A stretch of 47,944 bases of DNA from Candidatus Aquidulcis sp. Lineage in GTDB: Bacteria > Chloroflexota > Anaerolineae > Anaerolineales > UBA4823. The translations under genes and the position numbers were made by a program. This document shows, piece after piece, positions 1 to 47,944 of the stretch. The DNA is taken from positions 1 to 47,944 of the forward strand of contig DYIZ01000030.1 in the NCBI GenBank assembly GCA_020723385.1, read 5' to 3'. Each line of letters opens with the position of its first letter. The stretch's first letter is position 1. The notes under the pieces were generated by a model. It had not been told where the DNA came from. It was given only the letters and a program-made list of their open reading frames with translations, and ran no database searches.

Positions 1-81
1 AAATCCTGGCTGCCTTCCGCCGGGTGCGCGACGATATCGCCGATCAAATTCCCGCTCTCTTGAGGGCAACGTCTGAATAAT
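1..81 (+). CDS. 3' end of a probable low-molecular-weight phosphatase / arsenate reductase (ArsC-like)
   Basis: Only the last 25 codons are inside the window; the reading frame begins at base 3 and ends with TAA at 79-81. The tail reads AFRRVRDDIADQI, which resembles the C-terminal helix of LMW protein-tyrosine-phosphatase-type arsenate reductases, where a FRRVRDEI motif is usual. No catalytic residue is visible, so the call rests on the tail alone. It converges on the minus-strand GPP34 gene. Another protein ending in a similar amphipathic helix cannot be excluded. Confidence 0.45.
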
Positions 82-178
82 TGGACTGCTTCTTACCTCT
101 TCCCCCACTCTTATCCTAACAGAAAATGGGAAACCTTCCAGGTCTGGAAGAGCTCCCGCCAAAAACGGAAGAACCTCG

Positions 179-817
179 TTACCGTTTCGGCTGGCAAGCT
201 ACGGCGACAATCTCCTCCAGAGATTCGCTAAGGCCGCTGCCTGCCTCGCTCGCAATCAACTTTTGGAGGCGCTTTCGAGCTGTCTTGCGCTCACCATGCG
301 TGAAAACCAGTTTGACCAGATCGCCATAGTACAGAAAAGCCAGGAGTATCTTTTCAGATAGCTCCGGATCTTGGCCTGCCAGCAGAATTCCCCGCAAACG
401 GTTTTTCAGGCCATATTTGACTGATATATTTCCTCCGGCGTTTTCACCAGATGGGGCCACCAATTGCAGCCGCTTTTTCTTCCGGGTCAGAATCCCCTGC
501 TCTACCAGTTGATGGCCCACTTCGTCGCCAAGCTCCTGATAGGTCAGGGTGTTGATCCAGTATTTCAGCTTCCGCGGCCGGGCTGAGTCGAGAATATCAA
601 ACAGGGCTTTATCCAAAACAGGGTGGCCCATGGGGGTTTGATCGGTAACGACAATCCGCTCATCTGCCAGCTCGATGCGCTTTTCCAAAACCAGCTCTAC
701 CAGAACTGCCCCCGCGAGAGCGGATTCTACATCGTTCGCAATCGATTTGACAATCTCGCCATCCGCTTCATCCAATGCCAGGAGGAACAACGCTTCGAAG
801 GTTTTGATCATATTCAT
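179..817 (-). CDS. GPP34 (GOLPH3-like) family protein
   Basis: A 212-residue soluble protein with the GPP34 pattern: an N-terminal segment ETFEALFLLALDE-like (here KTFEALFLLALDEADGEIV), then LAGAVLVELVLEKRIEL, a middle region with TDQTPMGHPVLD, and a C-terminal helical part with YYGDLVKLVF and many basic residues. Eukaryotic GOLPH3 binds PI4P on Golgi membranes; the bacterial role is unknown, so I infer only a peripheral, lipid-surface-associated protein. Its ATG overlaps the stop of the upstream coiled-coil gene (ATGA). A second ATG two codons in (811) is better spaced from the AAAGG. It is the last gene of the PHO-box-preceded unit. A paralogue lies at 47155-47874 and a decayed third copy near 8.2 kb. 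Confidence 0.8.
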   Translation of the reverse strand: MNMIKTFEALFLLALDEADGEIVKSIANDVESALAGAVLVELVLEKRIELADERIVVTDQTPMGHPVLDKALFDILDSARPRKLKYWINTLTYQELGDEVGHQLVEQGILTRKKKRLQLVAPSGENAGGNISVKYGLKNRLRGILLAGQDPELSEKILLAFLYYGDLVKLVFTHGERKTARKRLQKLIASEAGSGLSESLEEIVAVACQPKR

Positions 818-1563
818 ACCTTTGAGTGTGCGGCCTGTTCTTCGAATTCTCTCAATTGAACCATCTGGGTGCGAATTTTTGCCAGCAGGCCAGGCAGCTC
901 GGTGCGGATGGCTTTCACATCCAGAATTTGCACACGGATGATATCGGTTTGCAGCTCGTCTAGCGCGCTGGACAGGCTAGTGAGCTGCGCATCAGAGCGG
1001 TCGAGCAGTACCGTGATGGCTTGCATATTAGCAATCCGCACCTGCAAAGCCCGGCGGGTTTCCTCATATTCCCTTTTTACCATCGGGTCGGAGGTGGCTG
1101 CGATTTTCTGTTCCACCTGCGCCAGATCATCCGCCGGGTTTCGGTTGGCTTGCGTCACCAGGCGGTGGTTTTCGAGGGCTGTCATCCGCACGCACAAACT
1201 GTAGGCCCGGTCGGTCAATTGCCCGATGGCATCCTGGACAGGTTGCAAGGCGCGCCTTACATTGGGTTTCGCCGAAGTGAGGGCATTGAACACCGCAACC
1301 TGGCTGCGTTCCACACGGTCGAAGCGCTCCTGAAAACGTTTGGTGAGGGAGGTGCGCTGCTGCACGGTGTGACGCAGGCGCAGCGCCGGGTCACGATAGA
1401 CCAGGAGAAACATGATCCCCCATAGCAGGAGACCCAACGGGAAAAAGACCCACCACGAGCAAAGCCCGGCCGCGGCGGCCAGCGCCAACACAGCCAGGTT
1501 GAGCGGATGCAGCAGGGCCGCCACGAAAGGGGATGGAACGGTATCGAAAGGATTGCGAAGCAT
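814..1563 (-). CDS. Membrane-anchored coiled-coil protein of unknown function
   Basis: A 249-residue protein. Residues about 18-58 form two closely spaced hydrophobic segments (LLHPLNLAVLALAAAAGL and WVFFPLGLLLWGIMFLLVY). The rest is charged and helical with heptad-like Leu/Ile/Val spacing (VEQKIAAT, ALDELQTDIIRVQ, LLAKIRTQMVQLREF), pointing to a cytoplasmic coiled coil. I do not recognise the family; it has some general likeness to the all-helical TelA/toxic-anion-resistance type, but no diagnostic motif. The start lies 6 bp after the stop of the SBP-VWA gene and the end overlaps the GPP34 start, so it is translated as part of that operon. It may link the VWA protein outside to GPP34 inside; that is inference. 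Confidence 0.6.
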   Translation of the reverse strand: MLRNPFDTVPSPFVAALLHPLNLAVLALAAAAGLCSWWVFFPLGLLLWGIMFLLVYRDPALRLRHTVQQRTSLTKRFQERFDRVERSQVAVFNALTSAKPNVRRALQPVQDAIGQLTDRAYSLCVRMTALENHRLVTQANRNPADDLAQVEQKIAATSDPMVKREYEETRRALQVRIANMQAITVLLDRSDAQLTSLSSALDELQTDIIRVQILDVKAIRTELPGLLAKIRTQMVQLREFEEQAAHSKV

Positions 1564-1569
1564 AGGCGT

Positions 1570-3237
1570 TTAGAAGAAAGTGGCGATTTCTGAGTAGATT
1601 TTGTTGATGTTCTCCGGCGTGCTGTCGTATTGCTTGCCGCCGGTGGCTTCGGCAATCTGCTTGAGGATGTCTTTATCGGCATCATCACCGAAAGCTATCG
1701 TAAACATCTTGATGGCGTTACCGCCCTCCAGGTTGCCGGTTCCAATGACCGCCAGCACATCGTTCAACGTTTTCTCTGAAGCGGTATCCTGCCCATCTGA
1801 CAGGATCACGATGCTGCGAATGTGTTTGGGATCAGCTTTATCCTGCAATTCCTGATACGCCAGCAGCGTGGCATCATACAGCCGGGTGTTGCCGCTTTCG
1901 ATGATCCCCGAAACGCGCGTTATGGCATCCTGGCGTTTTTCGCTCACCGGGGACAAATCGGTGAGAGTGAGCAGATCGCTGTTAAACGTAATGATCTCGA
2001 TCCGATCACGGTCATCCAGCAAACTGATGAACTGCATCAGGCTACTGCGCGCCGCCGTGATTTTCGAGCCAGCCATGCTGCCCGAAGTATCCACCACCAA
2101 GACCAGATCCACCGGCTTTTTGACCTGTTTCCAGAGCGCCTCGATCGCCGAGATCACCTCGGCCGGGGGAATCTCGAGCACCGTCTTGGGCTGGGCGGGA
2201 TCAACCCCATGTTGGGGATCCAATGGCGAGGTAAGCGGGATAGACGGGTCTGCCGGGCGGAAACCCAGCTCGATGGCTTTGAGCTGCTGAGGCTTATCGA
2301 GCAAGAAAGCCTCGAAATCCTGCGCGGCTGCTTTGTGTTCTGCGGTGACCCAGGGCGCGTTGAGAATGGCATACGGGTGGTTCGACCAGAACGTGCCCTC
2401 TTTAGGGTAGATCGCCGCTACCGGAAGCTGCTGGCTGGTTCCTTCGATGCGCTTGCTTTCCTGCGCAACCACCAGGTTTTCGTACATCACCGCCGCGCTC
2501 AGGTAAGATGGGCCGCGCTCGAACATGCGGTCAGCGAAGAAGCCGGTGCTCACGCCGTAGTGGATGATGCTGCTTTCCACAGCAACCATAAACTGGCTGA
2601 CCTTGGGATCGTTCAGATCGTCCAAGGTCAGGCCGCGCTGCTTGCCTGCGCCGGCGTAGGCCTCGGCAATGATCGAAACAATGCCGCTGTTGCTGTAGCC
2701 AGGATGGGTATGCCCGAACTTGAAGACGCCCCATTCCGGGTACCCATAGGCCGCCCAACCTTCGTCGGAAACCGCCAGCCCGGCGATATCAGCCCAGCCA
2801 AGCTGTTTATCGGGCCATCCCAGAGCGCGCGCCATCGGCTCCCACATCGCAATCACCACCGGGCTGAGCACCAAATCCTTGGGATTGTCCGCGACAAGAT
2901 CATCAGAATGGGTTTTGCGCCACTCGGCGTTCGCTACCGGCACGTATACGGAGGATGCCGGACTCCACACAGTCGGCTGCATGGTTCCGCCGATGATCGC
3001 ATCCACCGATTCGATAGACCCCATGGGGGTCGCTTCGACCACGATGGTCGAACCCTCGGCGGTCTTGTGATTGGCCGCATTGTATTCCGCCACCAGCGGC
3101 TCGAGCCAGGCCTGCTTTTCCGAGCCATACACGATACTGACTGTGATCTTCTTGCCAAGCGAAATGCCGCCCTGGCAGGCTGAAATAAGCAGTGAAAAAG
3201 TCATCATTACGGCTAATGTAACCTGTAAGCGTTTCAT
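1570..3237 (-). CDS. Lipoprotein: extracellular substrate-binding domain fused to a VWA domain
   Basis: A 555-residue protein. It starts with a lipoprotein signal (MKRLQVTLAVMMTFSLLISAC; lipid-acceptor Cys21). Residues about 30-340 form a periplasmic binding domain (VSIVYGSEKQAWLEPLV, WSPASSVYVP, GYPEWGVFKFGHTHP, WSNHPYAILNAPWVT). Residues about 375-555 form a VWA domain with an intact MIDAS start D383-T-S385-G-S387 and a later SDGQDTAS. It should be a cell-surface protein that binds a ligand through one domain and a metal-dependent partner through the other. No ABC permease or ATPase gene is nearby. It follows the paralogous binding protein (3298-4506) by 60 bp and is followed by the coiled-coil gene after 6 bp. 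The binding domain resembles the SBP_bac_11 group; the ligand is unknown. Confidence 0.85.
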   Translation of the reverse strand: MKRLQVTLAVMMTFSLLISACQGGISLGKKITVSIVYGSEKQAWLEPLVAEYNAANHKTAEGSTIVVEATPMGSIESVDAIIGGTMQPTVWSPASSVYVPVANAEWRKTHSDDLVADNPKDLVLSPVVIAMWEPMARALGWPDKQLGWADIAGLAVSDEGWAAYGYPEWGVFKFGHTHPGYSNSGIVSIIAEAYAGAGKQRGLTLDDLNDPKVSQFMVAVESSIIHYGVSTGFFADRMFERGPSYLSAAVMYENLVVAQESKRIEGTSQQLPVAAIYPKEGTFWSNHPYAILNAPWVTAEHKAAAQDFEAFLLDKPQQLKAIELGFRPADPSIPLTSPLDPQHGVDPAQPKTVLEIPPAEVISAIEALWKQVKKPVDLVLVVDTSGSMAGSKITAARSSLMQFISLLDDRDRIEIITFNSDLLTLTDLSPVSEKRQDAITRVSGIIESGNTRLYDATLLAYQELQDKADPKHIRSIVILSDGQDTASEKTLNDVLAVIGTGNLEGGNAIKMFTIAFGDDADKDILKQIAEATGGKQYDSTPENINKIYSEIATFF

Positions 3238-3297
3238 GCTCTATCTCTCCTAAATTCCAGCAGCCTGAGTGCCGCTATTTGTGACCCGCTGTGCTTG

Positions 3298-4506
3298 TTA
3301 TCGCTGCACGTTACGCGACCAAAATTCGAGCAGTGTGTTGAGCACATTGCCGGACGGGACCTCCACCGTGGGTAAGCCCGAAAGATCAGCCTGGAAACCA
3401 TTGGCGGTATACCGCTCGAATGGGCTGCCGGGTTGAGTCAAGACAACGGATGGATCCACCGGGCGAAAACCGTATTTCATCAAAGCAATTTCCTGCACCG
3501 GCTTGCTGGACAAATAGTCAATGAACAGATTGGATGCCTCGGCTTTTTCGGGCGTCACCCAGTCGGCGTTGAGCACGCAGAATGGATGGTCGCTCCAAAC
3601 GGTGGCGGGCGGGTAATACACGCGCAGCTCGCCGTAACGTCCCACGGCATTCTCGGCTTGCTCGATGGCTGTCGCTTCGTAGACAGCCACCATATCGAAG
3701 GTGCTCGGGCCGTAGGCAACCATCTTCTGCATGAGCGGGCCAGTGCTTTGCTCGAACTGGGTGATGGTACTCTCGAAATCCAGGAACCACTGTTGGTAGG
3801 CTGTATCCGAAAGGATGTCGGCAGAAGTCAACCCGCTGGTTTTTCCAATGTAGTTGTAGGTCATCAACAGGATGGTCATGAACCCACTGTTCGATTTCAA
3901 TGGGTCGGTGTGACCGAACTTGAGATAGCCCCATTCAGGATGACCGTAGGAATTCCAACCCTGCGGATTGAGGACAGCTTCTTGAAGCCGGGTCCACATG
4001 TGGCTGTTTGGATTGCCCCCCCATAACACATCGGCGCGCTCTTGCCAGGCTACGACCACCAATGGGGTGGTTACGATCGAGCGGCAGGATTGCCTGTCAG
4101 CCAGGTTGACCACCGGAACCGGGAATTTCCCGGCCGATTGATCTTGCAGGATGGCGATTTGCAGTGAGCTAGCCGGGCTGATCACGTCGGGTTTACGCGT
4201 CCCGTCGAGTACGGACAAATAAATCTCGCGCGAGCCCATCTTTTCCAGCGTCACCTGCACCGGGCGGCCATTGACACGGGCATCCGACTTTTCGAAATCG
4301 GCGATGACTTCGTTGAGCCAGGCTTCTTTTTCAGTGGAATACAACACCGAGATTTCGATCGGTTTTGGCTTGGGCAGGATCCAATCGCGCAGGGGCGCAT
4401 AGAAGGTCTGGCGCAGCGCAGGGGAAATCAACGCCACGACAAAGATGACCAGAACAGTGAAACTGTAGAGGATGAAAATGGCCCAATTGGCCCGAGGGGT
4501 GTGCAT
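3298..4506 (-). CDS. Membrane-anchored extracellular substrate-binding protein (paralogue of the SBP-VWA lipoprotein)
   Basis: A 402-residue protein with an uncleaved-looking N-terminal membrane segment (WAIFILYSFTVLVIFVVALI, about residues 8-27) and no lipobox. The rest aligns by eye over its whole length with the binding half of the downstream gene: VLYSTEKEAWLNEVIADFE, SPASSLQIAI, GHPEWGYLKFGHTDP, WSDHPFCVLNADWVTPE and KYGFRPVDPSVVL. It has no VWA domain. It is the first gene of the operon running 4506 to 179. A perfect TATAAT (4555-4560) and four 11-bp-spaced PHO-type repeats (4597-4634) lie upstream. A ribosome-binding site is not obvious. The ligand is unknown; phosphate or another oxyanion is an inference from the promoter. 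Confidence 0.8.
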   Translation of the reverse strand: MHTPRANWAIFILYSFTVLVIFVVALISPALRQTFYAPLRDWILPKPKPIEISVLYSTEKEAWLNEVIADFEKSDARVNGRPVQVTLEKMGSREIYLSVLDGTRKPDVISPASSLQIAILQDQSAGKFPVPVVNLADRQSCRSIVTTPLVVVAWQERADVLWGGNPNSHMWTRLQEAVLNPQGWNSYGHPEWGYLKFGHTDPLKSNSGFMTILLMTYNYIGKTSGLTSADILSDTAYQQWFLDFESTITQFEQSTGPLMQKMVAYGPSTFDMVAVYEATAIEQAENAVGRYGELRVYYPPATVWSDHPFCVLNADWVTPEKAEASNLFIDYLSSKPVQEIALMKYGFRPVDPSVVLTQPGSPFERYTANGFQADLSGLPTVEVPSGNVLNTLLEFWSRNVQR

Positions 4507-4554
4507 AATGGGACGTTTGCCGCCAGTTGGAAGATGGGATGAATTCTCTAAAAG

Positions 4555-4634
4555 ATTATATCTTTCATTGTTTGCCCACAGACACGGCGCACAAACGTTT
4601 ACAAAACCTTATCCAAACGTTAAACATTCATTAA
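4555..4634 (-). promoter_or_regulatory. Probable PHO box and -10 element ahead of the SBP/SBP-VWA/GPP34 operon
   Basis: Read on the minus strand, four pentamers sit exactly 11 bp apart: TTAAT (4634-4630), TTAAC (4623-4619), ATAAG (4612-4608) and TAAAC (4601-4597). An 11-bp period of TTAAC-like units is the pattern bound by PhoB/PhoP dimers. A perfect TATAAT lies at 4560-4555, about 36 bp beyond the last repeat, with no good -35. The first two repeats are strong and the last two weaker. Transcription would start about 40 bp before the ATG at 4506. Confidence 0.55.
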
Positions 4635-4653
4635 CCTGTTTCGAATAAGGAGG

Positions 4654-4706
4654 CCAAATTTTGGGGTATGCGGGCGGCTCCGCCGCCCGCATACCCCAAA
4701 ATTTGG
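4654..4706. repeat. Perfect inverted repeat, 25-bp arms with a 3-nt loop
   Basis: The arms 4654-4678 and 4682-4706 are exact reverse complements around TCC. The outer half is AT-rich (CCAAATTTTGGGGTA) and the inner half GC-rich (TGCGGGCGGC). It lies 80 bp after the stop of the PstS-like gene and 20 bp before the PHO box of the next unit. It could end transcription of the upstream unit, but no T-run follows on the minus strand, so it may instead be a mobile palindromic (REP/MITE-like) unit. Confidence 0.75.
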
Positions 4707-4785
4707 TTACTCTTCACGTCGAACCTGGAAGGGCAAAGATTCGCTTGGGAAGTTTGTGTGTTGTGATAAAAAACCTTTTCCGTCA

Positions 4786-5613
4786 TTATTTGACCGGCGC
4801 CCAACCAAATTCCTCGACCAGTTTTTGACCCTCTGCACTGAGAGTGAAATTGATGAAATCGTTGGCGAGCGGCTGAGAGAGCGGGCCGGTGAGCAACAGC
4901 AGCGGGCGGGTGAGCGGGTAGGTTTTTTGGGCCGCGGCAACCTCGGAGGGGGCAACCCCGTTGATCTGAATGGCTTTAACCGAAGGCTCCAGGTTGCCAA
5001 AGCCCACATAGCCGATCGCGGCGACATCGCTGCTGACCAGAGCCGCCATGTCGCCAGCCGTCACGGTGGTGCGCAGGCCGGGAGCTGTCGGTTCCTGCTT
5101 TTCGAGGACAAGCTCGTCGAAAGCGCCGCGCGTCCCCGAGCTTTTTTCGCGCGCCACTGGAATAATCGTCTCATCAGGGCCGCCGACATCCTTCCAGTTC
5201 GTGATCTTGCCCATGTAAATGTCAGCGAGTTGTTCGATAGTCAGGTTTTCCACCAGGTTGTCGGGATGCACCACAATCGCAATCACATCGGTGGCGATTT
5301 GGAATTGATTGATCCCCTGGGCTTCCTCCGCACTCAAAGCCCGCGAAGCCATCCCAATGTCCACCGAACCATCATGGACCGCCTGAATCCCAACCACAGA
5401 GCCGCCGGCGGCGATATCGAGCGTCACCTGTGGGTTTGCCTCCTGGAATGTATCGCCGATTTTAGCGATGAGCGGTTGGAGGGTCGTGCTCCCGGCGAAA
5501 GTCAGCTTCCCGATCAACGGCGTCACTGTCGGGGGCTGAGTGGTAACCGGTTGGCGCTGGCAGGCTTCGAGGGCCAGCAAAGCGATCAAAAAAAAACCGA
5601 TCAACTTTTTCAT
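4786..5613 (-). CDS. PstS-like phosphate-binding lipoprotein
   Basis: A 275-residue protein of the PstS family, the extracellular phosphate-binding component of Pst uptake. A lipoprotein signal MKKLIGFFLIALLALEAC gives lipidated Cys18. Family motifs follow: AGSTTLQPLIAKIG, the IAAGGSVVGIQAV loop, VDIGMASRALSAEEAQG, YMGKITNWKDVGG, and the phosphate-contact loop REKSSGTRGAFDELVL. The length is normal. Its start overlaps the stop of the upstream histidine kinase (ATGA), so sensor and binding protein are translated together. No pstCAB genes are in the window, so it may act as a stand-alone sensor partner or serve a transporter encoded elsewhere. Confidence 0.85.
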   Translation of the reverse strand: MKKLIGFFLIALLALEACQRQPVTTQPPTVTPLIGKLTFAGSTTLQPLIAKIGDTFQEANPQVTLDIAAGGSVVGIQAVHDGSVDIGMASRALSAEEAQGINQFQIATDVIAIVVHPDNLVENLTIEQLADIYMGKITNWKDVGGPDETIIPVAREKSSGTRGAFDELVLEKQEPTAPGLRTTVTAGDMAALVSSDVAAIGYVGFGNLEPSVKAIQINGVAPSEVAAAQKTYPLTRPLLLLTGPLSQPLANDFINFTLSAEGQKLVEEFGWAPVK

Positions 5614-7910
5614 TGAGTTACCTCCGGTGCATGAGTTGTCTTTTCATTGCTTGTTTGTTTGATGGGCAGGACGAATGAGAAGGTCGAGCCGGCTCCGAGG
5701 GTGCTTTCAGCCCAAATTTTTCCGCCGTGCAGCTCGATGAGATAGCGGGCAATGCTCAACCCCAGGCCAGTGCCGTCATACCGGCGGCTGGAGGAGCCAT
5801 CTACCTGCGAAAATGGACGGAAGAGTTTATCTATATCATCGGGAGCAATCCCTATGCCGGTATCCTTGATGTTGATGACCACCCATTGAGGGTTATAGAT
5901 CGCCGAGATCGAAACACATCCCGAACGAGTGAACTTGACTGCATTCGACAGCAGGTTGCGCAGCACCTGGCGCAGGCGCGCCACATCGCCTTGAATTGAA
6001 GGCATGTGAGTGGATATGTCAAGCTCCAACCGGATGGGTTTGTCGCCGATCCATTCCTCGATCTGCCCGGTCATCCCAATGATCTCGCGGCGCAGATCAA
6101 CCGGCTGAATATTGAGCGACATTTGCCCGGCTTCGATGCGCGAAAAATCCAAGATGTCGTCAATCATACTCAATAGATTCTGACCGCTTTCATAGATCGC
6201 GTTCAGATCGCGCCCTTGAACTTCATTCAATGGGCCATCCAAGCCCTTGATGAGCACCTTTGAAAAGCCGATGATCGCGTTGAGCGGGGTGCGCAGCTCG
6301 TGCGTCACCGTGGAAAGGAATTGGGATTTCAGGTGATCAATCTCGGCCAAGCGGCTGGCGATCTCGCGCTGCTGGCGGAATAATTGGGCATTCTGTATTG
6401 CCACTGCGACCTGCGCCGAAAGGGTTGTAAATGTTTCGAGCAGATCGGTTGTAAAGACCTGGGTTGATGCAGCCTGGATATCGAGTGCGCCGATGACGTT
6501 GCCAGCGTGTACGAGAGGGAAAACTGCTTCGGCGCGGGTATTGGGAAGCATCGGATGAGGCAGGTAAGTCTTCGATAGGCTTATATCCTGGGTGATGATC
6601 GCCTGCCCAGTTTGAATGGTGTTGGTGACATGCGAAACCCGGTTGAGCGGCAAAGAAAGATAGGTGTTGTCATCGAAGATATCGCCCACCTGGCCGGTGG
6701 CGGCGCGTAAGACCGCCGAGGATTTGTCTGGCTCGACGATGAAAACTCCCGCAAAATAAAAGCCGAACTGTTGGCAGATCATATCTACCGTGGTTTGCAG
6801 AACCGTTTCCATCTCCAGGCTGGAGTTGGCAGTGCGTGCGACCGCCGATGCAGCCGCCAGTTGCAGCGTGCGCGCGGCGACTTTTTGTTCCAGGCTGTGT
6901 GTCAGGTCACGCAGCTCGATCAACATGCTGCTGAAAGCAGTCGTGAGCTGCCCAATCTCGTCGTCAACCCCAATATTCAACAGAGATTTTGGCGAATTGA
7001 CCGGTTGGATAACGTCGAATTCATGGTAGATAGCAACCGCCTGGGCAATACGCGCCAACTCGCGGATGGGTTCAATCATGGCAGGGGTGATCCGGCTGGC
7101 AAGCGCCAACAGCAACCCGGTGGTCAGCAGCGAGCTGGCAATCATCACCAGCAGACCTGTCTGGGTCACTTGGGTGATTTCGGCAGTCCGCCGCCGTACA
7201 ACCAGTGAGGCCATGGAATCTCCCAGTTGAAGAGGCCGCTCGCGGCTGATGGCAGCCTTCTCGTCAAGTACATCTCCGGCTGGCAGGCTGCTCTCCTCGA
7301 TATTTGCGAAGCGAACGAACAAATCGGCAACCAATCTTTGATCCGAGGCGATGCGCGCCAGCTCGCTCCCCAGGTCAATGCCTGTGATGATCACGCCGCC
7401 CCCGTTTGGAATCGAGCTTCGGGAAAGCAGCAATAGATTTCCGTCAACAGCTACCACGGTTGTGGTGTTGGTTGGGATTTTGTCGAGCAGCGATGAGACG
7501 CGATACAACTCAGCCAACACCAGGTTTGCCCAGGCCTCCCCGGATGGGCTGTAAACCTGGATGAGGTCCAACTGGAACCGGCTGCGTACCAGCACAGCCC
7601 GTTTGTCAATCACGGCCAGGTTAGCCTCAGTCTTAGATTGAAGGGCCTGGATCAAATCGGGGTCGGCAGCCAGGATGCCAGCAGCGCTGCGCACGATATC
7701 CACACGCCCGGCAAGCGACTGGCTGATCTGGATTTGATCCTGCTCGATTTGTTGATTCAGAAGCTGATTCCGGGTTAGCAATGTCCCCAACCCGAAAGCA
7801 AGTGTGCTGGTCAGCAGCGAGGCCAGCATCAGCACTGTAATTGGAAACAATAATTTCGCATTGAGCGAGCGGAGTCTCAGGCGGTTCTTGAGGGATGAAA
7901 GGAAAGACAT
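5610..7910 (-). CDS. Membrane sensor histidine kinase (extracytoplasmic sensor, HAMP, GAF, HisKA, HATPase)
   Basis: A 766-residue kinase. A first membrane helix (about residues 17-45) and a second (about 250-270) enclose an extracytoplasmic sensor region of about 200 residues. HAMP (PIRELARIAQAVA) and a linker follow, then a GAF domain beginning near SSLEMETVLQTTVDMICQQF. The HisKA box THELRTPLNAIIGF carries phospho-acceptor His537. The catalytic domain has N-box NLLSNAVKF, G1 DTGIGIAPDD and G2 GTGLGLSIARYL. The length is normal for a hybrid-free GAF kinase. No response regulator is adjacent. The coupled downstream PstS-like gene and the four-repeat PHO box upstream suggest a PhoR-type role, but the ligand and partner are not shown by the sequence. 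Confidence 0.85.
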   Translation of the reverse strand: MSFLSSLKNRLRLRSLNAKLLFPITVLMLASLLTSTLAFGLGTLLTRNQLLNQQIEQDQIQISQSLAGRVDIVRSAAGILAADPDLIQALQSKTEANLAVIDKRAVLVRSRFQLDLIQVYSPSGEAWANLVLAELYRVSSLLDKIPTNTTTVVAVDGNLLLLSRSSIPNGGGVIITGIDLGSELARIASDQRLVADLFVRFANIEESSLPAGDVLDEKAAISRERPLQLGDSMASLVVRRRTAEITQVTQTGLLVMIASSLLTTGLLLALASRITPAMIEPIRELARIAQAVAIYHEFDVIQPVNSPKSLLNIGVDDEIGQLTTAFSSMLIELRDLTHSLEQKVAARTLQLAAASAVARTANSSLEMETVLQTTVDMICQQFGFYFAGVFIVEPDKSSAVLRAATGQVGDIFDDNTYLSLPLNRVSHVTNTIQTGQAIITQDISLSKTYLPHPMLPNTRAEAVFPLVHAGNVIGALDIQAASTQVFTTDLLETFTTLSAQVAVAIQNAQLFRQQREIASRLAEIDHLKSQFLSTVTHELRTPLNAIIGFSKVLIKGLDGPLNEVQGRDLNAIYESGQNLLSMIDDILDFSRIEAGQMSLNIQPVDLRREIIGMTGQIEEWIGDKPIRLELDISTHMPSIQGDVARLRQVLRNLLSNAVKFTRSGCVSISAIYNPQWVVINIKDTGIGIAPDDIDKLFRPFSQVDGSSSRRYDGTGLGLSIARYLIELHGGKIWAESTLGAGSTFSFVLPIKQTSNEKTTHAPEVTQ

Positions 7911-8058
7911 AAGGTCAACGGTTCAGTGTGTGTTTTACCGCCATCAGGCAGAGAAAAACGTGGAGGATTCAACAAAAGCCGGTTTTTCCGGATTCGATCT
8001 GAAGAACATCCAGATTTTGTAGTGTGACTAAGGCTTCACTCATCAACCACCCAAGAAT

Positions 8059-8118
8059 ATCTTATCAACACCCGAAATGGGTTAACAGCCAGTTAAGCTC
8101 TGGTAAAGGGTGTGTTAA
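8059..8118 (-). promoter_or_regulatory. Probable PHO box and -10 element of the histidine kinase/PstS unit
   Basis: On the minus strand the pentamers TTAAC (8118-8114), TTTAC (8107-8103), TTAAC (8096-8092) and TTAAC (8085-8081) repeat at exactly 11 bp. This is the cleaner of the two such arrays in the window. A TAAGAT hexamer at 8064-8059 lies 16 bp after the last repeat, a usual distance for a PhoB-type activator replacing the -35. The leader to the kinase ATG (7910) would be about 140 nt. Confidence 0.65.
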
Positions 8119-8146
8119 TCCTCGTCTGCATCCAATTTTTGGGGAT

Positions 8147-8240
8147 GTTTCCAGACTATCTTGCGTTTACCACACATGAAGACCAGTTTGAATGAATCAC
8201 TGTAGTACAGGGCAAGGATTTATTATTTCACCTAACCTGA
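8147..8240 (-). pseudogene. Decayed GPP34 gene remnant
   Basis: Bases 8147-8210 align without gaps to the region of the GPP34 gene at about 280-343 that encodes the YYGDLVKLVFTHGERK stretch. By hand count 45 of 64 bases match, and most differences are transitions. The frame is lost through stops and small indels. This is the only recognisable part. The rest of 8240-8394 shows nothing I can assign. Confidence 0.45.
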
Positions 8241-8394
8241 GTGATGACAGGCTGCGTCAGGTGGAATACCCTCGACGCCAAGCGAAAATAGCGAAGATGA
8301 TCACTGGTTTGGATCCATTACACAATCGGCCATCGTACCACTCGGAGACCAAGATGAATTCTGATTGGACGATCGAGTAATAATCTACGTTCTT

Positions 8395-8526
8395 TCAGCT
8401 TTTGGGTAATTTGGAAAACCTGTTGATGCGGTTGAGTATCTGTAGCTTCGCCGATCTGGCTGTTTGTTGCCCCATGGGGTGAATAGAACGCAAGTAATCC
8501 AGCACCTTTTCAATATTGTTTTTCAT
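8395..8526 (-). CDS. Short hypothetical ORF (43 residues), possibly a remnant
   Basis: The frame from ATG 8526 to the stop at 8395 encodes a basic, helical 43-residue peptide beginning MKNNIEKVLDYLRSI and ending NRINRFSKLPKS. I recognise no family. It abuts the start of the plus-strand fragment at 8527, and the whole stretch is a patchwork of broken genes, so it may be the end of a lost protein rather than a gene. No clear ribosome-binding site is visible. Confidence 0.2.
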   Translation of the reverse strand: MKNNIEKVLDYLRSIHPMGQQTARSAKLQILNRINRFSKLPKS

Positions 8527-9031
8527 CGATACTGAGCCGGATGCCTTCGTGCAAACCCTGGATGGCAAAGTACTGGCGCTGAAGACCGCTCTGGACGCTG
8601 CCGGCAAGATCCTGACGGTTGTTTGGGGCGACCTGCCTGCGCTAGCCACGAAAGCCCTGGATTTTGCCCTGGAATCTATCCGGGATCGAGGTAAAGCCCT
8701 GCACCCGCCCGAAGAAATCCGGCTGGCGGAAGTGCCCCGGGGAACCTTGCCCCATCGTAACCCGCGCCTGTGGGAATCAGCCTGGTGGACGCCCAGACGC
8801 CGCCTGGCTGCCTTCCAGGTCGCCTCGTTCCTGATCATCGTTGGCCTGCTGACTGCCCTGGGGTTGAAAGAGTTGTATGTAGATCAGCCCGCCTTTGGCG
8901 AGCACGGCTGGTGGGATTACGCCAAGCTGTTCTGGTGGGGCTTTGGCGGCGAAGCCAGCCGGGCCCCTTTGTTGTGCGAGGCGCAGAACTGGGGTTTCGA
9001 GACCATCACCGGCAAGCTGGGCAACGACTGA
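8516..9031 (+). pseudogene. C-terminal fragment of a hypothetical membrane protein
   Basis: The open frame encodes a linker (residues about 5-90) with LPHRNPRLWES, one clear membrane helix (FQVASFLIIVGLLTALGLKELY) and a tail GWWDYAKLFWWGFGGEASR. This helix plus (W/Y)DY-LFxWGFGGEA tail recalls the C-terminal anchor of large Chloroflexota proteins of unknown function. There is no ribosome-binding site and the upstream sequence belongs to something else, so the N-terminus is missing. The frame ends at TGA 9029-9031 after divergent sequence. It seems to be a relic on the plus strand between two minus-strand relics. Confidence 0.45.
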
Positions 9032-9174
9032 GACCTTCTTTGGCTGCCGCGCCCTCTTGATCGGGGTCAACGCCTACTCGAAAGTTCGCCCTGAGCGCCA
9101 GCTTAAAGGCGCGATCAACGACGCCCGCGCCGGGGAGACGCTGCTCACGGGTCGTTCTGTCAACGACAATTAGA
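9028..9174 (+). pseudogene. N-terminal fragment of a caspase-like (peptidase C14) protein
   Basis: In the frame ending at TAG 9172-9174 the translation contains CRALLIGVNAYSKVRPERQ followed by LKGAINDARAGETLL. This is the beta1-helix1 start of the caspase/metacaspase fold (xALLIGINxY...LxGAxNDA). The catalytic His and Cys would lie further on and are absent; the sequence is cut at the 34-bp palindrome. The start codon is not identifiable. Confidence 0.5.
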
Positions 9175-9192
9175 ATTCTAATTGTCGTTGAC
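9159..9192. repeat. 34-bp perfect palindrome at a junction of two gene fragments
   Basis: Bases 9159-9175 (GTCAACGACAATTAGAA) and 9176-9192 are exact reverse complements with no loop, centred on GAATTC. On its left is a caspase-like fragment and on its right a histidine kinase fragment. The centre holds an AT-rich core between GTCAACGACAA arms. It could be a dimeric protein-binding site, a fold-back repair scar, or a joining artefact. Confidence 0.8.
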
Positions 9193-9560
9193 CGGATAGT
9201 AATGCCCTGCGTAATGTCTTTCAAAACTTACTGTATAACGCCATCAAATACACCCCAGATGGTGGACTCATTTGCCTGGACTGGAGATTTGGTGACCTGG
9301 GGAACGGCCAACCCAAACCGGCCATTGAGTTGATCGTTGAGGACAGTGGGGTTGGCATCTGGCCCGATCATCACGAGCTTGTTCTCGAAAAATTCTTAGT
9401 CACCAGCAAGGTTTCTTTGCACTCCAGCAGGCGGACCAAGTTCAAAGGCGGCGGCACGGGTTTGGGTTTGGCAATTGCCAAAGGGATTATTGAGACGCAT
9501 GGGGGGAAAATCCGGGTTGAAAGCCCTGGATTGTATATTGACAATCGCTATATGGAATGA
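9192..9560 (+). pseudogene. C-terminal fragment of a histidine kinase (HATPase domain)
   Basis: The open frame has all ATPase boxes of a sensor kinase: N-box NALRNVFQNLLYNAIKYTPDG, G1 VEDSGVGIWPD, G2 GGGTGLGLAIAKGII and the end ETHGGKIRVESPG. The HisKA and sensor parts are missing because the homology begins directly at the palindrome. The tail after VESPG (LYIDNRYME) is not the usual GSTF strand, so the 3' end is also replaced, by the PadR promoter region. No start codon or ribosome-binding site serves it, and it is not a paralogous copy of the intact kinase at 5610-7910. Confidence 0.7.
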
Positions 9561-9566
9561 TAATAT
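9538..9566 (+). promoter_or_regulatory. Promoter of the PadR/DUF2812 pair
   Basis: A consensus TTGACA (9538-9543), a 17-bp spacer and TAATAT (9561-9566) lie about 70 bp before the PadR start. The first of the TATAGCG-type repeats is inside the spacer. Confidence 0.6.
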
Positions 9567-9604
9567 ATAGATAATTGATATAGCGACTGTAAGTATAGCG
9601 ATAT
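9546..9604 (+). promoter_or_regulatory. Candidate PadR operator: three TATAGCG repeats
   Basis: CGCTATA at 9546-9552 is the inverse of TATAGCG at 9579-9585 and again at 9594-9600, extended in the last copy to TATAGCGATAT. They flank and overlap the promoter just upstream of the PadR gene, as expected for an autorepressed PadR locus. No binding evidence exists beyond position and symmetry. Confidence 0.45.
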
Positions 9605-9631
9605 TAAATGCAAACGATGCGGGAGCTTGAT

Positions 9632-9964
9632 ATGGCGAAAACAGAAGATCCAGTCAATTACTTACCCCTCTCCGAAACCACCTTTTACACGATGATCTGT
9701 TTGGTGGAACCGATGCATGGATATACCCTGATGCAGAAAGTCAAGGAAATCAGCCAGGACACCGTCCAGCTCGGGGCTGGGACGCTCTATACCATCTTTT
9801 CCACGCTCGAGAAAGAAGCCCTGATCGAGATGGTGAGCGAGTCTGACCGGCGCAAGACCTACAAATTGACATCTAAAGGCAAGCAAGTACTGCGGCTGCA
9901 AATCCAGCGGCTGCTAATCATGGTCGAAAACGGTCAGAATATCGCCAAATTCCTTTCTCAGTAA
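9632..9964 (+). CDS. PadR family transcriptional regulator
   Basis: A winged-helix repressor of 110 residues from ATG 9632, chosen because GGGAGC lies six bases before it; an in-frame ATG at 9608 would add eight residues. Core motifs are PLSETTFYTMICLVEPMHGY, LMQKVKEISQDTVQLGAGTLYTIF and the wing KEALIEMVSESDRRKTYKLTSKG. The C-terminal dimer helix is short (subfamily 1 type). It is followed 28 bp later by a DUF2812 gene, the usual partner of PadR regulators of membrane-protein or drug-response operons. Autoregulation is likely from the repeats in its promoter. Confidence 0.88.
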   Translation: MAKTEDPVNYLPLSETTFYTMICLVEPMHGYTLMQKVKEISQDTVQLGAGTLYTIFSTLEKEALIEMVSESDRRKTYKLTSKGKQVLRLQIQRLLIMVENGQNIAKFLSQ

Positions 9965-9992
9965 TTCAGCATTGTTTTGATGGAGGCATAGT

Positions 9993-10522
9993 ATGAATCA
10001 ATCCATTGTTCGCATATCAAAATGGTTTTGGCCCTGGCAGGATGACAAAGAAGAAGCCTGGCTGGAAGAACTGTCGCGCCAGGGATTGCACTTGAAACGC
10101 GCCGCCAACTCGGCCAATATGATTTTATCCAGGGACAATCGCAGGAATTTACATATCGGCTTGACTTTCAGGACTCGCTCAAGCCGAAGAACAAAGATGA
10201 ATATCTGCGCCTGTTCACCGATGACGGATGGGAATACCTGGGGCAGTTAGGAGGCTGGCAATATTTTCGCAAACCGGTTGTCAGCGGTGGTGAGCGTGAA
10301 ATTTTTACCGACAATGAATCAAAAATTCAGAAATACAACCGCTTTGCAGTTTGGTTTGGCATGATATTTCCGTCATGCCTGGTGGTTTTCGTCGCCCTGT
10401 GGAGCAGTTGGCCCGAATGGATGATGTGGGTAAATGTGGGCATCATCCTGCTGTTGTCTACTTTTTGGGCTTTCGTTTCCATCAAGATTGCCCAGCGCAT
10501 CAAAAAGCTCAAGGCACTTTAG
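9993..10522 (+). pseudogene. DUF2812 membrane protein gene, frameshifted
   Basis: The N-terminal frame (from ATG 9993, with good GGAGG spacing) reads KWFWPWQDDKEEAWLEELSRQGLHLK, typical of DUF2812. Around 10112-10120 the coding continues in another frame: YDFIQGQSQEFTYRLDFQDS, then WEYLGQLGGWQYFRKP, IFTDNESKIQKYNRF and two membrane helices (about 10351-10410 and 10426-10490), ending at TAG 10520-10522. A single-base change restores one protein of about 176 residues. The original frame ends early at 10250. Either the gene is newly inactivated or the sequence has an error here. The downstream frame shows no other damage. Confidence 0.75.
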
Positions 10523-10599
10523 GCAGTGACTGTTAGCGCAAGGAAGTATTGCTCCGCTATTTCCAGGGAGTAATGCTTCCTTTTCTTACCTATCACGGC

Positions 10600-10628
10600 T
10601 TGACAAGATTGCACAAACAGGATATTAT
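10600..10628 (+). promoter_or_regulatory. Promoter of the decayed second PadR gene
   Basis: TTGACA (10600-10605), 17-bp spacer, TATTAT (10623-10628). The promoter is near consensus although the gene it served is broken. Confidence 0.55.
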
Positions 10629-10629
10629 A

Positions 10630-10661
10630 GGATATATCTTATATAGGATAAATCTTATATA
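10630..10661 (+). repeat. Tandem 16-bp repeat, likely PadR operator
   Basis: Two adjacent 16-bp units, GGATATATCTTATATA (10630-10645) and GGATAAATCTTATATA (10646-10661), differ at one base. They lie directly after the -10 and before the former start codon. Their AT-rich GGATAT/ATATCT character fits a PadR or similar repressor site. Confidence 0.55.
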
Positions 10662-11139
10662 TCAATTGAATTCGCTTTTCTTGGTTTTCTCAACTACCAT
10701 CCCTATTCCGGTTACGATTTAAAAGAAAATCTTCGACAGTTCCATCCGCCATTTCTGGCCGGCTGACCAGAGCCAGATCTACCGCGCCCTGGCGCAACCT
10801 GACCGATCAAGGCTATGTGGCGATAGGGAAGATCCCGCAATCTGAACGGCCGGATCGTAAGGTGTATCACATAACAGATACTGGCCGAGTTGACTTGCTG
10901 AAATGGTTGTTCGGGCCTCCTCCCTTGAGTGAGCCGCGTAGCGCTCCCCTGGTTTAAGTCTTCTTTGCTGGGCCTCTCTCTCTGACGAGGAAATTTTAGC
11001 CAGTTCGAGGGGTTTGCCGCTCATCTGCGCGCCATCCCGGAGCAGTATGATCAGATGTATCCTTTCGATGCGCGCCAGCCTGGATTGGGCGGAGAATGTC
11101 ATCGAGCAAATTCGCGCCGGTCGAATTCCATCCGAATAA
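10659..11139 (+). pseudogene. Second PadR family regulator, degraded
   Basis: The translation begins SIEFAFLGFLNYHPYSGYDLK, a PadR start, but the initiator position is ATA (10659-10661). Further pieces in shifted frames read FDSSIRHFWPADQSQIYRALAQ, then LTDQGYVAIGK, ERPDRKVYHITDTGRVDLLKWL, PPLSEPRSAPLV, an in-frame TAA near 10957, and finally DWAENVIEQIRAGRIPSE ending at 11137-11139. This is the Vir-like PadR group with a long C-terminal domain. At least three frameshifts and one stop make it non-functional. Nothing between 11140 and 11241 could be assigned. Confidence 0.75.
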
Positions 11140-11241
11140 CCTGGTGGCCGATGGCGCCTGCAACTCTGATGACCTGCGCCGGGCGGCGCAAGCCATCACC
11201 GTGATCCAGGTAACCCTGACCCAGCCTCGAAAGGAAATCTT

Positions 11242-12063
11242 ATGAACCGTACGCTTCGCAACCTGATCATCTTCATAATCAGCACTCTCGCCGCTGGATG
11301 GGTGGGCGCCTGGCTCAACCGGATTTTGAACCTGAGCCCGGCGCAGAACCTGGGCATGTTGATCTTTCTCATCGTTCCCCTAACCGTTAGTCTGCTGCTA
11401 CGGGCCTTTGGTGGGGATAGTTGGAAAGATGTCGGTTTCAAGCCCAATTTTCGTGGAAACGGAAGCGCCTATGCTATCAGTTTGCTGGCTTACCCGGTCA
11501 TGATCGCCATCATCCTGGGGATTGGGAGGATCGCTGGCGTCATAACCTTCCCGCGTTCTGACTGGGGCGCCTTTTTTCAGTTGATAGTCATCAGCTTCGC
11601 CCAAAATTTCTTCAAGAACCTGTTCGAAGAATTTGCCTGGCGCGGTTACCTGACCCCCCGGCTACAGGTTCTCGGCATCCCTGATCTGCTCAACCACCTA
11701 CTCACTGGCCTGGTTTGGGGCATGTGGCATGTCCCTTACTGGCTTTTCCTGCTTGATCAGGCCACGATCAGGAGCTTCACGTCGCTGGGAATCGGCCCAC
11801 TGATTGCGTTAAGCCTGGTCGCCATTCTGCCAACAGCAATCCTGTATGGCGAATTGCGCCTGAAGACCGGCTCAACCTGGCCAGCCCTGTTCATCCATAC
11901 CACTGCGAATGCCCTGACACTCGTTCTGCTGGTTGATGGCTTCGTCACGCTGCAGCCTCGCCTGGAGGCAGTCTTCACACCGGGCATGGGTGGACTGCTG
12001 GTCACCGTCTTGGTTGCTGGGCTTGGTTTTTGGCTCTACCAGCAGCGAACACAGAAGTTGTAA
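11242..12063 (+). CDS. CPBP family intramembrane metalloprotease
   Basis: A 273-residue polytopic protein with about eight hydrophobic segments. The CPBP/CAAX protease motifs are present: motif 1 E129-E130-F-A-W-R134-G-Y-L, then GMWHVPYWLF (motif 2 His) and HTTANAL (motif 3 His). These residues form the metal site inside the membrane. Family members process prenylated or bacteriocin-like peptides or act as scaffolds; the substrate here is unknown. AAAGGAAATCTT precedes the ATG. It is the first gene of a plus-strand run with the S33 hydrolases 29 bp downstream. A second, unrelated-looking CPBP protein is at 42937-43599. Confidence 0.85.
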   Translation: MNRTLRNLIIFIISTLAAGWVGAWLNRILNLSPAQNLGMLIFLIVPLTVSLLLRAFGGDSWKDVGFKPNFRGNGSAYAISLLAYPVMIAIILGIGRIAGVITFPRSDWGAFFQLIVISFAQNFFKNLFEEFAWRGYLTPRLQVLGIPDLLNHLLTGLVWGMWHVPYWLFLLDQATIRSFTSLGIGPLIALSLVAILPTAILYGELRLKTGSTWPALFIHTTANALTLVLLVDGFVTLQPRLEAVFTPGMGGLLVTVLVAGLGFWLYQQRTQKL

Positions 12064-12091
12064 ACTTTGAACTCTCTCTGGATAGAAGCTG

Positions 12092-13663
12092 ATGAACATA
12101 AAACCCATTATCCTCGTTTGTATAGTAGCTGCTATCATCGCCCTGACCATCTGGCTATTGCTGCGACCCAAGGCAGGCGCAGAGACGGTCCCTGCTGGAG
12201 CAAAGGCGGGGGATATTTTCCTCAAGCCATGCCCGGTAAAAATTGCCAACATGAAATACCAGGCTGACTGCGGGACGCTGGTTGTGCCTGAAAACCGCAG
12301 CAACCCTGGCTCGCGCCTAATTGCACTCCCAGTGAAGCGCATTCACTCACCAGCTGATAACCCGGGCAAACCGATCTTCTACCTGGCCGGCGGGCCGGGC
12401 CAGTCCAACTTGGGCTTTCAGCCGCCGACCTGGCTGCTGGAGCAGCATGATATCGTGATGATTGGTTATCGCGGTGTGGATGGCGATCCCAAGTTGGATT
12501 GTCCCGAAGTATCCATGGCTATGCTTGGTGTGGATGGCGATCTACTCAGCCCGGCCTCGCTGGATAACCTGAGCGAGGCCATGCAGGTCTGTGCAAAGCG
12601 CATGCAAGATTCTGGAGTGGACCTGGGCGGCTACACCATCCCCGAAGTGGTTGAAGATATGGAAACCGCCCGCAAGGGAATGGGCTATACCCGGATCAAC
12701 CTGCTCAGCGAGAGTTACGGAACACGCGTGGCGCAAATCTATGCGACCATGTATCCAGCGAGCCTGCTGCGCAGCGCCATGATCGGAGTCAACCCGCCCG
12801 GGCATTTCCTCTGGCTGCCTGCCACCGCCGATGCCCAGGTGGAAACTTATGCCGGGCTGTGTCAAAAAGACGCAGTCTGCGCCGTACGCACCTCCGACCT
12901 GGCAGCCAGTATGCGCAACATCAACCAGGCCATGCCCAAACATTGGCTCTTCTTGCCGATTGACCCCGGCAAGGTCAAGGTGGTGGCTTTTGCCATGCTC
13001 TTCCACCGCACCACGGCCCCGATCATTTTCGACGCCTACCTGGCGGCCGAGCGCGGTGATGCCAGCGGCCTGGCGTTGATGTCGCTGGCTTATGATTTCA
13101 TGATGCCCAAGATGATGACCTGGGGAGAGTTCTTTGCCATCGGCAGCAGCGCGGATTTTGAGCCTGCCCGCAATTACCGGGTCGAGCTGACCACGCCAGA
13201 TGCCAACCTTGGCGCACCGATGTCACTGCTCATCTGGGGGTCGGCGGGCGGCTGGCCGGTCACGCCGATGCCCGAGCAATACCGCCAGGTGCATCTGACC
13301 GATATTCCAACGCTGCTGGTTAGTGGCAGCGTGGATTTCTCCACACCGGCGGAGTTTGCCACACAGGAACTACTGCCTTCCCTGCGCCATGGGAAGCAGG
13401 TGCTTTTGGCTGAAATGGGACACGTTGGCGATTTCTGGGGATTCCAACAGCAGGCCGCTGAGCGCCTGCTGACCAGCTTCTATGCCACCGGCGCGGCGGA
13501 CGACTCGCTTTACTCCTACTTGCCGATGGATTTCAAACCGGCCATGCGTTTCCCGCTGCTGGCAAAAATCCTGCTGGGAACGGGCATCCTCCTGCTCGTT
13601 GCCCTGGGATGGGCAGCCTGGGGGATTATCCGGCGCATCCGGCGCAGCAGGAGACTATCTTGA
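12092..13663 (+). CDS. Membrane-anchored S33-type alpha/beta hydrolase (tripeptidyl aminopeptidase-like)
   Basis: A 523-residue protein. It has an N-terminal anchor (IILVCIVAAIIALTIWLLL), an exported hydrolase domain and a C-terminal membrane helix (LLAKILLGTGILLLVALGWAAWGII). Hydrolase features are CGTLVVPENR near the start, the oxyanion motif LAGGPGQSN, nucleophile Ser208 in LLSESYGTR, Asp in VSGSVDFSTPAE, and His in AEMGHVGDF. The nucleophile elbow is SESYG rather than the usual GxSxG, a variation also seen as GESYG in this group. Likely acts on peptides outside the membrane. Its TGA overlaps the ATG of the next hydrolase (TGATG). Confidence 0.82.
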   Translation: MNIKPIILVCIVAAIIALTIWLLLRPKAGAETVPAGAKAGDIFLKPCPVKIANMKYQADCGTLVVPENRSNPGSRLIALPVKRIHSPADNPGKPIFYLAGGPGQSNLGFQPPTWLLEQHDIVMIGYRGVDGDPKLDCPEVSMAMLGVDGDLLSPASLDNLSEAMQVCAKRMQDSGVDLGGYTIPEVVEDMETARKGMGYTRINLLSESYGTRVAQIYATMYPASLLRSAMIGVNPPGHFLWLPATADAQVETYAGLCQKDAVCAVRTSDLAASMRNINQAMPKHWLFLPIDPGKVKVVAFAMLFHRTTAPIIFDAYLAAERGDASGLALMSLAYDFMMPKMMTWGEFFAIGSSADFEPARNYRVELTTPDANLGAPMSLLIWGSAGGWPVTPMPEQYRQVHLTDIPTLLVSGSVDFSTPAEFATQELLPSLRHGKQVLLAEMGHVGDFWGFQQQAAERLLTSFYATGAADDSLYSYLPMDFKPAMRFPLLAKILLGTGILLLVALGWAAWGIIRRIRRSRRLS

Positions 13664-14724
13664 TGCGTAGGCTGCTCGTTTCTGGATTTACAAAAACCAT
13701 GCCAGTTGTTGCACTTGTAGGCCTTGTCCTGATCATCCTGGCCATCCGGTTTGGCTCGGCGAAACCGCCCGCGCCAGGCGGGATCAGTTTCCTGGAACAG
13801 ATCAAACTCGGCGGCGTTCAGCAGTGGGTCTCCATCCGCGGAGCCGATCCCCATGCCCCTGTTCTGCTCTTCCTGCACGGTGGCCCCGGCAGCGCCAGCC
13901 TGGCCAAGCTGCGCCAGCAAACCCCAGAACTAGAACAATATTTCGTGGTGGTGAATTGGGACCAACTTGGGGCTGGCAAATCTACGTCCCTGGCATTTGA
14001 TTATGAAACCCTATCGATCGAGCAGATGGTATCTGACGCGCACGAATTGGTCGCCTATCTTAAAGCTCGTTTTGGCGTCGAGAAGCTCTACTTGATGGGC
14101 TTTTCGTGGGGGACAGTGATCGGGCTGGAACTGACTGCCCGTTACCCGCAGGATTTTTACGCCTATATCAGCGTCAGCCAGCTTGTTTTCCCGGCGGAAG
14201 GGGAAAGACTCTCGCTGGAATTTGTCCGTCAGGCGGCGCAACAGGCCGGGAATGACCAGGCGCTGGCAGAACTAGCCGTGATTGATCCCGCCTACCAGGG
14301 GGCAGGCTGGCAGAGCCAGCTTGGAATCGAGCGCAATTGGCTGGTGCGTTATGGCGGCGTGTATCACACTGCCGATAGTTATAACCATGAAATCTGGAGC
14401 CTGCTGAGGGCGCAGGAATACTCTGTTTTCGATGTTTGCCTGTGGCCGTTGGGCAGCAGCCGCTCCTTGGGTCAGTTGTGGCCAGAAGTAATGGCGCTTG
14501 ATTTCTTCCAGAACAGGTCTGCCATAGAAATCCCCGTTTACTTCTTCGTTGGCCGGTTTGATTACAATAGTCCTGCTGAACTGGCTGAACAATATTTCCA
14601 GCATCTGAATGCTCCGATGGGGAAAGGCCTGGTCTGGTTCGAGAACTCGGCCCACGATTTGTTCTTTGATGAACCACAAAAGCTGGTACAGGAAACCCTG
14701 GCAATCTTGGAAAGTACACGATGA
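13663..14724 (+). CDS. S33 family alpha/beta hydrolase (proline iminopeptidase-like) with N-terminal anchor
   Basis: 353 residues from ATG 13663, which overlaps the upstream stop; a longer frame to 13609 lies inside that gene and lacks a reason to be used. A membrane anchor (MPVVALVGLVLIILAIRF) is followed by an alpha/beta hydrolase: HGGPGSAS oxyanion loop, VVNWDQLGAGKS, nucleophile in LMGFSWGTVIG, acid in VGRFDYNSPAE and His in FENSAHDLFFDEP. All three catalytic residues are present. Peptidase S33 is the best family; substrate unknown. Its TGA overlaps the next ATG (ATGA), so this and its neighbours are co-translated. Confidence 0.85.
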   Translation: MRRLLVSGFTKTMPVVALVGLVLIILAIRFGSAKPPAPGGISFLEQIKLGGVQQWVSIRGADPHAPVLLFLHGGPGSASLAKLRQQTPELEQYFVVVNWDQLGAGKSTSLAFDYETLSIEQMVSDAHELVAYLKARFGVEKLYLMGFSWGTVIGLELTARYPQDFYAYISVSQLVFPAEGERLSLEFVRQAAQQAGNDQALAELAVIDPAYQGAGWQSQLGIERNWLVRYGGVYHTADSYNHEIWSLLRAQEYSVFDVCLWPLGSSRSLGQLWPEVMALDFFQNRSAIEIPVYFFVGRFDYNSPAELAEQYFQHLNAPMGKGLVWFENSAHDLFFDEPQKLVQETLAILESTR

Positions 14725-15167
14725 AACTAGAACTGCGCCTTCTGAACGGTTTATTGCTGCTCCTGCCGCTACTGGCCTGGAACCTGGTACTCGGGTCACG
14801 CTTGACCCAGGAGGCGATTACTTCGGATGCCCATTCTCCCAAATGGCTGCTGGTTGCCGAAAGCATAGCCCGCGTCCTGGTATTTATTTTCCCGCTGCTG
14901 CTCCCCATCCAGTTGAAGGATGCCTGGAACAAAGCCGGTCTGGCGGTCTATTGCCTCGGTATACTGATCTATTTTGGTTCCTGGTTGCCGCTGCTGCTGG
15001 CCCCGGACTCAGCCTGGAGCCAAAGTGCGGCTGGCCTTCTGGCCCCGCGTCTTACGCCCTTCCTGCCTTTTCTGGGTATTGCCCTGGTCTGTAATGCCTG
15101 GCCGTATGGAGTAATTTCTGCGGTGTTCATCTTCTTCCACACCTGGCATGGCATCCAAAACCTTTAG
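14721..15167 (+). CDS. Small polytopic membrane protein, unknown function
   Basis: 148 residues with four or five hydrophobic segments (LLNGLLLLLPLLAWNLVLG, VLVFIFPLLLPI, AVYCLGILIYFGSWLPLLLA, FLPFLGIALVCNAWPYGVISAVFIFF). No family motif recognised. The ATG overlaps the stop of the S33 hydrolase. It is the last gene of the plus-strand run and converges on the MDR gene at 15195; the 27-bp gap has no clear terminator. Confidence 0.65.
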   Translation: MKLELRLLNGLLLLLPLLAWNLVLGSRLTQEAITSDAHSPKWLLVAESIARVLVFIFPLLLPIQLKDAWNKAGLAVYCLGILIYFGSWLPLLLAPDSAWSQSAAGLLAPRLTPFLPFLGIALVCNAWPYGVISAVFIFFHTWHGIQNL

Positions 15168-15194
15168 CAACTTCAACAGGTGATCGCGCTTGCA

Positions 15195-16199
15195 TCATGG
15201 CATTTTGGCCAGGGCTACGATCAGGACGACATTGCCCTGCCGGCCCCCCGATTCGATATAGCGGTGGGCTTCGGCGGTTTGCTCGAGCGGGAATCGTTTG
15301 TCTACGATGGCTTTTATTTTTCCGGCTTCGGCCAGATCTTTCACCAGCAGCAGGCTCGCCGTTTTTTCTTCGGTCATGGCGCAGATGACCTTTTGGGGGC
15401 TGGCGAGGGAAGTCCAGAACATGTCCCAGAGCGCCTGGCCTTTGAAGCTGGCGAGCAGGTAGATACCGTTGGGGGTCAGGGATTTTTTACAGCGCGCAAA
15501 GGAACTGCGCCCCAGGATGTCGAAAATCACATCGTAGGTTTCGCCATTTTGGGTGAAATCCTGTTTTTTGTAATCAATCACCTTGTCTGCGCCGAGGGCT
15601 TTGACGTAGTCGAGGCGCGGCGTGCTGCACACCCCGGTCACTTCTGCCCCGTAGTGATGTTTAGCAAGTTGGACGGCCATCGCGCCGATGCCGCCGGAGG
15701 CGCCATTGACGAGGATTTTTTGCCCCGGCTTGAGCCTGGCCTTTTGCAGCAGGCCGACGGCCATGACCGCCCCGTAGGGCAGAGTGGCGGCTTCAGCGTA
15801 GCCCATATTGACAGGCTTGATGGCGATGGTCCCGCTTTCGGGCAGGCAGATGTATTCAGCATTGGCGCCCATCTTCATCCCCACGTAGGCAAAGACCTGG
15901 TCACCGGGCTTGAATTTCGTCACTAGGCTGCCAACTGCTTCCACGTCCCCGGCCAATTCGCTGCCGAGAATGTTGATTTTGGGCTTGTTCCATCCAAAGG
16001 CCATACGCGCCGGCAGGTAAAGCGGGGCGGGCATGTTGAACTGGCTGTGGGCGAAGTCCCGCGCCGTCAGGTCGCCGTAGTTAACCGGCGTGGCGCGCAC
16101 CCGCACCAGGATTTGGTTATCTTTGGGGGTGGGCTTGGCAACTTCTTTGAGCTGCAAAACATCTGGGGAGCCGTATTCAGTGAAAACAATGGCTTTCAT
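15195..16199 (-). CDS. Zinc-less MDR oxidoreductase (quinone oxidoreductase-like), copy 1
   Basis: 334 residues. N-terminal GroES-like domain MKAIVFTEYGSPDVLQLKEV; Rossmann part NGASGGIGAMAVQLAKH, then EVTGVCSTPRLDYVKALGADKVIDYK; C-terminal IVDKRFPLEQTAEAHRYIESG. The catalytic and structural zinc ligands of classic alcohol dehydrogenases are missing, as in zeta-crystallin/QOR enzymes, so NAD(P)H-dependent reduction of quinones or enones is likely. It is the last gene of the six-gene unit beginning at 18952 and starts next to the end of the SDR gene. Three paralogues sit at 19594, 21759 and 23447. Confidence 0.88.
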   Translation of the reverse strand: MKAIVFTEYGSPDVLQLKEVAKPTPKDNQILVRVRATPVNYGDLTARDFAHSQFNMPAPLYLPARMAFGWNKPKINILGSELAGDVEAVGSLVTKFKPGDQVFAYVGMKMGANAEYICLPESGTIAIKPVNMGYAEAATLPYGAVMAVGLLQKARLKPGQKILVNGASGGIGAMAVQLAKHHYGAEVTGVCSTPRLDYVKALGADKVIDYKKQDFTQNGETYDVIFDILGRSSFARCKKSLTPNGIYLLASFKGQALWDMFWTSLASPQKVICAMTEEKTASLLLVKDLAEAGKIKAIVDKRFPLEQTAEAHRYIESGGRQGNVVLIVALAKMP

Positions 16200-16910
16200 T
16201 CAAGTCTCCTGTCTAATGCGTGAACTTTGGTCTTGATGCGCCAGCGCCGAGGGCGTCTGGCAGCCGACGATGGCCGGGGCTTCGTGGATGAGTTCGTCGT
16301 TTTCGAGCGCCGCCACCATGAACAGGGCGTAATCCACGCGGCGTGTGATGTTGCTGGCGAGAATGGGGTCGCCCACATGGCGGCTCCAGACCGGCAGGCC
16401 CTGACTCTCACCTTCCTCCAGGTCGCTGCCGCGCACCACGGTCCAGCGGGTGTTGCTGGCAAAGATGCGCCGGCAGGCTTCCACCTGGTCGTCAAGATCA
16501 ATCAAGCGGGTCAACCGCCCGATCCAGTGGGCAAGAATCTCATCCCGTTTCAACGATGCAGGGTACACATCCTGACCATCACGTGTGATATGCCAGCCGC
16601 AGGAGAAGATCAGCCGCGCTCCCGGACGGGCGTAATCCAGTACCGCCTGGGCCGTCCCGGTCGAGTAGTGATGCCTGCCCCAAGGGACCAGCACGGTCAG
16701 CACGCCATCGCAGCCGGCGACGGCTTTCTGGATAACGGCGCGGTGGTTGGTGTCTCCGGGCAAGAGCGTAATCTGTCCTATGTAATGTTCGAGTTTGCCG
16801 ACACTCCGTTCCCGGCAGACGCCTGTTACCTCGTATCCCCGGTTGAGACAGTGCTGAACCATGTATTGACCGAGTTTTCCGGAAGCGCCGACAATACAGA
16901 CTTTTTTCAT
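16200..16910 (-). CDS. NAD(P)-binding atypical short-chain dehydrogenase (NmrA-like)
   Basis: 236 residues with an N-terminal nucleotide-binding turn VCIVGASGKLGQYMVQHCL, the strand-loop YEVTGVCRERS, then VAGCDGVLTVLVPWG. No Tyr-x-x-x-Lys catalytic pair is evident, so it belongs to the atypical/NmrA-like group, either as a redox sensor or an enzyme acting on a small carbonyl compound. It ends one base before the MDR start and begins 7 bp after the DUF4386 stop, so it is an operon member. Confidence 0.8.
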   Translation of the reverse strand: MKKVCIVGASGKLGQYMVQHCLNRGYEVTGVCRERSVGKLEHYIGQITLLPGDTNHRAVIQKAVAGCDGVLTVLVPWGRHHYSTGTAQAVLDYARPGARLIFSCGWHITRDGQDVYPASLKRDEILAHWIGRLTRLIDLDDQVEACRRIFASNTRWTVVRGSDLEEGESQGLPVWSRHVGDPILASNITRRVDYALFMVAALENDELIHEAPAIVGCQTPSALAHQDQSSRIRQET

Positions 16911-16917
16911 GGTTTGT

Positions 16918-17598
16918 TCATTGCTCCTTTACTTTGATGCCCTTGATCAAGAGCCAAAGTGGGAAGGCCAGTTCGATCATCGAGATCAGGCCGATGGCGC
17001 TAAAAACTTCCTGGTGTTGTGGTAACAGGATGTTGCCGAAACTTTGCACAACATAGCAAAGCCCGGCCACGATCAGCAGGAGGCCGATTACTTTGTGGAT
17101 GTAGCCGGATTGGTAGACTAGGTAGCCGCTGACCAGCAGGTGCAGGGCGAAGAACAGGCCCCAAACCAGCGCCACCGATTCATGCAGGTTAAAAAAGAGC
17201 AGGGTCAGCGAATCCAACTGCGGTGTTGTGAACCCGGTCAGGTAGCCCGCGCCGCCCACCAGCGAGAGCACCGCGAAGTAGTTCAGCAGGTTCACGCCCT
17301 GGACGATGGTCATTGCCAGCCGGGCAAAGGCAGCTACCAGGGAGAGCGTCTTGTTGACCGGTTTGAGCAGGGAGTAAATCATCACGGTCAGGACAATTTC
17401 GATCAGAAAGACGACGGCGTCGCTAGCGATCCCGGCCCGCAAGAGGTCTTGCGAGGCGCGGACGTTGCTCGCCGTGGCGGCAGCGTCACCCGCCACGACG
17501 AGTTGGGCCGGGATAATCATCATGCCAGTGGGGGCGATGAAGGCCAGGGCCAGGATGAGCAGGCCCACAATCCGGGCAAGCGGTTTGAGAGAATTCAT
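16918..17598 (-). CDS. DUF4386 family membrane protein
   Basis: 226 residues from ATG 17598, preceded by CCAGGAGCAACC; a longer frame to 17652 would run into the upstream gene. Typical DUF4386 features: an early LARIVGLLILALAF helix, GDAAATASNVRAS, YSLLKPVNKTLSLVAAFARL, LFFNLHESVALVWGLFFALHLL and GYLVYQSGYIHKVIGLLLIV. Six or seven helices. The family has no known reaction. This gene sits between a related membrane protein and the SDR/MDR pair. Confidence 0.82.
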   Translation of the reverse strand: MNSLKPLARIVGLLILALAFIAPTGMMIIPAQLVVAGDAAATASNVRASQDLLRAGIASDAVVFLIEIVLTVMIYSLLKPVNKTLSLVAAFARLAMTIVQGVNLLNYFAVLSLVGGAGYLTGFTTPQLDSLTLLFFNLHESVALVWGLFFALHLLVSGYLVYQSGYIHKVIGLLLIVAGLCYVVQSFGNILLPQHQEVFSAIGLISMIELAFPLWLLIKGIKVKEQ

Positions 17599-17626
17599 GG
17601 TTGCTCCTGGGTTTTTGGAAGAGAAG

Positions 17627-18274
17627 CTACTCGTTTTTGCGCAAAAAGACAATGCCCAGCCAGACGAACCAGATGATTTGGCTGAGGCCGAACAGCCCGG
17701 CCAGATCGGCGAGACCTGGCAGGACAGAGATGAGACCTACCGCGCCCACCAACAAGCCGAGGAAGTTCAACAGTTTGGGCAGTCCGCCGCCGCGCAACGC
17801 GGCCAGGCTGATGAGCAGAGTCCAGACGCCGCCCAGGATTTCGCCGTTGCCATTGCCCAGCCCGCTGGCGACGGTTTCAAAACTCTGCCAGGTCAGCGCG
17901 GCTTGGGCCGGGTCTGTGGGGTAGTGAGCCGCAACGGGGGCGATCCCGGCATTCGAGACCATACCGCTGGCGACCAGCGAACCCGCCCAAATGAGGCTGA
18001 TCACCGTTGCCACCTGCGCCAGGGCGGGCGCGCTGGATTTCAGGCGGTCGTATAAGGCCAGGGCCAGCACCACTAGCACCAGGCCAAAGAAAACGTACAT
18101 CAGCAGGTTGGTCCAAAAAATGACAGCTTGTTTTTCAACGAGCAAGGCCACTTTTTGGGCCGGGTCGGTGAGGCTGGGATAATCCAGCACCACCAGGAAG
18201 GTGACTATCCCGATAACGTAGGCGGCGGCCAGGTAAAAGGCGGCGAATGCGCCGGGTTTCTGCAAGCTGTTCAT
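17627..18274 (-). CDS. Polytopic membrane protein (DUF4386-like)
   Basis: 215 residues with about six helices (AAFYLAAAYVIGIVTFLVVL, FWTNLLMYVFFGLVLVVLAL, LAQVATVISLIWAGSLVASGM, ILGGVWTLLISLAAL, LLNFLGLLVGAVGLISVL). The overall plan is that of DUF4386 but the signature region is weaker. Its ATG overlaps the stop of the XRE regulator (ATGA), and the DUF4386 gene follows after 28 bp. Confidence 0.65.
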   Translation of the reverse strand: MNSLQKPGAFAAFYLAAAYVIGIVTFLVVLDYPSLTDPAQKVALLVEKQAVIFWTNLLMYVFFGLVLVVLALALYDRLKSSAPALAQVATVISLIWAGSLVASGMVSNAGIAPVAAHYPTDPAQAALTWQSFETVASGLGNGNGEILGGVWTLLISLAALRGGGLPKLLNFLGLLVGAVGLISVLPGLADLAGLFGLSQIIWFVWLGIVFLRKNE

Positions 18275-18504
18275 GGTTTCGTTTCCGTTTCGGTGGGTTG
18301 ATAGGTAAAGACTTCCTCGACTGTTGTATCAAAGACGCGTGCAACGCGGAAGGCCAGTTCGAGCGAGGGGGAGTATTTGGCGCTTTCGATGGCGATGATG
18401 GTCTGGCGGGTGACGCCGACCTTTTTTGCCAGTTCATCCTGGGTCATTTCGCCGTGGTTGAAGCGCAGTTTGCGGATGGTGTTGGTGATGGGGCAGTCGC
18501 TCAT
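18271..18504 (-). CDS. XRE family HTH regulator (YozG-like)
   Basis: 77 residues, nearly all a single Cro/CI-type helix-turn-helix: ITNTIRKLRFNHGEMTQDEL, then AKKVGVTRQTIIAIESAKYSPSLELAFRVARVF. Such small regulators usually pair with a four-helix membrane protein, here the gene ending 1 bp upstream (18506-18952). It very probably autoregulates this operon from the promoter at 19004-19032. Confidence 0.88.
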   Translation of the reverse strand: MSDCPITNTIRKLRFNHGEMTQDELAKKVGVTRQTIIAIESAKYSPSLELAFRVARVFDTTVEEVFTYQPTETETKP

Positions 18505-18505
18505 C

Positions 18506-18952
18506 TTAGAACCCCCGGCGATAGAGAATAAACTGGGTCAGTTCATCCACCAACGAGGAGAGCAGGCCGGAGTAGATGATGGTAATGAACATGACCGAGA
18601 TGGGCATCCCAACGGCCAGCGTGACCATCGCCAGCACCACGCCAATCGAAAAAATGTACAGGGCAATGCGGCTGCCTTTGAGTTCGATCAGCTTGTCGCG
18701 CTCATCGGTGATGGCGGGTTCCTCCTCGTGGGCTGTCAGGCGGTAGTGGATGGTGAAGGCGATGGTGACGAGGATGTTGGCGACGATGGAGATGGGGATG
18801 AAAATCAGGAAGGCGTTGGCCCAAAAGCGTGGGGCGTTGGCAAATTCTCCGCCCCCGGCCAGGTAACGGACGTACAGGTAGACGGAGTAGCTGACCGTGA
18901 CCAGCACGGATGTGAACATGTTGACGATGGCGCGTTTTTCGTGATAGGACAT
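18506..18952 (-). CDS. Four-helix membrane protein paired with the XRE regulator
   Basis: 148 residues: two helices (TSVLVTVSYSVYLYVRYL and FLIFIPISIVANILVTIAFTI), a charged loop with EEEPAITDERDKLIELKGSRIA, then two more helices ending VDELTQFILYRRGF. The TDERDKLIELKGSR loop is characteristic of the membrane partner that precedes YozG-like regulators (DUF2178-type arrangement). GAGGAAC stands before the ATG. It heads the operon 18952 to 15195, behind the strong promoter at 19004-19032. It may act as the input to the regulator. Confidence 0.72.
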   Translation of the reverse strand: MSYHEKRAIVNMFTSVLVTVSYSVYLYVRYLAGGGEFANAPRFWANAFLIFIPISIVANILVTIAFTIHYRLTAHEEEPAITDERDKLIELKGSRIALYIFSIGVVLAMVTLAVGMPISVMFITIIYSGLLSSLVDELTQFILYRRGF

Positions 18953-19003
18953 GGTTCCTCGCTTGTCTGGTAAGGTTTACTAGAAGTCAATTCAGGCAGA
19001 CAT

Positions 19004-19032
19004 ATAGTAATATAATTTATACATAATGTCAA
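19004..19032 (-). promoter_or_regulatory. Promoter of the XRE/DUF4386/SDR/MDR operon
   Basis: On the minus strand TTGACA (19032-19027), a 17-bp AT-rich spacer, and TACTAT (19009-19004), about 50 bp before the ATG at 18952. The spacer and flanks (ATAAATTATATTACTATATG) are rich in short palindromes that could bind the XRE protein. Confidence 0.6.
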
Positions 19033-19072
19033 GTGTATTTTACATGAAAGATGGGTTTTCCCTCACCCCCAG

Positions 19073-19095
19073 CCCCTCTCCCAAGGGGAGAGGGG
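19073..19095. repeat. GC-rich dispersed-type hairpin repeat
   Basis: CCCCTCTCCC (19073-19082), AA, GGGGAGAGGGG (19085-19095), preceded by CCCTCACCCCCAG. This short hairpin is of a kind found dispersed in many bacterial genomes between genes. No second copy was found in the window. Confidence 0.5.
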
Positions 19096-19175
19096 GACCT
19101 CTTTCAAGGGTAGTTTTTTTCGGGATGAGTGACATGGCCCCCTCCCACCTCCCCCAGATTCCAAGACGCCTTAAA

Positions 19176-19209
19176 CCAAAAGCGGCTGGATATGTCCAGC
19201 CGCTTTTGG
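19176..19209 (-). terminator. Hairpin after the nine-gene MDR/DUF4386 operon
   Basis: A 15-bp perfect stem (19176-19190 with 19195-19209) closes a TATG loop. It lies 15 bp past the stop of the last gene (19225) on the minus strand, where it ends in GCTTTTGGTTTAA, a short T-rich tail. It is the likely end of the operon running from 25290. Confidence 0.65.
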
Positions 19210-19224
19210 GAACACTCCCCGGCT

Positions 19225-19584
19225 TCAGACCCAGTTCCAGGCGTACCAGATGGTCACGCCGTTGAACACCATGCTGACCACCAGCAGGAATTTGTCGTAG
19301 AACGAGGGGTAGGTGGGCAGGCCGGCTAGGTTGAACAGGATGAAAAAGCCAGCCATGATGATATTGGCCCAACGGCCGGCAGGTTGCGGAAGCACCAGGC
19401 TCAAGAAAACCATCAGGATGGGAAGCAGCATCAAGACGGCGGCCACGAACCAGATGGCTTGAGTAAAATTCGTGTCAGCCTGCATTTTCACCATGTCGCC
19501 GCTATAGATGCGCAGCACATCACCAAGCAGGTAAATCAGCATGACCACAACCCAGGTAGCGGAAAGGATGATTCTGGCGTCCAT
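19225..19584 (-). CDS. Small membrane protein (DUF6326-like)
   Basis: 119 residues with four helices: ILSATWVVVMLIYLLGDVLRIY, AIWFVAAVLMLLPILMVFLSLVL, ANIIMAGFFILFNLAGL and FLLVVSMVFNGVTIWYAWNWV. The order, the GDVLR after helix 1 and the final YAWNW are like the DUF6326 group; function unknown. It is the last gene of the operon, 9 bp after MDR copy 2, and is followed by a hairpin. Confidence 0.7.
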   Translation of the reverse strand: MDARIILSATWVVVMLIYLLGDVLRIYSGDMVKMQADTNFTQAIWFVAAVLMLLPILMVFLSLVLPQPAGRWANIIMAGFFILFNLAGLPTYPSFYDKFLLVVSMVFNGVTIWYAWNWV

Positions 19585-19593
19585 CGGAAGCTC

Positions 19594-20559
19594 CTATACA
19601 ATCGTGATGACCACTTTGCCGCGGGCGTGTCCTGCTCCAAGATAGCGCAGCGCTTCTGGGGTCTCGCTCAACGGGTAGCGCTTATCGATCACCGGGACAA
19701 TTTTTCCAGCTTCCAACATCTTTTTGAGCGTCAGCAAATCCTTCTGGTCAATATGCGCCGCAACGCCTCCCAGCTTCCGACCGTTTTTCTCTGACAGCCA
19801 GTTTCCCAGGAGCATGGCCTCGAAGATTTGTGCCGGCTTGCCTCCGGCCATGATGTACATGCCCTTGGGGGTTAACGCCCGTTTGTACGCGGCCAGCGGG
19901 TGGTAGCCGTTGGCGGCAAAAATCAGGTCGTACTGGCGCCCGCTTTGGGTGAAGTTTTCTTGAGTGTAGTCTATGATGTGGTCTGCGCCGAGTTCGCGGG
20001 CCTGTTCCAGGTTGCGGGTGCTGCACACTGCGGTGACTTCGGCCCCGAAGGCTTTGGCAATCTGCACCGCGAAAGTTCCCACCCCACCAGCCGCGCCATT
20101 GATCAGTACCTTTTGCCCCGGCTGGATTTTCCCTTCATCGCGCAGACCCTGCAGGGCAGTGAGCGCGGCCATCGGTACAGCCGCGGCTTCATCAAACGAT
20201 AGATTGGCCGGTTTCAGCGCCAGTTTACTTTCAGGAGCGCATACATACTCGGCAAAACCGCCGTGACCAATATCCCCAAAGACCTCATCGCCTGGCTGAA
20301 ATTGCTCGATGTTTCTGCCAACCGCTTCAACCCGCCCCGCTATGTCAGCGCCGAGGCGCGTGTTTTTGGGTTTGAGCAGTCCCCCGCCCATCAGGCGGAT
20401 CAAGAAGATGTCCGCGGTCAGGAAATGCCAGTCATAGGCATTGACGGAGGCCGCGTAAATTTTTATCAAGACCTCATCATCCTTGGGCGCAGGTTTTTCT
20501 ACATCCTGGAGTTGGATCACATCCGGTGATCCGTATTTTTCATAGACAATCGCTTTCAT
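19594..20559 (-). CDS. Zinc-less MDR oxidoreductase, copy 2
   Basis: 321 residues. MKAIVYEKYGSPDVIQLQDV at the start, NGAAGGVGTFAVQIAKAFG Rossmann turn, VTAVCSTRNLEQARELGADH and the C-terminal KRYPLSETPEALRYLGAGHARGKV. No zinc ligands, so QOR-like. It is somewhat further from the other three copies, lacking their GVCST form (AVCST here). It lies 36 bp after a DUF4386 gene, and GAAGGAG precedes the ATG. Confidence 0.88.
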   Translation of the reverse strand: MKAIVYEKYGSPDVIQLQDVEKPAPKDDEVLIKIYAASVNAYDWHFLTADIFLIRLMGGGLLKPKNTRLGADIAGRVEAVGRNIEQFQPGDEVFGDIGHGGFAEYVCAPESKLALKPANLSFDEAAAVPMAALTALQGLRDEGKIQPGQKVLINGAAGGVGTFAVQIAKAFGAEVTAVCSTRNLEQARELGADHIIDYTQENFTQSGRQYDLIFAANGYHPLAAYKRALTPKGMYIMAGGKPAQIFEAMLLGNWLSEKNGRKLGGVAAHIDQKDLLTLKKMLEAGKIVPVIDKRYPLSETPEALRYLGAGHARGKVVITIV

Positions 20560-20595
20560 TTTTTCTCCTTCTGAATGAGTGAGATATGACTGAGT

Positions 20596-21321
20596 TTATC
20601 GGCCAACCCCAACGAAGGCTGTTTTCTGCTCCTGTGCGCCCTTGACCAACAGCCACAAGGAAAGTCCAAATTCCGCAATAAATCCAAGCGGGTAGCTGAC
20701 GAAGGTGATGGCGGTGAAGCCCGGGAAAAGGAAATATTGGAGAAACGTCGTCAGCCAGGTAACGCAATGAATCATCAGCACGAGGCCCAAAATCCGGGGC
20801 AGGAAGCCTGACTTGAAAACCAAATAACCCAGTGGAAAGAGCCAGGCGCCATAAAATATCTGGGCTATCATAAATCCACTTTTGTAGACATACAAGGATA
20901 ACATGGCCAGGGCTTGCAATTGGTCCGGCTGGAAGACCTTCAAGTACCCTGCGTCACTCAAAAGCAACTGGCTGGCAAGCAGAAAAAGATCGCTAAAACA
21001 TTGCACCGCGACGCCCCCTGCGTTCAGTAACAAGAACAGCAAGGCGATATTCTGATCAACCGGTTTTAATAAGATGTACAAAGCCCAGGCCGTCAAAAGG
21101 AATAACACCGCTCCGAAGAGATCGCCCATCATCCCGAGACGAAATTGCCACTCGGAAGCCAGGATATTTTGGGCTGTTGCCACGGCATTGCCGTAGACAA
21201 TCAGTTTCGAACGGCCAAGCACATCTGACGCCACGTGAATGACGATGTAAATCAAATACAAGAAGCCTGCCATTCTTGCAGGATTGATGGTCATACGGGA
21301 ACTTGCTTGGGTGGATTTCAT
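20596..21321 (-). CDS. DUF4386 family membrane protein
   Basis: 241 residues with the family pattern: NPARMAGFLYLIYIVIHVASD, YGNAVATAQNILASEWQFR, YILLKPVDQNIALLFLLLNAGG, DQLQALAMLSLYVYKSGF, GYLVFKSGFLPRILGLVLMI. About seven helices. It is the clearest DUF4386 member here. Its ATG overlaps the stop of the small membrane gene upstream (ATGA), and MDR copy 2 follows. An internal ATG at 21294 (MTINPARMAG) is an alternative start. Confidence 0.85.
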   Translation of the reverse strand: MKSTQASSRMTINPARMAGFLYLIYIVIHVASDVLGRSKLIVYGNAVATAQNILASEWQFRLGMMGDLFGAVLFLLTAWALYILLKPVDQNIALLFLLLNAGGVAVQCFSDLFLLASQLLLSDAGYLKVFQPDQLQALAMLSLYVYKSGFMIAQIFYGAWLFPLGYLVFKSGFLPRILGLVLMIHCVTWLTTFLQYFLFPGFTAITFVSYPLGFIAEFGLSLWLLVKGAQEQKTAFVGVGR

Positions 21322-21752
21322 TTTTTGTCTCCTTTGAAGAGGGCATAGCCTGAAAGGCCAATGCCCACAACGTATAAAACGCTCAGAACAACGTTCACCT
21401 GCCAGCGGGCGTGATCGAGAGGCGCGGAGGCAATGAAGGCCAATATTTCAACCAAGCCAATCGTGACCAGCAACGCCCCAAAGGCCCATTTTTGGCCTTT
21501 GCTTAAACATAAACGGACAACAAACCAAACCAGAATCGAGAGAGCAACTGCGTAAGAGTTATACAGGATGGTCAAAGCATTGAGAGACGCAATAACCTTG
21601 GGGTCAAGGCTGGCGATTTCAGATTTTTCAAAGACCATTCCCAGGAGCGGTGAATTCCCAATCTGAAAGACGACAATGGTCAGGATCAAGGAAGAGATCA
21701 GAAAATTGAGACCACTCCAGATGGAAAGAAATCTCGAACCTGCTTTTAGCAT
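21318..21752 (-). CDS. Small polytopic membrane protein, unknown
   Basis: 144 residues with four helices (GLNFLISSLILTIVVFQIG, LTILYNSYAVALSILVWFVV, WAFGALLVTIGLVEILAFIAS, VNVVLSVLYVVGIGLSGYALF). No recognised motif. It sits between MDR copy 3 (6 bp upstream) and a DUF4386 gene, so it belongs to the same operon. Confidence 0.65.
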   Translation of the reverse strand: MLKAGSRFLSIWSGLNFLISSLILTIVVFQIGNSPLLGMVFEKSEIASLDPKVIASLNALTILYNSYAVALSILVWFVVRLCLSKGQKWAFGALLVTIGLVEILAFIASAPLDHARWQVNVVLSVLYVVGIGLSGYALFKGDKK

Positions 21753-21758
21753 TTTGGC

Positions 21759-22733
21759 TTACTCCTTGTTTTGTACGCTGATGACCACATTCCCGCGCTT
21801 ATGTCCGGTTTCGACGTAGCGGTGCGCCTCGACAATCTGCTCCAGCGGGTAGACCCGGTCAATCACTGGCCTGATTTTTTCCGCTTCGACCAGTTCGCGC
21901 AGAAAATCCAGCCTTTCGGCGGTGCAAATGGACGCGCCGGTTTTGACTTTTTTTCTGGACAGTGATGTGGCGATCATTTGCGGCAGGGCTGAGCGCAGGA
22001 AATCGGTCATGGCGCTGGAAAGATAAACGCCGCCGGGTTTCAGGGCATTTTTGCACTGCGAAAACGAAATTTTGCCGACCGTGTCAAAGATGAGGTCGAA
22101 ATATTCACCGCTGGCAGGAATTTCCTGGCGGGTATAGTCAATCACCCGCTCCGCGCCGATGGATTTGACCATCTCCACATTGGCCGTGCTGCACACCCCG
22201 GTCACTTCGGCGCCGAAGTGCTTCGCCAGTTGCACGGCATACGACCCCACCGAACCGGAAGCGCCGTTGATCAGCACTTTCTGCCCCGGCCTGATTTTGC
22301 CAATGTCGCGCAGGAAGGTCAGGGCGGTCAGCGCCCCATCGGGGACGGCGGCGGCCTGCTCGTAACTGAGATTCGCCGGTTTGCGCGCCAGCCCGGCCTT
22401 TTCGGGCAGGCAGATGTACTCGGCGCAACCAGACATCTGGACCATCGTAGCACTGAACACTGCGCCGCCGGGCTGGAAGCGCCGCACCGACCCGCCGACC
22501 GCCTCCACTTCCCCGGCCATTTCGATGCCCAGGATGGGGTTGCGCGGGCGCTTTAGGCCGAGGATGAGGCGGCTCCAGGTTGGTTCGCCCCGGCGGATCA
22601 GGCAGTCGGTGGCGGTGACGGTGGTGGTGTGGATGCGGATCAGGACCTCATTCGCCCTGGGGGAGGGTTTGGGCACATCCTTCAGCGCAAGCACTTCGGG
22701 CGGGCCGTATCGCTCAACAACAGCCGCTTTCAT
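21759..22733 (-). CDS. Zinc-less MDR oxidoreductase, copy 3
   Basis: 324 residues. MKAAVVERYGPPEVLALKDV, NGASGSVGSYAVQLAKHFG, EVTGVCSTANVEMVKSIGAERVIDYT, and the C-terminal DRVYPLEQIVEAHRYVETGHKRGNV. QOR-like without zinc ligands. With copy 4 it shares the STAN(V/L)E(M/L)VKS string and the DRVYP(L/F)EQIVEAH tail, so these two look like a recent duplication. Its ATG overlaps the stop of the DUF4386 gene upstream. Confidence 0.88.
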   Translation of the reverse strand: MKAAVVERYGPPEVLALKDVPKPSPRANEVLIRIHTTTVTATDCLIRRGEPTWSRLILGLKRPRNPILGIEMAGEVEAVGGSVRRFQPGGAVFSATMVQMSGCAEYICLPEKAGLARKPANLSYEQAAAVPDGALTALTFLRDIGKIRPGQKVLINGASGSVGSYAVQLAKHFGAEVTGVCSTANVEMVKSIGAERVIDYTRQEIPASGEYFDLIFDTVGKISFSQCKNALKPGGVYLSSAMTDFLRSALPQMIATSLSRKKVKTGASICTAERLDFLRELVEAEKIRPVIDRVYPLEQIVEAHRYVETGHKRGNVVISVQNKE

Positions 22734-23431
22734 TTAGCGCCCTCTGGCATGGAATAACCCTTGACGATCAGCCAGACCGCCAGCGCCATTTCTTGCAGCA
22801 TGATCGGGAGCATGAGCAGCATCTGCGGCGGAGAAAATGCTTCAATCAATCCAAACATCCCGGAAAAAGCGCCGATCAACATCAGCAGCAGGCCCAACAA
22901 GCCCCAGGCAGATAACCAGCGGGGCAGGAGCCGGGTTCTGTAAAATACTGCGTAGTAGATGGCCGCCCCAGTACACCAGGGAAGGAGACTGAATCCGTTG
23001 CTCATCCAGTCCCGCACCGATTGGACGACTGCGGCGGCGGGCTGGAAAAAGGAATCGGCTGGGCTGCCAGCCCTGACAAATTCCTGGCTCAAAGCCAACA
23101 GAACCGCCAGACTGACGGCGCTGGCGAGCTGGAGCGTTCCTTCAATGACACGGAAACCCACCACGCCCAGGGCAAGTGCCTCGCCATGGGGTTTAAGAAT
23201 CGGGTACATCGAGATGCCGATCCCGGCGCAGGCCAGGCCCATGAACATGACGCTGAGCGCCAACAGCAACACCTCGTTGCTGTGTGTCGCCATCAGCGAC
23301 AGGTAGTCCGGGGATGAAACGGACTGGCCCCACAAGGACATCGCGGCCATCACCGGGACAGTCCCCAGAATGAATAAGACGCCTGTGATGCGAGCGCTTT
23401 TTCTTGAATAACTCATGCTGTCTGCGTTCAT
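22730..23431 (-). CDS. DUF4386 family membrane protein
   Basis: 233 residues and six to seven helices: RITGVLFILGTVPVMAAMSL, EVLLLALSVMFMGLACAGIGI, YPILKPHGEALALGVVGFRVIEG, NGFSLLPWCTGAAIYYAVFY, RTRLLPRWLSAWGLLGLLLML. The family region YPILKPH and RxxPRWLSxWGLxG is shared with the gene at 24364-25044. It starts 15 bp after MDR copy 4 and overlaps the start of MDR copy 3. Confidence 0.8.
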   Translation of the reverse strand: MNADSMSYSRKSARITGVLFILGTVPVMAAMSLWGQSVSSPDYLSLMATHSNEVLLLALSVMFMGLACAGIGISMYPILKPHGEALALGVVGFRVIEGTLQLASAVSLAVLLALSQEFVRAGSPADSFFQPAAAVVQSVRDWMSNGFSLLPWCTGAAIYYAVFYRTRLLPRWLSAWGLLGLLLMLIGAFSGMFGLIEAFSPPQMLLMLPIMLQEMALAVWLIVKGYSMPEGAK

Positions 23432-23446
23432 TTTTCCTCTTGGCTT

Positions 23447-24367
23447 TTATAGGGTGATAACCACATTGCCTTTTTTGTGGCCCTGCTCCACGTAGTGGTG
23501 CGCTTCGACAATCTGCTCGAAGGGATAGACGCGGTCAATGGCCGGTTTGAGCTTACCCGCTTCGATCAGCTCTTTGAGCTTTAGCAGGTTTTCGAGCTGG
23601 TTGCCGCCATCTGAGTCGGTGTGAACATTAATGTAGACGCCGCCGGGGTTGAGCGCCTTTTTACCCTGTGCAGGGAGTAGTTTTCCAACAGCGTCGAAAA
23701 CCACATCGTAGGCTGCGCCGCTTTGGGTGAAATCCTGGCGGGTGTAATCTATGACCTGTTTCGCTCCCAGCGACTTTACCAATTCCAGGTTGGCCGTGCT
23801 GCACACCCCGGTCACATCTGCGCCGAAGTGGCGGCTGGCAAGCTGGACGGCGTTCGTGCCGACCGCGCCGGATGCGCCGTAGACGAGGATTTTCTGCCCG
23901 GCCTGGATTCTCCCCTTTTTGAGACATTGCAGCGCCGTCATCCCCGCGCCGGGGGCGGCGGCGGCTTCCTCGTAGCTGAGATTCTCCGGTTTAAGCGCCA
24001 GCACGCCATTTTCGGGGAAGCATTTGTATTCGGCGTAGCCGCCAAAATTGACAGAAAAGGTGGAGGCAAAGACCGCCTGGCCGGGCTGGAAGCGGGTCAC
24101 TTTTGCACCAACCGCTTCGATGTCCCCGGCCAACTCCATGCCCAGGATGGGCCGTTTGGGGCCGCGCATCCCCAGGAACAGGCGCGCCATGAGCTTTTGC
24201 ACGCCGGAGATGGGCAGGTTGAAACTGCGCATGATCGTGTCGCCGATGGTGACGGTGGTGGCGCGGACTTTGACCAGCACTTCGTTCGGGCGCGGGGTGG
24301 GTTTGGGCAGGTCTGCCAGGTGCAGCACTTCGGGCGGGCCGTATTGGGTGTAGAGGATGGCTTTCAT
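23447..24367 (-). CDS. Zinc-less MDR oxidoreductase, copy 4
   Basis: 306 residues, the shortest copy. MKAILYTQYGPPEVLHLADL, YGASGAVGTNAVQLASRHFG, DVTGVCSTANLELVKSLGAKQVIDYT, and DRVYPFEQIVEAHHYVEQGHKKGNV. The segment after the Rossmann part is shorter than in the other copies but no core motif is lost. Zinc ligands are absent. Its ATG overlaps the stop of the DUF4386 gene upstream (ATGA). Confidence 0.88.
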   Translation of the reverse strand: MKAILYTQYGPPEVLHLADLPKPTPRPNEVLVKVRATTVTIGDTIMRSFNLPISGVQKLMARLFLGMRGPKRPILGMELAGDIEAVGAKVTRFQPGQAVFASTFSVNFGGYAEYKCFPENGVLALKPENLSYEEAAAAPGAGMTALQCLKKGRIQAGQKILVYGASGAVGTNAVQLASRHFGADVTGVCSTANLELVKSLGAKQVIDYTRQDFTQSGAAYDVVFDAVGKLLPAQGKKALNPGGVYINVHTDSDGGNQLENLLKLKELIEAGKLKPAIDRVYPFEQIVEAHHYVEQGHKKGNVVITL

Positions 24368-25044
24368 TGCGTCACCGCCTTCGGGTTGAAGCCCTTCGCA
24401 ATCAGCCAGACCGCCATGACCATTTCCTGGAAAAAGATGGGCATATTGATCAGGCTGGCGGTGTCATCGTTGACGATTTGGAATATCAGCAAAAAGGCGG
24501 TGGAGAAGTGCAGCAGGATGGCGATAAAGCCCCAGATGGAAATCCAGCGCGGGATGAGTTGCGAGCGGTAGAGCATGGTGTAGAGCATCAGCCCATCCAG
24601 GCTGAAGATGATGGCCAGCACGTTGGCAATGGAATTGTTGCCTTTGATCAAGACCGCGCCCAGGCTTTGCAGGGCAGGCTGGCTGGCAGCCCCGGCGGTC
24701 GCGGCTTCCTGGCTGACGAGCACCAGGAAGAGCCAGCAGATGGCCATGGCGAGATAACAAACCATCTCCAGCGCGCCGCGAAAGACCACGTAGGCCAGCG
24801 CCAGGATTTCGTCGTGGCGTTTCAGGATGGGGTAGAGCAGCACGGGAACCAGCGTCAGCGGCAGGCCCATCATCAGCACCAGTAAAGCGCCGATGCGCAG
24901 GGGGTTGGCATTCGCGGCGATCTGGGCCAGGGGGTCGGATGCGCTGAAGACCGGCTGCGTGACGAGCACGCTGCCCACGCCCGCGGCCGTCCCGATGATA
25001 AAAAAGAGTCCCACGAGGCTGGCAATTTTTCGGTTGGTGTTCAT
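24364..25044 (-). CDS. DUF4386 family membrane protein
   Basis: 226 residues: KIASLVGLFFIIGTAAGVGSVL, ANANPLRIGALLVLMMGLPLTL, YPILKRHDEILALAYVVFRGALE, NVLAIIFSLDGLMLYTMLYRSQL and IPRWISIWGFIAILLHFSTAFLL. Close to the DUF4386 gene at 22730-23431. It starts 3 bp after the 80-residue protein and overlaps the MDR copy 4 start, making the first of two identical-order DUF4386-MDR couples. Confidence 0.8.
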   Translation of the reverse strand: MNTNRKIASLVGLFFIIGTAAGVGSVLVTQPVFSASDPLAQIAANANPLRIGALLVLMMGLPLTLVPVLLYPILKRHDEILALAYVVFRGALEMVCYLAMAICWLFLVLVSQEAATAGAASQPALQSLGAVLIKGNNSIANVLAIIFSLDGLMLYTMLYRSQLIPRWISIWGFIAILLHFSTAFLLIFQIVNDDTASLINMPIFFQEMVMAVWLIAKGFNPKAVTQ

Positions 25045-25047
25045 TTT

Positions 25048-25290
25048 TTAGTCCTTTCTGGTTGGGGTAATCGAGATAAGCGTCAGGCCGGCATCGCGCA
25101 CTTTTTTGAGCAGGCCGTGCAGGGCAGCCTGATCGAGTTTGGGGCCGGTGAGCAGGGTATCGCCCTCGTCAAGCGTGAGGGTCGGGCCGCCGAGCCAGTC
25201 GGCCCAATCTGCATCCAGGTGGCCTTTGATGCGCACCTGGTAGATCAGCAGCTCGGTGGGATCGGTAGTGGGGGTGAGATCGTCTGCCAT
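25048..25290 (-). CDS. Small hypothetical protein, first gene of the MDR/DUF4386 operon
   Basis: 80 residues, acidic and soluble: an N-terminal disordered MADDLTPTTDPTEL, a strand YQVRIKGHLDADWADWLGG, then a helix DQAALHGLLKKVRDAGLTLISI. A ferredoxin-like small fold is plausible. AAGGATAAATC precedes the ATG. I do not recognise a named family. No clear promoter could be assigned in 25291-25450, which also holds a CACGGAA/CACCGAA/CACGGAA run at 25407-25433. Confidence 0.65.
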   Translation of the reverse strand: MADDLTPTTDPTELLIYQVRIKGHLDADWADWLGGPTLTLDEGDTLLTGPKLDQAALHGLLKKVRDAGLTLISITPTRKD

Positions 25291-25450
25291 GATTTATCCT
25301 TGTCTGAGGTGTTGCAGCGTTCTCGAACAGTTATACGGCAGATAAAGGCGGGACGTTATCCCTCCAAAGAACTATTTTCAGGACTAATCGGTTAAATTTC
25401 TGCAACCACGGAACACACCGAAGACACGGAAACACCTCCATAGGAAACCC

Positions 25451-25476
25451 AAAAAGGACTGCTTTTTCAGCAGTCC
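25451..25476 (-). terminator. Intrinsic terminator of the LuxR gene
   Basis: On the minus strand GGACTGCT (25476-25469), a 5-nt loop and AGCAGTCC (25463-25456) are followed directly by TTTTT (25455-25451). It lies 33 bp after the stop of the MalT-like gene. Confidence 0.8.
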
Positions 25477-25508
25477 CCAGTAAGTAAAGTCTCGAATTGG
25501 GTCAGGCG

Positions 25509-28166
25509 CTACTGCATCAGGCCCAATTCCCTGGCCCGGGCGACGGCCTGGGTGCGATTGGCAGTCTCCAGTTTGGCGAAGATGTTACGGACGTGGGCCT
25601 TGACCGTGTAGAGCGAGAGGTACAGCCGGTTGGCAACCTGCTCATTGGTCAGCCCATCGGCGATGATGCGCAGGATTTCGAGTTCGCGGGGGGACAGGAT
25701 TTCTGATTTCTGATGTGAACTTCGTTCGCCGCTGATTGCTGATTGCGCTGGCGGTGAGAAAGCAGCCAGGAGTTTGTCGGCATAAGCCAGCAGGTTGTGG
25801 GGAGATTTACCCATCGAAGCTCGAAAATCTGCAATCAACAATCGCATATTCTCGCCTTCATCCACGAACAGGCGGATGAAGCCGCCGGGTTCAGCGAGCG
25901 CCAGGGCTTCGCCCAATGCCTGCAAAGCCGGGGCTTTTTCACCGTTTTGATAGCGCGCCAGAGCCTGGAGCGCCAGAGCCTTGAGGCGCTCATCCTGCCA
26001 GGCTTTGGCTTCCACCTGCTGGCGGTAGGGTTCGAGCAGGGCCAGGGCGGCGGCAGGGGCGCCTGTTGCCAGGAGGGCGCGCGCCTGGCCCAGGGGCAGG
26101 TCAAACCGGCGGGCGAGGTCGGCGGCGGCGGGGGCGTTCCCCTGTTTCAGCAAAACCAGCACCTGGGCGGCGGCGATCTCCGGCAGGCGCAGGATGAAGT
26201 TCTTTTGGCGGGCGGTTTGTTCGGTTTGGGCCAGCATGGCTGCCGCAGCCTCCACCTCGCCGCGCGCCAATTTCAACTGCGCCAGGAACACTTCGCTGAG
26301 GATAAAGCGGTCAATGGCGCGGTCGTACTGGCGCGCCATGTGCAAGGCGCGCTGCGCATACGTTTCCGCCGCTTCCAGGTCATCCCACTCGTAATGGATG
26401 CGCGCCAGACCAAGCAGGGCTTCCTCGGCGTTGGGCTGGGGGTAATCACCGAACAAGGTCAACACACTGCGGTACGTCTCAGCCGCGGCGATAAGCTGGT
26501 TCTCCAGTTCTTGGGCCTGGCCGAGGGTGCTGGTCGCCAGGATACGCGAGAAGGTATCCCCCGATTGCTCGCTAATGGCAATGCCTGCCTGGCTGGCCCT
26601 AAGCGCAGCAGCGCGCTCCCCCTGGAAAAGATACGCCGAGGCCAGCGCCCAATTCGCCGTGAAGCGGAAAGGCAGGTTTTCGGGGGACAGCAGTTCCATG
26701 GCGCGGCGGGCCTGGACGATCATCGTCGCCGGGTCGTAGCGGGTAAGCGCCAGCGTGGCCCGGGCGCAAGCCACCTGGCCGAGCAGGTCGCGGGATTGGG
26801 CATCGGGTTCGGGCGTTTGCAGGATGGCTTCGGCGGCTTGCAGTTTTGCCTCCACCCCGGTCGTTTGCCCGGCGACCAGCAACAAGGTGGCCGAGCGCAC
26901 CAGCAGGCGCGGGTGCGCCTCCAGCACCGCCTGGGGCAGGGAGGCCAGCCATTCCAGGATGGCGAGCGCCACGCTGCGAAAGTGCAGGCCGATGGCGGGG
27001 TGGCCGATCAGTCGTTCGGCGCGTGCGATGTTGTTGGCAGCCGCGGCGTGGCGGAAGGCGTCGAAGGGCAGATCGTTTTGTTCGTACCATGCGCTGGTGC
27101 GGATGTGCAATTCATCCATTTCACCCGGCGTGAGGCTCTGCCCCAGCCGCTTGCGCAATAATTCGCCAAACAGGTGGTGGTAGCGATACCAGCGGCGTTC
27201 ATCGTCGAGCGGGACGAGAAACAAGTTGGCGCGTTCGAGGGATTCGAGGGTGAAGATCGAAGGTTGGAAGGGATTGCCCAAGACGGCGTCGCAGAGCGGG
27301 CCGCACATTCGGTCGAGGCTGGAGGTGCGCAGGAGGAAATTCTGGAGGTGGGGAGGCTGGCGATGCAGGACTTCCTCCATCAGGTAGTCCAACACAAAGC
27401 GATGACTGCCGGTGAAGGATTGGATAAAGCTGGCCGGGTCGGCCTGTCCCTGGAGCGAGAGCGCTGCCAACTGCAGGCCGGCGATCCAGCCTTCGGTGCG
27501 GACTTCGAGGGCGGCCACCTCCGCTTCCGAGAGATTCAGGCCCACAACTCGGTTGAGGAACTCGGCGGCCTCGGCAGGGATGAAGCGCAGATCGGCGGTG
27601 CGCAGTTCGGTCAGTTGACCGCGGGCGCGCAGTCGGGCCAGGGGCAGGTCGGGGTCCTCACGGCTGGCGATCACCAAGTGCATCTGTGGCGGCAGGTGGT
27701 CGAGCAAGAAGTCCAGGAGGTCATCCACACCCCTGGTGTTGATGACATGATAGTCGTCGAGGATCAGGATGAGCTTTTTGGGCAGGTTAGCGATTTCGTT
27801 CAGCAGGCCTGTCAGGAGGCCTGCGACGGGCGGCGGCTGGGGCGTTTGCAGGGCGGCCAGCACAGGCTGACCCAATTCAGGCTGAACGGTTTGCAAGGCC
27901 GCAATCAGGTAGCCCAGGAAGCGGAGAGGGTCGCTGTCGGCTTCGTCGAGAGAAAGCCAGGCAACGCGGGGATGCAGAATGTTGGATAGGGAAATCCATT
28001 CGCTGAGCATGGTCGTTTTGCCAAAGCCCGCCGAAGCAGAGATGAGGGTCAGTTTGCGGCCCGATGCCAGGCCTTCGTTCAGGTGCGCAACCAGGTGTGG
28101 GCGTGAGACCAGGCCCGGTCGGGGCGGCGGAAGGTAGAGTTTGGTGGCGAGAATCGGCGCGGGCAT
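25509..28166 (-). CDS. LuxR family regulator, MalT/LAL type (STAND ATPase with TPR-like region)
   Basis: 885 residues from ATG 28166 (PAPILATKLYLPPPRPGLVSR is the usual start of the family). Walker A SASAGFGKTTM with Lys50, Walker B LILILDDYHVI near residue 130, a winged-helix/STAND region with YRYHHLFGELLRKRL, a long helical-repeat sensor, and a C-terminal LuxR HTH (LSPRELEILRIIADGLTNEQ followed by VANRLYLSLYTVKAHVRNIF). A MalT-type activator that would respond to an inducer with ATP. A perfect TATAAT ends 6 nt before the ATG, so its mRNA may be leaderless. It is divergent from the TetR gene and ends at an intrinsic terminator. Confidence 0.9.
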   Translation of the reverse strand: MPAPILATKLYLPPPRPGLVSRPHLVAHLNEGLASGRKLTLISASAGFGKTTMLSEWISLSNILHPRVAWLSLDEADSDPLRFLGYLIAALQTVQPELGQPVLAALQTPQPPPVAGLLTGLLNEIANLPKKLILILDDYHVINTRGVDDLLDFLLDHLPPQMHLVIASREDPDLPLARLRARGQLTELRTADLRFIPAEAAEFLNRVVGLNLSEAEVAALEVRTEGWIAGLQLAALSLQGQADPASFIQSFTGSHRFVLDYLMEEVLHRQPPHLQNFLLRTSSLDRMCGPLCDAVLGNPFQPSIFTLESLERANLFLVPLDDERRWYRYHHLFGELLRKRLGQSLTPGEMDELHIRTSAWYEQNDLPFDAFRHAAAANNIARAERLIGHPAIGLHFRSVALAILEWLASLPQAVLEAHPRLLVRSATLLLVAGQTTGVEAKLQAAEAILQTPEPDAQSRDLLGQVACARATLALTRYDPATMIVQARRAMELLSPENLPFRFTANWALASAYLFQGERAAALRASQAGIAISEQSGDTFSRILATSTLGQAQELENQLIAAAETYRSVLTLFGDYPQPNAEEALLGLARIHYEWDDLEAAETYAQRALHMARQYDRAIDRFILSEVFLAQLKLARGEVEAAAAMLAQTEQTARQKNFILRLPEIAAAQVLVLLKQGNAPAAADLARRFDLPLGQARALLATGAPAAALALLEPYRQQVEAKAWQDERLKALALQALARYQNGEKAPALQALGEALALAEPGGFIRLFVDEGENMRLLIADFRASMGKSPHNLLAYADKLLAAFSPPAQSAISGERSSHQKSEILSPRELEILRIIADGLTNEQVANRLYLSLYTVKAHVRNIFAKLETANRTQAVARARELGLMQ

Positions 28167-28172
28167 AGAATA

Positions 28173-28178
28173 ATTATA
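28173..28178 (-). promoter_or_regulatory. -10 element of the LuxR gene, leaderless-type position
   Basis: TATAAT on the minus strand (28178-28173) leaves six bases before the ATG at 28166-28164, so transcription would start at or next to the initiation codon. No Shine-Dalgarno sequence precedes that ATG. The -35 region is weak. Confidence 0.5.
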
Positions 28179-28208
28179 CGTGATATCGAGGAAAAACATC
28201 CATGTCTA

Positions 28209-28237
28209 TTGACTGAATAAGTATTCAATGATAGTAT
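28209..28237 (+). promoter_or_regulatory. TetR gene promoter with embedded operator
   Basis: TTGACT (28209-28214), 17-bp spacer, TAGTAT (28232-28237). The palindrome TGAATAAGTATTCA (28214-28227) fills most of the spacer, a standard place for a TetR-type operator. Binding there would block the TetR promoter and could also affect the divergent LuxR gene 40 bp away. Confidence 0.6.
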
Positions 28238-28276
28238 CAATTCACTGACTTTAAATTCAATCAAAAGGAAAATCCA

Positions 28277-28891
28277 TTGTCCCCTCGCAACAAAGAACTC
28301 AGTGAAGAAATGCGCACTCACAGCCGGGCGACGTTGATTGCCGCGGCGCGCCATTGTTTCGCCACCCGCGGCTATTTCAATGTGCGTATCGCCGATGTGG
28401 CCCAGCAGGCCGGGATGAGCCAGGGCAGCATCTACTGGTATTTTGCCAGCAAGGAAGACCTGCTCAAGGCTGTTCTGGGCGAGGCATTCGAGTCACTCGG
28501 CGCGGTCATGGCCGAGGCGGCTGCCGCGCCCGGCAACGCCCGCCAAAAATTAGATCACTTGTTGAGCGGCCTTCTCCAGTACGCGCAGGAAGGCAGCCAA
28601 TTCACATCCATCATGATTTCCTTGATGGGTCATACCAACGAAGATATGTTTGCCCGCCTGGGGTTCGATATGGATGCTATCGGGCTGGGATACACCGAAT
28701 CGGTGCTGTCCATCCTCACCCAGGCCCAGGCGGAAGGGGTTATCCCGGCGGAACATAACCCGCTGGCGCTGACGATGATGTTCTTTGGCCTGTTCAACGG
28801 CCTGAACCTGGTCTATGGGCAGGAGTGGCTCAGCCTCCCGCCCGAAACACTCAAAGCTGGGATGCTGCGCTTGCTGGGCGTTCAAAATTGA
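28277..28891 (+). CDS. TetR/AcrR family transcriptional regulator
   Basis: 204 residues with a TTG start at 28277, supported by AAAAGGAAAA just upstream; no ATG is available before the HTH. The HTH is RATLIAAARHCFATRGYFNV, then RIADVAQQAGMSQGSIYWYFASKEDLL. The C-terminal ligand domain (LDHLLSGLLQYAQEGSQF, LTMMFFGLFNGLNLVYGQEW) is of the AcrR type. The palindrome in its own promoter suggests autorepression. SRPBCC and deazaflavin oxidoreductase genes follow in the same unit, 16 bp downstream. Confidence 0.9.
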   Translation: MSPRNKELSEEMRTHSRATLIAAARHCFATRGYFNVRIADVAQQAGMSQGSIYWYFASKEDLLKAVLGEAFESLGAVMAEAAAAPGNARQKLDHLLSGLLQYAQEGSQFTSIMISLMGHTNEDMFARLGFDMDAIGLGYTESVLSILTQAQAEGVIPAEHNPLALTMMFFGLFNGLNLVYGQEWLSLPPETLKAGMLRLLGVQN

Positions 28892-28907
28892 AAACGATGG
28901 AGAAAAG

Positions 28908-29528
28908 ATGAGCAAACTGAAACCGTTAGCCTGGCTAATTCCTGCTGCTGCCGCATTAACCATCCTCTACCTGAAATGGATTCGCCCCTGGCAACTGCGC
29001 TGGGGCGCAATCGACGATGAACTCACCCGCGCCATGCCCGGCGACGAGGATGTCCCAACCCCCTCGTTCAACGCCACACGCGGCGTCACCGTCCACGCCA
29101 CTCCCGAAGCCATCTATCCCTGGATCGTCCAAATCGGGATGACCCGCGCCGGGTGGTACAGCTACGACCTGCTCGACAACCTGGGCCGCCCCAGCGCGCG
29201 CCAACTCCTGCCGGAACATCAGCAAATCTACGTCGGCCAGTTAATTCCGATGAGTCCCGATGGAAAATACGGAATCTACGTCAAAGATTTCCGTGAAAAC
29301 GAATGGATTCTGTGGAACGATAAGGAGGGCGACACCACCTGGTTCTGGGGTCTCTACCCCACAGGGGAAAACCGCACCCGGCTGGTGACGCGCGTCCGCA
29401 TGAAGTATCTCTGGAACTCGCCTGCCGCCCTATTCAACCTGCTGGTCGAATTCGCCGATCTGCCGATGATGCGTAAGTGTCTACTGGGGATCAAGGAGCG
29501 GGCCGAAAAACTGCACGGAGGTTTGTGA
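28908..29528 (+). CDS. SRPBCC (START-like) family protein with N-terminal anchor
   Basis: 206 residues from ATG 28908 (GGAGAAAAG before it); an ORF extension to 28815 overlaps the TetR gene. A membrane segment (LAWLIPAAAALTILYLKW) is followed by a SRPBCC fold: TRGVTVHATPEAIYPWIVQI, GMTRAGWYSYDLLDNLGRPSA, NEWILWNDKEGDTTWFWGLY, ENRTRLVTRVRMKYLWN. The fold binds hydrophobic ligands. The stop overlaps the next ATG (TGATG). A truncated second copy of its 3' half lies at 29960-30196. Confidence 0.82.
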   Translation: MSKLKPLAWLIPAAAALTILYLKWIRPWQLRWGAIDDELTRAMPGDEDVPTPSFNATRGVTVHATPEAIYPWIVQIGMTRAGWYSYDLLDNLGRPSARQLLPEHQQIYVGQLIPMSPDGKYGIYVKDFRENEWILWNDKEGDTTWFWGLYPTGENRTRLVTRVRMKYLWNSPAALFNLLVEFADLPMMRKCLLGIKERAEKLHGGL

Positions 29529-29917
29529 TGGCCGCCAACCCGACGATGAAAGTTGCGAACAAAATCTTCATGCCCCTGCTGCGCTCGCCGCTGCACTTCC
29601 TGGTCAGCCACGGCCTGATGTTGATCACCGTCACCGGGCGCAAGACGGGCAAACAATATACCACCGCCGTCGCCTATGTGTGCGAGGGGCAGCGCGTGGT
29701 CTTCTTTTCGGGCCGCGATTTGTTGTGGATCAAGAACCTGGAAGGCGGCGCGCCGGTGATGCTGCGGCTGCGGGGCAAAGACCTGCCCGCCACGGCCCGC
29801 CTTTGCCCCGCCGCTGACCCGGATTTTCCGCGCCTGTTCAAGAAACTCTACCCCTACCTCCAGCTCGAAAAAGCAGGGGCGATGGTGATGGTATCGGTGA
29901 GATTTAACAATTTGTAA
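29528..29917 (+). CDS. Deazaflavin (F420)-dependent nitroreductase family protein
   Basis: 129 residues from ATG 29528, overlapping the SRPBCC stop. The split-barrel DDN pattern is present: HGLMLITVTGRKTGKQYTTA with the GRKTG loop, YVCEGQRVVFFSGRDLLWIK, and NLEGGAPVMLRLRG. Family members use F420H2 or flavin to reduce nitro or enone compounds. It completes the TetR-regulated unit. Two relatives lie at 40155-40625 and 45533-46099. Confidence 0.8.
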   Translation: MAANPTMKVANKIFMPLLRSPLHFLVSHGLMLITVTGRKTGKQYTTAVAYVCEGQRVVFFSGRDLLWIKNLEGGAPVMLRLRGKDLPATARLCPAADPDFPRLFKKLYPYLQLEKAGAMVMVSVRFNNL

Positions 29918-29959
29918 AAACCAGCCTTCTCCTGAGACCATCCTCGATGCCAGCCATAG

Positions 29960-30196
29960 ATGGAAAATGAATGGATTCTGTGGAACGACCAGGAGGGTAT
30001 CACCACCTGGTTTTGGGGTCTCTACCCCGCAGGGGAAAACCGCACCCGGCTGGTGACGCGCGTCCTCATAAAGTATCTCTGGAACTCGCCTGCCGTCCTG
30101 TTCAACCTGCTGGTTGAATCCGCCGATCTGCCGATGATGCGTAAATGTCTTTTGGGGATCAAGGAGCGCGCCGAGGCTAGGGTGAGCGCCTCTTAA
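29960..30196 (+). pseudogene. Truncated duplicate of the SRPBCC gene (3' half)
   Basis: The 78-codon frame NEWILWNDQEGITTWFWGLY through KCLLGIKERAEARVSAS is almost identical to the last 75 codons of the gene at 28908-29528, with about ten residue changes. The left edge shares GATGGAAAAT with 29259-29268, then skips about 30 bp of the parent. There is no N-terminal part, no ribosome-binding site, and the parent's final residues KLHGGL are replaced. It lies after the deazaflavin gene, so the duplication spans that gene. Confidence 0.75.
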
Positions 30197-31004
30197 TCCG
30201 GGGCATACCTTCTGCTGGAGAGCATCCCGCGTACAAACAACCCAAACGGCACGAAACTGAACAAACTCATCACCGCAATGGCGACAAAGTCATCGAGCGG
30301 GAAGGGAACGCCCGCCACGAAGGGCTGCAAAATGAAAAAGACAAACAGACCGACGAACAACATGCTCATCAAAAAGAGCAACCCCGCGCCGAGCACGTAG
30401 ACCCAAGCCTGCCGCCGCCAGAGCAGCACGCCCCCCACCAACAGGGCTGGGAGGATGGTCAGATCGGCCACGCCGGTCGCCACTTGCGAGGGCGTAGAGG
30501 CCGGGTCGGTCATAATCTGTGCAACCAGCCCGGCAAAGAGCAAGCCCAGGCCAATCAGCGCGCCTCCGCTGATCCGTTCAAAGACCCGGCCCTGAAGCTG
30601 TTGCCGGATGGCGACCGCATCCAGGTTGGCGAGCAGGCGAACCAGCGTGGACAGGCTCAACACCGCCAGAAATACATAGAAATAGAATTGGATGGTAAAC
30701 GGCGTCCCAGCCGCGAAGGCGACAGCATGGTAGGCCACAAAGAGCAGCATCCTCGGCCAGAAAAGCAGGCCAGGCAATCTGCCGCGCCGCGCCAGCGTCT
30801 TTGCGCCAAGCAGGCTGGGCGTGCCGATGACCAGGTTAACCACATCCGTCGGAAAGGACGAGTTCCGCAGGTCGCGGTTGGGTATAGTAAGGCGGGGAAC
30901 AGCAGGCCAGCCAGCGAGAGCGCCGCCAGTAGTACGGCCACAATACTGGAAAGGATGAAAACCGCAGCAAGGTTACGGGTGGAGAAAGATGGTGATGCGC
31001 TCAT
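30193..31004 (-). pseudogene. Polytopic membrane protein gene with a frameshift near 30880
   Basis: The start MSASPSFSTRNLAAVFILSS and the first helix (IVAVLLAALSLAGLLFPALL) are in one frame up to LYPT. The rest, NRDLRNSSFPTDVVNLVIGT and about six helices (LLFVAYHAVAFAAG, FYFYVFLAVLSLSTL, ALIGLGLLFAGLVAQI, YVLGAGLLFLMSMLFVGLFVFF), is in the next frame. Adding one base in the CCC run near 30880 restores a protein of about 270 residues. The downstream frame alone has an ATG at 30843 but would lack the first helix. A paralogue, intact, is at 37454-38311. It could be a real mutation or a sequencing slip. Confidence 0.65.
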
Positions 31005-31008
31005 AGAT

Positions 31009-31482
31009 TTATGCCGCCCGATTTGAATGGATGAGTTTTGCCCAGTCCGCAGCGCGTTCGAGTTCACCGTCTTTGAGCGGCCCCTGCTCGCTGGTGACAA
31101 AAAAGCCATCGGGTGACGCGGCCAGTTGACCGCCCTTCTTTTCAAGCGTTTTGACAATTGTCTTCGCGGCGTAACCGCCCTTGTCCACGAGAAAGCGCAG
31201 GGCTTTGGAGTCAATCGTTTCGAGCATGATGCGGGTGTCGAAGGCGGCCACGCGCACACCAGCCAGGTGATTTTTCGGCAACCCGTTGAGCAGTTTGCTG
31301 ATACTTTCCGTTGGGCGGAATCCGCGCGTGGGCGAGCCAACCACCAACAGGTCGAGCCCGTGCAATTGACCGCCGTCCGCCTGGCTGACGGGGATAGCGC
31401 TTGTATCCAGCGCCGCCGCGATGGCCTGGGCGATTTTTTCAGTGTTGCCAAAAACCGAGTCATAGATGACAAGCGCGTTCAT
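31009..31482 (-). CDS. Flavodoxin domain protein
   Basis: 157 residues. The FMN phosphate-binding loop is at the N-terminus, NALVIYDSVFGNTEKIAQAI, and a second loop LLVVGSPTRGFRPTESISKL. A later loop reads VAAFDTRIM. It is short-chain flavodoxin sized and may supply electrons to oxidoreductases or act in a menaquinone/porphyrin step. Its ATG overlaps the upstream TAA (TAATG) and the broken membrane gene begins 4 bp after its end. Confidence 0.85.
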   Translation of the reverse strand: MNALVIYDSVFGNTEKIAQAIAAALDTSAIPVSQADGGQLHGLDLLVVGSPTRGFRPTESISKLLNGLPKNHLAGVRVAAFDTRIMLETIDSKALRFLVDKGGYAAKTIVKTLEKKGGQLAASPDGFFVTSEQGPLKDGELERAADWAKLIHSNRAA

Positions 31483-32192
31483 TAACTGCTACTTCCTTTC
31501 GCCAGCCTGAACAAATCGCGCGCCAGCATGGGGAACCAGACAAAGTAGAAAATGCCCATGAACATCTGGATGGGGGCGGCAATGGATGGCGCAAACGGGT
31601 GCAGGAGGTGCTGCACCAGGTCGAGGGCGTTGCCGAGTAGTCCGCTGATGGCCGTCACCTTGCTGAAATCCTTGCTGCGCAGCATCACCAGCGAGATGAT
31701 GACCCCGCCGCCTTGCAGTAGAATCCCGGCCATGTAGGAACCTGTGCTATGCCACCAGCCTGCCGCCAGGATAGCTTCGCCCGCCGCCAGGAATTGGGAG
31801 CGCGCGGAATCGCTGGTTGTGGCATGGTACAGATCTCCGAGGTGGAGCAGGGCAAAGGTGGATTCGCCGGAGAAACTGAGCATGACGGCGATGGCGGTGA
31901 ACAGGGCGGCGAAGGTCGCCGCGATGGGGTTGAGGCGGCGCAGGTTCCACCACAGCGCCGGGAATGTGCCCAGGTATGCGCCAATCAAGAGAAACATCAG
32001 CACAAAATCGCCGCGCAACAAAGCCGTCAGAGGGTTGGCCTGTTGGACGGCAAAAAATTCGGCGGCGCTGGTGGGTCGGGGGCCAAAGGCCGCCGCTAAC
32101 ACAATGGTCGCCAGGATAGCGGCCAATTGCACCAGGGCGGCAATCCCGCCGAGGGTGTAAAGATGTTTCGGGTTGAATTTGGTTTCGTTCAT
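31482..32192 (-). CDS. Polytopic membrane protein (DUF4386-like group)
   Basis: 236 residues from ATG 32192, backed by AAGGAATTGCC; the ORF reaches back to 32213. Helices: LGGIAALVQLAAILATIVLAA, LLRGDFVLMFLLIGAYLGT, IAATFAALFTAIAVMLSFSG, GSYMAGILLQGGGVIISLVML, and a C-terminal FYFVWFPMLARDLFRLAKG. The loop LYHATTSDSARSQFLAAGEA matches the YAAAT...AAGE loop of the next gene upstream and of the pseudogene at 35515, so the three are paralogues. Confidence 0.7.
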   Translation of the reverse strand: MNETKFNPKHLYTLGGIAALVQLAAILATIVLAAAFGPRPTSAAEFFAVQQANPLTALLRGDFVLMFLLIGAYLGTFPALWWNLRRLNPIAATFAALFTAIAVMLSFSGESTFALLHLGDLYHATTSDSARSQFLAAGEAILAAGWWHSTGSYMAGILLQGGGVIISLVMLRSKDFSKVTAISGLLGNALDLVQHLLHPFAPSIAAPIQMFMGIFYFVWFPMLARDLFRLAKGSSS

Positions 32193-32213
32193 GGCAATTC
32201 CTTCGGCAAACAA

Positions 32214-32292
32214 AATTCGTCAGCATCATCATACCCCCCAGGCGGTCGCGCACCTATGATGTTTCCTGCAAAAAATGTGACGCTTTACGCAG
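32214..32292. repeat. Intergenic element also seen at 38424-38500
   Basis: AATTCGTCAGC, ATCATA, TTTCCTGCA, then AATGTGACGC and ACGCAGG occur in the same order as at 38424-38500, with about two-thirds of bases matching by eye. Each copy lies just ahead of a minus-strand membrane protein gene, so it may be a shared leader or promoter. Confidence 0.35.
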
Positions 32293-33004
32293 GCTTGGGA
32301 GCCGCCTGTGCGATTTTGAACAAGTCGCGTGCCAACAACAGACACCACGGCACGCTGCCGATGGTGTTGACGAACAGAAGCAACAGGCCCACTCCCGGCA
32401 GGAAAAATCCCAGCCCGAGGGCGCTGACGACAATGCCCAGCCAGGCGGTAGCTTTGCTGAAGAATGTTGTGCGCAGCATCAGCAAGCCATTGATCAGCCC
32501 GGCGAGCATGAAAAAGACCGTCTGCATCATCCAGGCCGTGCCATCCAGAGAACTGCGCAGGACCTCCCCGGCGGCCAGATAACGTAGTTTTTCGGTTGGA
32601 TCGGTGGCTGCGGCGTAGTGGTCGCTGAGAACTGTCAGTTCGATCAGCGGGCGGCAGACGATGACCAGCACCACGGCGATCAGCGCTAGCATCAGGGCAA
32701 TCAGTGCTATCGATTCGTCTACTCGCCGGAGGGCGGCATAAATCGCCAGGAACATCAGGATATTGATCGGCGCAATCAACAGCATCGAAATATCGAGCGA
32801 GATCAGCCCGCCCAGCCGGTCGGTTTGCAGGAGGGTGAAGATGGCTTCAATGGAGGTGGTGTTGCCTTTGTAGGGCCAGATAAAGTAGGCGGCGATGGAA
32901 AAGGCTATCGAAAACGCAATCACGATGCTGGCGATACCGCTGAGACGATAGAACGTTGGATAGCGCGAATCAATGGCGGTGGGCTCAGTTATTTTTGGGG
33001 GCAT
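32285..33004 (-). CDS. Polytopic membrane protein (DUF4386-like group)
   Basis: 239 residues with six or seven helices: LSGIASIVIAFSIAFSIAAY, LISLDISMLLIAPINILMFL, ALIALMLALIAVVLVIVCRP, VFFMLAGLINGLLMLRTTFF, WLGIVVSALGLGFFLPGVGL. The loop DHYAAATDPTEKLRYLAAGE and the end WCLLLARDLFKIAQAA are shared with its paralogues. GGAGACCTGC precedes the ATG, and the gene reads as part of a long minus-strand series. Confidence 0.7.
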   Translation of the reverse strand: MPPKITEPTAIDSRYPTFYRLSGIASIVIAFSIAFSIAAYFIWPYKGNTTSIEAIFTLLQTDRLGGLISLDISMLLIAPINILMFLAIYAALRRVDESIALIALMLALIAVVLVIVCRPLIELTVLSDHYAAATDPTEKLRYLAAGEVLRSSLDGTAWMMQTVFFMLAGLINGLLMLRTTFFSKATAWLGIVVSALGLGFFLPGVGLLLLFVNTIGSVPWCLLLARDLFKIAQAAPKPA

Positions 33005-33055
33005 GCAGGTCTCCTTGCGAAATGTCTCTGTATTTTAACGAAACCACCGGGCGGT

Positions 33056-33106
33056 TTATTCGGTTTTGGCGTGCAGGATGAAAAAGATTCCCGCGAAAAT
33101 GCTCAT
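33056..33106 (-). pseudogene. 16-codon remnant or leader peptide
   Basis: AGGAATAGCTTG precedes ATG 33106 and the frame MSIFAGIFFILHAKTE stops at 33056. FxGIFFILH is how several small membrane proteins begin (before GLVHL), so this looks like the start of a lost gene. A leader peptide is possible. Confidence 0.25.
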
Positions 33107-33110
33107 CAAG

Positions 33111-33911
33111 CTATTCCTCTTTCAAAAAGACCAGCACCTCGCGCTCGAACCGCTTCCCTGTGGCAGGATGGCGCATCTTTTCGAAGAGTACCAGCCGGGC
33201 ATTGGGGATACCCGCCGCTGTCTCGCGGAACAAGGCCGGGGAATAAAAGGGGTCATCCACGCCGGCAATGACCAATGTGGGTGCGGAAATCTCCGAAAGG
33301 CGGTTTTTGAAGGCGTGTTGGTCCTCGGCTTCGATGGTGACGACCAGATCAGACAGGTCGGGCGTCCCGCCCAGGGTTAGCAACCGCGCCGCAGCCCAGG
33401 CCAGTAACGGGGAAAGCAGTTTCCAGATGCCTGTACGAGGTAAAACAAAACCGATCATGGACTGCCAGGCTTGCACAACCCGTCCCTGCAGCGCCAGATG
33501 CCCGATTTCGAGCTGCGCCCGCTTGCCCGCCTCGCCCAGAGCGTGGGCGCTGGAGTGGATGACCAGGCGGCGCAGCAGGTCGGGGTGGTCGGCGGCAAAA
33601 TGCTGGGCCAGGGAACCGCCGGTCGAGACGCCGATCACATCCACCGGCCCGCCGAACTCCTGGCGAATCATCCCGGCGTAATCGTCGGTCATGTCTTTGA
33701 GCGTATACCCTTGCGGCAGGCCCGGTTTGCGCAGGACAGCGTACAGGGTGTACGCTTTCTCCAAAAATCCATAACCGAAAGTCATCCCCGGCTGTGGTTT
33801 GTTCTCGAACATCAGACCCTGGAAAATCAGCAGGGGATTGGGGCCATGCCCCGACCTGTTATAGGGCAAGCCGTTGCGAAAATAGCCAAGAGATGGAAAT
33901 TTTTGAGCCAT
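33111..33911 (-). CDS. Alpha/beta hydrolase
   Basis: 266 residues: LGYFRNGLPYNRSGHGPNPL, LLIFQGLMFENKPQ in place of an HGxxG oxyanion loop, nucleophile in DVIGVSTGGSLAQHFAADHP, acid in LVIAGVDDPFYSPALF, and the usual C-terminal His in EKMRHPATGKRF. Cytosolic, with no signal sequence. The oxyanion segment is unusual. Substrate unknown. It lies 11 bp after the stop of the membrane gene at 33923. Confidence 0.85.
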   Translation of the reverse strand: MAQKFPSLGYFRNGLPYNRSGHGPNPLLIFQGLMFENKPQPGMTFGYGFLEKAYTLYAVLRKPGLPQGYTLKDMTDDYAGMIRQEFGGPVDVIGVSTGGSLAQHFAADHPDLLRRLVIHSSAHALGEAGKRAQLEIGHLALQGRVVQAWQSMIGFVLPRTGIWKLLSPLLAWAAARLLTLGGTPDLSDLVVTIEAEDQHAFKNRLSEISAPTLVIAGVDDPFYSPALFRETAAGIPNARLVLFEKMRHPATGKRFEREVLVFLKEE

Positions 33912-33922
33912 CGTGCTTCCTT

Positions 33923-34522
33923 TTATCGTTCAGTGTGCGCCAGGCCCGAAGCCGCTGCCAAAACAGGCAGGCCGAGGTTGAAGACGAAGAACAGCAAGCC
34001 GCCCGCCGACAGCATGGCCGCGCTGAAGAAATGTCCCAATAGCCAACTGCCCGGCAGCCAGAGAGTCATCAGCGCCAGAGGCCAGGGCCATAGCACAGCG
34101 AGGCTGCGCCATCTCGCCCCGCCCGGACTGACCGGCGCAGCCAGGCGGCTGGCCGTCACCGCCGCGACGAGGCCGATCCAGACCGGCACAAACCCGCCGC
34201 CGACCAAAAGCGCCAGCATGGACAGCGCACCCAGGACCAGCCCGCCGCGCTTGCGCCCAACAAAAACCGCCGCCCAGACAACCATCCCCAGCCCGATCAG
34301 GATAACGGCAATCCCGGTGATGAACAGGTTCGGAATCAGCGTCATGGCCGGGAAACAGGCGTGCCAGACCGCCTCCGACTGGCAAGGCGGGCCGATGGCG
34401 TTGAACATCAGGCTATCGGGGGCGCGGCTGCCCTGCAAACTCTCAAAAATGCCGTGCTGGATGGCGATCAGTCCGGCGTAGAGGCCAAGAAAAGCGGTGG
34501 TGACGCGAAGGGCCTTTGTCAT
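33923..34522 (-). CDS. Polytopic membrane protein, paralogue of 34904-35512
   Basis: 199 residues and five or six helices. Shared with the gene at 34904-35512: AGLIAIQHGIFESLQGSRAP, FPAMTLIPNLFITGIAVILI, VFVGRKRGGLVLGALSML, WPWPLALMTLWLPGSWLLGH. The AxxQHGxFExLQG and WHAC-P-M motifs define a small family I cannot name. Its ATG overlaps the stop of the small membrane gene upstream (34519-34522). Confidence 0.68.
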   Translation of the reverse strand: MTKALRVTTAFLGLYAGLIAIQHGIFESLQGSRAPDSLMFNAIGPPCQSEAVWHACFPAMTLIPNLFITGIAVILIGLGMVVWAAVFVGRKRGGLVLGALSMLALLVGGGFVPVWIGLVAAVTASRLAAPVSPGGARWRSLAVLWPWPLALMTLWLPGSWLLGHFFSAAMLSAGGLLFFVFNLGLPVLAAASGLAHTER

Positions 34523-34893
34523 CGTAGCCTAACCATTAGGAACTCTGACCAGACCAGCGCAACCCCCAAGACCACCGGCGCAACGCGGTGGATGGACAAC
34601 ATCAGGGCATAATCCAGTTGACCGGCGCTTATCAACTCACCGCTGGCAAACAGCGCCACAATACAAATTGCTGCCAGGAGGAGGAAGAGAGCAATCAACG
34701 ATAATGGATTCAGGTTTTTGAGCGTTTGCACCACTTGAATGACCGCGATCACCACCGCTCCCAGGGCGGTCAGCTTGTGGATATTGAAGAGAATGCCGTT
34801 GTAGAATTTGCCTTGTTGGCTCAACCAGAAGCTAAAGGCCAGACTCAGCATAAAAAGAATTCCGGGGATGGTAAATTTCGAGAGTGTATCCAT
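34519..34893 (-). CDS. Four-helix membrane protein between two paralogues
   Basis: 124 residues from ATG 34893 with GGAAG before it; the longer frame to 34929 overlaps the preceding gene. Helices: FTIPGILFMLSLAFSFWL, IHKLTALGAVVIAVIQVV, LSLIALFLLLAAICIVALFAS and HRVAPVVLGVALVWSEFLMV. The FNIHKL and SIHRV histidines at the helix starts could bind haem or metal, an inference. No family identified. Confidence 0.62.
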   Translation of the reverse strand: MDTLSKFTIPGILFMLSLAFSFWLSQQGKFYNGILFNIHKLTALGAVVIAVIQVVQTLKNLNPLSLIALFLLLAAICIVALFASGELISAGQLDYALMLSIHRVAPVVLGVALVWSEFLMVRLR

Positions 34894-34903
34894 AGGACTT
34901 CCC

Positions 34904-35512
34904 TTACTTTCGTACTGCATCCCGGGCATAACCTGTGTACACCGAGAGCGGCAGGAAGGTGACGATGAAGAGCAAAACCCCGCCCATGTTGCTTTTCAGG
35001 GCATCGTTGAAGAAATAACCGACCGGGAACTGCGCCAAAAGCCACGTTATCAGGAGCACCAGCGGCCAGGGCCACAATCTGGCGGCGAAACGGGTCAGGG
35101 TTCCGGGTTGGCCGCCCAGGGGCCGGTTGATCTGAGTTCCCGCCGCGCCGCCGATGAGGCCGATCAGAGGCGGAAAGAACCTCCCGCCAAAGAGCAGCAT
35201 GACGATCGAGAGCAGAATTAGCCCCAGGCCGCCATATTTCCTCTGGACAAACCGGACAGACCAGGCTATCACGGCCAGGCCAAGCAACACCGTAAGGACG
35301 CCCGTCGCCAGAAAATTGGGCAAAATGCTCATCGCTGGTTCACAGGCGTGCCAGAGTTTCTCTGGGTCGCAAATATTTGCCCCCCACGAAGGGAACATCA
35401 AATCGGCCGGTTGGGTGTTGCCCTGCAAAATCTCAAAGTAGCCGTGTTCGAGGCCGGCAATGCCCGCCAGGATGCCCAGGCAGGTCGCCACGGTTTTGGT
35501 CGCCTTTCTCAT
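34904..35512 (-). CDS. Polytopic membrane protein, paralogue of 33923-34522
   Basis: 202 residues from ATG 35512, which follows GGAGTGAAC; the open frame reaches 35650 through the pseudogene upstream but that part is not this protein. Motifs: LGILAGIAGLEHGYFEILQG, WHACEPAMSILPNFLATGVL, FVQRKYGGLGLILLSIVML, LWPWPLVLLITWLLAQFPVG. Same topology as its paralogue. The upstream pseudogene ends 2 bp away. Confidence 0.68.
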   Translation of the reverse strand: MRKATKTVATCLGILAGIAGLEHGYFEILQGNTQPADLMFPSWGANICDPEKLWHACEPAMSILPNFLATGVLTVLLGLAVIAWSVRFVQRKYGGLGLILLSIVMLLFGGRFFPPLIGLIGGAAGTQINRPLGGQPGTLTRFAARLWPWPLVLLITWLLAQFPVGYFFNDALKSNMGGVLLFIVTFLPLSVYTGYARDAVRK

Positions 35513-35514
35513 GT

Positions 35515-36240
35515 TCACTCCTTTGAACGTTTTAACAGGATTCTGGCCACGAGTAGATGCCAGATCATCCAAAATGCGCCGCCGAAAGACATCAGGATGG
35601 CTTGCAGGACGGGTGATATGGGGAAGGTCAGGCAGTAAGCCAGGTCGCATGCGGTTGCCAGCTAACCGACAATGGCCGTGGCGCGGTGCGAGGGCAGCAG
35701 CAGGCTCGAAAAGGATAATCCTGCCAGGGCGATGAGCAGCCAGGCCAGGTATGCGCCTGTACCGGGGAAGTTCGTCAGTGGACCGTTGAGCGCGAGGAGC
35801 GTCTGACCGGCGGAGAGCAGCGTTTCTCGCTGTACTTCGTTGGTGGCAGCAGCGTATTATTGGTGGCTGAGGGACAGCATTGAAAGCGAGATATTTGTGG
35901 CGAAACTGACGGCGATCCCCACCAGTCCACTGGCAAGGCCCAGCGCGGAGCGGCTTTTGCTCACCTGCCAGAGCGCCGCACCCAGCGCCAGGAAAACCAA
36001 CCCTTCCAGGAAGTAATTAAAGAGGTCGAAGACTGTCAGGAAGGACATACCAACGAAAGGGTTGGTTTGCAACAGGCTGAACCACTCCGTGGCCGAGGTG
36101 GGGATCCCCTCCAAACCGGTAAAGAGCGAGACTTCCGCGCCGATATTGCGGCGGAAGACGATGGCGGCAACCAGGGCGGCGATCGCGCCGGTCTGGTAGA
36201 GAAATTTCCAGGATGTTTCACTGATTGTTGTGGGTTTCAT
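35515..36240 (-). pseudogene. DUF4386-like membrane protein gene with two in-frame stops
   Basis: From ATG 36240 the frame reads KFLYQTGAIAALVAAIVFRR to LSMLSLSHQ, then TAA (35857-35859), continues in the same frame as YAAATNEVQRETLLSAGQTL, ALNGPLTNFPGTGAYLAWLL, RATAIVG, then TAG, and again LATACDLAYCLTF to ARILLKRSKE, ending TGA 35515-35517. The total is 241 codons, the same length and loop pattern as its paralogues at 31482 and 32285. The two stops are the only lesions, so inactivation is recent. The 127-residue piece before the first stop could still be made. Confidence 0.75.
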
Positions 36241-36298
36241 CTGGCCCGCTTTTGCTTTACGATAAGGTGTTGGAATATCTGCATGGTGTAACCCCCAT

Positions 36299-36919
36299 TC
36301 AAATCAGGGCGATCATGGCAAGTGCAAGCAAAAGAGCCGCAACGATCACCCGGATAAAAGCCAGGTGCAACAAGGGCTTTACCGGGAAAACCTGCGTTTT
36401 TTCCAGTGCAGCCCACTTGTGAATGTCAATGCCCAGGCCAGCAATCTCGACGGCCATTTTGAGCATATCCCGGCGGCTGCGATAGCGCACCATACCAACC
36501 TGATCCCAATCATCGGCTGAACCGGGGTGGAGGAAACGTCCCTGGACCTGGCCGAGAAAAACGGGGTGCCCGCCGTGTTTGAGCAGCAGCGGGACGATTG
36601 CCCGACTGTAACGGTTGTTGGCGACCATCGGATCCTCGCCGAACGAACTTCCTTCCGGGTAAAGCGCTTTTTGGCGGAACTTCATCAGGTTGACCATGTA
36701 AAATTCTCGCCCATCGTCGCTTTTTGCCAGGTCGCGGAATTGCTGGAAAAGGGGTGGCTCGCCTTTCTGCGACTGTTTCCCGCCTTGAAGCTTGATCTCA
36801 GCGAGCAGGGATTCCACTTCCGCCTGGGACAGCGGCTTGCTCCTGCCACCATACCAGAACAAGAATGCAAGATACAGCATAACAAAGACAATGAGAAGTA
36901 CGATAGTCGCGTCAGGCAT
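36299..36919 (-). CDS. DUF1330-like alpha/beta-barrel protein with a membrane helix at each end
   Basis: 206 residues. N-terminal helix (VLLIVFVMLYLAFLFWY), then a soluble domain with EFYMVNLMKFRQKALYPEGS and WDQVGMVRYRSRRDMLKMAV, and a C-terminal helix (LAFIRVIVAALLLALAMIAL). The YMVNLMKF ... RYxSRxxMLxM pattern is that of DUF1330 dimeric ferredoxin-like domains. Function unknown. It lies 53 bp after the next gene upstream and probably ends that operon. Confidence 0.65.
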   Translation of the reverse strand: MPDATIVLLIVFVMLYLAFLFWYGGRSKPLSQAEVESLLAEIKLQGGKQSQKGEPPLFQQFRDLAKSDDGREFYMVNLMKFRQKALYPEGSSFGEDPMVANNRYSRAIVPLLLKHGGHPVFLGQVQGRFLHPGSADDWDQVGMVRYRSRRDMLKMAVEIAGLGIDIHKWAALEKTQVFPVKPLLHLAFIRVIVAALLLALAMIALI

Positions 36920-36972
36920 TCAGATACCTTATTTCCCTTTTCCAAAAATATTCTCAACTGTGGGCGTTTTTT

Positions 36973-37440
36973 TCATTGGGCCTCGCTTGTTTGGCGGTAG
37001 GCGCTCCACAACGATAGGATCAACATCAACGCCGCCAGCGGCAGGAAGAGTCGGTTGCCAATCGCGCCGGGCGGGGTGTGGGCGAAGGTTACCGGTTTCA
37101 TCGCGCCGACCAGTTCACGCAGCATCACTTCTAGGATCAGCATCAACCACATGAACGGAATCAGTGACCTGTAGCGCACCACCACCAGCAGTTGGAAAAT
37201 GGCCATCAGCAACTGCGAGCTGCCCCATAATGCAAAGGCAAAGATGATGCCATCCGCGCCTGCCGCCGAAAGATCCACCCCAGCGATCGTGCCTGCGCCA
37301 CCATCCGGGGAGAGCAGGTGAATGAAGCTGCGCACTGTGCTGATCACCGTGTACAGCGCAAAAATGTAGAAGGGCAGTTTCCAGCCGCGAATGGTGTTGT
37401 CAATTTTGGCGGGCAGCAGGATTTCAAAGAGTTTTTTCAT
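36973..37440 (-). CDS. Four-helix membrane protein, unknown
   Basis: 155 residues with helices LPFYIFALYTVISTVRSFIH, GIIFAFALWGSSQLLMAIFQ, LIPFMWLMLILEVMLRELVG and LFLPLAALMLILSLWSAY. The RSFIHL, QLLM and ELVG-MKP polar residues inside the membrane are notable. It starts 13 bp after the stop of the gene upstream. No named family recognised. Confidence 0.6.
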   Translation of the reverse strand: MKKLFEILLPAKIDNTIRGWKLPFYIFALYTVISTVRSFIHLLSPDGGAGTIAGVDLSAAGADGIIFAFALWGSSQLLMAIFQLLVVVRYRSLIPFMWLMLILEVMLRELVGAMKPVTFAHTPPGAIGNRLFLPLAALMLILSLWSAYRQTSEAQ

Positions 37441-37453
37441 TGTTCCACCTGGC

Positions 37454-38311
37454 TCAATCCTTGAGTTGCCTGAAAATTACGAAGGAAAAAGCAGAAGCAA
37501 CGATTGCGATGCCTGTCGTTATCCCGATGTCCATCCAAGTTCCCTGCCCATATAAAAAATAGAATAATAACAGCGAGATGGTCAGGGCGATGAAAACAAC
37601 AAAAGCGGCAAAGGCAAGGACAGTCGCCAGCACATACCCCCAGGCCTTTTGTCGCCATAAAAGCACCCCGGCCAGGATGTGCAACGGGATCATGATGCCC
37701 AACTCCACGCCTGCCAATTCCAGGGTTGTGTAGTGATCCAAAGATGCGGGTGGGGCGCCGGCTAGGCAGGCGGTGAAAATCTCTGCCAGGTATTGCGCCA
37801 TCAGAATCGCGGCCACGTTGAACAGGTAAACGGCAACCGCCTTTCCCGGAAAATGCCCGGACAATTTTTGTGGGAGTGATGGAAAGTCGATTTCTGAGAC
37901 GATCAGGAAAAGGCCAAAGCCCCCAATCGAGAATAGGGCAACCCAGCCCAGGAACAGACCATTGAAAGCGTTGCCCATAAAACCTATCAAGTAGATATAG
38001 GCCAGGTAGGTGAACAACGCCGCCAGCAAGAACTGCCCCAGCAACCGCCCACGCCGGTACAGGGATATCCCCAACAAGAACAAGGGAAAAGCAACCACCA
38101 GGCTGACCCAGTCGAAGCTGCGGAATGCGATGGCCTTGTACGCGCTGTCATGGCGATAGGGGCCAGCCCCGCCATAGATTTCGACCGTTTCTCCCTGGAC
38201 AGAAGTAAAAACATAGGGAGAGCCGCCATCATCCAGGGCGATTGCCGCAACAGAAACCACAAACAACAAGATGCTTGCCATAATCGCCAGCATAATCGTT
38301 GGAATTTTCAT
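37454..38311 (-). CDS. Polytopic membrane protein, intact paralogue of the broken gene at 30193-31004
   Basis: 285 residues and seven or eight helices: MLAIMASILLFVVSVAAIAL, FDWVSLVVAFPLFLLGISLY, FLLAALFTYLAYIYLIGF, LGIMIPLHILAGVLLWRQKA, WGYVLATVLAFAAFVVFIAL. A hydrophilic loop near residue 40-55 (YGGAGPYRHDSAYKAIAF) faces one side. The order loop-helix-YRRGRLLG, then LLWRQKAWGYVL, matches the broken gene. Function unknown. Confidence 0.68.
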   Translation of the reverse strand: MKIPTIMLAIMASILLFVVSVAAIALDDGGSPYVFTSVQGETVEIYGGAGPYRHDSAYKAIAFRSFDWVSLVVAFPLFLLGISLYRRGRLLGQFLLAALFTYLAYIYLIGFMGNAFNGLFLGWVALFSIGGFGLFLIVSEIDFPSLPQKLSGHFPGKAVAVYLFNVAAILMAQYLAEIFTACLAGAPPASLDHYTTLELAGVELGIMIPLHILAGVLLWRQKAWGYVLATVLAFAAFVVFIALTISLLLFYFLYGQGTWMDIGITTGIAIVASAFSFVIFRQLKD

Positions 38312-38423
38312 CAGAGCTTCTCCGTTTCAATATCCGCCGCAAAGCCGCTGACGAAACTCATCAGGTACTGCGGGTTGCGCGGTTTATGATGGCTTTCCCA
38401 GGCGGAAGAAATCGCGCGCAAGA

Positions 38424-38500
38424 ATTCGTCAGCCTAATCATAGACCCAATCGCCAGAAACCACGATGACTTTTCCTGCACGAATCGTGGCTCTTGACGCA
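38424..38500. repeat. Intergenic element, partner of 32214-32292
   Basis: AATTCGTCAGC, AATCATA, TTTCCTGCA and TTGACGCA follow the order of the copy at 32214-32292. This copy also contains CCACGAT ... ATCGTGG, a 7-bp stem with an about 16-nt loop. It sits between the CrtI-like gene and the membrane gene starting at 38311. Confidence 0.35.
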
Positions 38501-38510
38501 AGAAAACAGG

Positions 38511-39968
38511 TCAGGCAGTTCGCTGTTTCAAAATCTCGCGCGCGATGTACCAGGCGGTGATCATGGCGGTCGGCACGCCGCCGGGGTTGAAGGTGTAATG
38601 CCCCACCGGGTAGAAGTTCTTGAGCGGCAGGTCCTTTGCGAAGTTGAAGCGCGGCGCAAGGGCGGGATTCCAGTTCCAGCCGGTGGTGGCACCCTGCCAA
38701 TTGGAGGTGTAACGCTCGTAGGTCAACGGCGAGGCGGCATCCTGCACTTCGATGTGGGCGCGCAAGCCGGGCAGGAATTCTTCGGCGCGGGCGATCAGTT
38801 CGTCAGCAACGGTGGCTTTGCGGGCGTAGTAGGCAGCTTCATCGGCTTTGAGCGGCTCCCAATCGGGATAGCGATCCAGCCGCCCGACGAACAGGGCTTG
38901 TTTGCCGGGCGGGGCGACCGAAGGGTCATCCTTGCTCAGCCAGGCGATTTGGATTGTGGCCCCATCGGCGCAGGTGAAGATGACGTGCGGTTCGTGGAAA
39001 CGCTGGAAGGCGCGCTCTAGTTCGGGGCTGCCGCGCAGGCCGAGAAAGACGGCAAAGACTGGCTCGGAGGGGGGCGCCGCTTCGAGTTTGGCGATTAACC
39101 CCGGGGGAAGATGCTGGCACCCGATCAGCTCGAGGCAGGTGTGACGCAAATCGGCGGCGGAGATTACCCAATCAGTGTCCAGCCTCGTCCCGTCCCGCAG
39201 CGTGATTCCAATCGCCCGTCCCTTCTCGACCCGGATGCGCTCGACCGGCGCCCCCAGGTGGACTTCGCCGCCGTATTCGCGGACGAAGCGGACGAGGGTG
39301 TTGGCGAAGGCCTGCATCCCGCCCGCTGGGGTCCAGGTGTCATCGAAATAGGAAATCCACATGCCGAGGGTGTTTTGGGCGGCCATGATAGGGTAGGCCA
39401 GTTCGTCAAACATCTGGCGCAGGTCGGGATCGCCGAAATAACGCTGGTGCAGGCTGCGGTTGGTCTGTCCGCGCGCCACCCAAGAAGCCCAAGGCATGAG
39501 CGGGTGTTTGACCAGCAGGTTCAGCACCTTTGGCAGGATACCCTGCCCGAACATCATGCCGCTCTCGACCAGTTGGCGAAAACCGCCCCCACCGATTTCA
39601 ACCCAGCGGAAGTAGCGCTGCAAGGCTTCACGCTGGCCGGGAAACCATTTCGACAACTCGTCCCGCGCCTGGCGGGCGTTGCGCAGCGGAACATCGTGTC
39701 CGCCCCAACTCATCTGGTGCCCGACGTGTAGGAATTCGCGCTTTTCAGCCAGTCCCAGTTCTTTGAGAATCGGGAAGACGATGCCATTCGATGTAATGGA
39801 GGTCGGCCCAGCGGGGAAGGTGAACCCTTCACGCACAAAGGAGGAGATGTAGCCGCCGGGCAGGGTGTGTTGCTCGTACACATCCACTTTCAACCCGGCG
39901 CGGGAAAGATATGCAGCGGTCGTTAGCCCGGCCATGCCCGCGCCGATGATGATGACGGATTTATGCAT
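38511..39968 (-). CDS. FAD-dependent oxidoreductase of the CrtI/CrtISO (phytoene desaturase-like) family
   Basis: 485 residues. The ADP-binding turn SVIIIGAGMAGLTTAAYLSR, then VDVYEQHTLPGGYISSF, and the C-terminal FAD motif KNFYPVGHYTFNPGGVPTAM with AWYIAREIL. The middle holds the CrtI-like substrate domain (MWISYFDDTWTPAGGMQAFA, TDWVISAADLRHTC). Members desaturate or isomerise polyenes or saturate isoprenoid chains; substrate is not shown. It is the last gene of the operon starting near 45276 and overlaps the end region of the 53-residue gene upstream. Confidence 0.85.
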   Translation of the reverse strand: MHKSVIIIGAGMAGLTTAAYLSRAGLKVDVYEQHTLPGGYISSFVREGFTFPAGPTSITSNGIVFPILKELGLAEKREFLHVGHQMSWGGHDVPLRNARQARDELSKWFPGQREALQRYFRWVEIGGGGFRQLVESGMMFGQGILPKVLNLLVKHPLMPWASWVARGQTNRSLHQRYFGDPDLRQMFDELAYPIMAAQNTLGMWISYFDDTWTPAGGMQAFANTLVRFVREYGGEVHLGAPVERIRVEKGRAIGITLRDGTRLDTDWVISAADLRHTCLELIGCQHLPPGLIAKLEAAPPSEPVFAVFLGLRGSPELERAFQRFHEPHVIFTCADGATIQIAWLSKDDPSVAPPGKQALFVGRLDRYPDWEPLKADEAAYYARKATVADELIARAEEFLPGLRAHIEVQDAASPLTYERYTSNWQGATTGWNWNPALAPRFNFAKDLPLKNFYPVGHYTFNPGGVPTAMITAWYIAREILKQRTA

Positions 39969-40122
39969 GTCTTTTACTCATCCAGGCTTCCAGATAGCGC
40001 CCGGTTTCGATGCCGCCCCAAACCCCGAAAAAGAAAACCAGGAAGGGCAGGATTTGTGTATTCAGGATAAGACTGGCAATCAAACTGCCCAGCGAGAGCA
40101 GGATGAGGGCGATGCCAACCAT
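39961..40122 (-). CDS. Small two-helix membrane protein (53 residues)
   Basis: From ATG 40122 the frame reads MVGIALILLSLGSLIASLIL, then QILPFLVFFFGVWGGIETGR, ending SKRHA at 39961-39963. The coding pattern continues upstream as NAIKIHPQATKGHL, with no ATG, up to the AAAGGAG that would serve it; the ATG after that AAAGGAG (in another frame) stops after two codons. So the real start may have been lost, or a rare start is used. It is conserved-looking and overlaps the CrtI-like start. Confidence 0.5.
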   Translation of the reverse strand: MVGIALILLSLGSLIASLILNTQILPFLVFFFGVWGGIETGRYLEAWMSKRHA

Positions 40123-40154
40123 CAAATGCCCTTTGGTAGCCTGTGGATGGATTT

Positions 40155-40625
40155 TTATGGCATTGACTCCTTTCTGGGATTGGCTTTGAACACCGGATAC
40201 GCCGCGGCAGCCTGCTCGAATTCCACCAGCGGGGCATCTTTAGCGACCGAAATGTGCGGCTGTGCGCCGGGGGCGATTTGCAGGTATGCCTTGAGCAGCG
40301 GCGCGCGTTCGTCAACCGGCACATCGTCCAACAGTGCCTGTTCGGTACGGCCATGCCGTAGGGCAGCCTTGCCACCTGCCGCCCTCAGGTTGCGCACCCA
40401 GTTGGCCTGCTCGCTCAGCATCGAGACGAAATAGCGTTCGCCATCGCGCACCAGCATCACCAGCGGGAAGGCAATGACCTTGCCCGATTTCCTGCCGACG
40501 ATTTCCAGCGTGACCAGATAGTTGGGGGCAATTCCCCAGGCGTGCAGTTTAGCCCAAAAGTTATTCAGCGCTTTAGCGAGCGGGCCAGGGCGGCCTCCCG
40601 CATATAGCGATTTTTTGAATGACAT
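40155..40625 (-). CDS. Deazaflavin (F420)-dependent nitroreductase family protein
   Basis: 156 residues with the DDN pattern: APNYLVTLEIVGRKSGKVIA (GRKSG loop), LVMLVRDGERYFVSMLSEQA, NWVRNLRAAGGKAALRHGR. A cytosolic split-barrel enzyme of the F420/FMN group. Its ATG is 2 bp from the end of the glycosyltransferase gene, and the small membrane gene follows. In this operon it may reduce an unsaturated lipid intermediate, an inference from the neighbouring CrtI-like gene. Confidence 0.85.
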   Translation of the reverse strand: MSFKKSLYAGGRPGPLAKALNNFWAKLHAWGIAPNYLVTLEIVGRKSGKVIAFPLVMLVRDGERYFVSMLSEQANWVRNLRAAGGKAALRHGRTEQALLDDVPVDERAPLLKAYLQIAPGAQPHISVAKDAPLVEFEQAAAAYPVFKANPRKESMP

Positions 40626-40627
40626 CG

Positions 40628-41833
40628 TTACACCATTCCTTCAATCAGCCGCACTGCCACCGCTACCCCGTCCGGCTCGGCGCGGATGGCTGCGCCCAGG
40701 GCCGCGGCTTTCTGGCGCATCTCCGGCGACTGCATCTGGCGCAGGGCGGCAGCCATGCTCTCGACTTTGAGTTTGGGGCGCGAAATCGGCTGCGGGCCGA
40801 CGCCTAACTGCGCCACCTTAGCGCCCCAGATGAACTGGTCAATGATGTGCGGGATGACCAGCATCGGAATTCCGGCGCGGAAGCCGGAGGAAGTCGTGCC
40901 GAAGCCGCCGTGATGGACCAGCCCGCTGGCGCGCGGCAGGAGCCAATCGTGCGGGACGGAACCGGCGTGAAAAACGGTCGGGGGGATGGATACCTGCTTC
41001 AGCGCTTCGTCCCAACCCTGGAGGATGGCGCGCACCCCGGCCTGCTTTACCGCTGCGAGGGTGATTTGCGCCGCTTCGAGCGAGTCCTCACCGCTGAGCG
41101 CCATCGCTCCCAGGCTGACCACCACTGGAGGCTCTCCCGCCTCGAGGAAGACGGCCAAATCGTCAGGCGGAGTCCAGGTTTCGGGAGCGGGAGCGAACCA
41201 GTAACCGGTCATGCGGTGGCGCGGCTCCCAGAGCGGGTTGGGCGGGGAAATCTGCTTGCTCAACGGAATCAGGTTCAGGATCTCGGAGGTGATTCCAGTC
41301 GGCCCCATCGGTGGCAGGCCAACCCGTTTGCGAATCTGGTCAATTGGGCGGGTCATCAGCAAACCCATCCCCGCCCCGGCCAATCCCATCAGGGTACGCT
41401 TGAGGAAAGAGTCCTTTGGGCCTTTGACCGGGATGGCTTCCGCCATCAAGGTGACGCTGACGGAGGACAGGCCAAGTTTGTCGGCTTCCATGCGCCCGGC
41501 GGCAGAGTGCGAGACGATGACCAAATCCGCGCCGCGGCAGGTCTCCAGCAGGCTGGCGTGAGATTGTTCGAGCATGGCGAAGGAAAACTTCATCACGCGC
41601 ATGAAGCCGACCAGCCAGTGCGGGGCGTTGGCGCGAATCAGGGCAGCCTCATGGCCGATGTCAATATTCGGCCCCATCGGGGCAAACTCGATGCCGTAAG
41701 ATTCGACCAACCCGCGCATACAAGGGTGCGTGGCGAGGGTGACGCTATGCCCGGCTTTTTGCAATCCGAGCGCCAGGGCGATATAGGGCTGCACGTCGCC
41801 GCGCGTGCCAATGGTGGGGATGATGATTTTCAT
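40628..41833 (-). CDS. UGT/MGT-type glycosyltransferase (GT1)
   Basis: 401 residues with the GT-B fold of sterol, macrolide and carotenoid glucosyltransferases: N-terminal IIIPTIGTRGDVQPYIALAL, acceptor domain, linker VVVSLGAMALSGEDSLEAAQ, and the nucleotide-sugar motif VFHAGSVPHDWLLPRASGLV then HHGGFGTTSSGFRAGIPMLV and HIIDQFIWGAKVAQLGVGPQ. It should move a sugar from UDP- or TDP-sugar onto a lipophilic acceptor. It lies 4 bp after the serine hydrolase gene. Confidence 0.88.
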   Translation of the reverse strand: MKIIIPTIGTRGDVQPYIALALGLQKAGHSVTLATHPCMRGLVESYGIEFAPMGPNIDIGHEAALIRANAPHWLVGFMRVMKFSFAMLEQSHASLLETCRGADLVIVSHSAAGRMEADKLGLSSVSVTLMAEAIPVKGPKDSFLKRTLMGLAGAGMGLLMTRPIDQIRKRVGLPPMGPTGITSEILNLIPLSKQISPPNPLWEPRHRMTGYWFAPAPETWTPPDDLAVFLEAGEPPVVVSLGAMALSGEDSLEAAQITLAAVKQAGVRAILQGWDEALKQVSIPPTVFHAGSVPHDWLLPRASGLVHHGGFGTTSSGFRAGIPMLVIPHIIDQFIWGAKVAQLGVGPQPISRPKLKVESMAAALRQMQSPEMRQKAAALGAAIRAEPDGVAVAVRLIEGMV

Positions 41834-41837
41834 CGGA

Positions 41838-42911
41838 TCAACTTATCGCGCGAACCAGGTTCATCATGAAGAAAAACGGCCGGGCTGGGGTAATCACATT
41901 GAGGGTCCCGGTGAGGTAGAGCGAGCGAGATGGGCAGGCGAAGGCGAACGACCCGGTCGATCCGGAATGCCCGATGAATTCCGGGAGCGGGGTAATCCAA
42001 AAGTAGCGCGGCAACTGGAAGTACATCAGCCCATACCCGTAACGCAGCGGGAAAAAGATCTTGTTCCAGGTCATCATCCGTTCCAGCAGGGCTTTCTCGA
42101 ACAGACGGCCCTCGAAGAAAGCGCGCAGGAAACGCATACATTCGGAGGCGGTAGAAACCAGACCGCCATCCGAGATATTCGAAGACAGGTATTGGGGAAC
42201 ATTGGCCGGGGCGTTGTTCAAATAGAGCGTGGCGGGCGACTCGCCGGGGCGGGGCTTTGTCCAGTCGTAGAGATAAGTGCGCTGCAAACCCAGCCGCGCG
42301 CAGATGTGCTCCTCGAAATTGGCAGCCATGGCCTTTTCGGTGATGGCCTCGATAATTTCACCGAGCAGGCGGTAGTTGAGATTGGAATAGTAAGCCCGGC
42401 CCGGCGTTCCCGGCGCAAAGTGCGGTGACAGCGTGCGGGTAATCCTGAGCGCTTCGGCGGTATCAATGGCGCGGTCGTGACCGGCCATCAATTCATCGAG
42501 AACGCTTTTCCCGCCGCGCGGTTTATCGGCCTCGAAATCGGCCAGGCCGGAAGTCTGGTTGACCAGTTGGTAGACCTTGAGTTGGCGGCTGTAATCGGCG
42601 CCTTTGTAGATGTGAATTCCGTCGAGCAGCGAGTCTGGCAAATACTGCGAGAGCGGCGCTTCGAGGTCGAGTCGATTTTGCTCGTGCAATTGCATGATGA
42701 TGGCGGCCGTGTACATCTTGGTGACACTGGCGATGAAGAATGGCGTATCGGGCGTCATTGCCGCGCCAGTGCCGGGGTCGGCCACGCCCGCCGCGCCGAC
42801 GAAATCCAGGCTTTGGTCGTAGGACTGCACCGCCACGACGAGGTTATGCAGGCCGCCCTTGCCGACCTGGGAATCGAGCAGGGATTGTAGTTTTTTGGTT
42901 TTGTCAGTCAT
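41838..42911 (-). CDS. Serine hydrolase, class C beta-lactamase-like family
   Basis: 357 residues from ATG 42911 (AAAGG before it), with ATG 42932 as alternative. The three active-site motifs are S62-V-T-K65 in FFIASVTKMYTAAIIMQ, YSN in GRAYYSNLNYRLLGEII, and HSG in FIGHSGSTGSFAF. No signal peptide, so an esterase or transesterase acting in the cytoplasm is more likely than resistance. It is part of the compact operon and may add or remove acyl groups from the product of its neighbours. Confidence 0.86.
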   Translation of the reverse strand: MTDKTKKLQSLLDSQVGKGGLHNLVVAVQSYDQSLDFVGAAGVADPGTGAAMTPDTPFFIASVTKMYTAAIIMQLHEQNRLDLEAPLSQYLPDSLLDGIHIYKGADYSRQLKVYQLVNQTSGLADFEADKPRGGKSVLDELMAGHDRAIDTAEALRITRTLSPHFAPGTPGRAYYSNLNYRLLGEIIEAITEKAMAANFEEHICARLGLQRTYLYDWTKPRPGESPATLYLNNAPANVPQYLSSNISDGGLVSTASECMRFLRAFFEGRLFEKALLERMMTWNKIFFPLRYGYGLMYFQLPRYFWITPLPEFIGHSGSTGSFAFACPSRSLYLTGTLNVITPARPFFFMMNLVRAIS

Positions 42912-42936
42912 GATTTTGCCTTTCATTGCCATAGAA

Positions 42937-43599
42937 TTATTTTAACATCGCCAGCGCGCTTGGGGCAAGGTACCCGCTCAGGGCCAGGATACCGCTCAAG
43001 CTGTGCGAAATCGCCGTCCATTTGGCCGAGCCGGTGCGGTAGGCGATATAGCCGTAAGGCAGGGCTAGGAAGAAGGTCGAAACAACGAAGCCGAAGATGT
43101 TTTCGGCAGGAAAAACCACCTGCGGGGCAAGATGACAGAGGGCGAAGCCGAGCGAGGGGTACAGAATTGCCAGCCAGGGATTGCGCGGGAAAAGGCGAAC
43201 GTAGAGTCCGCGCCAGAGAATCTCCTCGCAGAATCCGTTGAGGGTTGCCAGCGGCACGGCGAGCAAAATCAGCGCCAGTGGGGCGCGGACGAATTCCCCG
43301 ACGTACATCAGAACGGCAATCAGCGTGACAGCCAGCCACAGGAATGCGGCCAACCAGTTCGCCCGGCTGAACAGGGGAGCGCGGTCATGCAAGATAGGGG
43401 TAAATTTGGTTTTCCCTAACAGCCAGCGCGGAACGAGCAGACACCAGAACAGCCAGTAGAAGCCAAAACCAAGCAGATAGCCCGCTTCTGTGCCCAGCCA
43501 GTGAGAGCAGGTGACGAAAACCACGCTCATGACTGTCAGGAGCAGAAGAGGCAGGAAAAAAGCCGACAAGAAAGTGTTGTTGACACGCGCCGCAAACAA
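42937..43599 (-). CDS. CPBP family intramembrane metalloprotease
   Basis: 220 residues with six to seven helices. Motif 1 NGFCEEILWRGLYVRLF (EE...R), motif 2 YPSLGFALCHLAP with His, and motif 3 AISHSLSGILAL with His. Smaller than the copy at 11242 and in a different family branch. It lies 4 bp after the DUF418 gene and just before the hydrolase gene in the operon. Confidence 0.82.
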   Translation of the reverse strand: MFAARVNNTFLSAFFLPLLLLTVMSVVFVTCSHWLGTEAGYLLGFGFYWLFWCLLVPRWLLGKTKFTPILHDRAPLFSRANWLAAFLWLAVTLIAVLMYVGEFVRAPLALILLAVPLATLNGFCEEILWRGLYVRLFPRNPWLAILYPSLGFALCHLAPQVVFPAENIFGFVVSTFFLALPYGYIAYRTGSAKWTAISHSLSGILALSGYLAPSALAMLK

Positions 43600-43603
43600 G
43601 GTT

Positions 43604-44857
43604 TTATCCCTGGCGTTTCATTGGCTGCGGTTTGAGATAGGTCAGCGAGCGCCACAGCCATTCGGCGGGGCCGTACTTGAAGCGTTTCATCCACCAATGG
43701 CTGATGGGAATCTGGAGCAGGTAGATGACGATGGTCAGGCCGATGCCCGCCGCCATGCCCATCTGACCGAACAGGCCAAGCCCATAGCCGTAGAAAATCA
43801 GCGTGCAGACAAGAGACTGGGTCAGGTAATTGGTGAGCGCCATCTGCCCGACGGGAGCCAGCACCTGGAGACGTTTTCCCCAAGCAGGTGAAAGCGCCAG
43901 CAGGCAAAAGGCCGAAACGTAAGCCAGCATAAGTAGCGGCGCGCCAACGGCCAAACCAGCCGTAGCCAACAGGGAAGTCCAGGAGGGCTGGACGCGTGAA
44001 AGCGGCATGATGAGGGTGGCATACAAAGCGTTCCCAGCCAGCCCAATGATCAATCCCCAGGTTAGCAACCTGCGGAAAAACGGACGGTTGGCATCCAGGT
44101 TCTGGAAGAGCTGCTTCTTGCCAAACCAGACACCAAGCAGGAACATCGCCAGCACATTGAAACCCATCACGAGGAAGGCGGCGATGCCCATGCTGGTGTA
44201 GTCGTAGGCGCGCCGGCGGGTGATCTCGGCGAATGTGCCGGTCGGATAAACGTGATAAGCGCGTTCGACATCCACGCGGTACCCAGATTCGACCTCCGTG
44301 AAGACCTGATCGATCTGCGCCGCACCTTCGGGGACGGAGCGTCCCAGTTCGACCAGCGCCGTCGCGCCTGCGTTGAATAGAAACGGCAGCAACATCAAAA
44401 CGATCGCCCAGGTTAGCAACATACGCGGTTTTGCCTTGCGAAACAGGATCAGCAGGAATCCGATGACCGCATACAGAATCAGGATATCGCCGACCCAGAT
44501 CAGGAAGGCATGGACCAGGCCGATGCCGAGCAGGATGAGCAACCGCCGCATGTAAAGTGGGACGAACTTGCCGCCGCGCGCCTCGATCCGATCCATTAGC
44601 AGGGTCAATCCCAATCCGAACAGGAGCGAGAACAGCGAATAGAATTTGCTCTCGCCCAGAAAGTGGATCAGCCACTCACCAGCGCGGTCGTACCAGGGTG
44701 CGGTCGGGTCCGCAGGCAGGAGCATGGACTGGAACGGTCGGCTGAAAATCGTCATATTGACGAACAGGATGCCGAACAGGGCAAAGCCGCGCAGAATGTC
44801 CACGATCTGGACGCGTTCGGACTGCTGGACGGGGGCAACAGGGGTGGAAGTAGTCAA
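43604..44857 (-). CDS. DUF418 family membrane protein
   Basis: 417 residues with about ten helices. Start QIVDILRGFALFGILFVNM is the family signature, followed by FSLLFGLGLTLLMDRIEARG and the C-terminal DUF418 core FYGYGLGLFGQMGMAAGIGL with QIPISHWWMKRFKYGPAEWL, then WRSLTYLKPQ. Related to acyltransferase-3-type membrane proteins but without proven activity. The ATG overlaps the end of the upstream gene. Confidence 0.88.
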   Translation of the reverse strand: MTTSTPVAPVQQSERVQIVDILRGFALFGILFVNMTIFSRPFQSMLLPADPTAPWYDRAGEWLIHFLGESKFYSLFSLLFGLGLTLLMDRIEARGGKFVPLYMRRLLILLGIGLVHAFLIWVGDILILYAVIGFLLILFRKAKPRMLLTWAIVLMLLPFLFNAGATALVELGRSVPEGAAQIDQVFTEVESGYRVDVERAYHVYPTGTFAEITRRRAYDYTSMGIAAFLVMGFNVLAMFLLGVWFGKKQLFQNLDANRPFFRRLLTWGLIIGLAGNALYATLIMPLSRVQPSWTSLLATAGLAVGAPLLMLAYVSAFCLLALSPAWGKRLQVLAPVGQMALTNYLTQSLVCTLIFYGYGLGLFGQMGMAAGIGLTIVIYLLQIPISHWWMKRFKYGPAEWLWRSLTYLKPQPMKRQG

Positions 44858-45276
44858 GGTATTCTCCTATTTTTGAAACACATCCCGACTGCGATGAGCA
44901 TCGCAGCGAACAGAATATTTTCGATTATCTCGAAAACGCCGATGCTCCCGACCGTGTTATCAAACACGATGGGGCCGATGTAAGCCAGCAGCGACAGGCT
45001 TACCACAAGGCGGGCAACCCAGACCTGCCCATCAGAACGAAACCGCCAGAGCAGGAACAGGTTGGCGCCCCCAATCAGCAGGTTGAAGAATCCCAGCAAG
45101 CGATATAGCGCCAGCAGGTAGCCTGCGGCGGCATCGGCCTCTGCCGGAAAGCGATAAACACGCTGTGAAAACGTATCGAGCAGGATGCCAGGCAGGGTCA
45201 ACCCAAGCAATCCATACAAAAGCAAGCCAAGATTGGCAGCGCCGAAAATGAAGAAGAAAAACCGCTCCTTGCTCAT
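44854..45276 (-). CDS. Small polytopic membrane protein, first gene of the CrtI/GT operon
   Basis: 140 residues from ATG 45276 (SKERFFFFIFGAANLGLLLY). The ORF continues to 45360 but its extra 28 codons lie in what seems to be debris after a CoA-binding gene remnant, so I prefer 45276; no strong ribosome-binding site marks either. Helices: FFFFIFGAANLGLLLYGLL, YLLALYRLLGFFNLLIGGAN, LVVSLSLLAYIGPIVFDN, IIENILFAAMLIAVGMCF. The stop overlaps the DUF418 ATG. Confidence 0.6.
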   Translation of the reverse strand: MSKERFFFFIFGAANLGLLLYGLLGLTLPGILLDTFSQRVYRFPAEADAAAGYLLALYRLLGFFNLLIGGANLFLLWRFRSDGQVWVARLVVSLSLLAYIGPIVFDNTVGSIGVFEIIENILFAAMLIAVGMCFKNRRIP

Positions 45277-45360
45277 GGGGAGGCGCGGCTTATTTTGGGG
45301 CTTTTCCGACAATTTTCCATAGCCAGCGGTGGAATTTGTGAAAGCCAGCCTGTCCGGCAT

Positions 45361-45450
45361 ACTACATCACTTTTGCCCGCTGCGCGAGACTCAGACAATG
45401 TCGAGTTTCTTTTGGCTGACGAATTTATCAACCACAGCTTTGGATGTCAT
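45361..45450 (-). pseudogene. N-terminal remnant of a CoA-binding (YccU-like) protein
   Basis: AGAAAGGAATTCCTG precedes ATG 45450, and the frame reads MTSKAVVDKFVSQKKLDIV, then TGA, then VSRSGQK and a second stop. Intact members read LAVVGVSRSGKKFG here, so a Gly codon became TGA and the remainder is deleted. About 30 codons remain. Confidence 0.5.
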
Positions 45451-45532
45451 CAGGAATTCCTTTCTTTTTATTTCCTGGTCGGGAGCAGATTTGCCTGTTA
45501 CGAGGCCTGACTGATTTACGTCAAGGGTGCCA

Positions 45533-46099
45533 TTAAGTTGTGAGTAAAACGGACAAAATCACCGCAATCACTACCAGCCAGACCCACCATAAATCAACCT
45601 TGAGAGGTTCCGGGGTGGTCTGGTCTGCAGGGTCGAAGGTAACAAAGATTAAACGTTCCTTTTGGACGAGGAACTGCTCCAGCGTCAACTCAAAGCCTAC
45701 CGATTTCAAGACCATGCGCATGGATGGATTCGACATGGCATATTCGAAGGCTTCGGCCAGTTCAGCATCTGTAGTCAGCCGACGAGCGGTGACGCTTTGC
45801 GCGCCGCGCCAGGTCTGGATGGTGACCAACGGATTGGCCTGGATGTTTTTCAGCCAGTCAGCTTGCTTGCCCCATGCGCCGAAAACGTAATTGCGCCCCT
45901 TGTACTCATGGAATTCGATGGCTGTGCGGCGCGGCTGGCCGCTCTTACGCCCGGTGGTGGTCAGCACCATGAATAAGCGTCCGATGAGAAAGCCCATCCC
46001 TATCCGGTAGAGCAGGGTAGGCGTTTTGAACAACCATTTCATGAAACCGGTTGGGTAGGGCAGGCGTTCGACCCAGGTTTTTTGCTTATGGGTTTGCAT
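45533..46099 (-). CDS. Deazaflavin-dependent nitroreductase family protein with a C-terminal membrane anchor
   Basis: 188 residues from ATG 46099 (GAGG before it); the ORF goes to 46135. DDN core: FLIGRLFMVLTTTGRKSGQP, IEFHEYKGRNYVFGAWGKQA, DWLKNIQANPLVTIQTWRGA, with the usual late EQFLVQKERLIFVTF. A C-terminal helix (WWVWLVVIAVILSVLL) tethers it to the membrane, which the other two copies lack. It probably reduces a membrane-dissolved substrate. Confidence 0.85.
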   Translation of the reverse strand: MQTHKQKTWVERLPYPTGFMKWLFKTPTLLYRIGMGFLIGRLFMVLTTTGRKSGQPRRTAIEFHEYKGRNYVFGAWGKQADWLKNIQANPLVTIQTWRGAQSVTARRLTTDAELAEAFEYAMSNPSMRMVLKSVGFELTLEQFLVQKERLIFVTFDPADQTTPEPLKVDLWWVWLVVIAVILSVLLTT

Positions 46100-46131
46100 C
46101 GTGCCTCTATATTGCGTCCGCAATCCAGCCT

Positions 46132-46359
46132 TCATCCTGATGGTGCAGCATGGTCACTTGCGCCAGCCGCGTGCCATATAAAAGCCCCAACAGGTAAACC
46201 TTTGAATAGGCTGGCTTGCGCGGCATCCAGGTCGCTTTCTAGCGTTTAGTCGAGCAAAGCATCACTTTCTGGACAGTCCAGCAAAGGTCGTGAAAACCCC
46301 ACCGCCCCAACCGCCACGCAGCAGACCAACAGGATCAGCCAGTTTCGCCTCGTTTTCAT
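46132..46359 (-). pseudogene. Small exported protein gene with an in-frame stop
   Basis: ATG 46359 starts a signal-like segment MKTRRNWLILLVCCVAVGAV, then FSRPLLDCPESDALLD and TAA (46246-46248). The same frame goes on without further stops as TLESDLDAAQASLFKGLPVG, ending TGA at 46132-46134. The continuous frame suggests one 75-residue protein cut by a stop; a 37-residue peptide is the alternative. The family is unknown. The rest of 46135-46454 holds nothing else I can assign. Confidence 0.35.
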
Positions 46360-46453
46360 AAAATTCACTTTCCTGAATAGCGACAACGAACTTTCCGTCC
46401 TTACCCGATTTCGTAAATCCATCTCGCCAACCAGAAGGACGGAAAGACCTGGT

Positions 46454-47134
46454 TTACTCCCTGACCGGCAATTTACTCATCTCCCACACGCAGGCTGGAG
46501 CGCCCATGGCGCGGCATTCGACTTCTTTTACATCCACTTCGCGATCTTTGCCAAACAAGCCGTGCAACCCTTCTTGAAAATAACCCGTCCACATGTAACA
46601 GATCGGGCTGTCGGCTTCGAAGCCGCAGCAGCAGCCACACGTCTCCAGCTTGAAAGCCAACTTTTCGCCGCGCTCCTCGATGTGCATAACCAAAGGCTGA
46701 ACACCCTTGTACACAAAAAACCTCTCCATTCCGAATTTAACCAATTCCAGCCCGCGCTTGACGCGCATCCCTTCCGGCAGGAGACGCAAAGCGGTTGTCA
46801 CCGCGCTGCCCAGGGCAGCGTTCAATTGTTCGCTGCCCAATTGCTGCGACACACGCCCAATGCGTATGATCATACTACGCCCCCCGCGCCCAAAAAAGTT
46901 GAGCAACCCCACGTTGAGGCGGGCATACTCGCCCAGTGTATATTTTCCGGAAACGCCAGCAAAATTCTCCGGAAAATTCTCTGTAAAATGGCTCAAGCCA
47001 GCCTGATTTAAAGTAACGATGAGGCCTTGCTTACCGGTCACTTCTTCGGACGCCTGCAACGCCCAGCGAAAGGAACCGTCATGCACTTTGATAGCGGTGA
47101 CAGGATCATGTTGTTGTTTCGGGATAATCTTCAT
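46454..47134 (-). CDS. Cysteine-rich V4R (4-vinyl reductase) domain protein
   Basis: 226 residues. N-terminal helical part to about residue 60, then a domain SMIIRIGRVSQQLGSEQLNA, a cysteine cluster LETCGCCCGFEADSPICYMW, and the typical end VDVKEVECRAMGAPACVWEM. The V4R fold binds small hydrocarbons, and the ExxCRAMGxxxCxxxM ending is its signature. The CGCCCG run is unusual and could hold metal or an iron-sulfur group. The ATG is 20 bp after the GPP34 gene, so they are probably one unit. Confidence 0.78.
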   Translation of the reverse strand: MKIIPKQQHDPVTAIKVHDGSFRWALQASEEVTGKQGLIVTLNQAGLSHFTENFPENFAGVSGKYTLGEYARLNVGLLNFFGRGGRSMIIRIGRVSQQLGSEQLNAALGSAVTTALRLLPEGMRVKRGLELVKFGMERFFVYKGVQPLVMHIEERGEKLAFKLETCGCCCGFEADSPICYMWTGYFQEGLHGLFGKDREVDVKEVECRAMGAPACVWEMSKLPVRE

Positions 47135-47154
47135 GGTTACGCTTCACTCTCGTG

Positions 47155-47874
47155 CTAGTTCGCGTCCGTTATGACCGCTGAGGCCGCCGCTTCAATCTCC
47201 GCCAGGAAATCGGCGACAGCCTCGCCGAAGACCTCGCCGGTGGCCAGGGTTTCCACCCTCTTCTCAGCAAATTTACGCTCGTCGCGGGTGAATACCAGGC
47301 GCAGCAAACGGCAGGCCTGGAGCAGGCTGAGCAGGGCTATATCTTGCGCCTCTGGTTTTTCGCCGGCCAGGGTAATGGCGCGCAGTTTGGATTTCAACCA
47401 ATATTTCGTCGAGCCATCTATTTGTGGATAGACGACCGATGGGGAAATCCAGGAGAATTTTTTCTTCTCGATAGTGATGATGTTGTGTTCTGCCAACCGT
47501 TCGGCGGTTCGCTTGAAGAGGGGCTCGTTTGCCAGGTCGTTGACCAGACGCCCCATTTTGTGCGGCTTTTTCATCGCTGCAATGAGTGTAAGCGCCTGGT
47601 CACAAAGAGAGTCGCCGGTTGGTGTTGCATCTTCAACACGAACACGCTCTTCTTCTGCGACGATTTTGCCCATGATGGCTAACTCAGACAAGATAGCTCC
47701 GGCCAGGCCATAGCGCAGCTTGTTTTTTACGGATGCGGCTATAGCGCCTTGGTCATCGTCAATTGCCAGAATGAACAGTTTTTCTGGAAGCGATAGCATC
47801 ACCGGGGAACTTTTTTTCTTCGACGGGCGAGCTTTGGGTGGGTTTTCTACAGGGTTTTGCTCTAGGGTATCCAT
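47155..47874 (-). CDS. GPP34 (GOLPH3-like) family protein, second copy
   Basis: 239 residues. A basic N-terminal tail (PPKARPSKKKSSPVMLSLPE) precedes the core LPEKLFILAIDDDQGAIAAS, YGLAGAILSELAIMGKIVAE, then DATPTGDSLCDQALTLI and ALLSLLQACRLLRLVFTRDE. The same fold as the copy at 179-817 but with the basic tail added, which could help membrane or lipid binding. AAAGGAAAAAAC precedes the ATG. It leads the V4R gene by 20 bp. No PHO-type repeats are visible in the 70 bp upstream that lie in the window. Confidence 0.82.
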   Translation of the reverse strand: MDTLEQNPVENPPKARPSKKKSSPVMLSLPEKLFILAIDDDQGAIAASVKNKLRYGLAGAILSELAIMGKIVAEEERVRVEDATPTGDSLCDQALTLIAAMKKPHKMGRLVNDLANEPLFKRTAERLAEHNIITIEKKKFSWISPSVVYPQIDGSTKYWLKSKLRAITLAGEKPEAQDIALLSLLQACRLLRLVFTRDERKFAEKRVETLATGEVFGEAVADFLAEIEAAASAVITDAN

Positions 47875-47944
47875 GTTTTTTCCTTTTTTGGCAATACCGC
47901 AAAAGTCACTATGAGAACTGGGTGGCAGGGAGAGCTTTCCAGCG

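Follow-up and report, generated by a model that had tools for sequence, protein, structure and literature searches.

A solute-binding protein (SBP), a second solute-binding protein fused to a VWA domain (SBP-VWA) and a coiled-coil protein (CC) are encoded together in a conserved, patchily distributed module that occurs in several phyla. We favour, at a probability of about one half, the reading that this is a cell-envelope sensing module with no transporter in its operon, which would respond to an extracytoplasmic ligand and act on a lineage-specific output linked through the CC protein. In the stretch analysed here (the window, 47,944 nt, a complete contig from a 239-contig assembly, with the visible DNA ending at position 1) the three genes are followed by a fourth that encodes a GPP34 protein. 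All four ORFs were verified, every one on the minus strand (Table 1). The genes are separated by 60, 6 and -4 nt, where the negative value denotes an ATGA stop/start overlap of 4 nt; this spacing suggests that the four genes are co-transcribed. The first-pass annotation had assigned them to positions 814-4506; the four genes are real, but GPP34, at 179-817, lies nearly all outside that span.

Table 1. Features of the module and the adjoining GPP34 gene in the window.
Feature	Position	Strand	Basis
SBP (P0001), membrane-anchored solute-binding protein, gene 1	3298..4506	-	Pfam SBP_bac_11 5.2e-15; relatives directly upstream of SBP-VWA at many loci
SBP-VWA (P0002), lipoprotein-type solute-binding domain + VWA	1570..3237	-	Pfam; model pLDDT 93.8; fold matches
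Solute-binding domain of P0002, residues 35-318	2284..3135	-	Pfam coordinates
VWA domain of P0002, residues 377-533	1639..2109	-	Pfam; MIDAS residues D383, S385, S387, T451, D481
CC protein (P0003), two-TM hairpin + helical bundle	814..1563	-	Model pLDDT 91.5; profile matches near SBP-VWA only, in the loci analysed
Predicted TM hairpin of P0003, helices 20-35 + 40-56	1396..1506	-	Model; membrane placement inferred from hydropathy
GPP34 (P0004), cytoplasmic GOLPH3-like, lineage-specific gene 4	179..817	-	Pfam 1.2e-37; same position in L087, L097

Two paralogous binding proteins, one fused to a VWA domain with an intact MIDAS, had been described in the first-pass annotation, and this description holds. 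P0001 (402 aa) and P0002 (555 aa) share 32% identity (5e-53); both match Pfam SBP_bac_11 (P0002 at 6e-12), and P0002 also matches VWA (6e-19), with the metal-site residues of the DxSxS, T and D pattern present as D383-x-S385-x-S387, T451 and D481. In the order D383, S385, S387, T451, D481 these are kept in 107, 107, 104, 105 and 105 of 107 SBP-VWA sequences, and the VWA domain is probably metal-dependent. The first domain of the P0002 model folds like the thiamin-binding protein 2qry (Z 27.4, 2.8 A, 283 residues), the sulfate-binding protein 5um2 (Z 26.4) and 6lkg (Z 24.4, 3.4 A, 270 residues), which we take to be HptA, and the second like the VWA domain 4fx5 (Z 25.5, 1.8 A, 174 residues). By sequence, P0001 gave no meaningful match to solved structures, and the P0002 profile matched them through its VWA part alone among the matches listed (60 of 102). 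Since the SBP set (n=79, counting the kinase-SBPs) and the SBP-VWA set (n=107) have 40 positions in common that reach at least 80% conservation in each, the alignments suggest a ligand pocket shared by the two proteins. P0001 has a single N-terminal hydrophobic segment (residues 9-27, simple hydropathy), and P0002 a lipobox-like signal, LISAC, recognised by eye. Judged by simple patterns, 61 of 71 SBP relatives have a TM-type N-terminus and nine more a lipobox, and a lipobox is present in 81 of 116 SBP-VWA relatives.

The CC protein P0003 (249 aa) is modelled as a TM hairpin followed by a helical bundle, and its hydrophobic segments lie at the N-terminus by simple hydropathy; a hydrophobic N-terminal part was also seen in 59 of 63 relatives (simple patterns). 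No Pfam family matched it above cut-off, and a Foldseek search returned nothing at E <= 0.001. The rows against BAR chains are weak (Foldseek E no better than 0.13, Z roughly 9 to 10.6) and fall within the range given by unrelated helical bundles (VIA). XpaC and TelA were considered as candidates for the coiled-coil protein; neither appears in the Pfam listing of P0003, which extends to E 1, and the literature searched held no helpful paper on the idea. Across 1461 called genes, all 67 matches to the CC profiles fell within four genes of an SBP-VWA, an argument that is in part circular because position guided the choice of seeds. Profile comparison joined two CC families (95% probability, E 3e-8), a link to be read with the caution due to coiled coils.

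A relative of SBP-VWA was found in 59 of 400 genomes of the phylum (E <= 1e-60), in 11 of 301 of the order at a strict cut-off (E <= 1e-150) and in 4 of 38 of the family (E <= 1e-40), a patchy distribution across genomes. Beyond these, a scan of named genomes gave at least 572 confirmed candidates, of which the best 80 were used; their records are titled, as deposited, Chloroflexota, Verrucomicrobiota, Acidobacteriota, Myxococcota, Planctomycetota, Proteobacteria and others. Another 40 stretches around phylum-scan matches were chosen by hand for spread. Together with the window and 79 named loci (the eightieth, L113, showed no SBP-VWA), this made 120 loci with a detectable SBP-VWA. Removal of nine duplicates left 111 unique loci, 70 of them named (from the best 80 of at least 572) and 41 others; the locus set forms 101 clusters at 90% identity. 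Since the ORF caller keeps the longest ORFs, the absences counted below are upper bounds: in L141, SBP and CC exist but were hidden. In L139, L153 and L160 the order SBP-VWA > CC > SBP was read from ORFs and places and entered by hand.

Counting neighbours on the same strand within four genes of SBP-VWA, we found an SBP (or kinase-SBP) at 91 of the 111 loci, CC at 69, both at 66 and either at 94; the 17 with neither include some explained by contig edges or ORF-calling losses. For SBP, CC and both, the figures are 67, 50 and 47 of 83 in Chloroflexota, 8 of 9 throughout in Verrucomicrobiota, 7 of 7 throughout in Myxococcota and deltaproteobacterial records (three entered by hand), 2 of 3 throughout in Acidobacteriota, 4, 2 and 2 of 4 in Proteobacteria-labelled loci and 2, 0 and 0 of 3 in Planctomycetota. 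One unplaced record has SBP and no CC, and one labelled Lentisphaera has neither. Because the gene set recurs in several phyla, it is more than a chance arrangement. SBP immediately adjoins SBP-VWA in 73 cases (median gap 25 nt) and CC does so in 53, 50 of them downstream (median 27 nt). The order is SBP > SBP-VWA > CC in Anaerolineae and Chloroflexia, SBP-VWA > SBP > (PspA) > CC > (AAA+) in Verrucomicrobiota and Acidobacteriota, and SBP-VWA > CC > SBP in Myxococcota. SBP-VWA is also found on plasmids: an actinobacterial one carries SBP-VWA followed by a CC gene (5.7e-18), a Thiodictyon one SBP-VWA followed by SBP, and among the genes tested neither the Thiodictyon nor a Streptomyces plasmid gave a CC match. 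Counting against the module reading, the second SBP-VWA of the window's own genome (L038) has neither SBP nor CC alongside; the 17 loci lacking both partners and the patchy distribution weigh the same way.

The fourth gene behaves differently from the other three: the first-pass annotation had made its proposal depend on conservation of the whole four-gene order outside this genome, and SBP > SBP-VWA > CC is indeed widely conserved, but the order with GPP34 barely so. P0004 carries the Pfam GPP34 domain (130.3 bits, cut-off 29.1), the family of GOLPH3/Vps74, and gives a weak match to human GOLPH3 (1e-5). GPP34 follows CC in 3 of the 57 unique-locus CC genes with a visible next gene, namely in the window, L087 and L097; L087, matched to G402 by its place in the contig, comes from another genus of the window's family, which accounts for two of the three cases. 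Among the 400 phylum genomes, 39 have GPP34, of which three also have SBP-VWA (the window's genome, G304 and G325), and GPP34 adjoins the module in the window alone. A reading that we hold to be a little short of an even bet is that GPP34 is a cotranscribed passenger with a membrane role of its own, the three-gene module being the working unit. Its rarity at this position speaks for that, as do the 36 of 39 GPP34-bearing phylum genomes without SBP-VWA at the cut-off used, a second GPP34 gene in the window's genome at 47155-47874, away from the module, and the L097 copy, which groups away from P0004 with moderate support in a small tree. The overlapping stop and start codons of CC and GPP34 in the window count against it. 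So does the pairing of P0004 with the L087 copy as sisters (0.998, small tree): since they hold the same place in two genera at 43% identity, the link is not recent. GPP34 next to CC is thus old in a single family and stands outside the wider module. As to the module's output in the window's lineage, we consider it rather unlikely to be GPP34, and action on lipid through this protein, which the first-pass annotation had proposed, would be drawn from few genomes. That annotation was right about the three genes and only partly so about GPP34.

Other candidate outputs occur at related loci. PspA/IM30 is encoded nearby at 11 of the 111 unique loci (L133, L135, L136, L138, L142, L146, L151 and L155, and in Chloroflexota L069, L075 and L164) and is absent at 100; about one chance neighbour would be expected, as estimated from 4 PspA matches in 6.4 Mb. 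The matches exceed the Pfam cut-off in L133, L142, L146, L069 and L164, that in L075 lies below it (24.8 vs 33.9 bits), and those in L135, L136, L138, L151 and L155 come from a profile seeded from L133, L142 and L146. An AAA+ ATPase (Pfam-tested in L146 and L155) follows in seven PspA loci, that is in 7 of the 8 outside Chloroflexota; L045 has a more distant AAA+ gene on the opposite strand. In eight loci of Ktedonobacteria a Ser/Thr kinase protein carries the SBP as its C-terminal part (Pfam Pkinase 7e-43 in L047), and kinase motifs were recognised by pattern in all eight; two further records, L127 and L165, have partial kinase-SBP ORFs. The run in the window contains no kinase and no PspA/IM30 that would make it a PspA/ESCRT-III-like locus, which counts against the sensing reading, as do the lack of PspA at most loci and the rarity of GPP34 beside CC. 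Four PspA matches in the same genome all lie on other contigs, its PspA clusters C4 and C135 hold no module gene, and the L146 AAA+ protein has a single, partial match there (35%). Flotillin- and NfeD-like genes, named by eye, were seen on C135.

The sensing module that we favour could work as follows. Outside the membrane, the anchored P0001 and the lipoprotein P0002 would bind a related small ligand. The VWA domain would serve as a metal-dependent protein-docking switch, probably joining P0001 and P0002 or touching another envelope protein. P0003, a hairpin through the membrane with a cytoplasmic helical bundle, would relay or anchor the state of the receptor. The output would differ by lineage, being the Ser/Thr kinase fused to SBP in Ktedonobacteria, PspA/IM30, mostly with AAA+ outside Chloroflexota, in other loci, and possibly GPP34 in the window's lineage. 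Topology, complex formation, ligand binding, MIDAS contact and the direction of the signal are all what we infer from sequences, models and neighbourhoods. Since the three-gene order is conserved and ABC permeases are not its usual neighbours, the surface-to-cytoplasm system proposed in the first-pass annotation is plausible, and it gains strength from those relatives whose locus includes PspA or a kinase fused to the SBP. A larger claim can be made tentatively, and we would wager against it at present: that this is one multi-phylum envelope-sensing system of paralogous SBPs, MIDAS switch and two-TM adaptor with interchangeable PspA/ESCRT-III and AAA+, kinase or GPP34 outputs, through which an extracellular ligand controls membrane remodelling.

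The same proteins could instead have a structural or assembly role in the envelope, as a complex devoted to MIDAS-dependent adhesion or to PspA-based membrane stabilisation, with the SBP fold sitting constitutively on wall or lipid fragments and no signalling. VWA domains are docking domains, and both the PspA partners and a putative SBP-OmpA protein in L071 (OmpA match below cut-off) would suit such a complex. We find it doubtful all the same, as the SBP-kinase fusions point to signalling and the retention of two conserved SBP paralogues suggests ligand-gated behaviour.

The absence of ABC transporter genes from the set, noted at first pass, is borne out by the wider sample. No ABC gene was found by Pfam scan in 20 further ORFs of the window (a subset of its ORFs), and across the 108 unique loci the same-strand run includes an ABC ATPase three times (L045, L118, L145) and a permease once (L118), the latter searched with four seed types that rarer types may escape. 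With the nine duplicate loci included and two permease seeds, the scan gave the same numerators (3 and 1 of 117). Permease and ATPase genes alongside the SBP, the mark of an ABC importer, are thus not the pattern at these loci, nor do the genes occur mostly next to ABC permeases, the pattern that the first-pass annotation had set against its own proposal. Since same-strand ABC genes are so few, orphan ABC uptake becomes less likely, and we judged it unlikely from these neighbourhoods. That the SBPs serve an ABC transporter encoded elsewhere, with VWA and CC as accessories, would fit the P0002 folds, which match transport SBPs (thiamin, sulfate, ferric, polyamine), and the ABC ATPase and/or permease genes within five genes on either strand in 15 of 108 unique loci, but it is quite improbable given the same-strand counts, the TM-anchored SBP, the SBP-kinase fusion, the fused VWA, and the divergent sugar-type ABC operons of four of those loci (L058, L059, L060, L064), which bring their own binding protein.

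The closest known kinds of system are binding-protein sensors and PspA partner operons. In HptASR of Staphylococcus aureus, the kinase HptS receives its signal from HptA, which binds extracellular glucose-6-phosphate (PMC8774646). There, as proposed here, a secreted ligand-binding protein acts as sensor for a membrane signalling protein; unlike the module, HptASR has a histidine kinase as output, and the accessible part of that source mentions no VWA, second SBP or CC. A phage-shock-protein survey (Ravi et al. 2024, PMC11237479) describes, in the part available, the pairing of PspA and an AAA+ ATPase, and some of the operons are longer and encode a PBPB-OmpA protein too. Such PspA/Snf7-AAA+ contexts share the PspA and AAA+ partners with our loci, and the L071 SBP gene with its weak OmpA match is comparable to PBPB-OmpA; the constant part here, however, is SBP, SBP-VWA and CC, with PspA a minority partner that the window lacks, and neither 'vWA' nor 'von Willebrand' occurs in the main text of the survey. 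A table in PMC13293324 lists SBP_bac_11-VWA co-occurrence, and no paper describing the fusion or the module was found in the literature searched. A Streptomyces plasmid record gives the product name 'Substrate-binding and VWA domain-containing protein' to a protein with this fusion, at 29% identity across 99% of P0002; it offers a name only, and the literature searched gave neither function nor neighbourhood. For GPP34, the available part of PMC12402492 ties the Streptomyces GOLPH3-like SCO4440, with SCO4439, to peptidoglycan and wall-deficient cells.

If the module does sense a ligand and drive PspA, a kinase or GPP34, it would show binding proteins, coupled to a MIDAS switch, put to use without a transporter. 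Such a module would also supply an external input for PspA/ESCRT-III-like membrane remodelling, a first pathway for bacterial GPP34, and a function for a protein family that databases name by its domains alone.

Two further roles were considered and set aside. None of the four window proteins gave a PADLOC match at 0.001, which led us to reject anti-phage defence; the AAA+ protein of L146 matches IetA (6e-11), taken as a shared AAA+ fold. Histidine kinase or response regulator (HK/RR) type genes within five genes of the module (24 genes at 19 loci, one single-linkage cluster) were judged near chance expectation, and a two-component link was likewise rejected. An exception to this near-chance pattern is seen in L058, L059, L060, L064 and L066, all from one family, where an HK gene follows the module.

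Upstream of the SBP gene lies a hairpin that may be a small repeat element doubling as a transcription end, since similar palindromes occur at four other sites in the same genome. Beyond it, the gene of the PstS-like lipoprotein and that of a GAF-domain histidine kinase share 4 nt; the lipoprotein is a further solute-binding protein without seen ABC genes, and is paired with a signalling protein. At the other end of the window a second GPP34 gene is followed by a V4R-domain gene. V4R is also a TRAPP/Bet3-type fold, so that two trafficking-type folds are neighbours here.

Features in the window and at related loci carrying SBP-VWA (the solute-binding/VWA fusion)
Feature	Position	Strand	Remark
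20-pair hairpin	window 4659-4701		between PstS-like gene and SBP
PstS-like lipoprotein	window 4786-5613	-	upstream of module
GAF-domain histidine kinase	window 5610-7910	-	upstream of module
Zinc-type alcohol dehydrogenases and DUF4386 membrane proteins	window 21759-25044	-	alternating
Additional zinc-type alcohol dehydrogenases	window 15195-16199; 19594-20559
V4R-domain protein	window 46454-47134	-	20 nt downstream of second GPP34
Second GPP34	window 47155-47874	-	38% identity to GPP34 protein P0004
NMT1-type binding protein	L071 3164-4798		between CC and SBP-VWA; weak OmpA match
Peripla_BP_6 (LivK-type) protein	L075 4528-5688		after CC; by eye
Peripla_BP_6 (LivK-type) protein	L164 10570-11739		after CC; Pfam

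Binding proteins and kinases also accompany some related modules. In five loci, all from one Chloroflexota family (L058, L059, L060, L064 and L066), the module is followed by a histidine kinase; four of the five carry a response-regulator-type gene, and four of the five a divergent sugar-type ABC operon. Two PspA-bearing Chloroflexota loci, L075 and L164, have a Peripla_BP_6 protein after CC, the two-TM helical protein. Finally, the NMT1-type protein of L071 is reminiscent of the PBPB-OmpA proteins that a phage-shock-protein survey places in PspA operons (PMC11237479).
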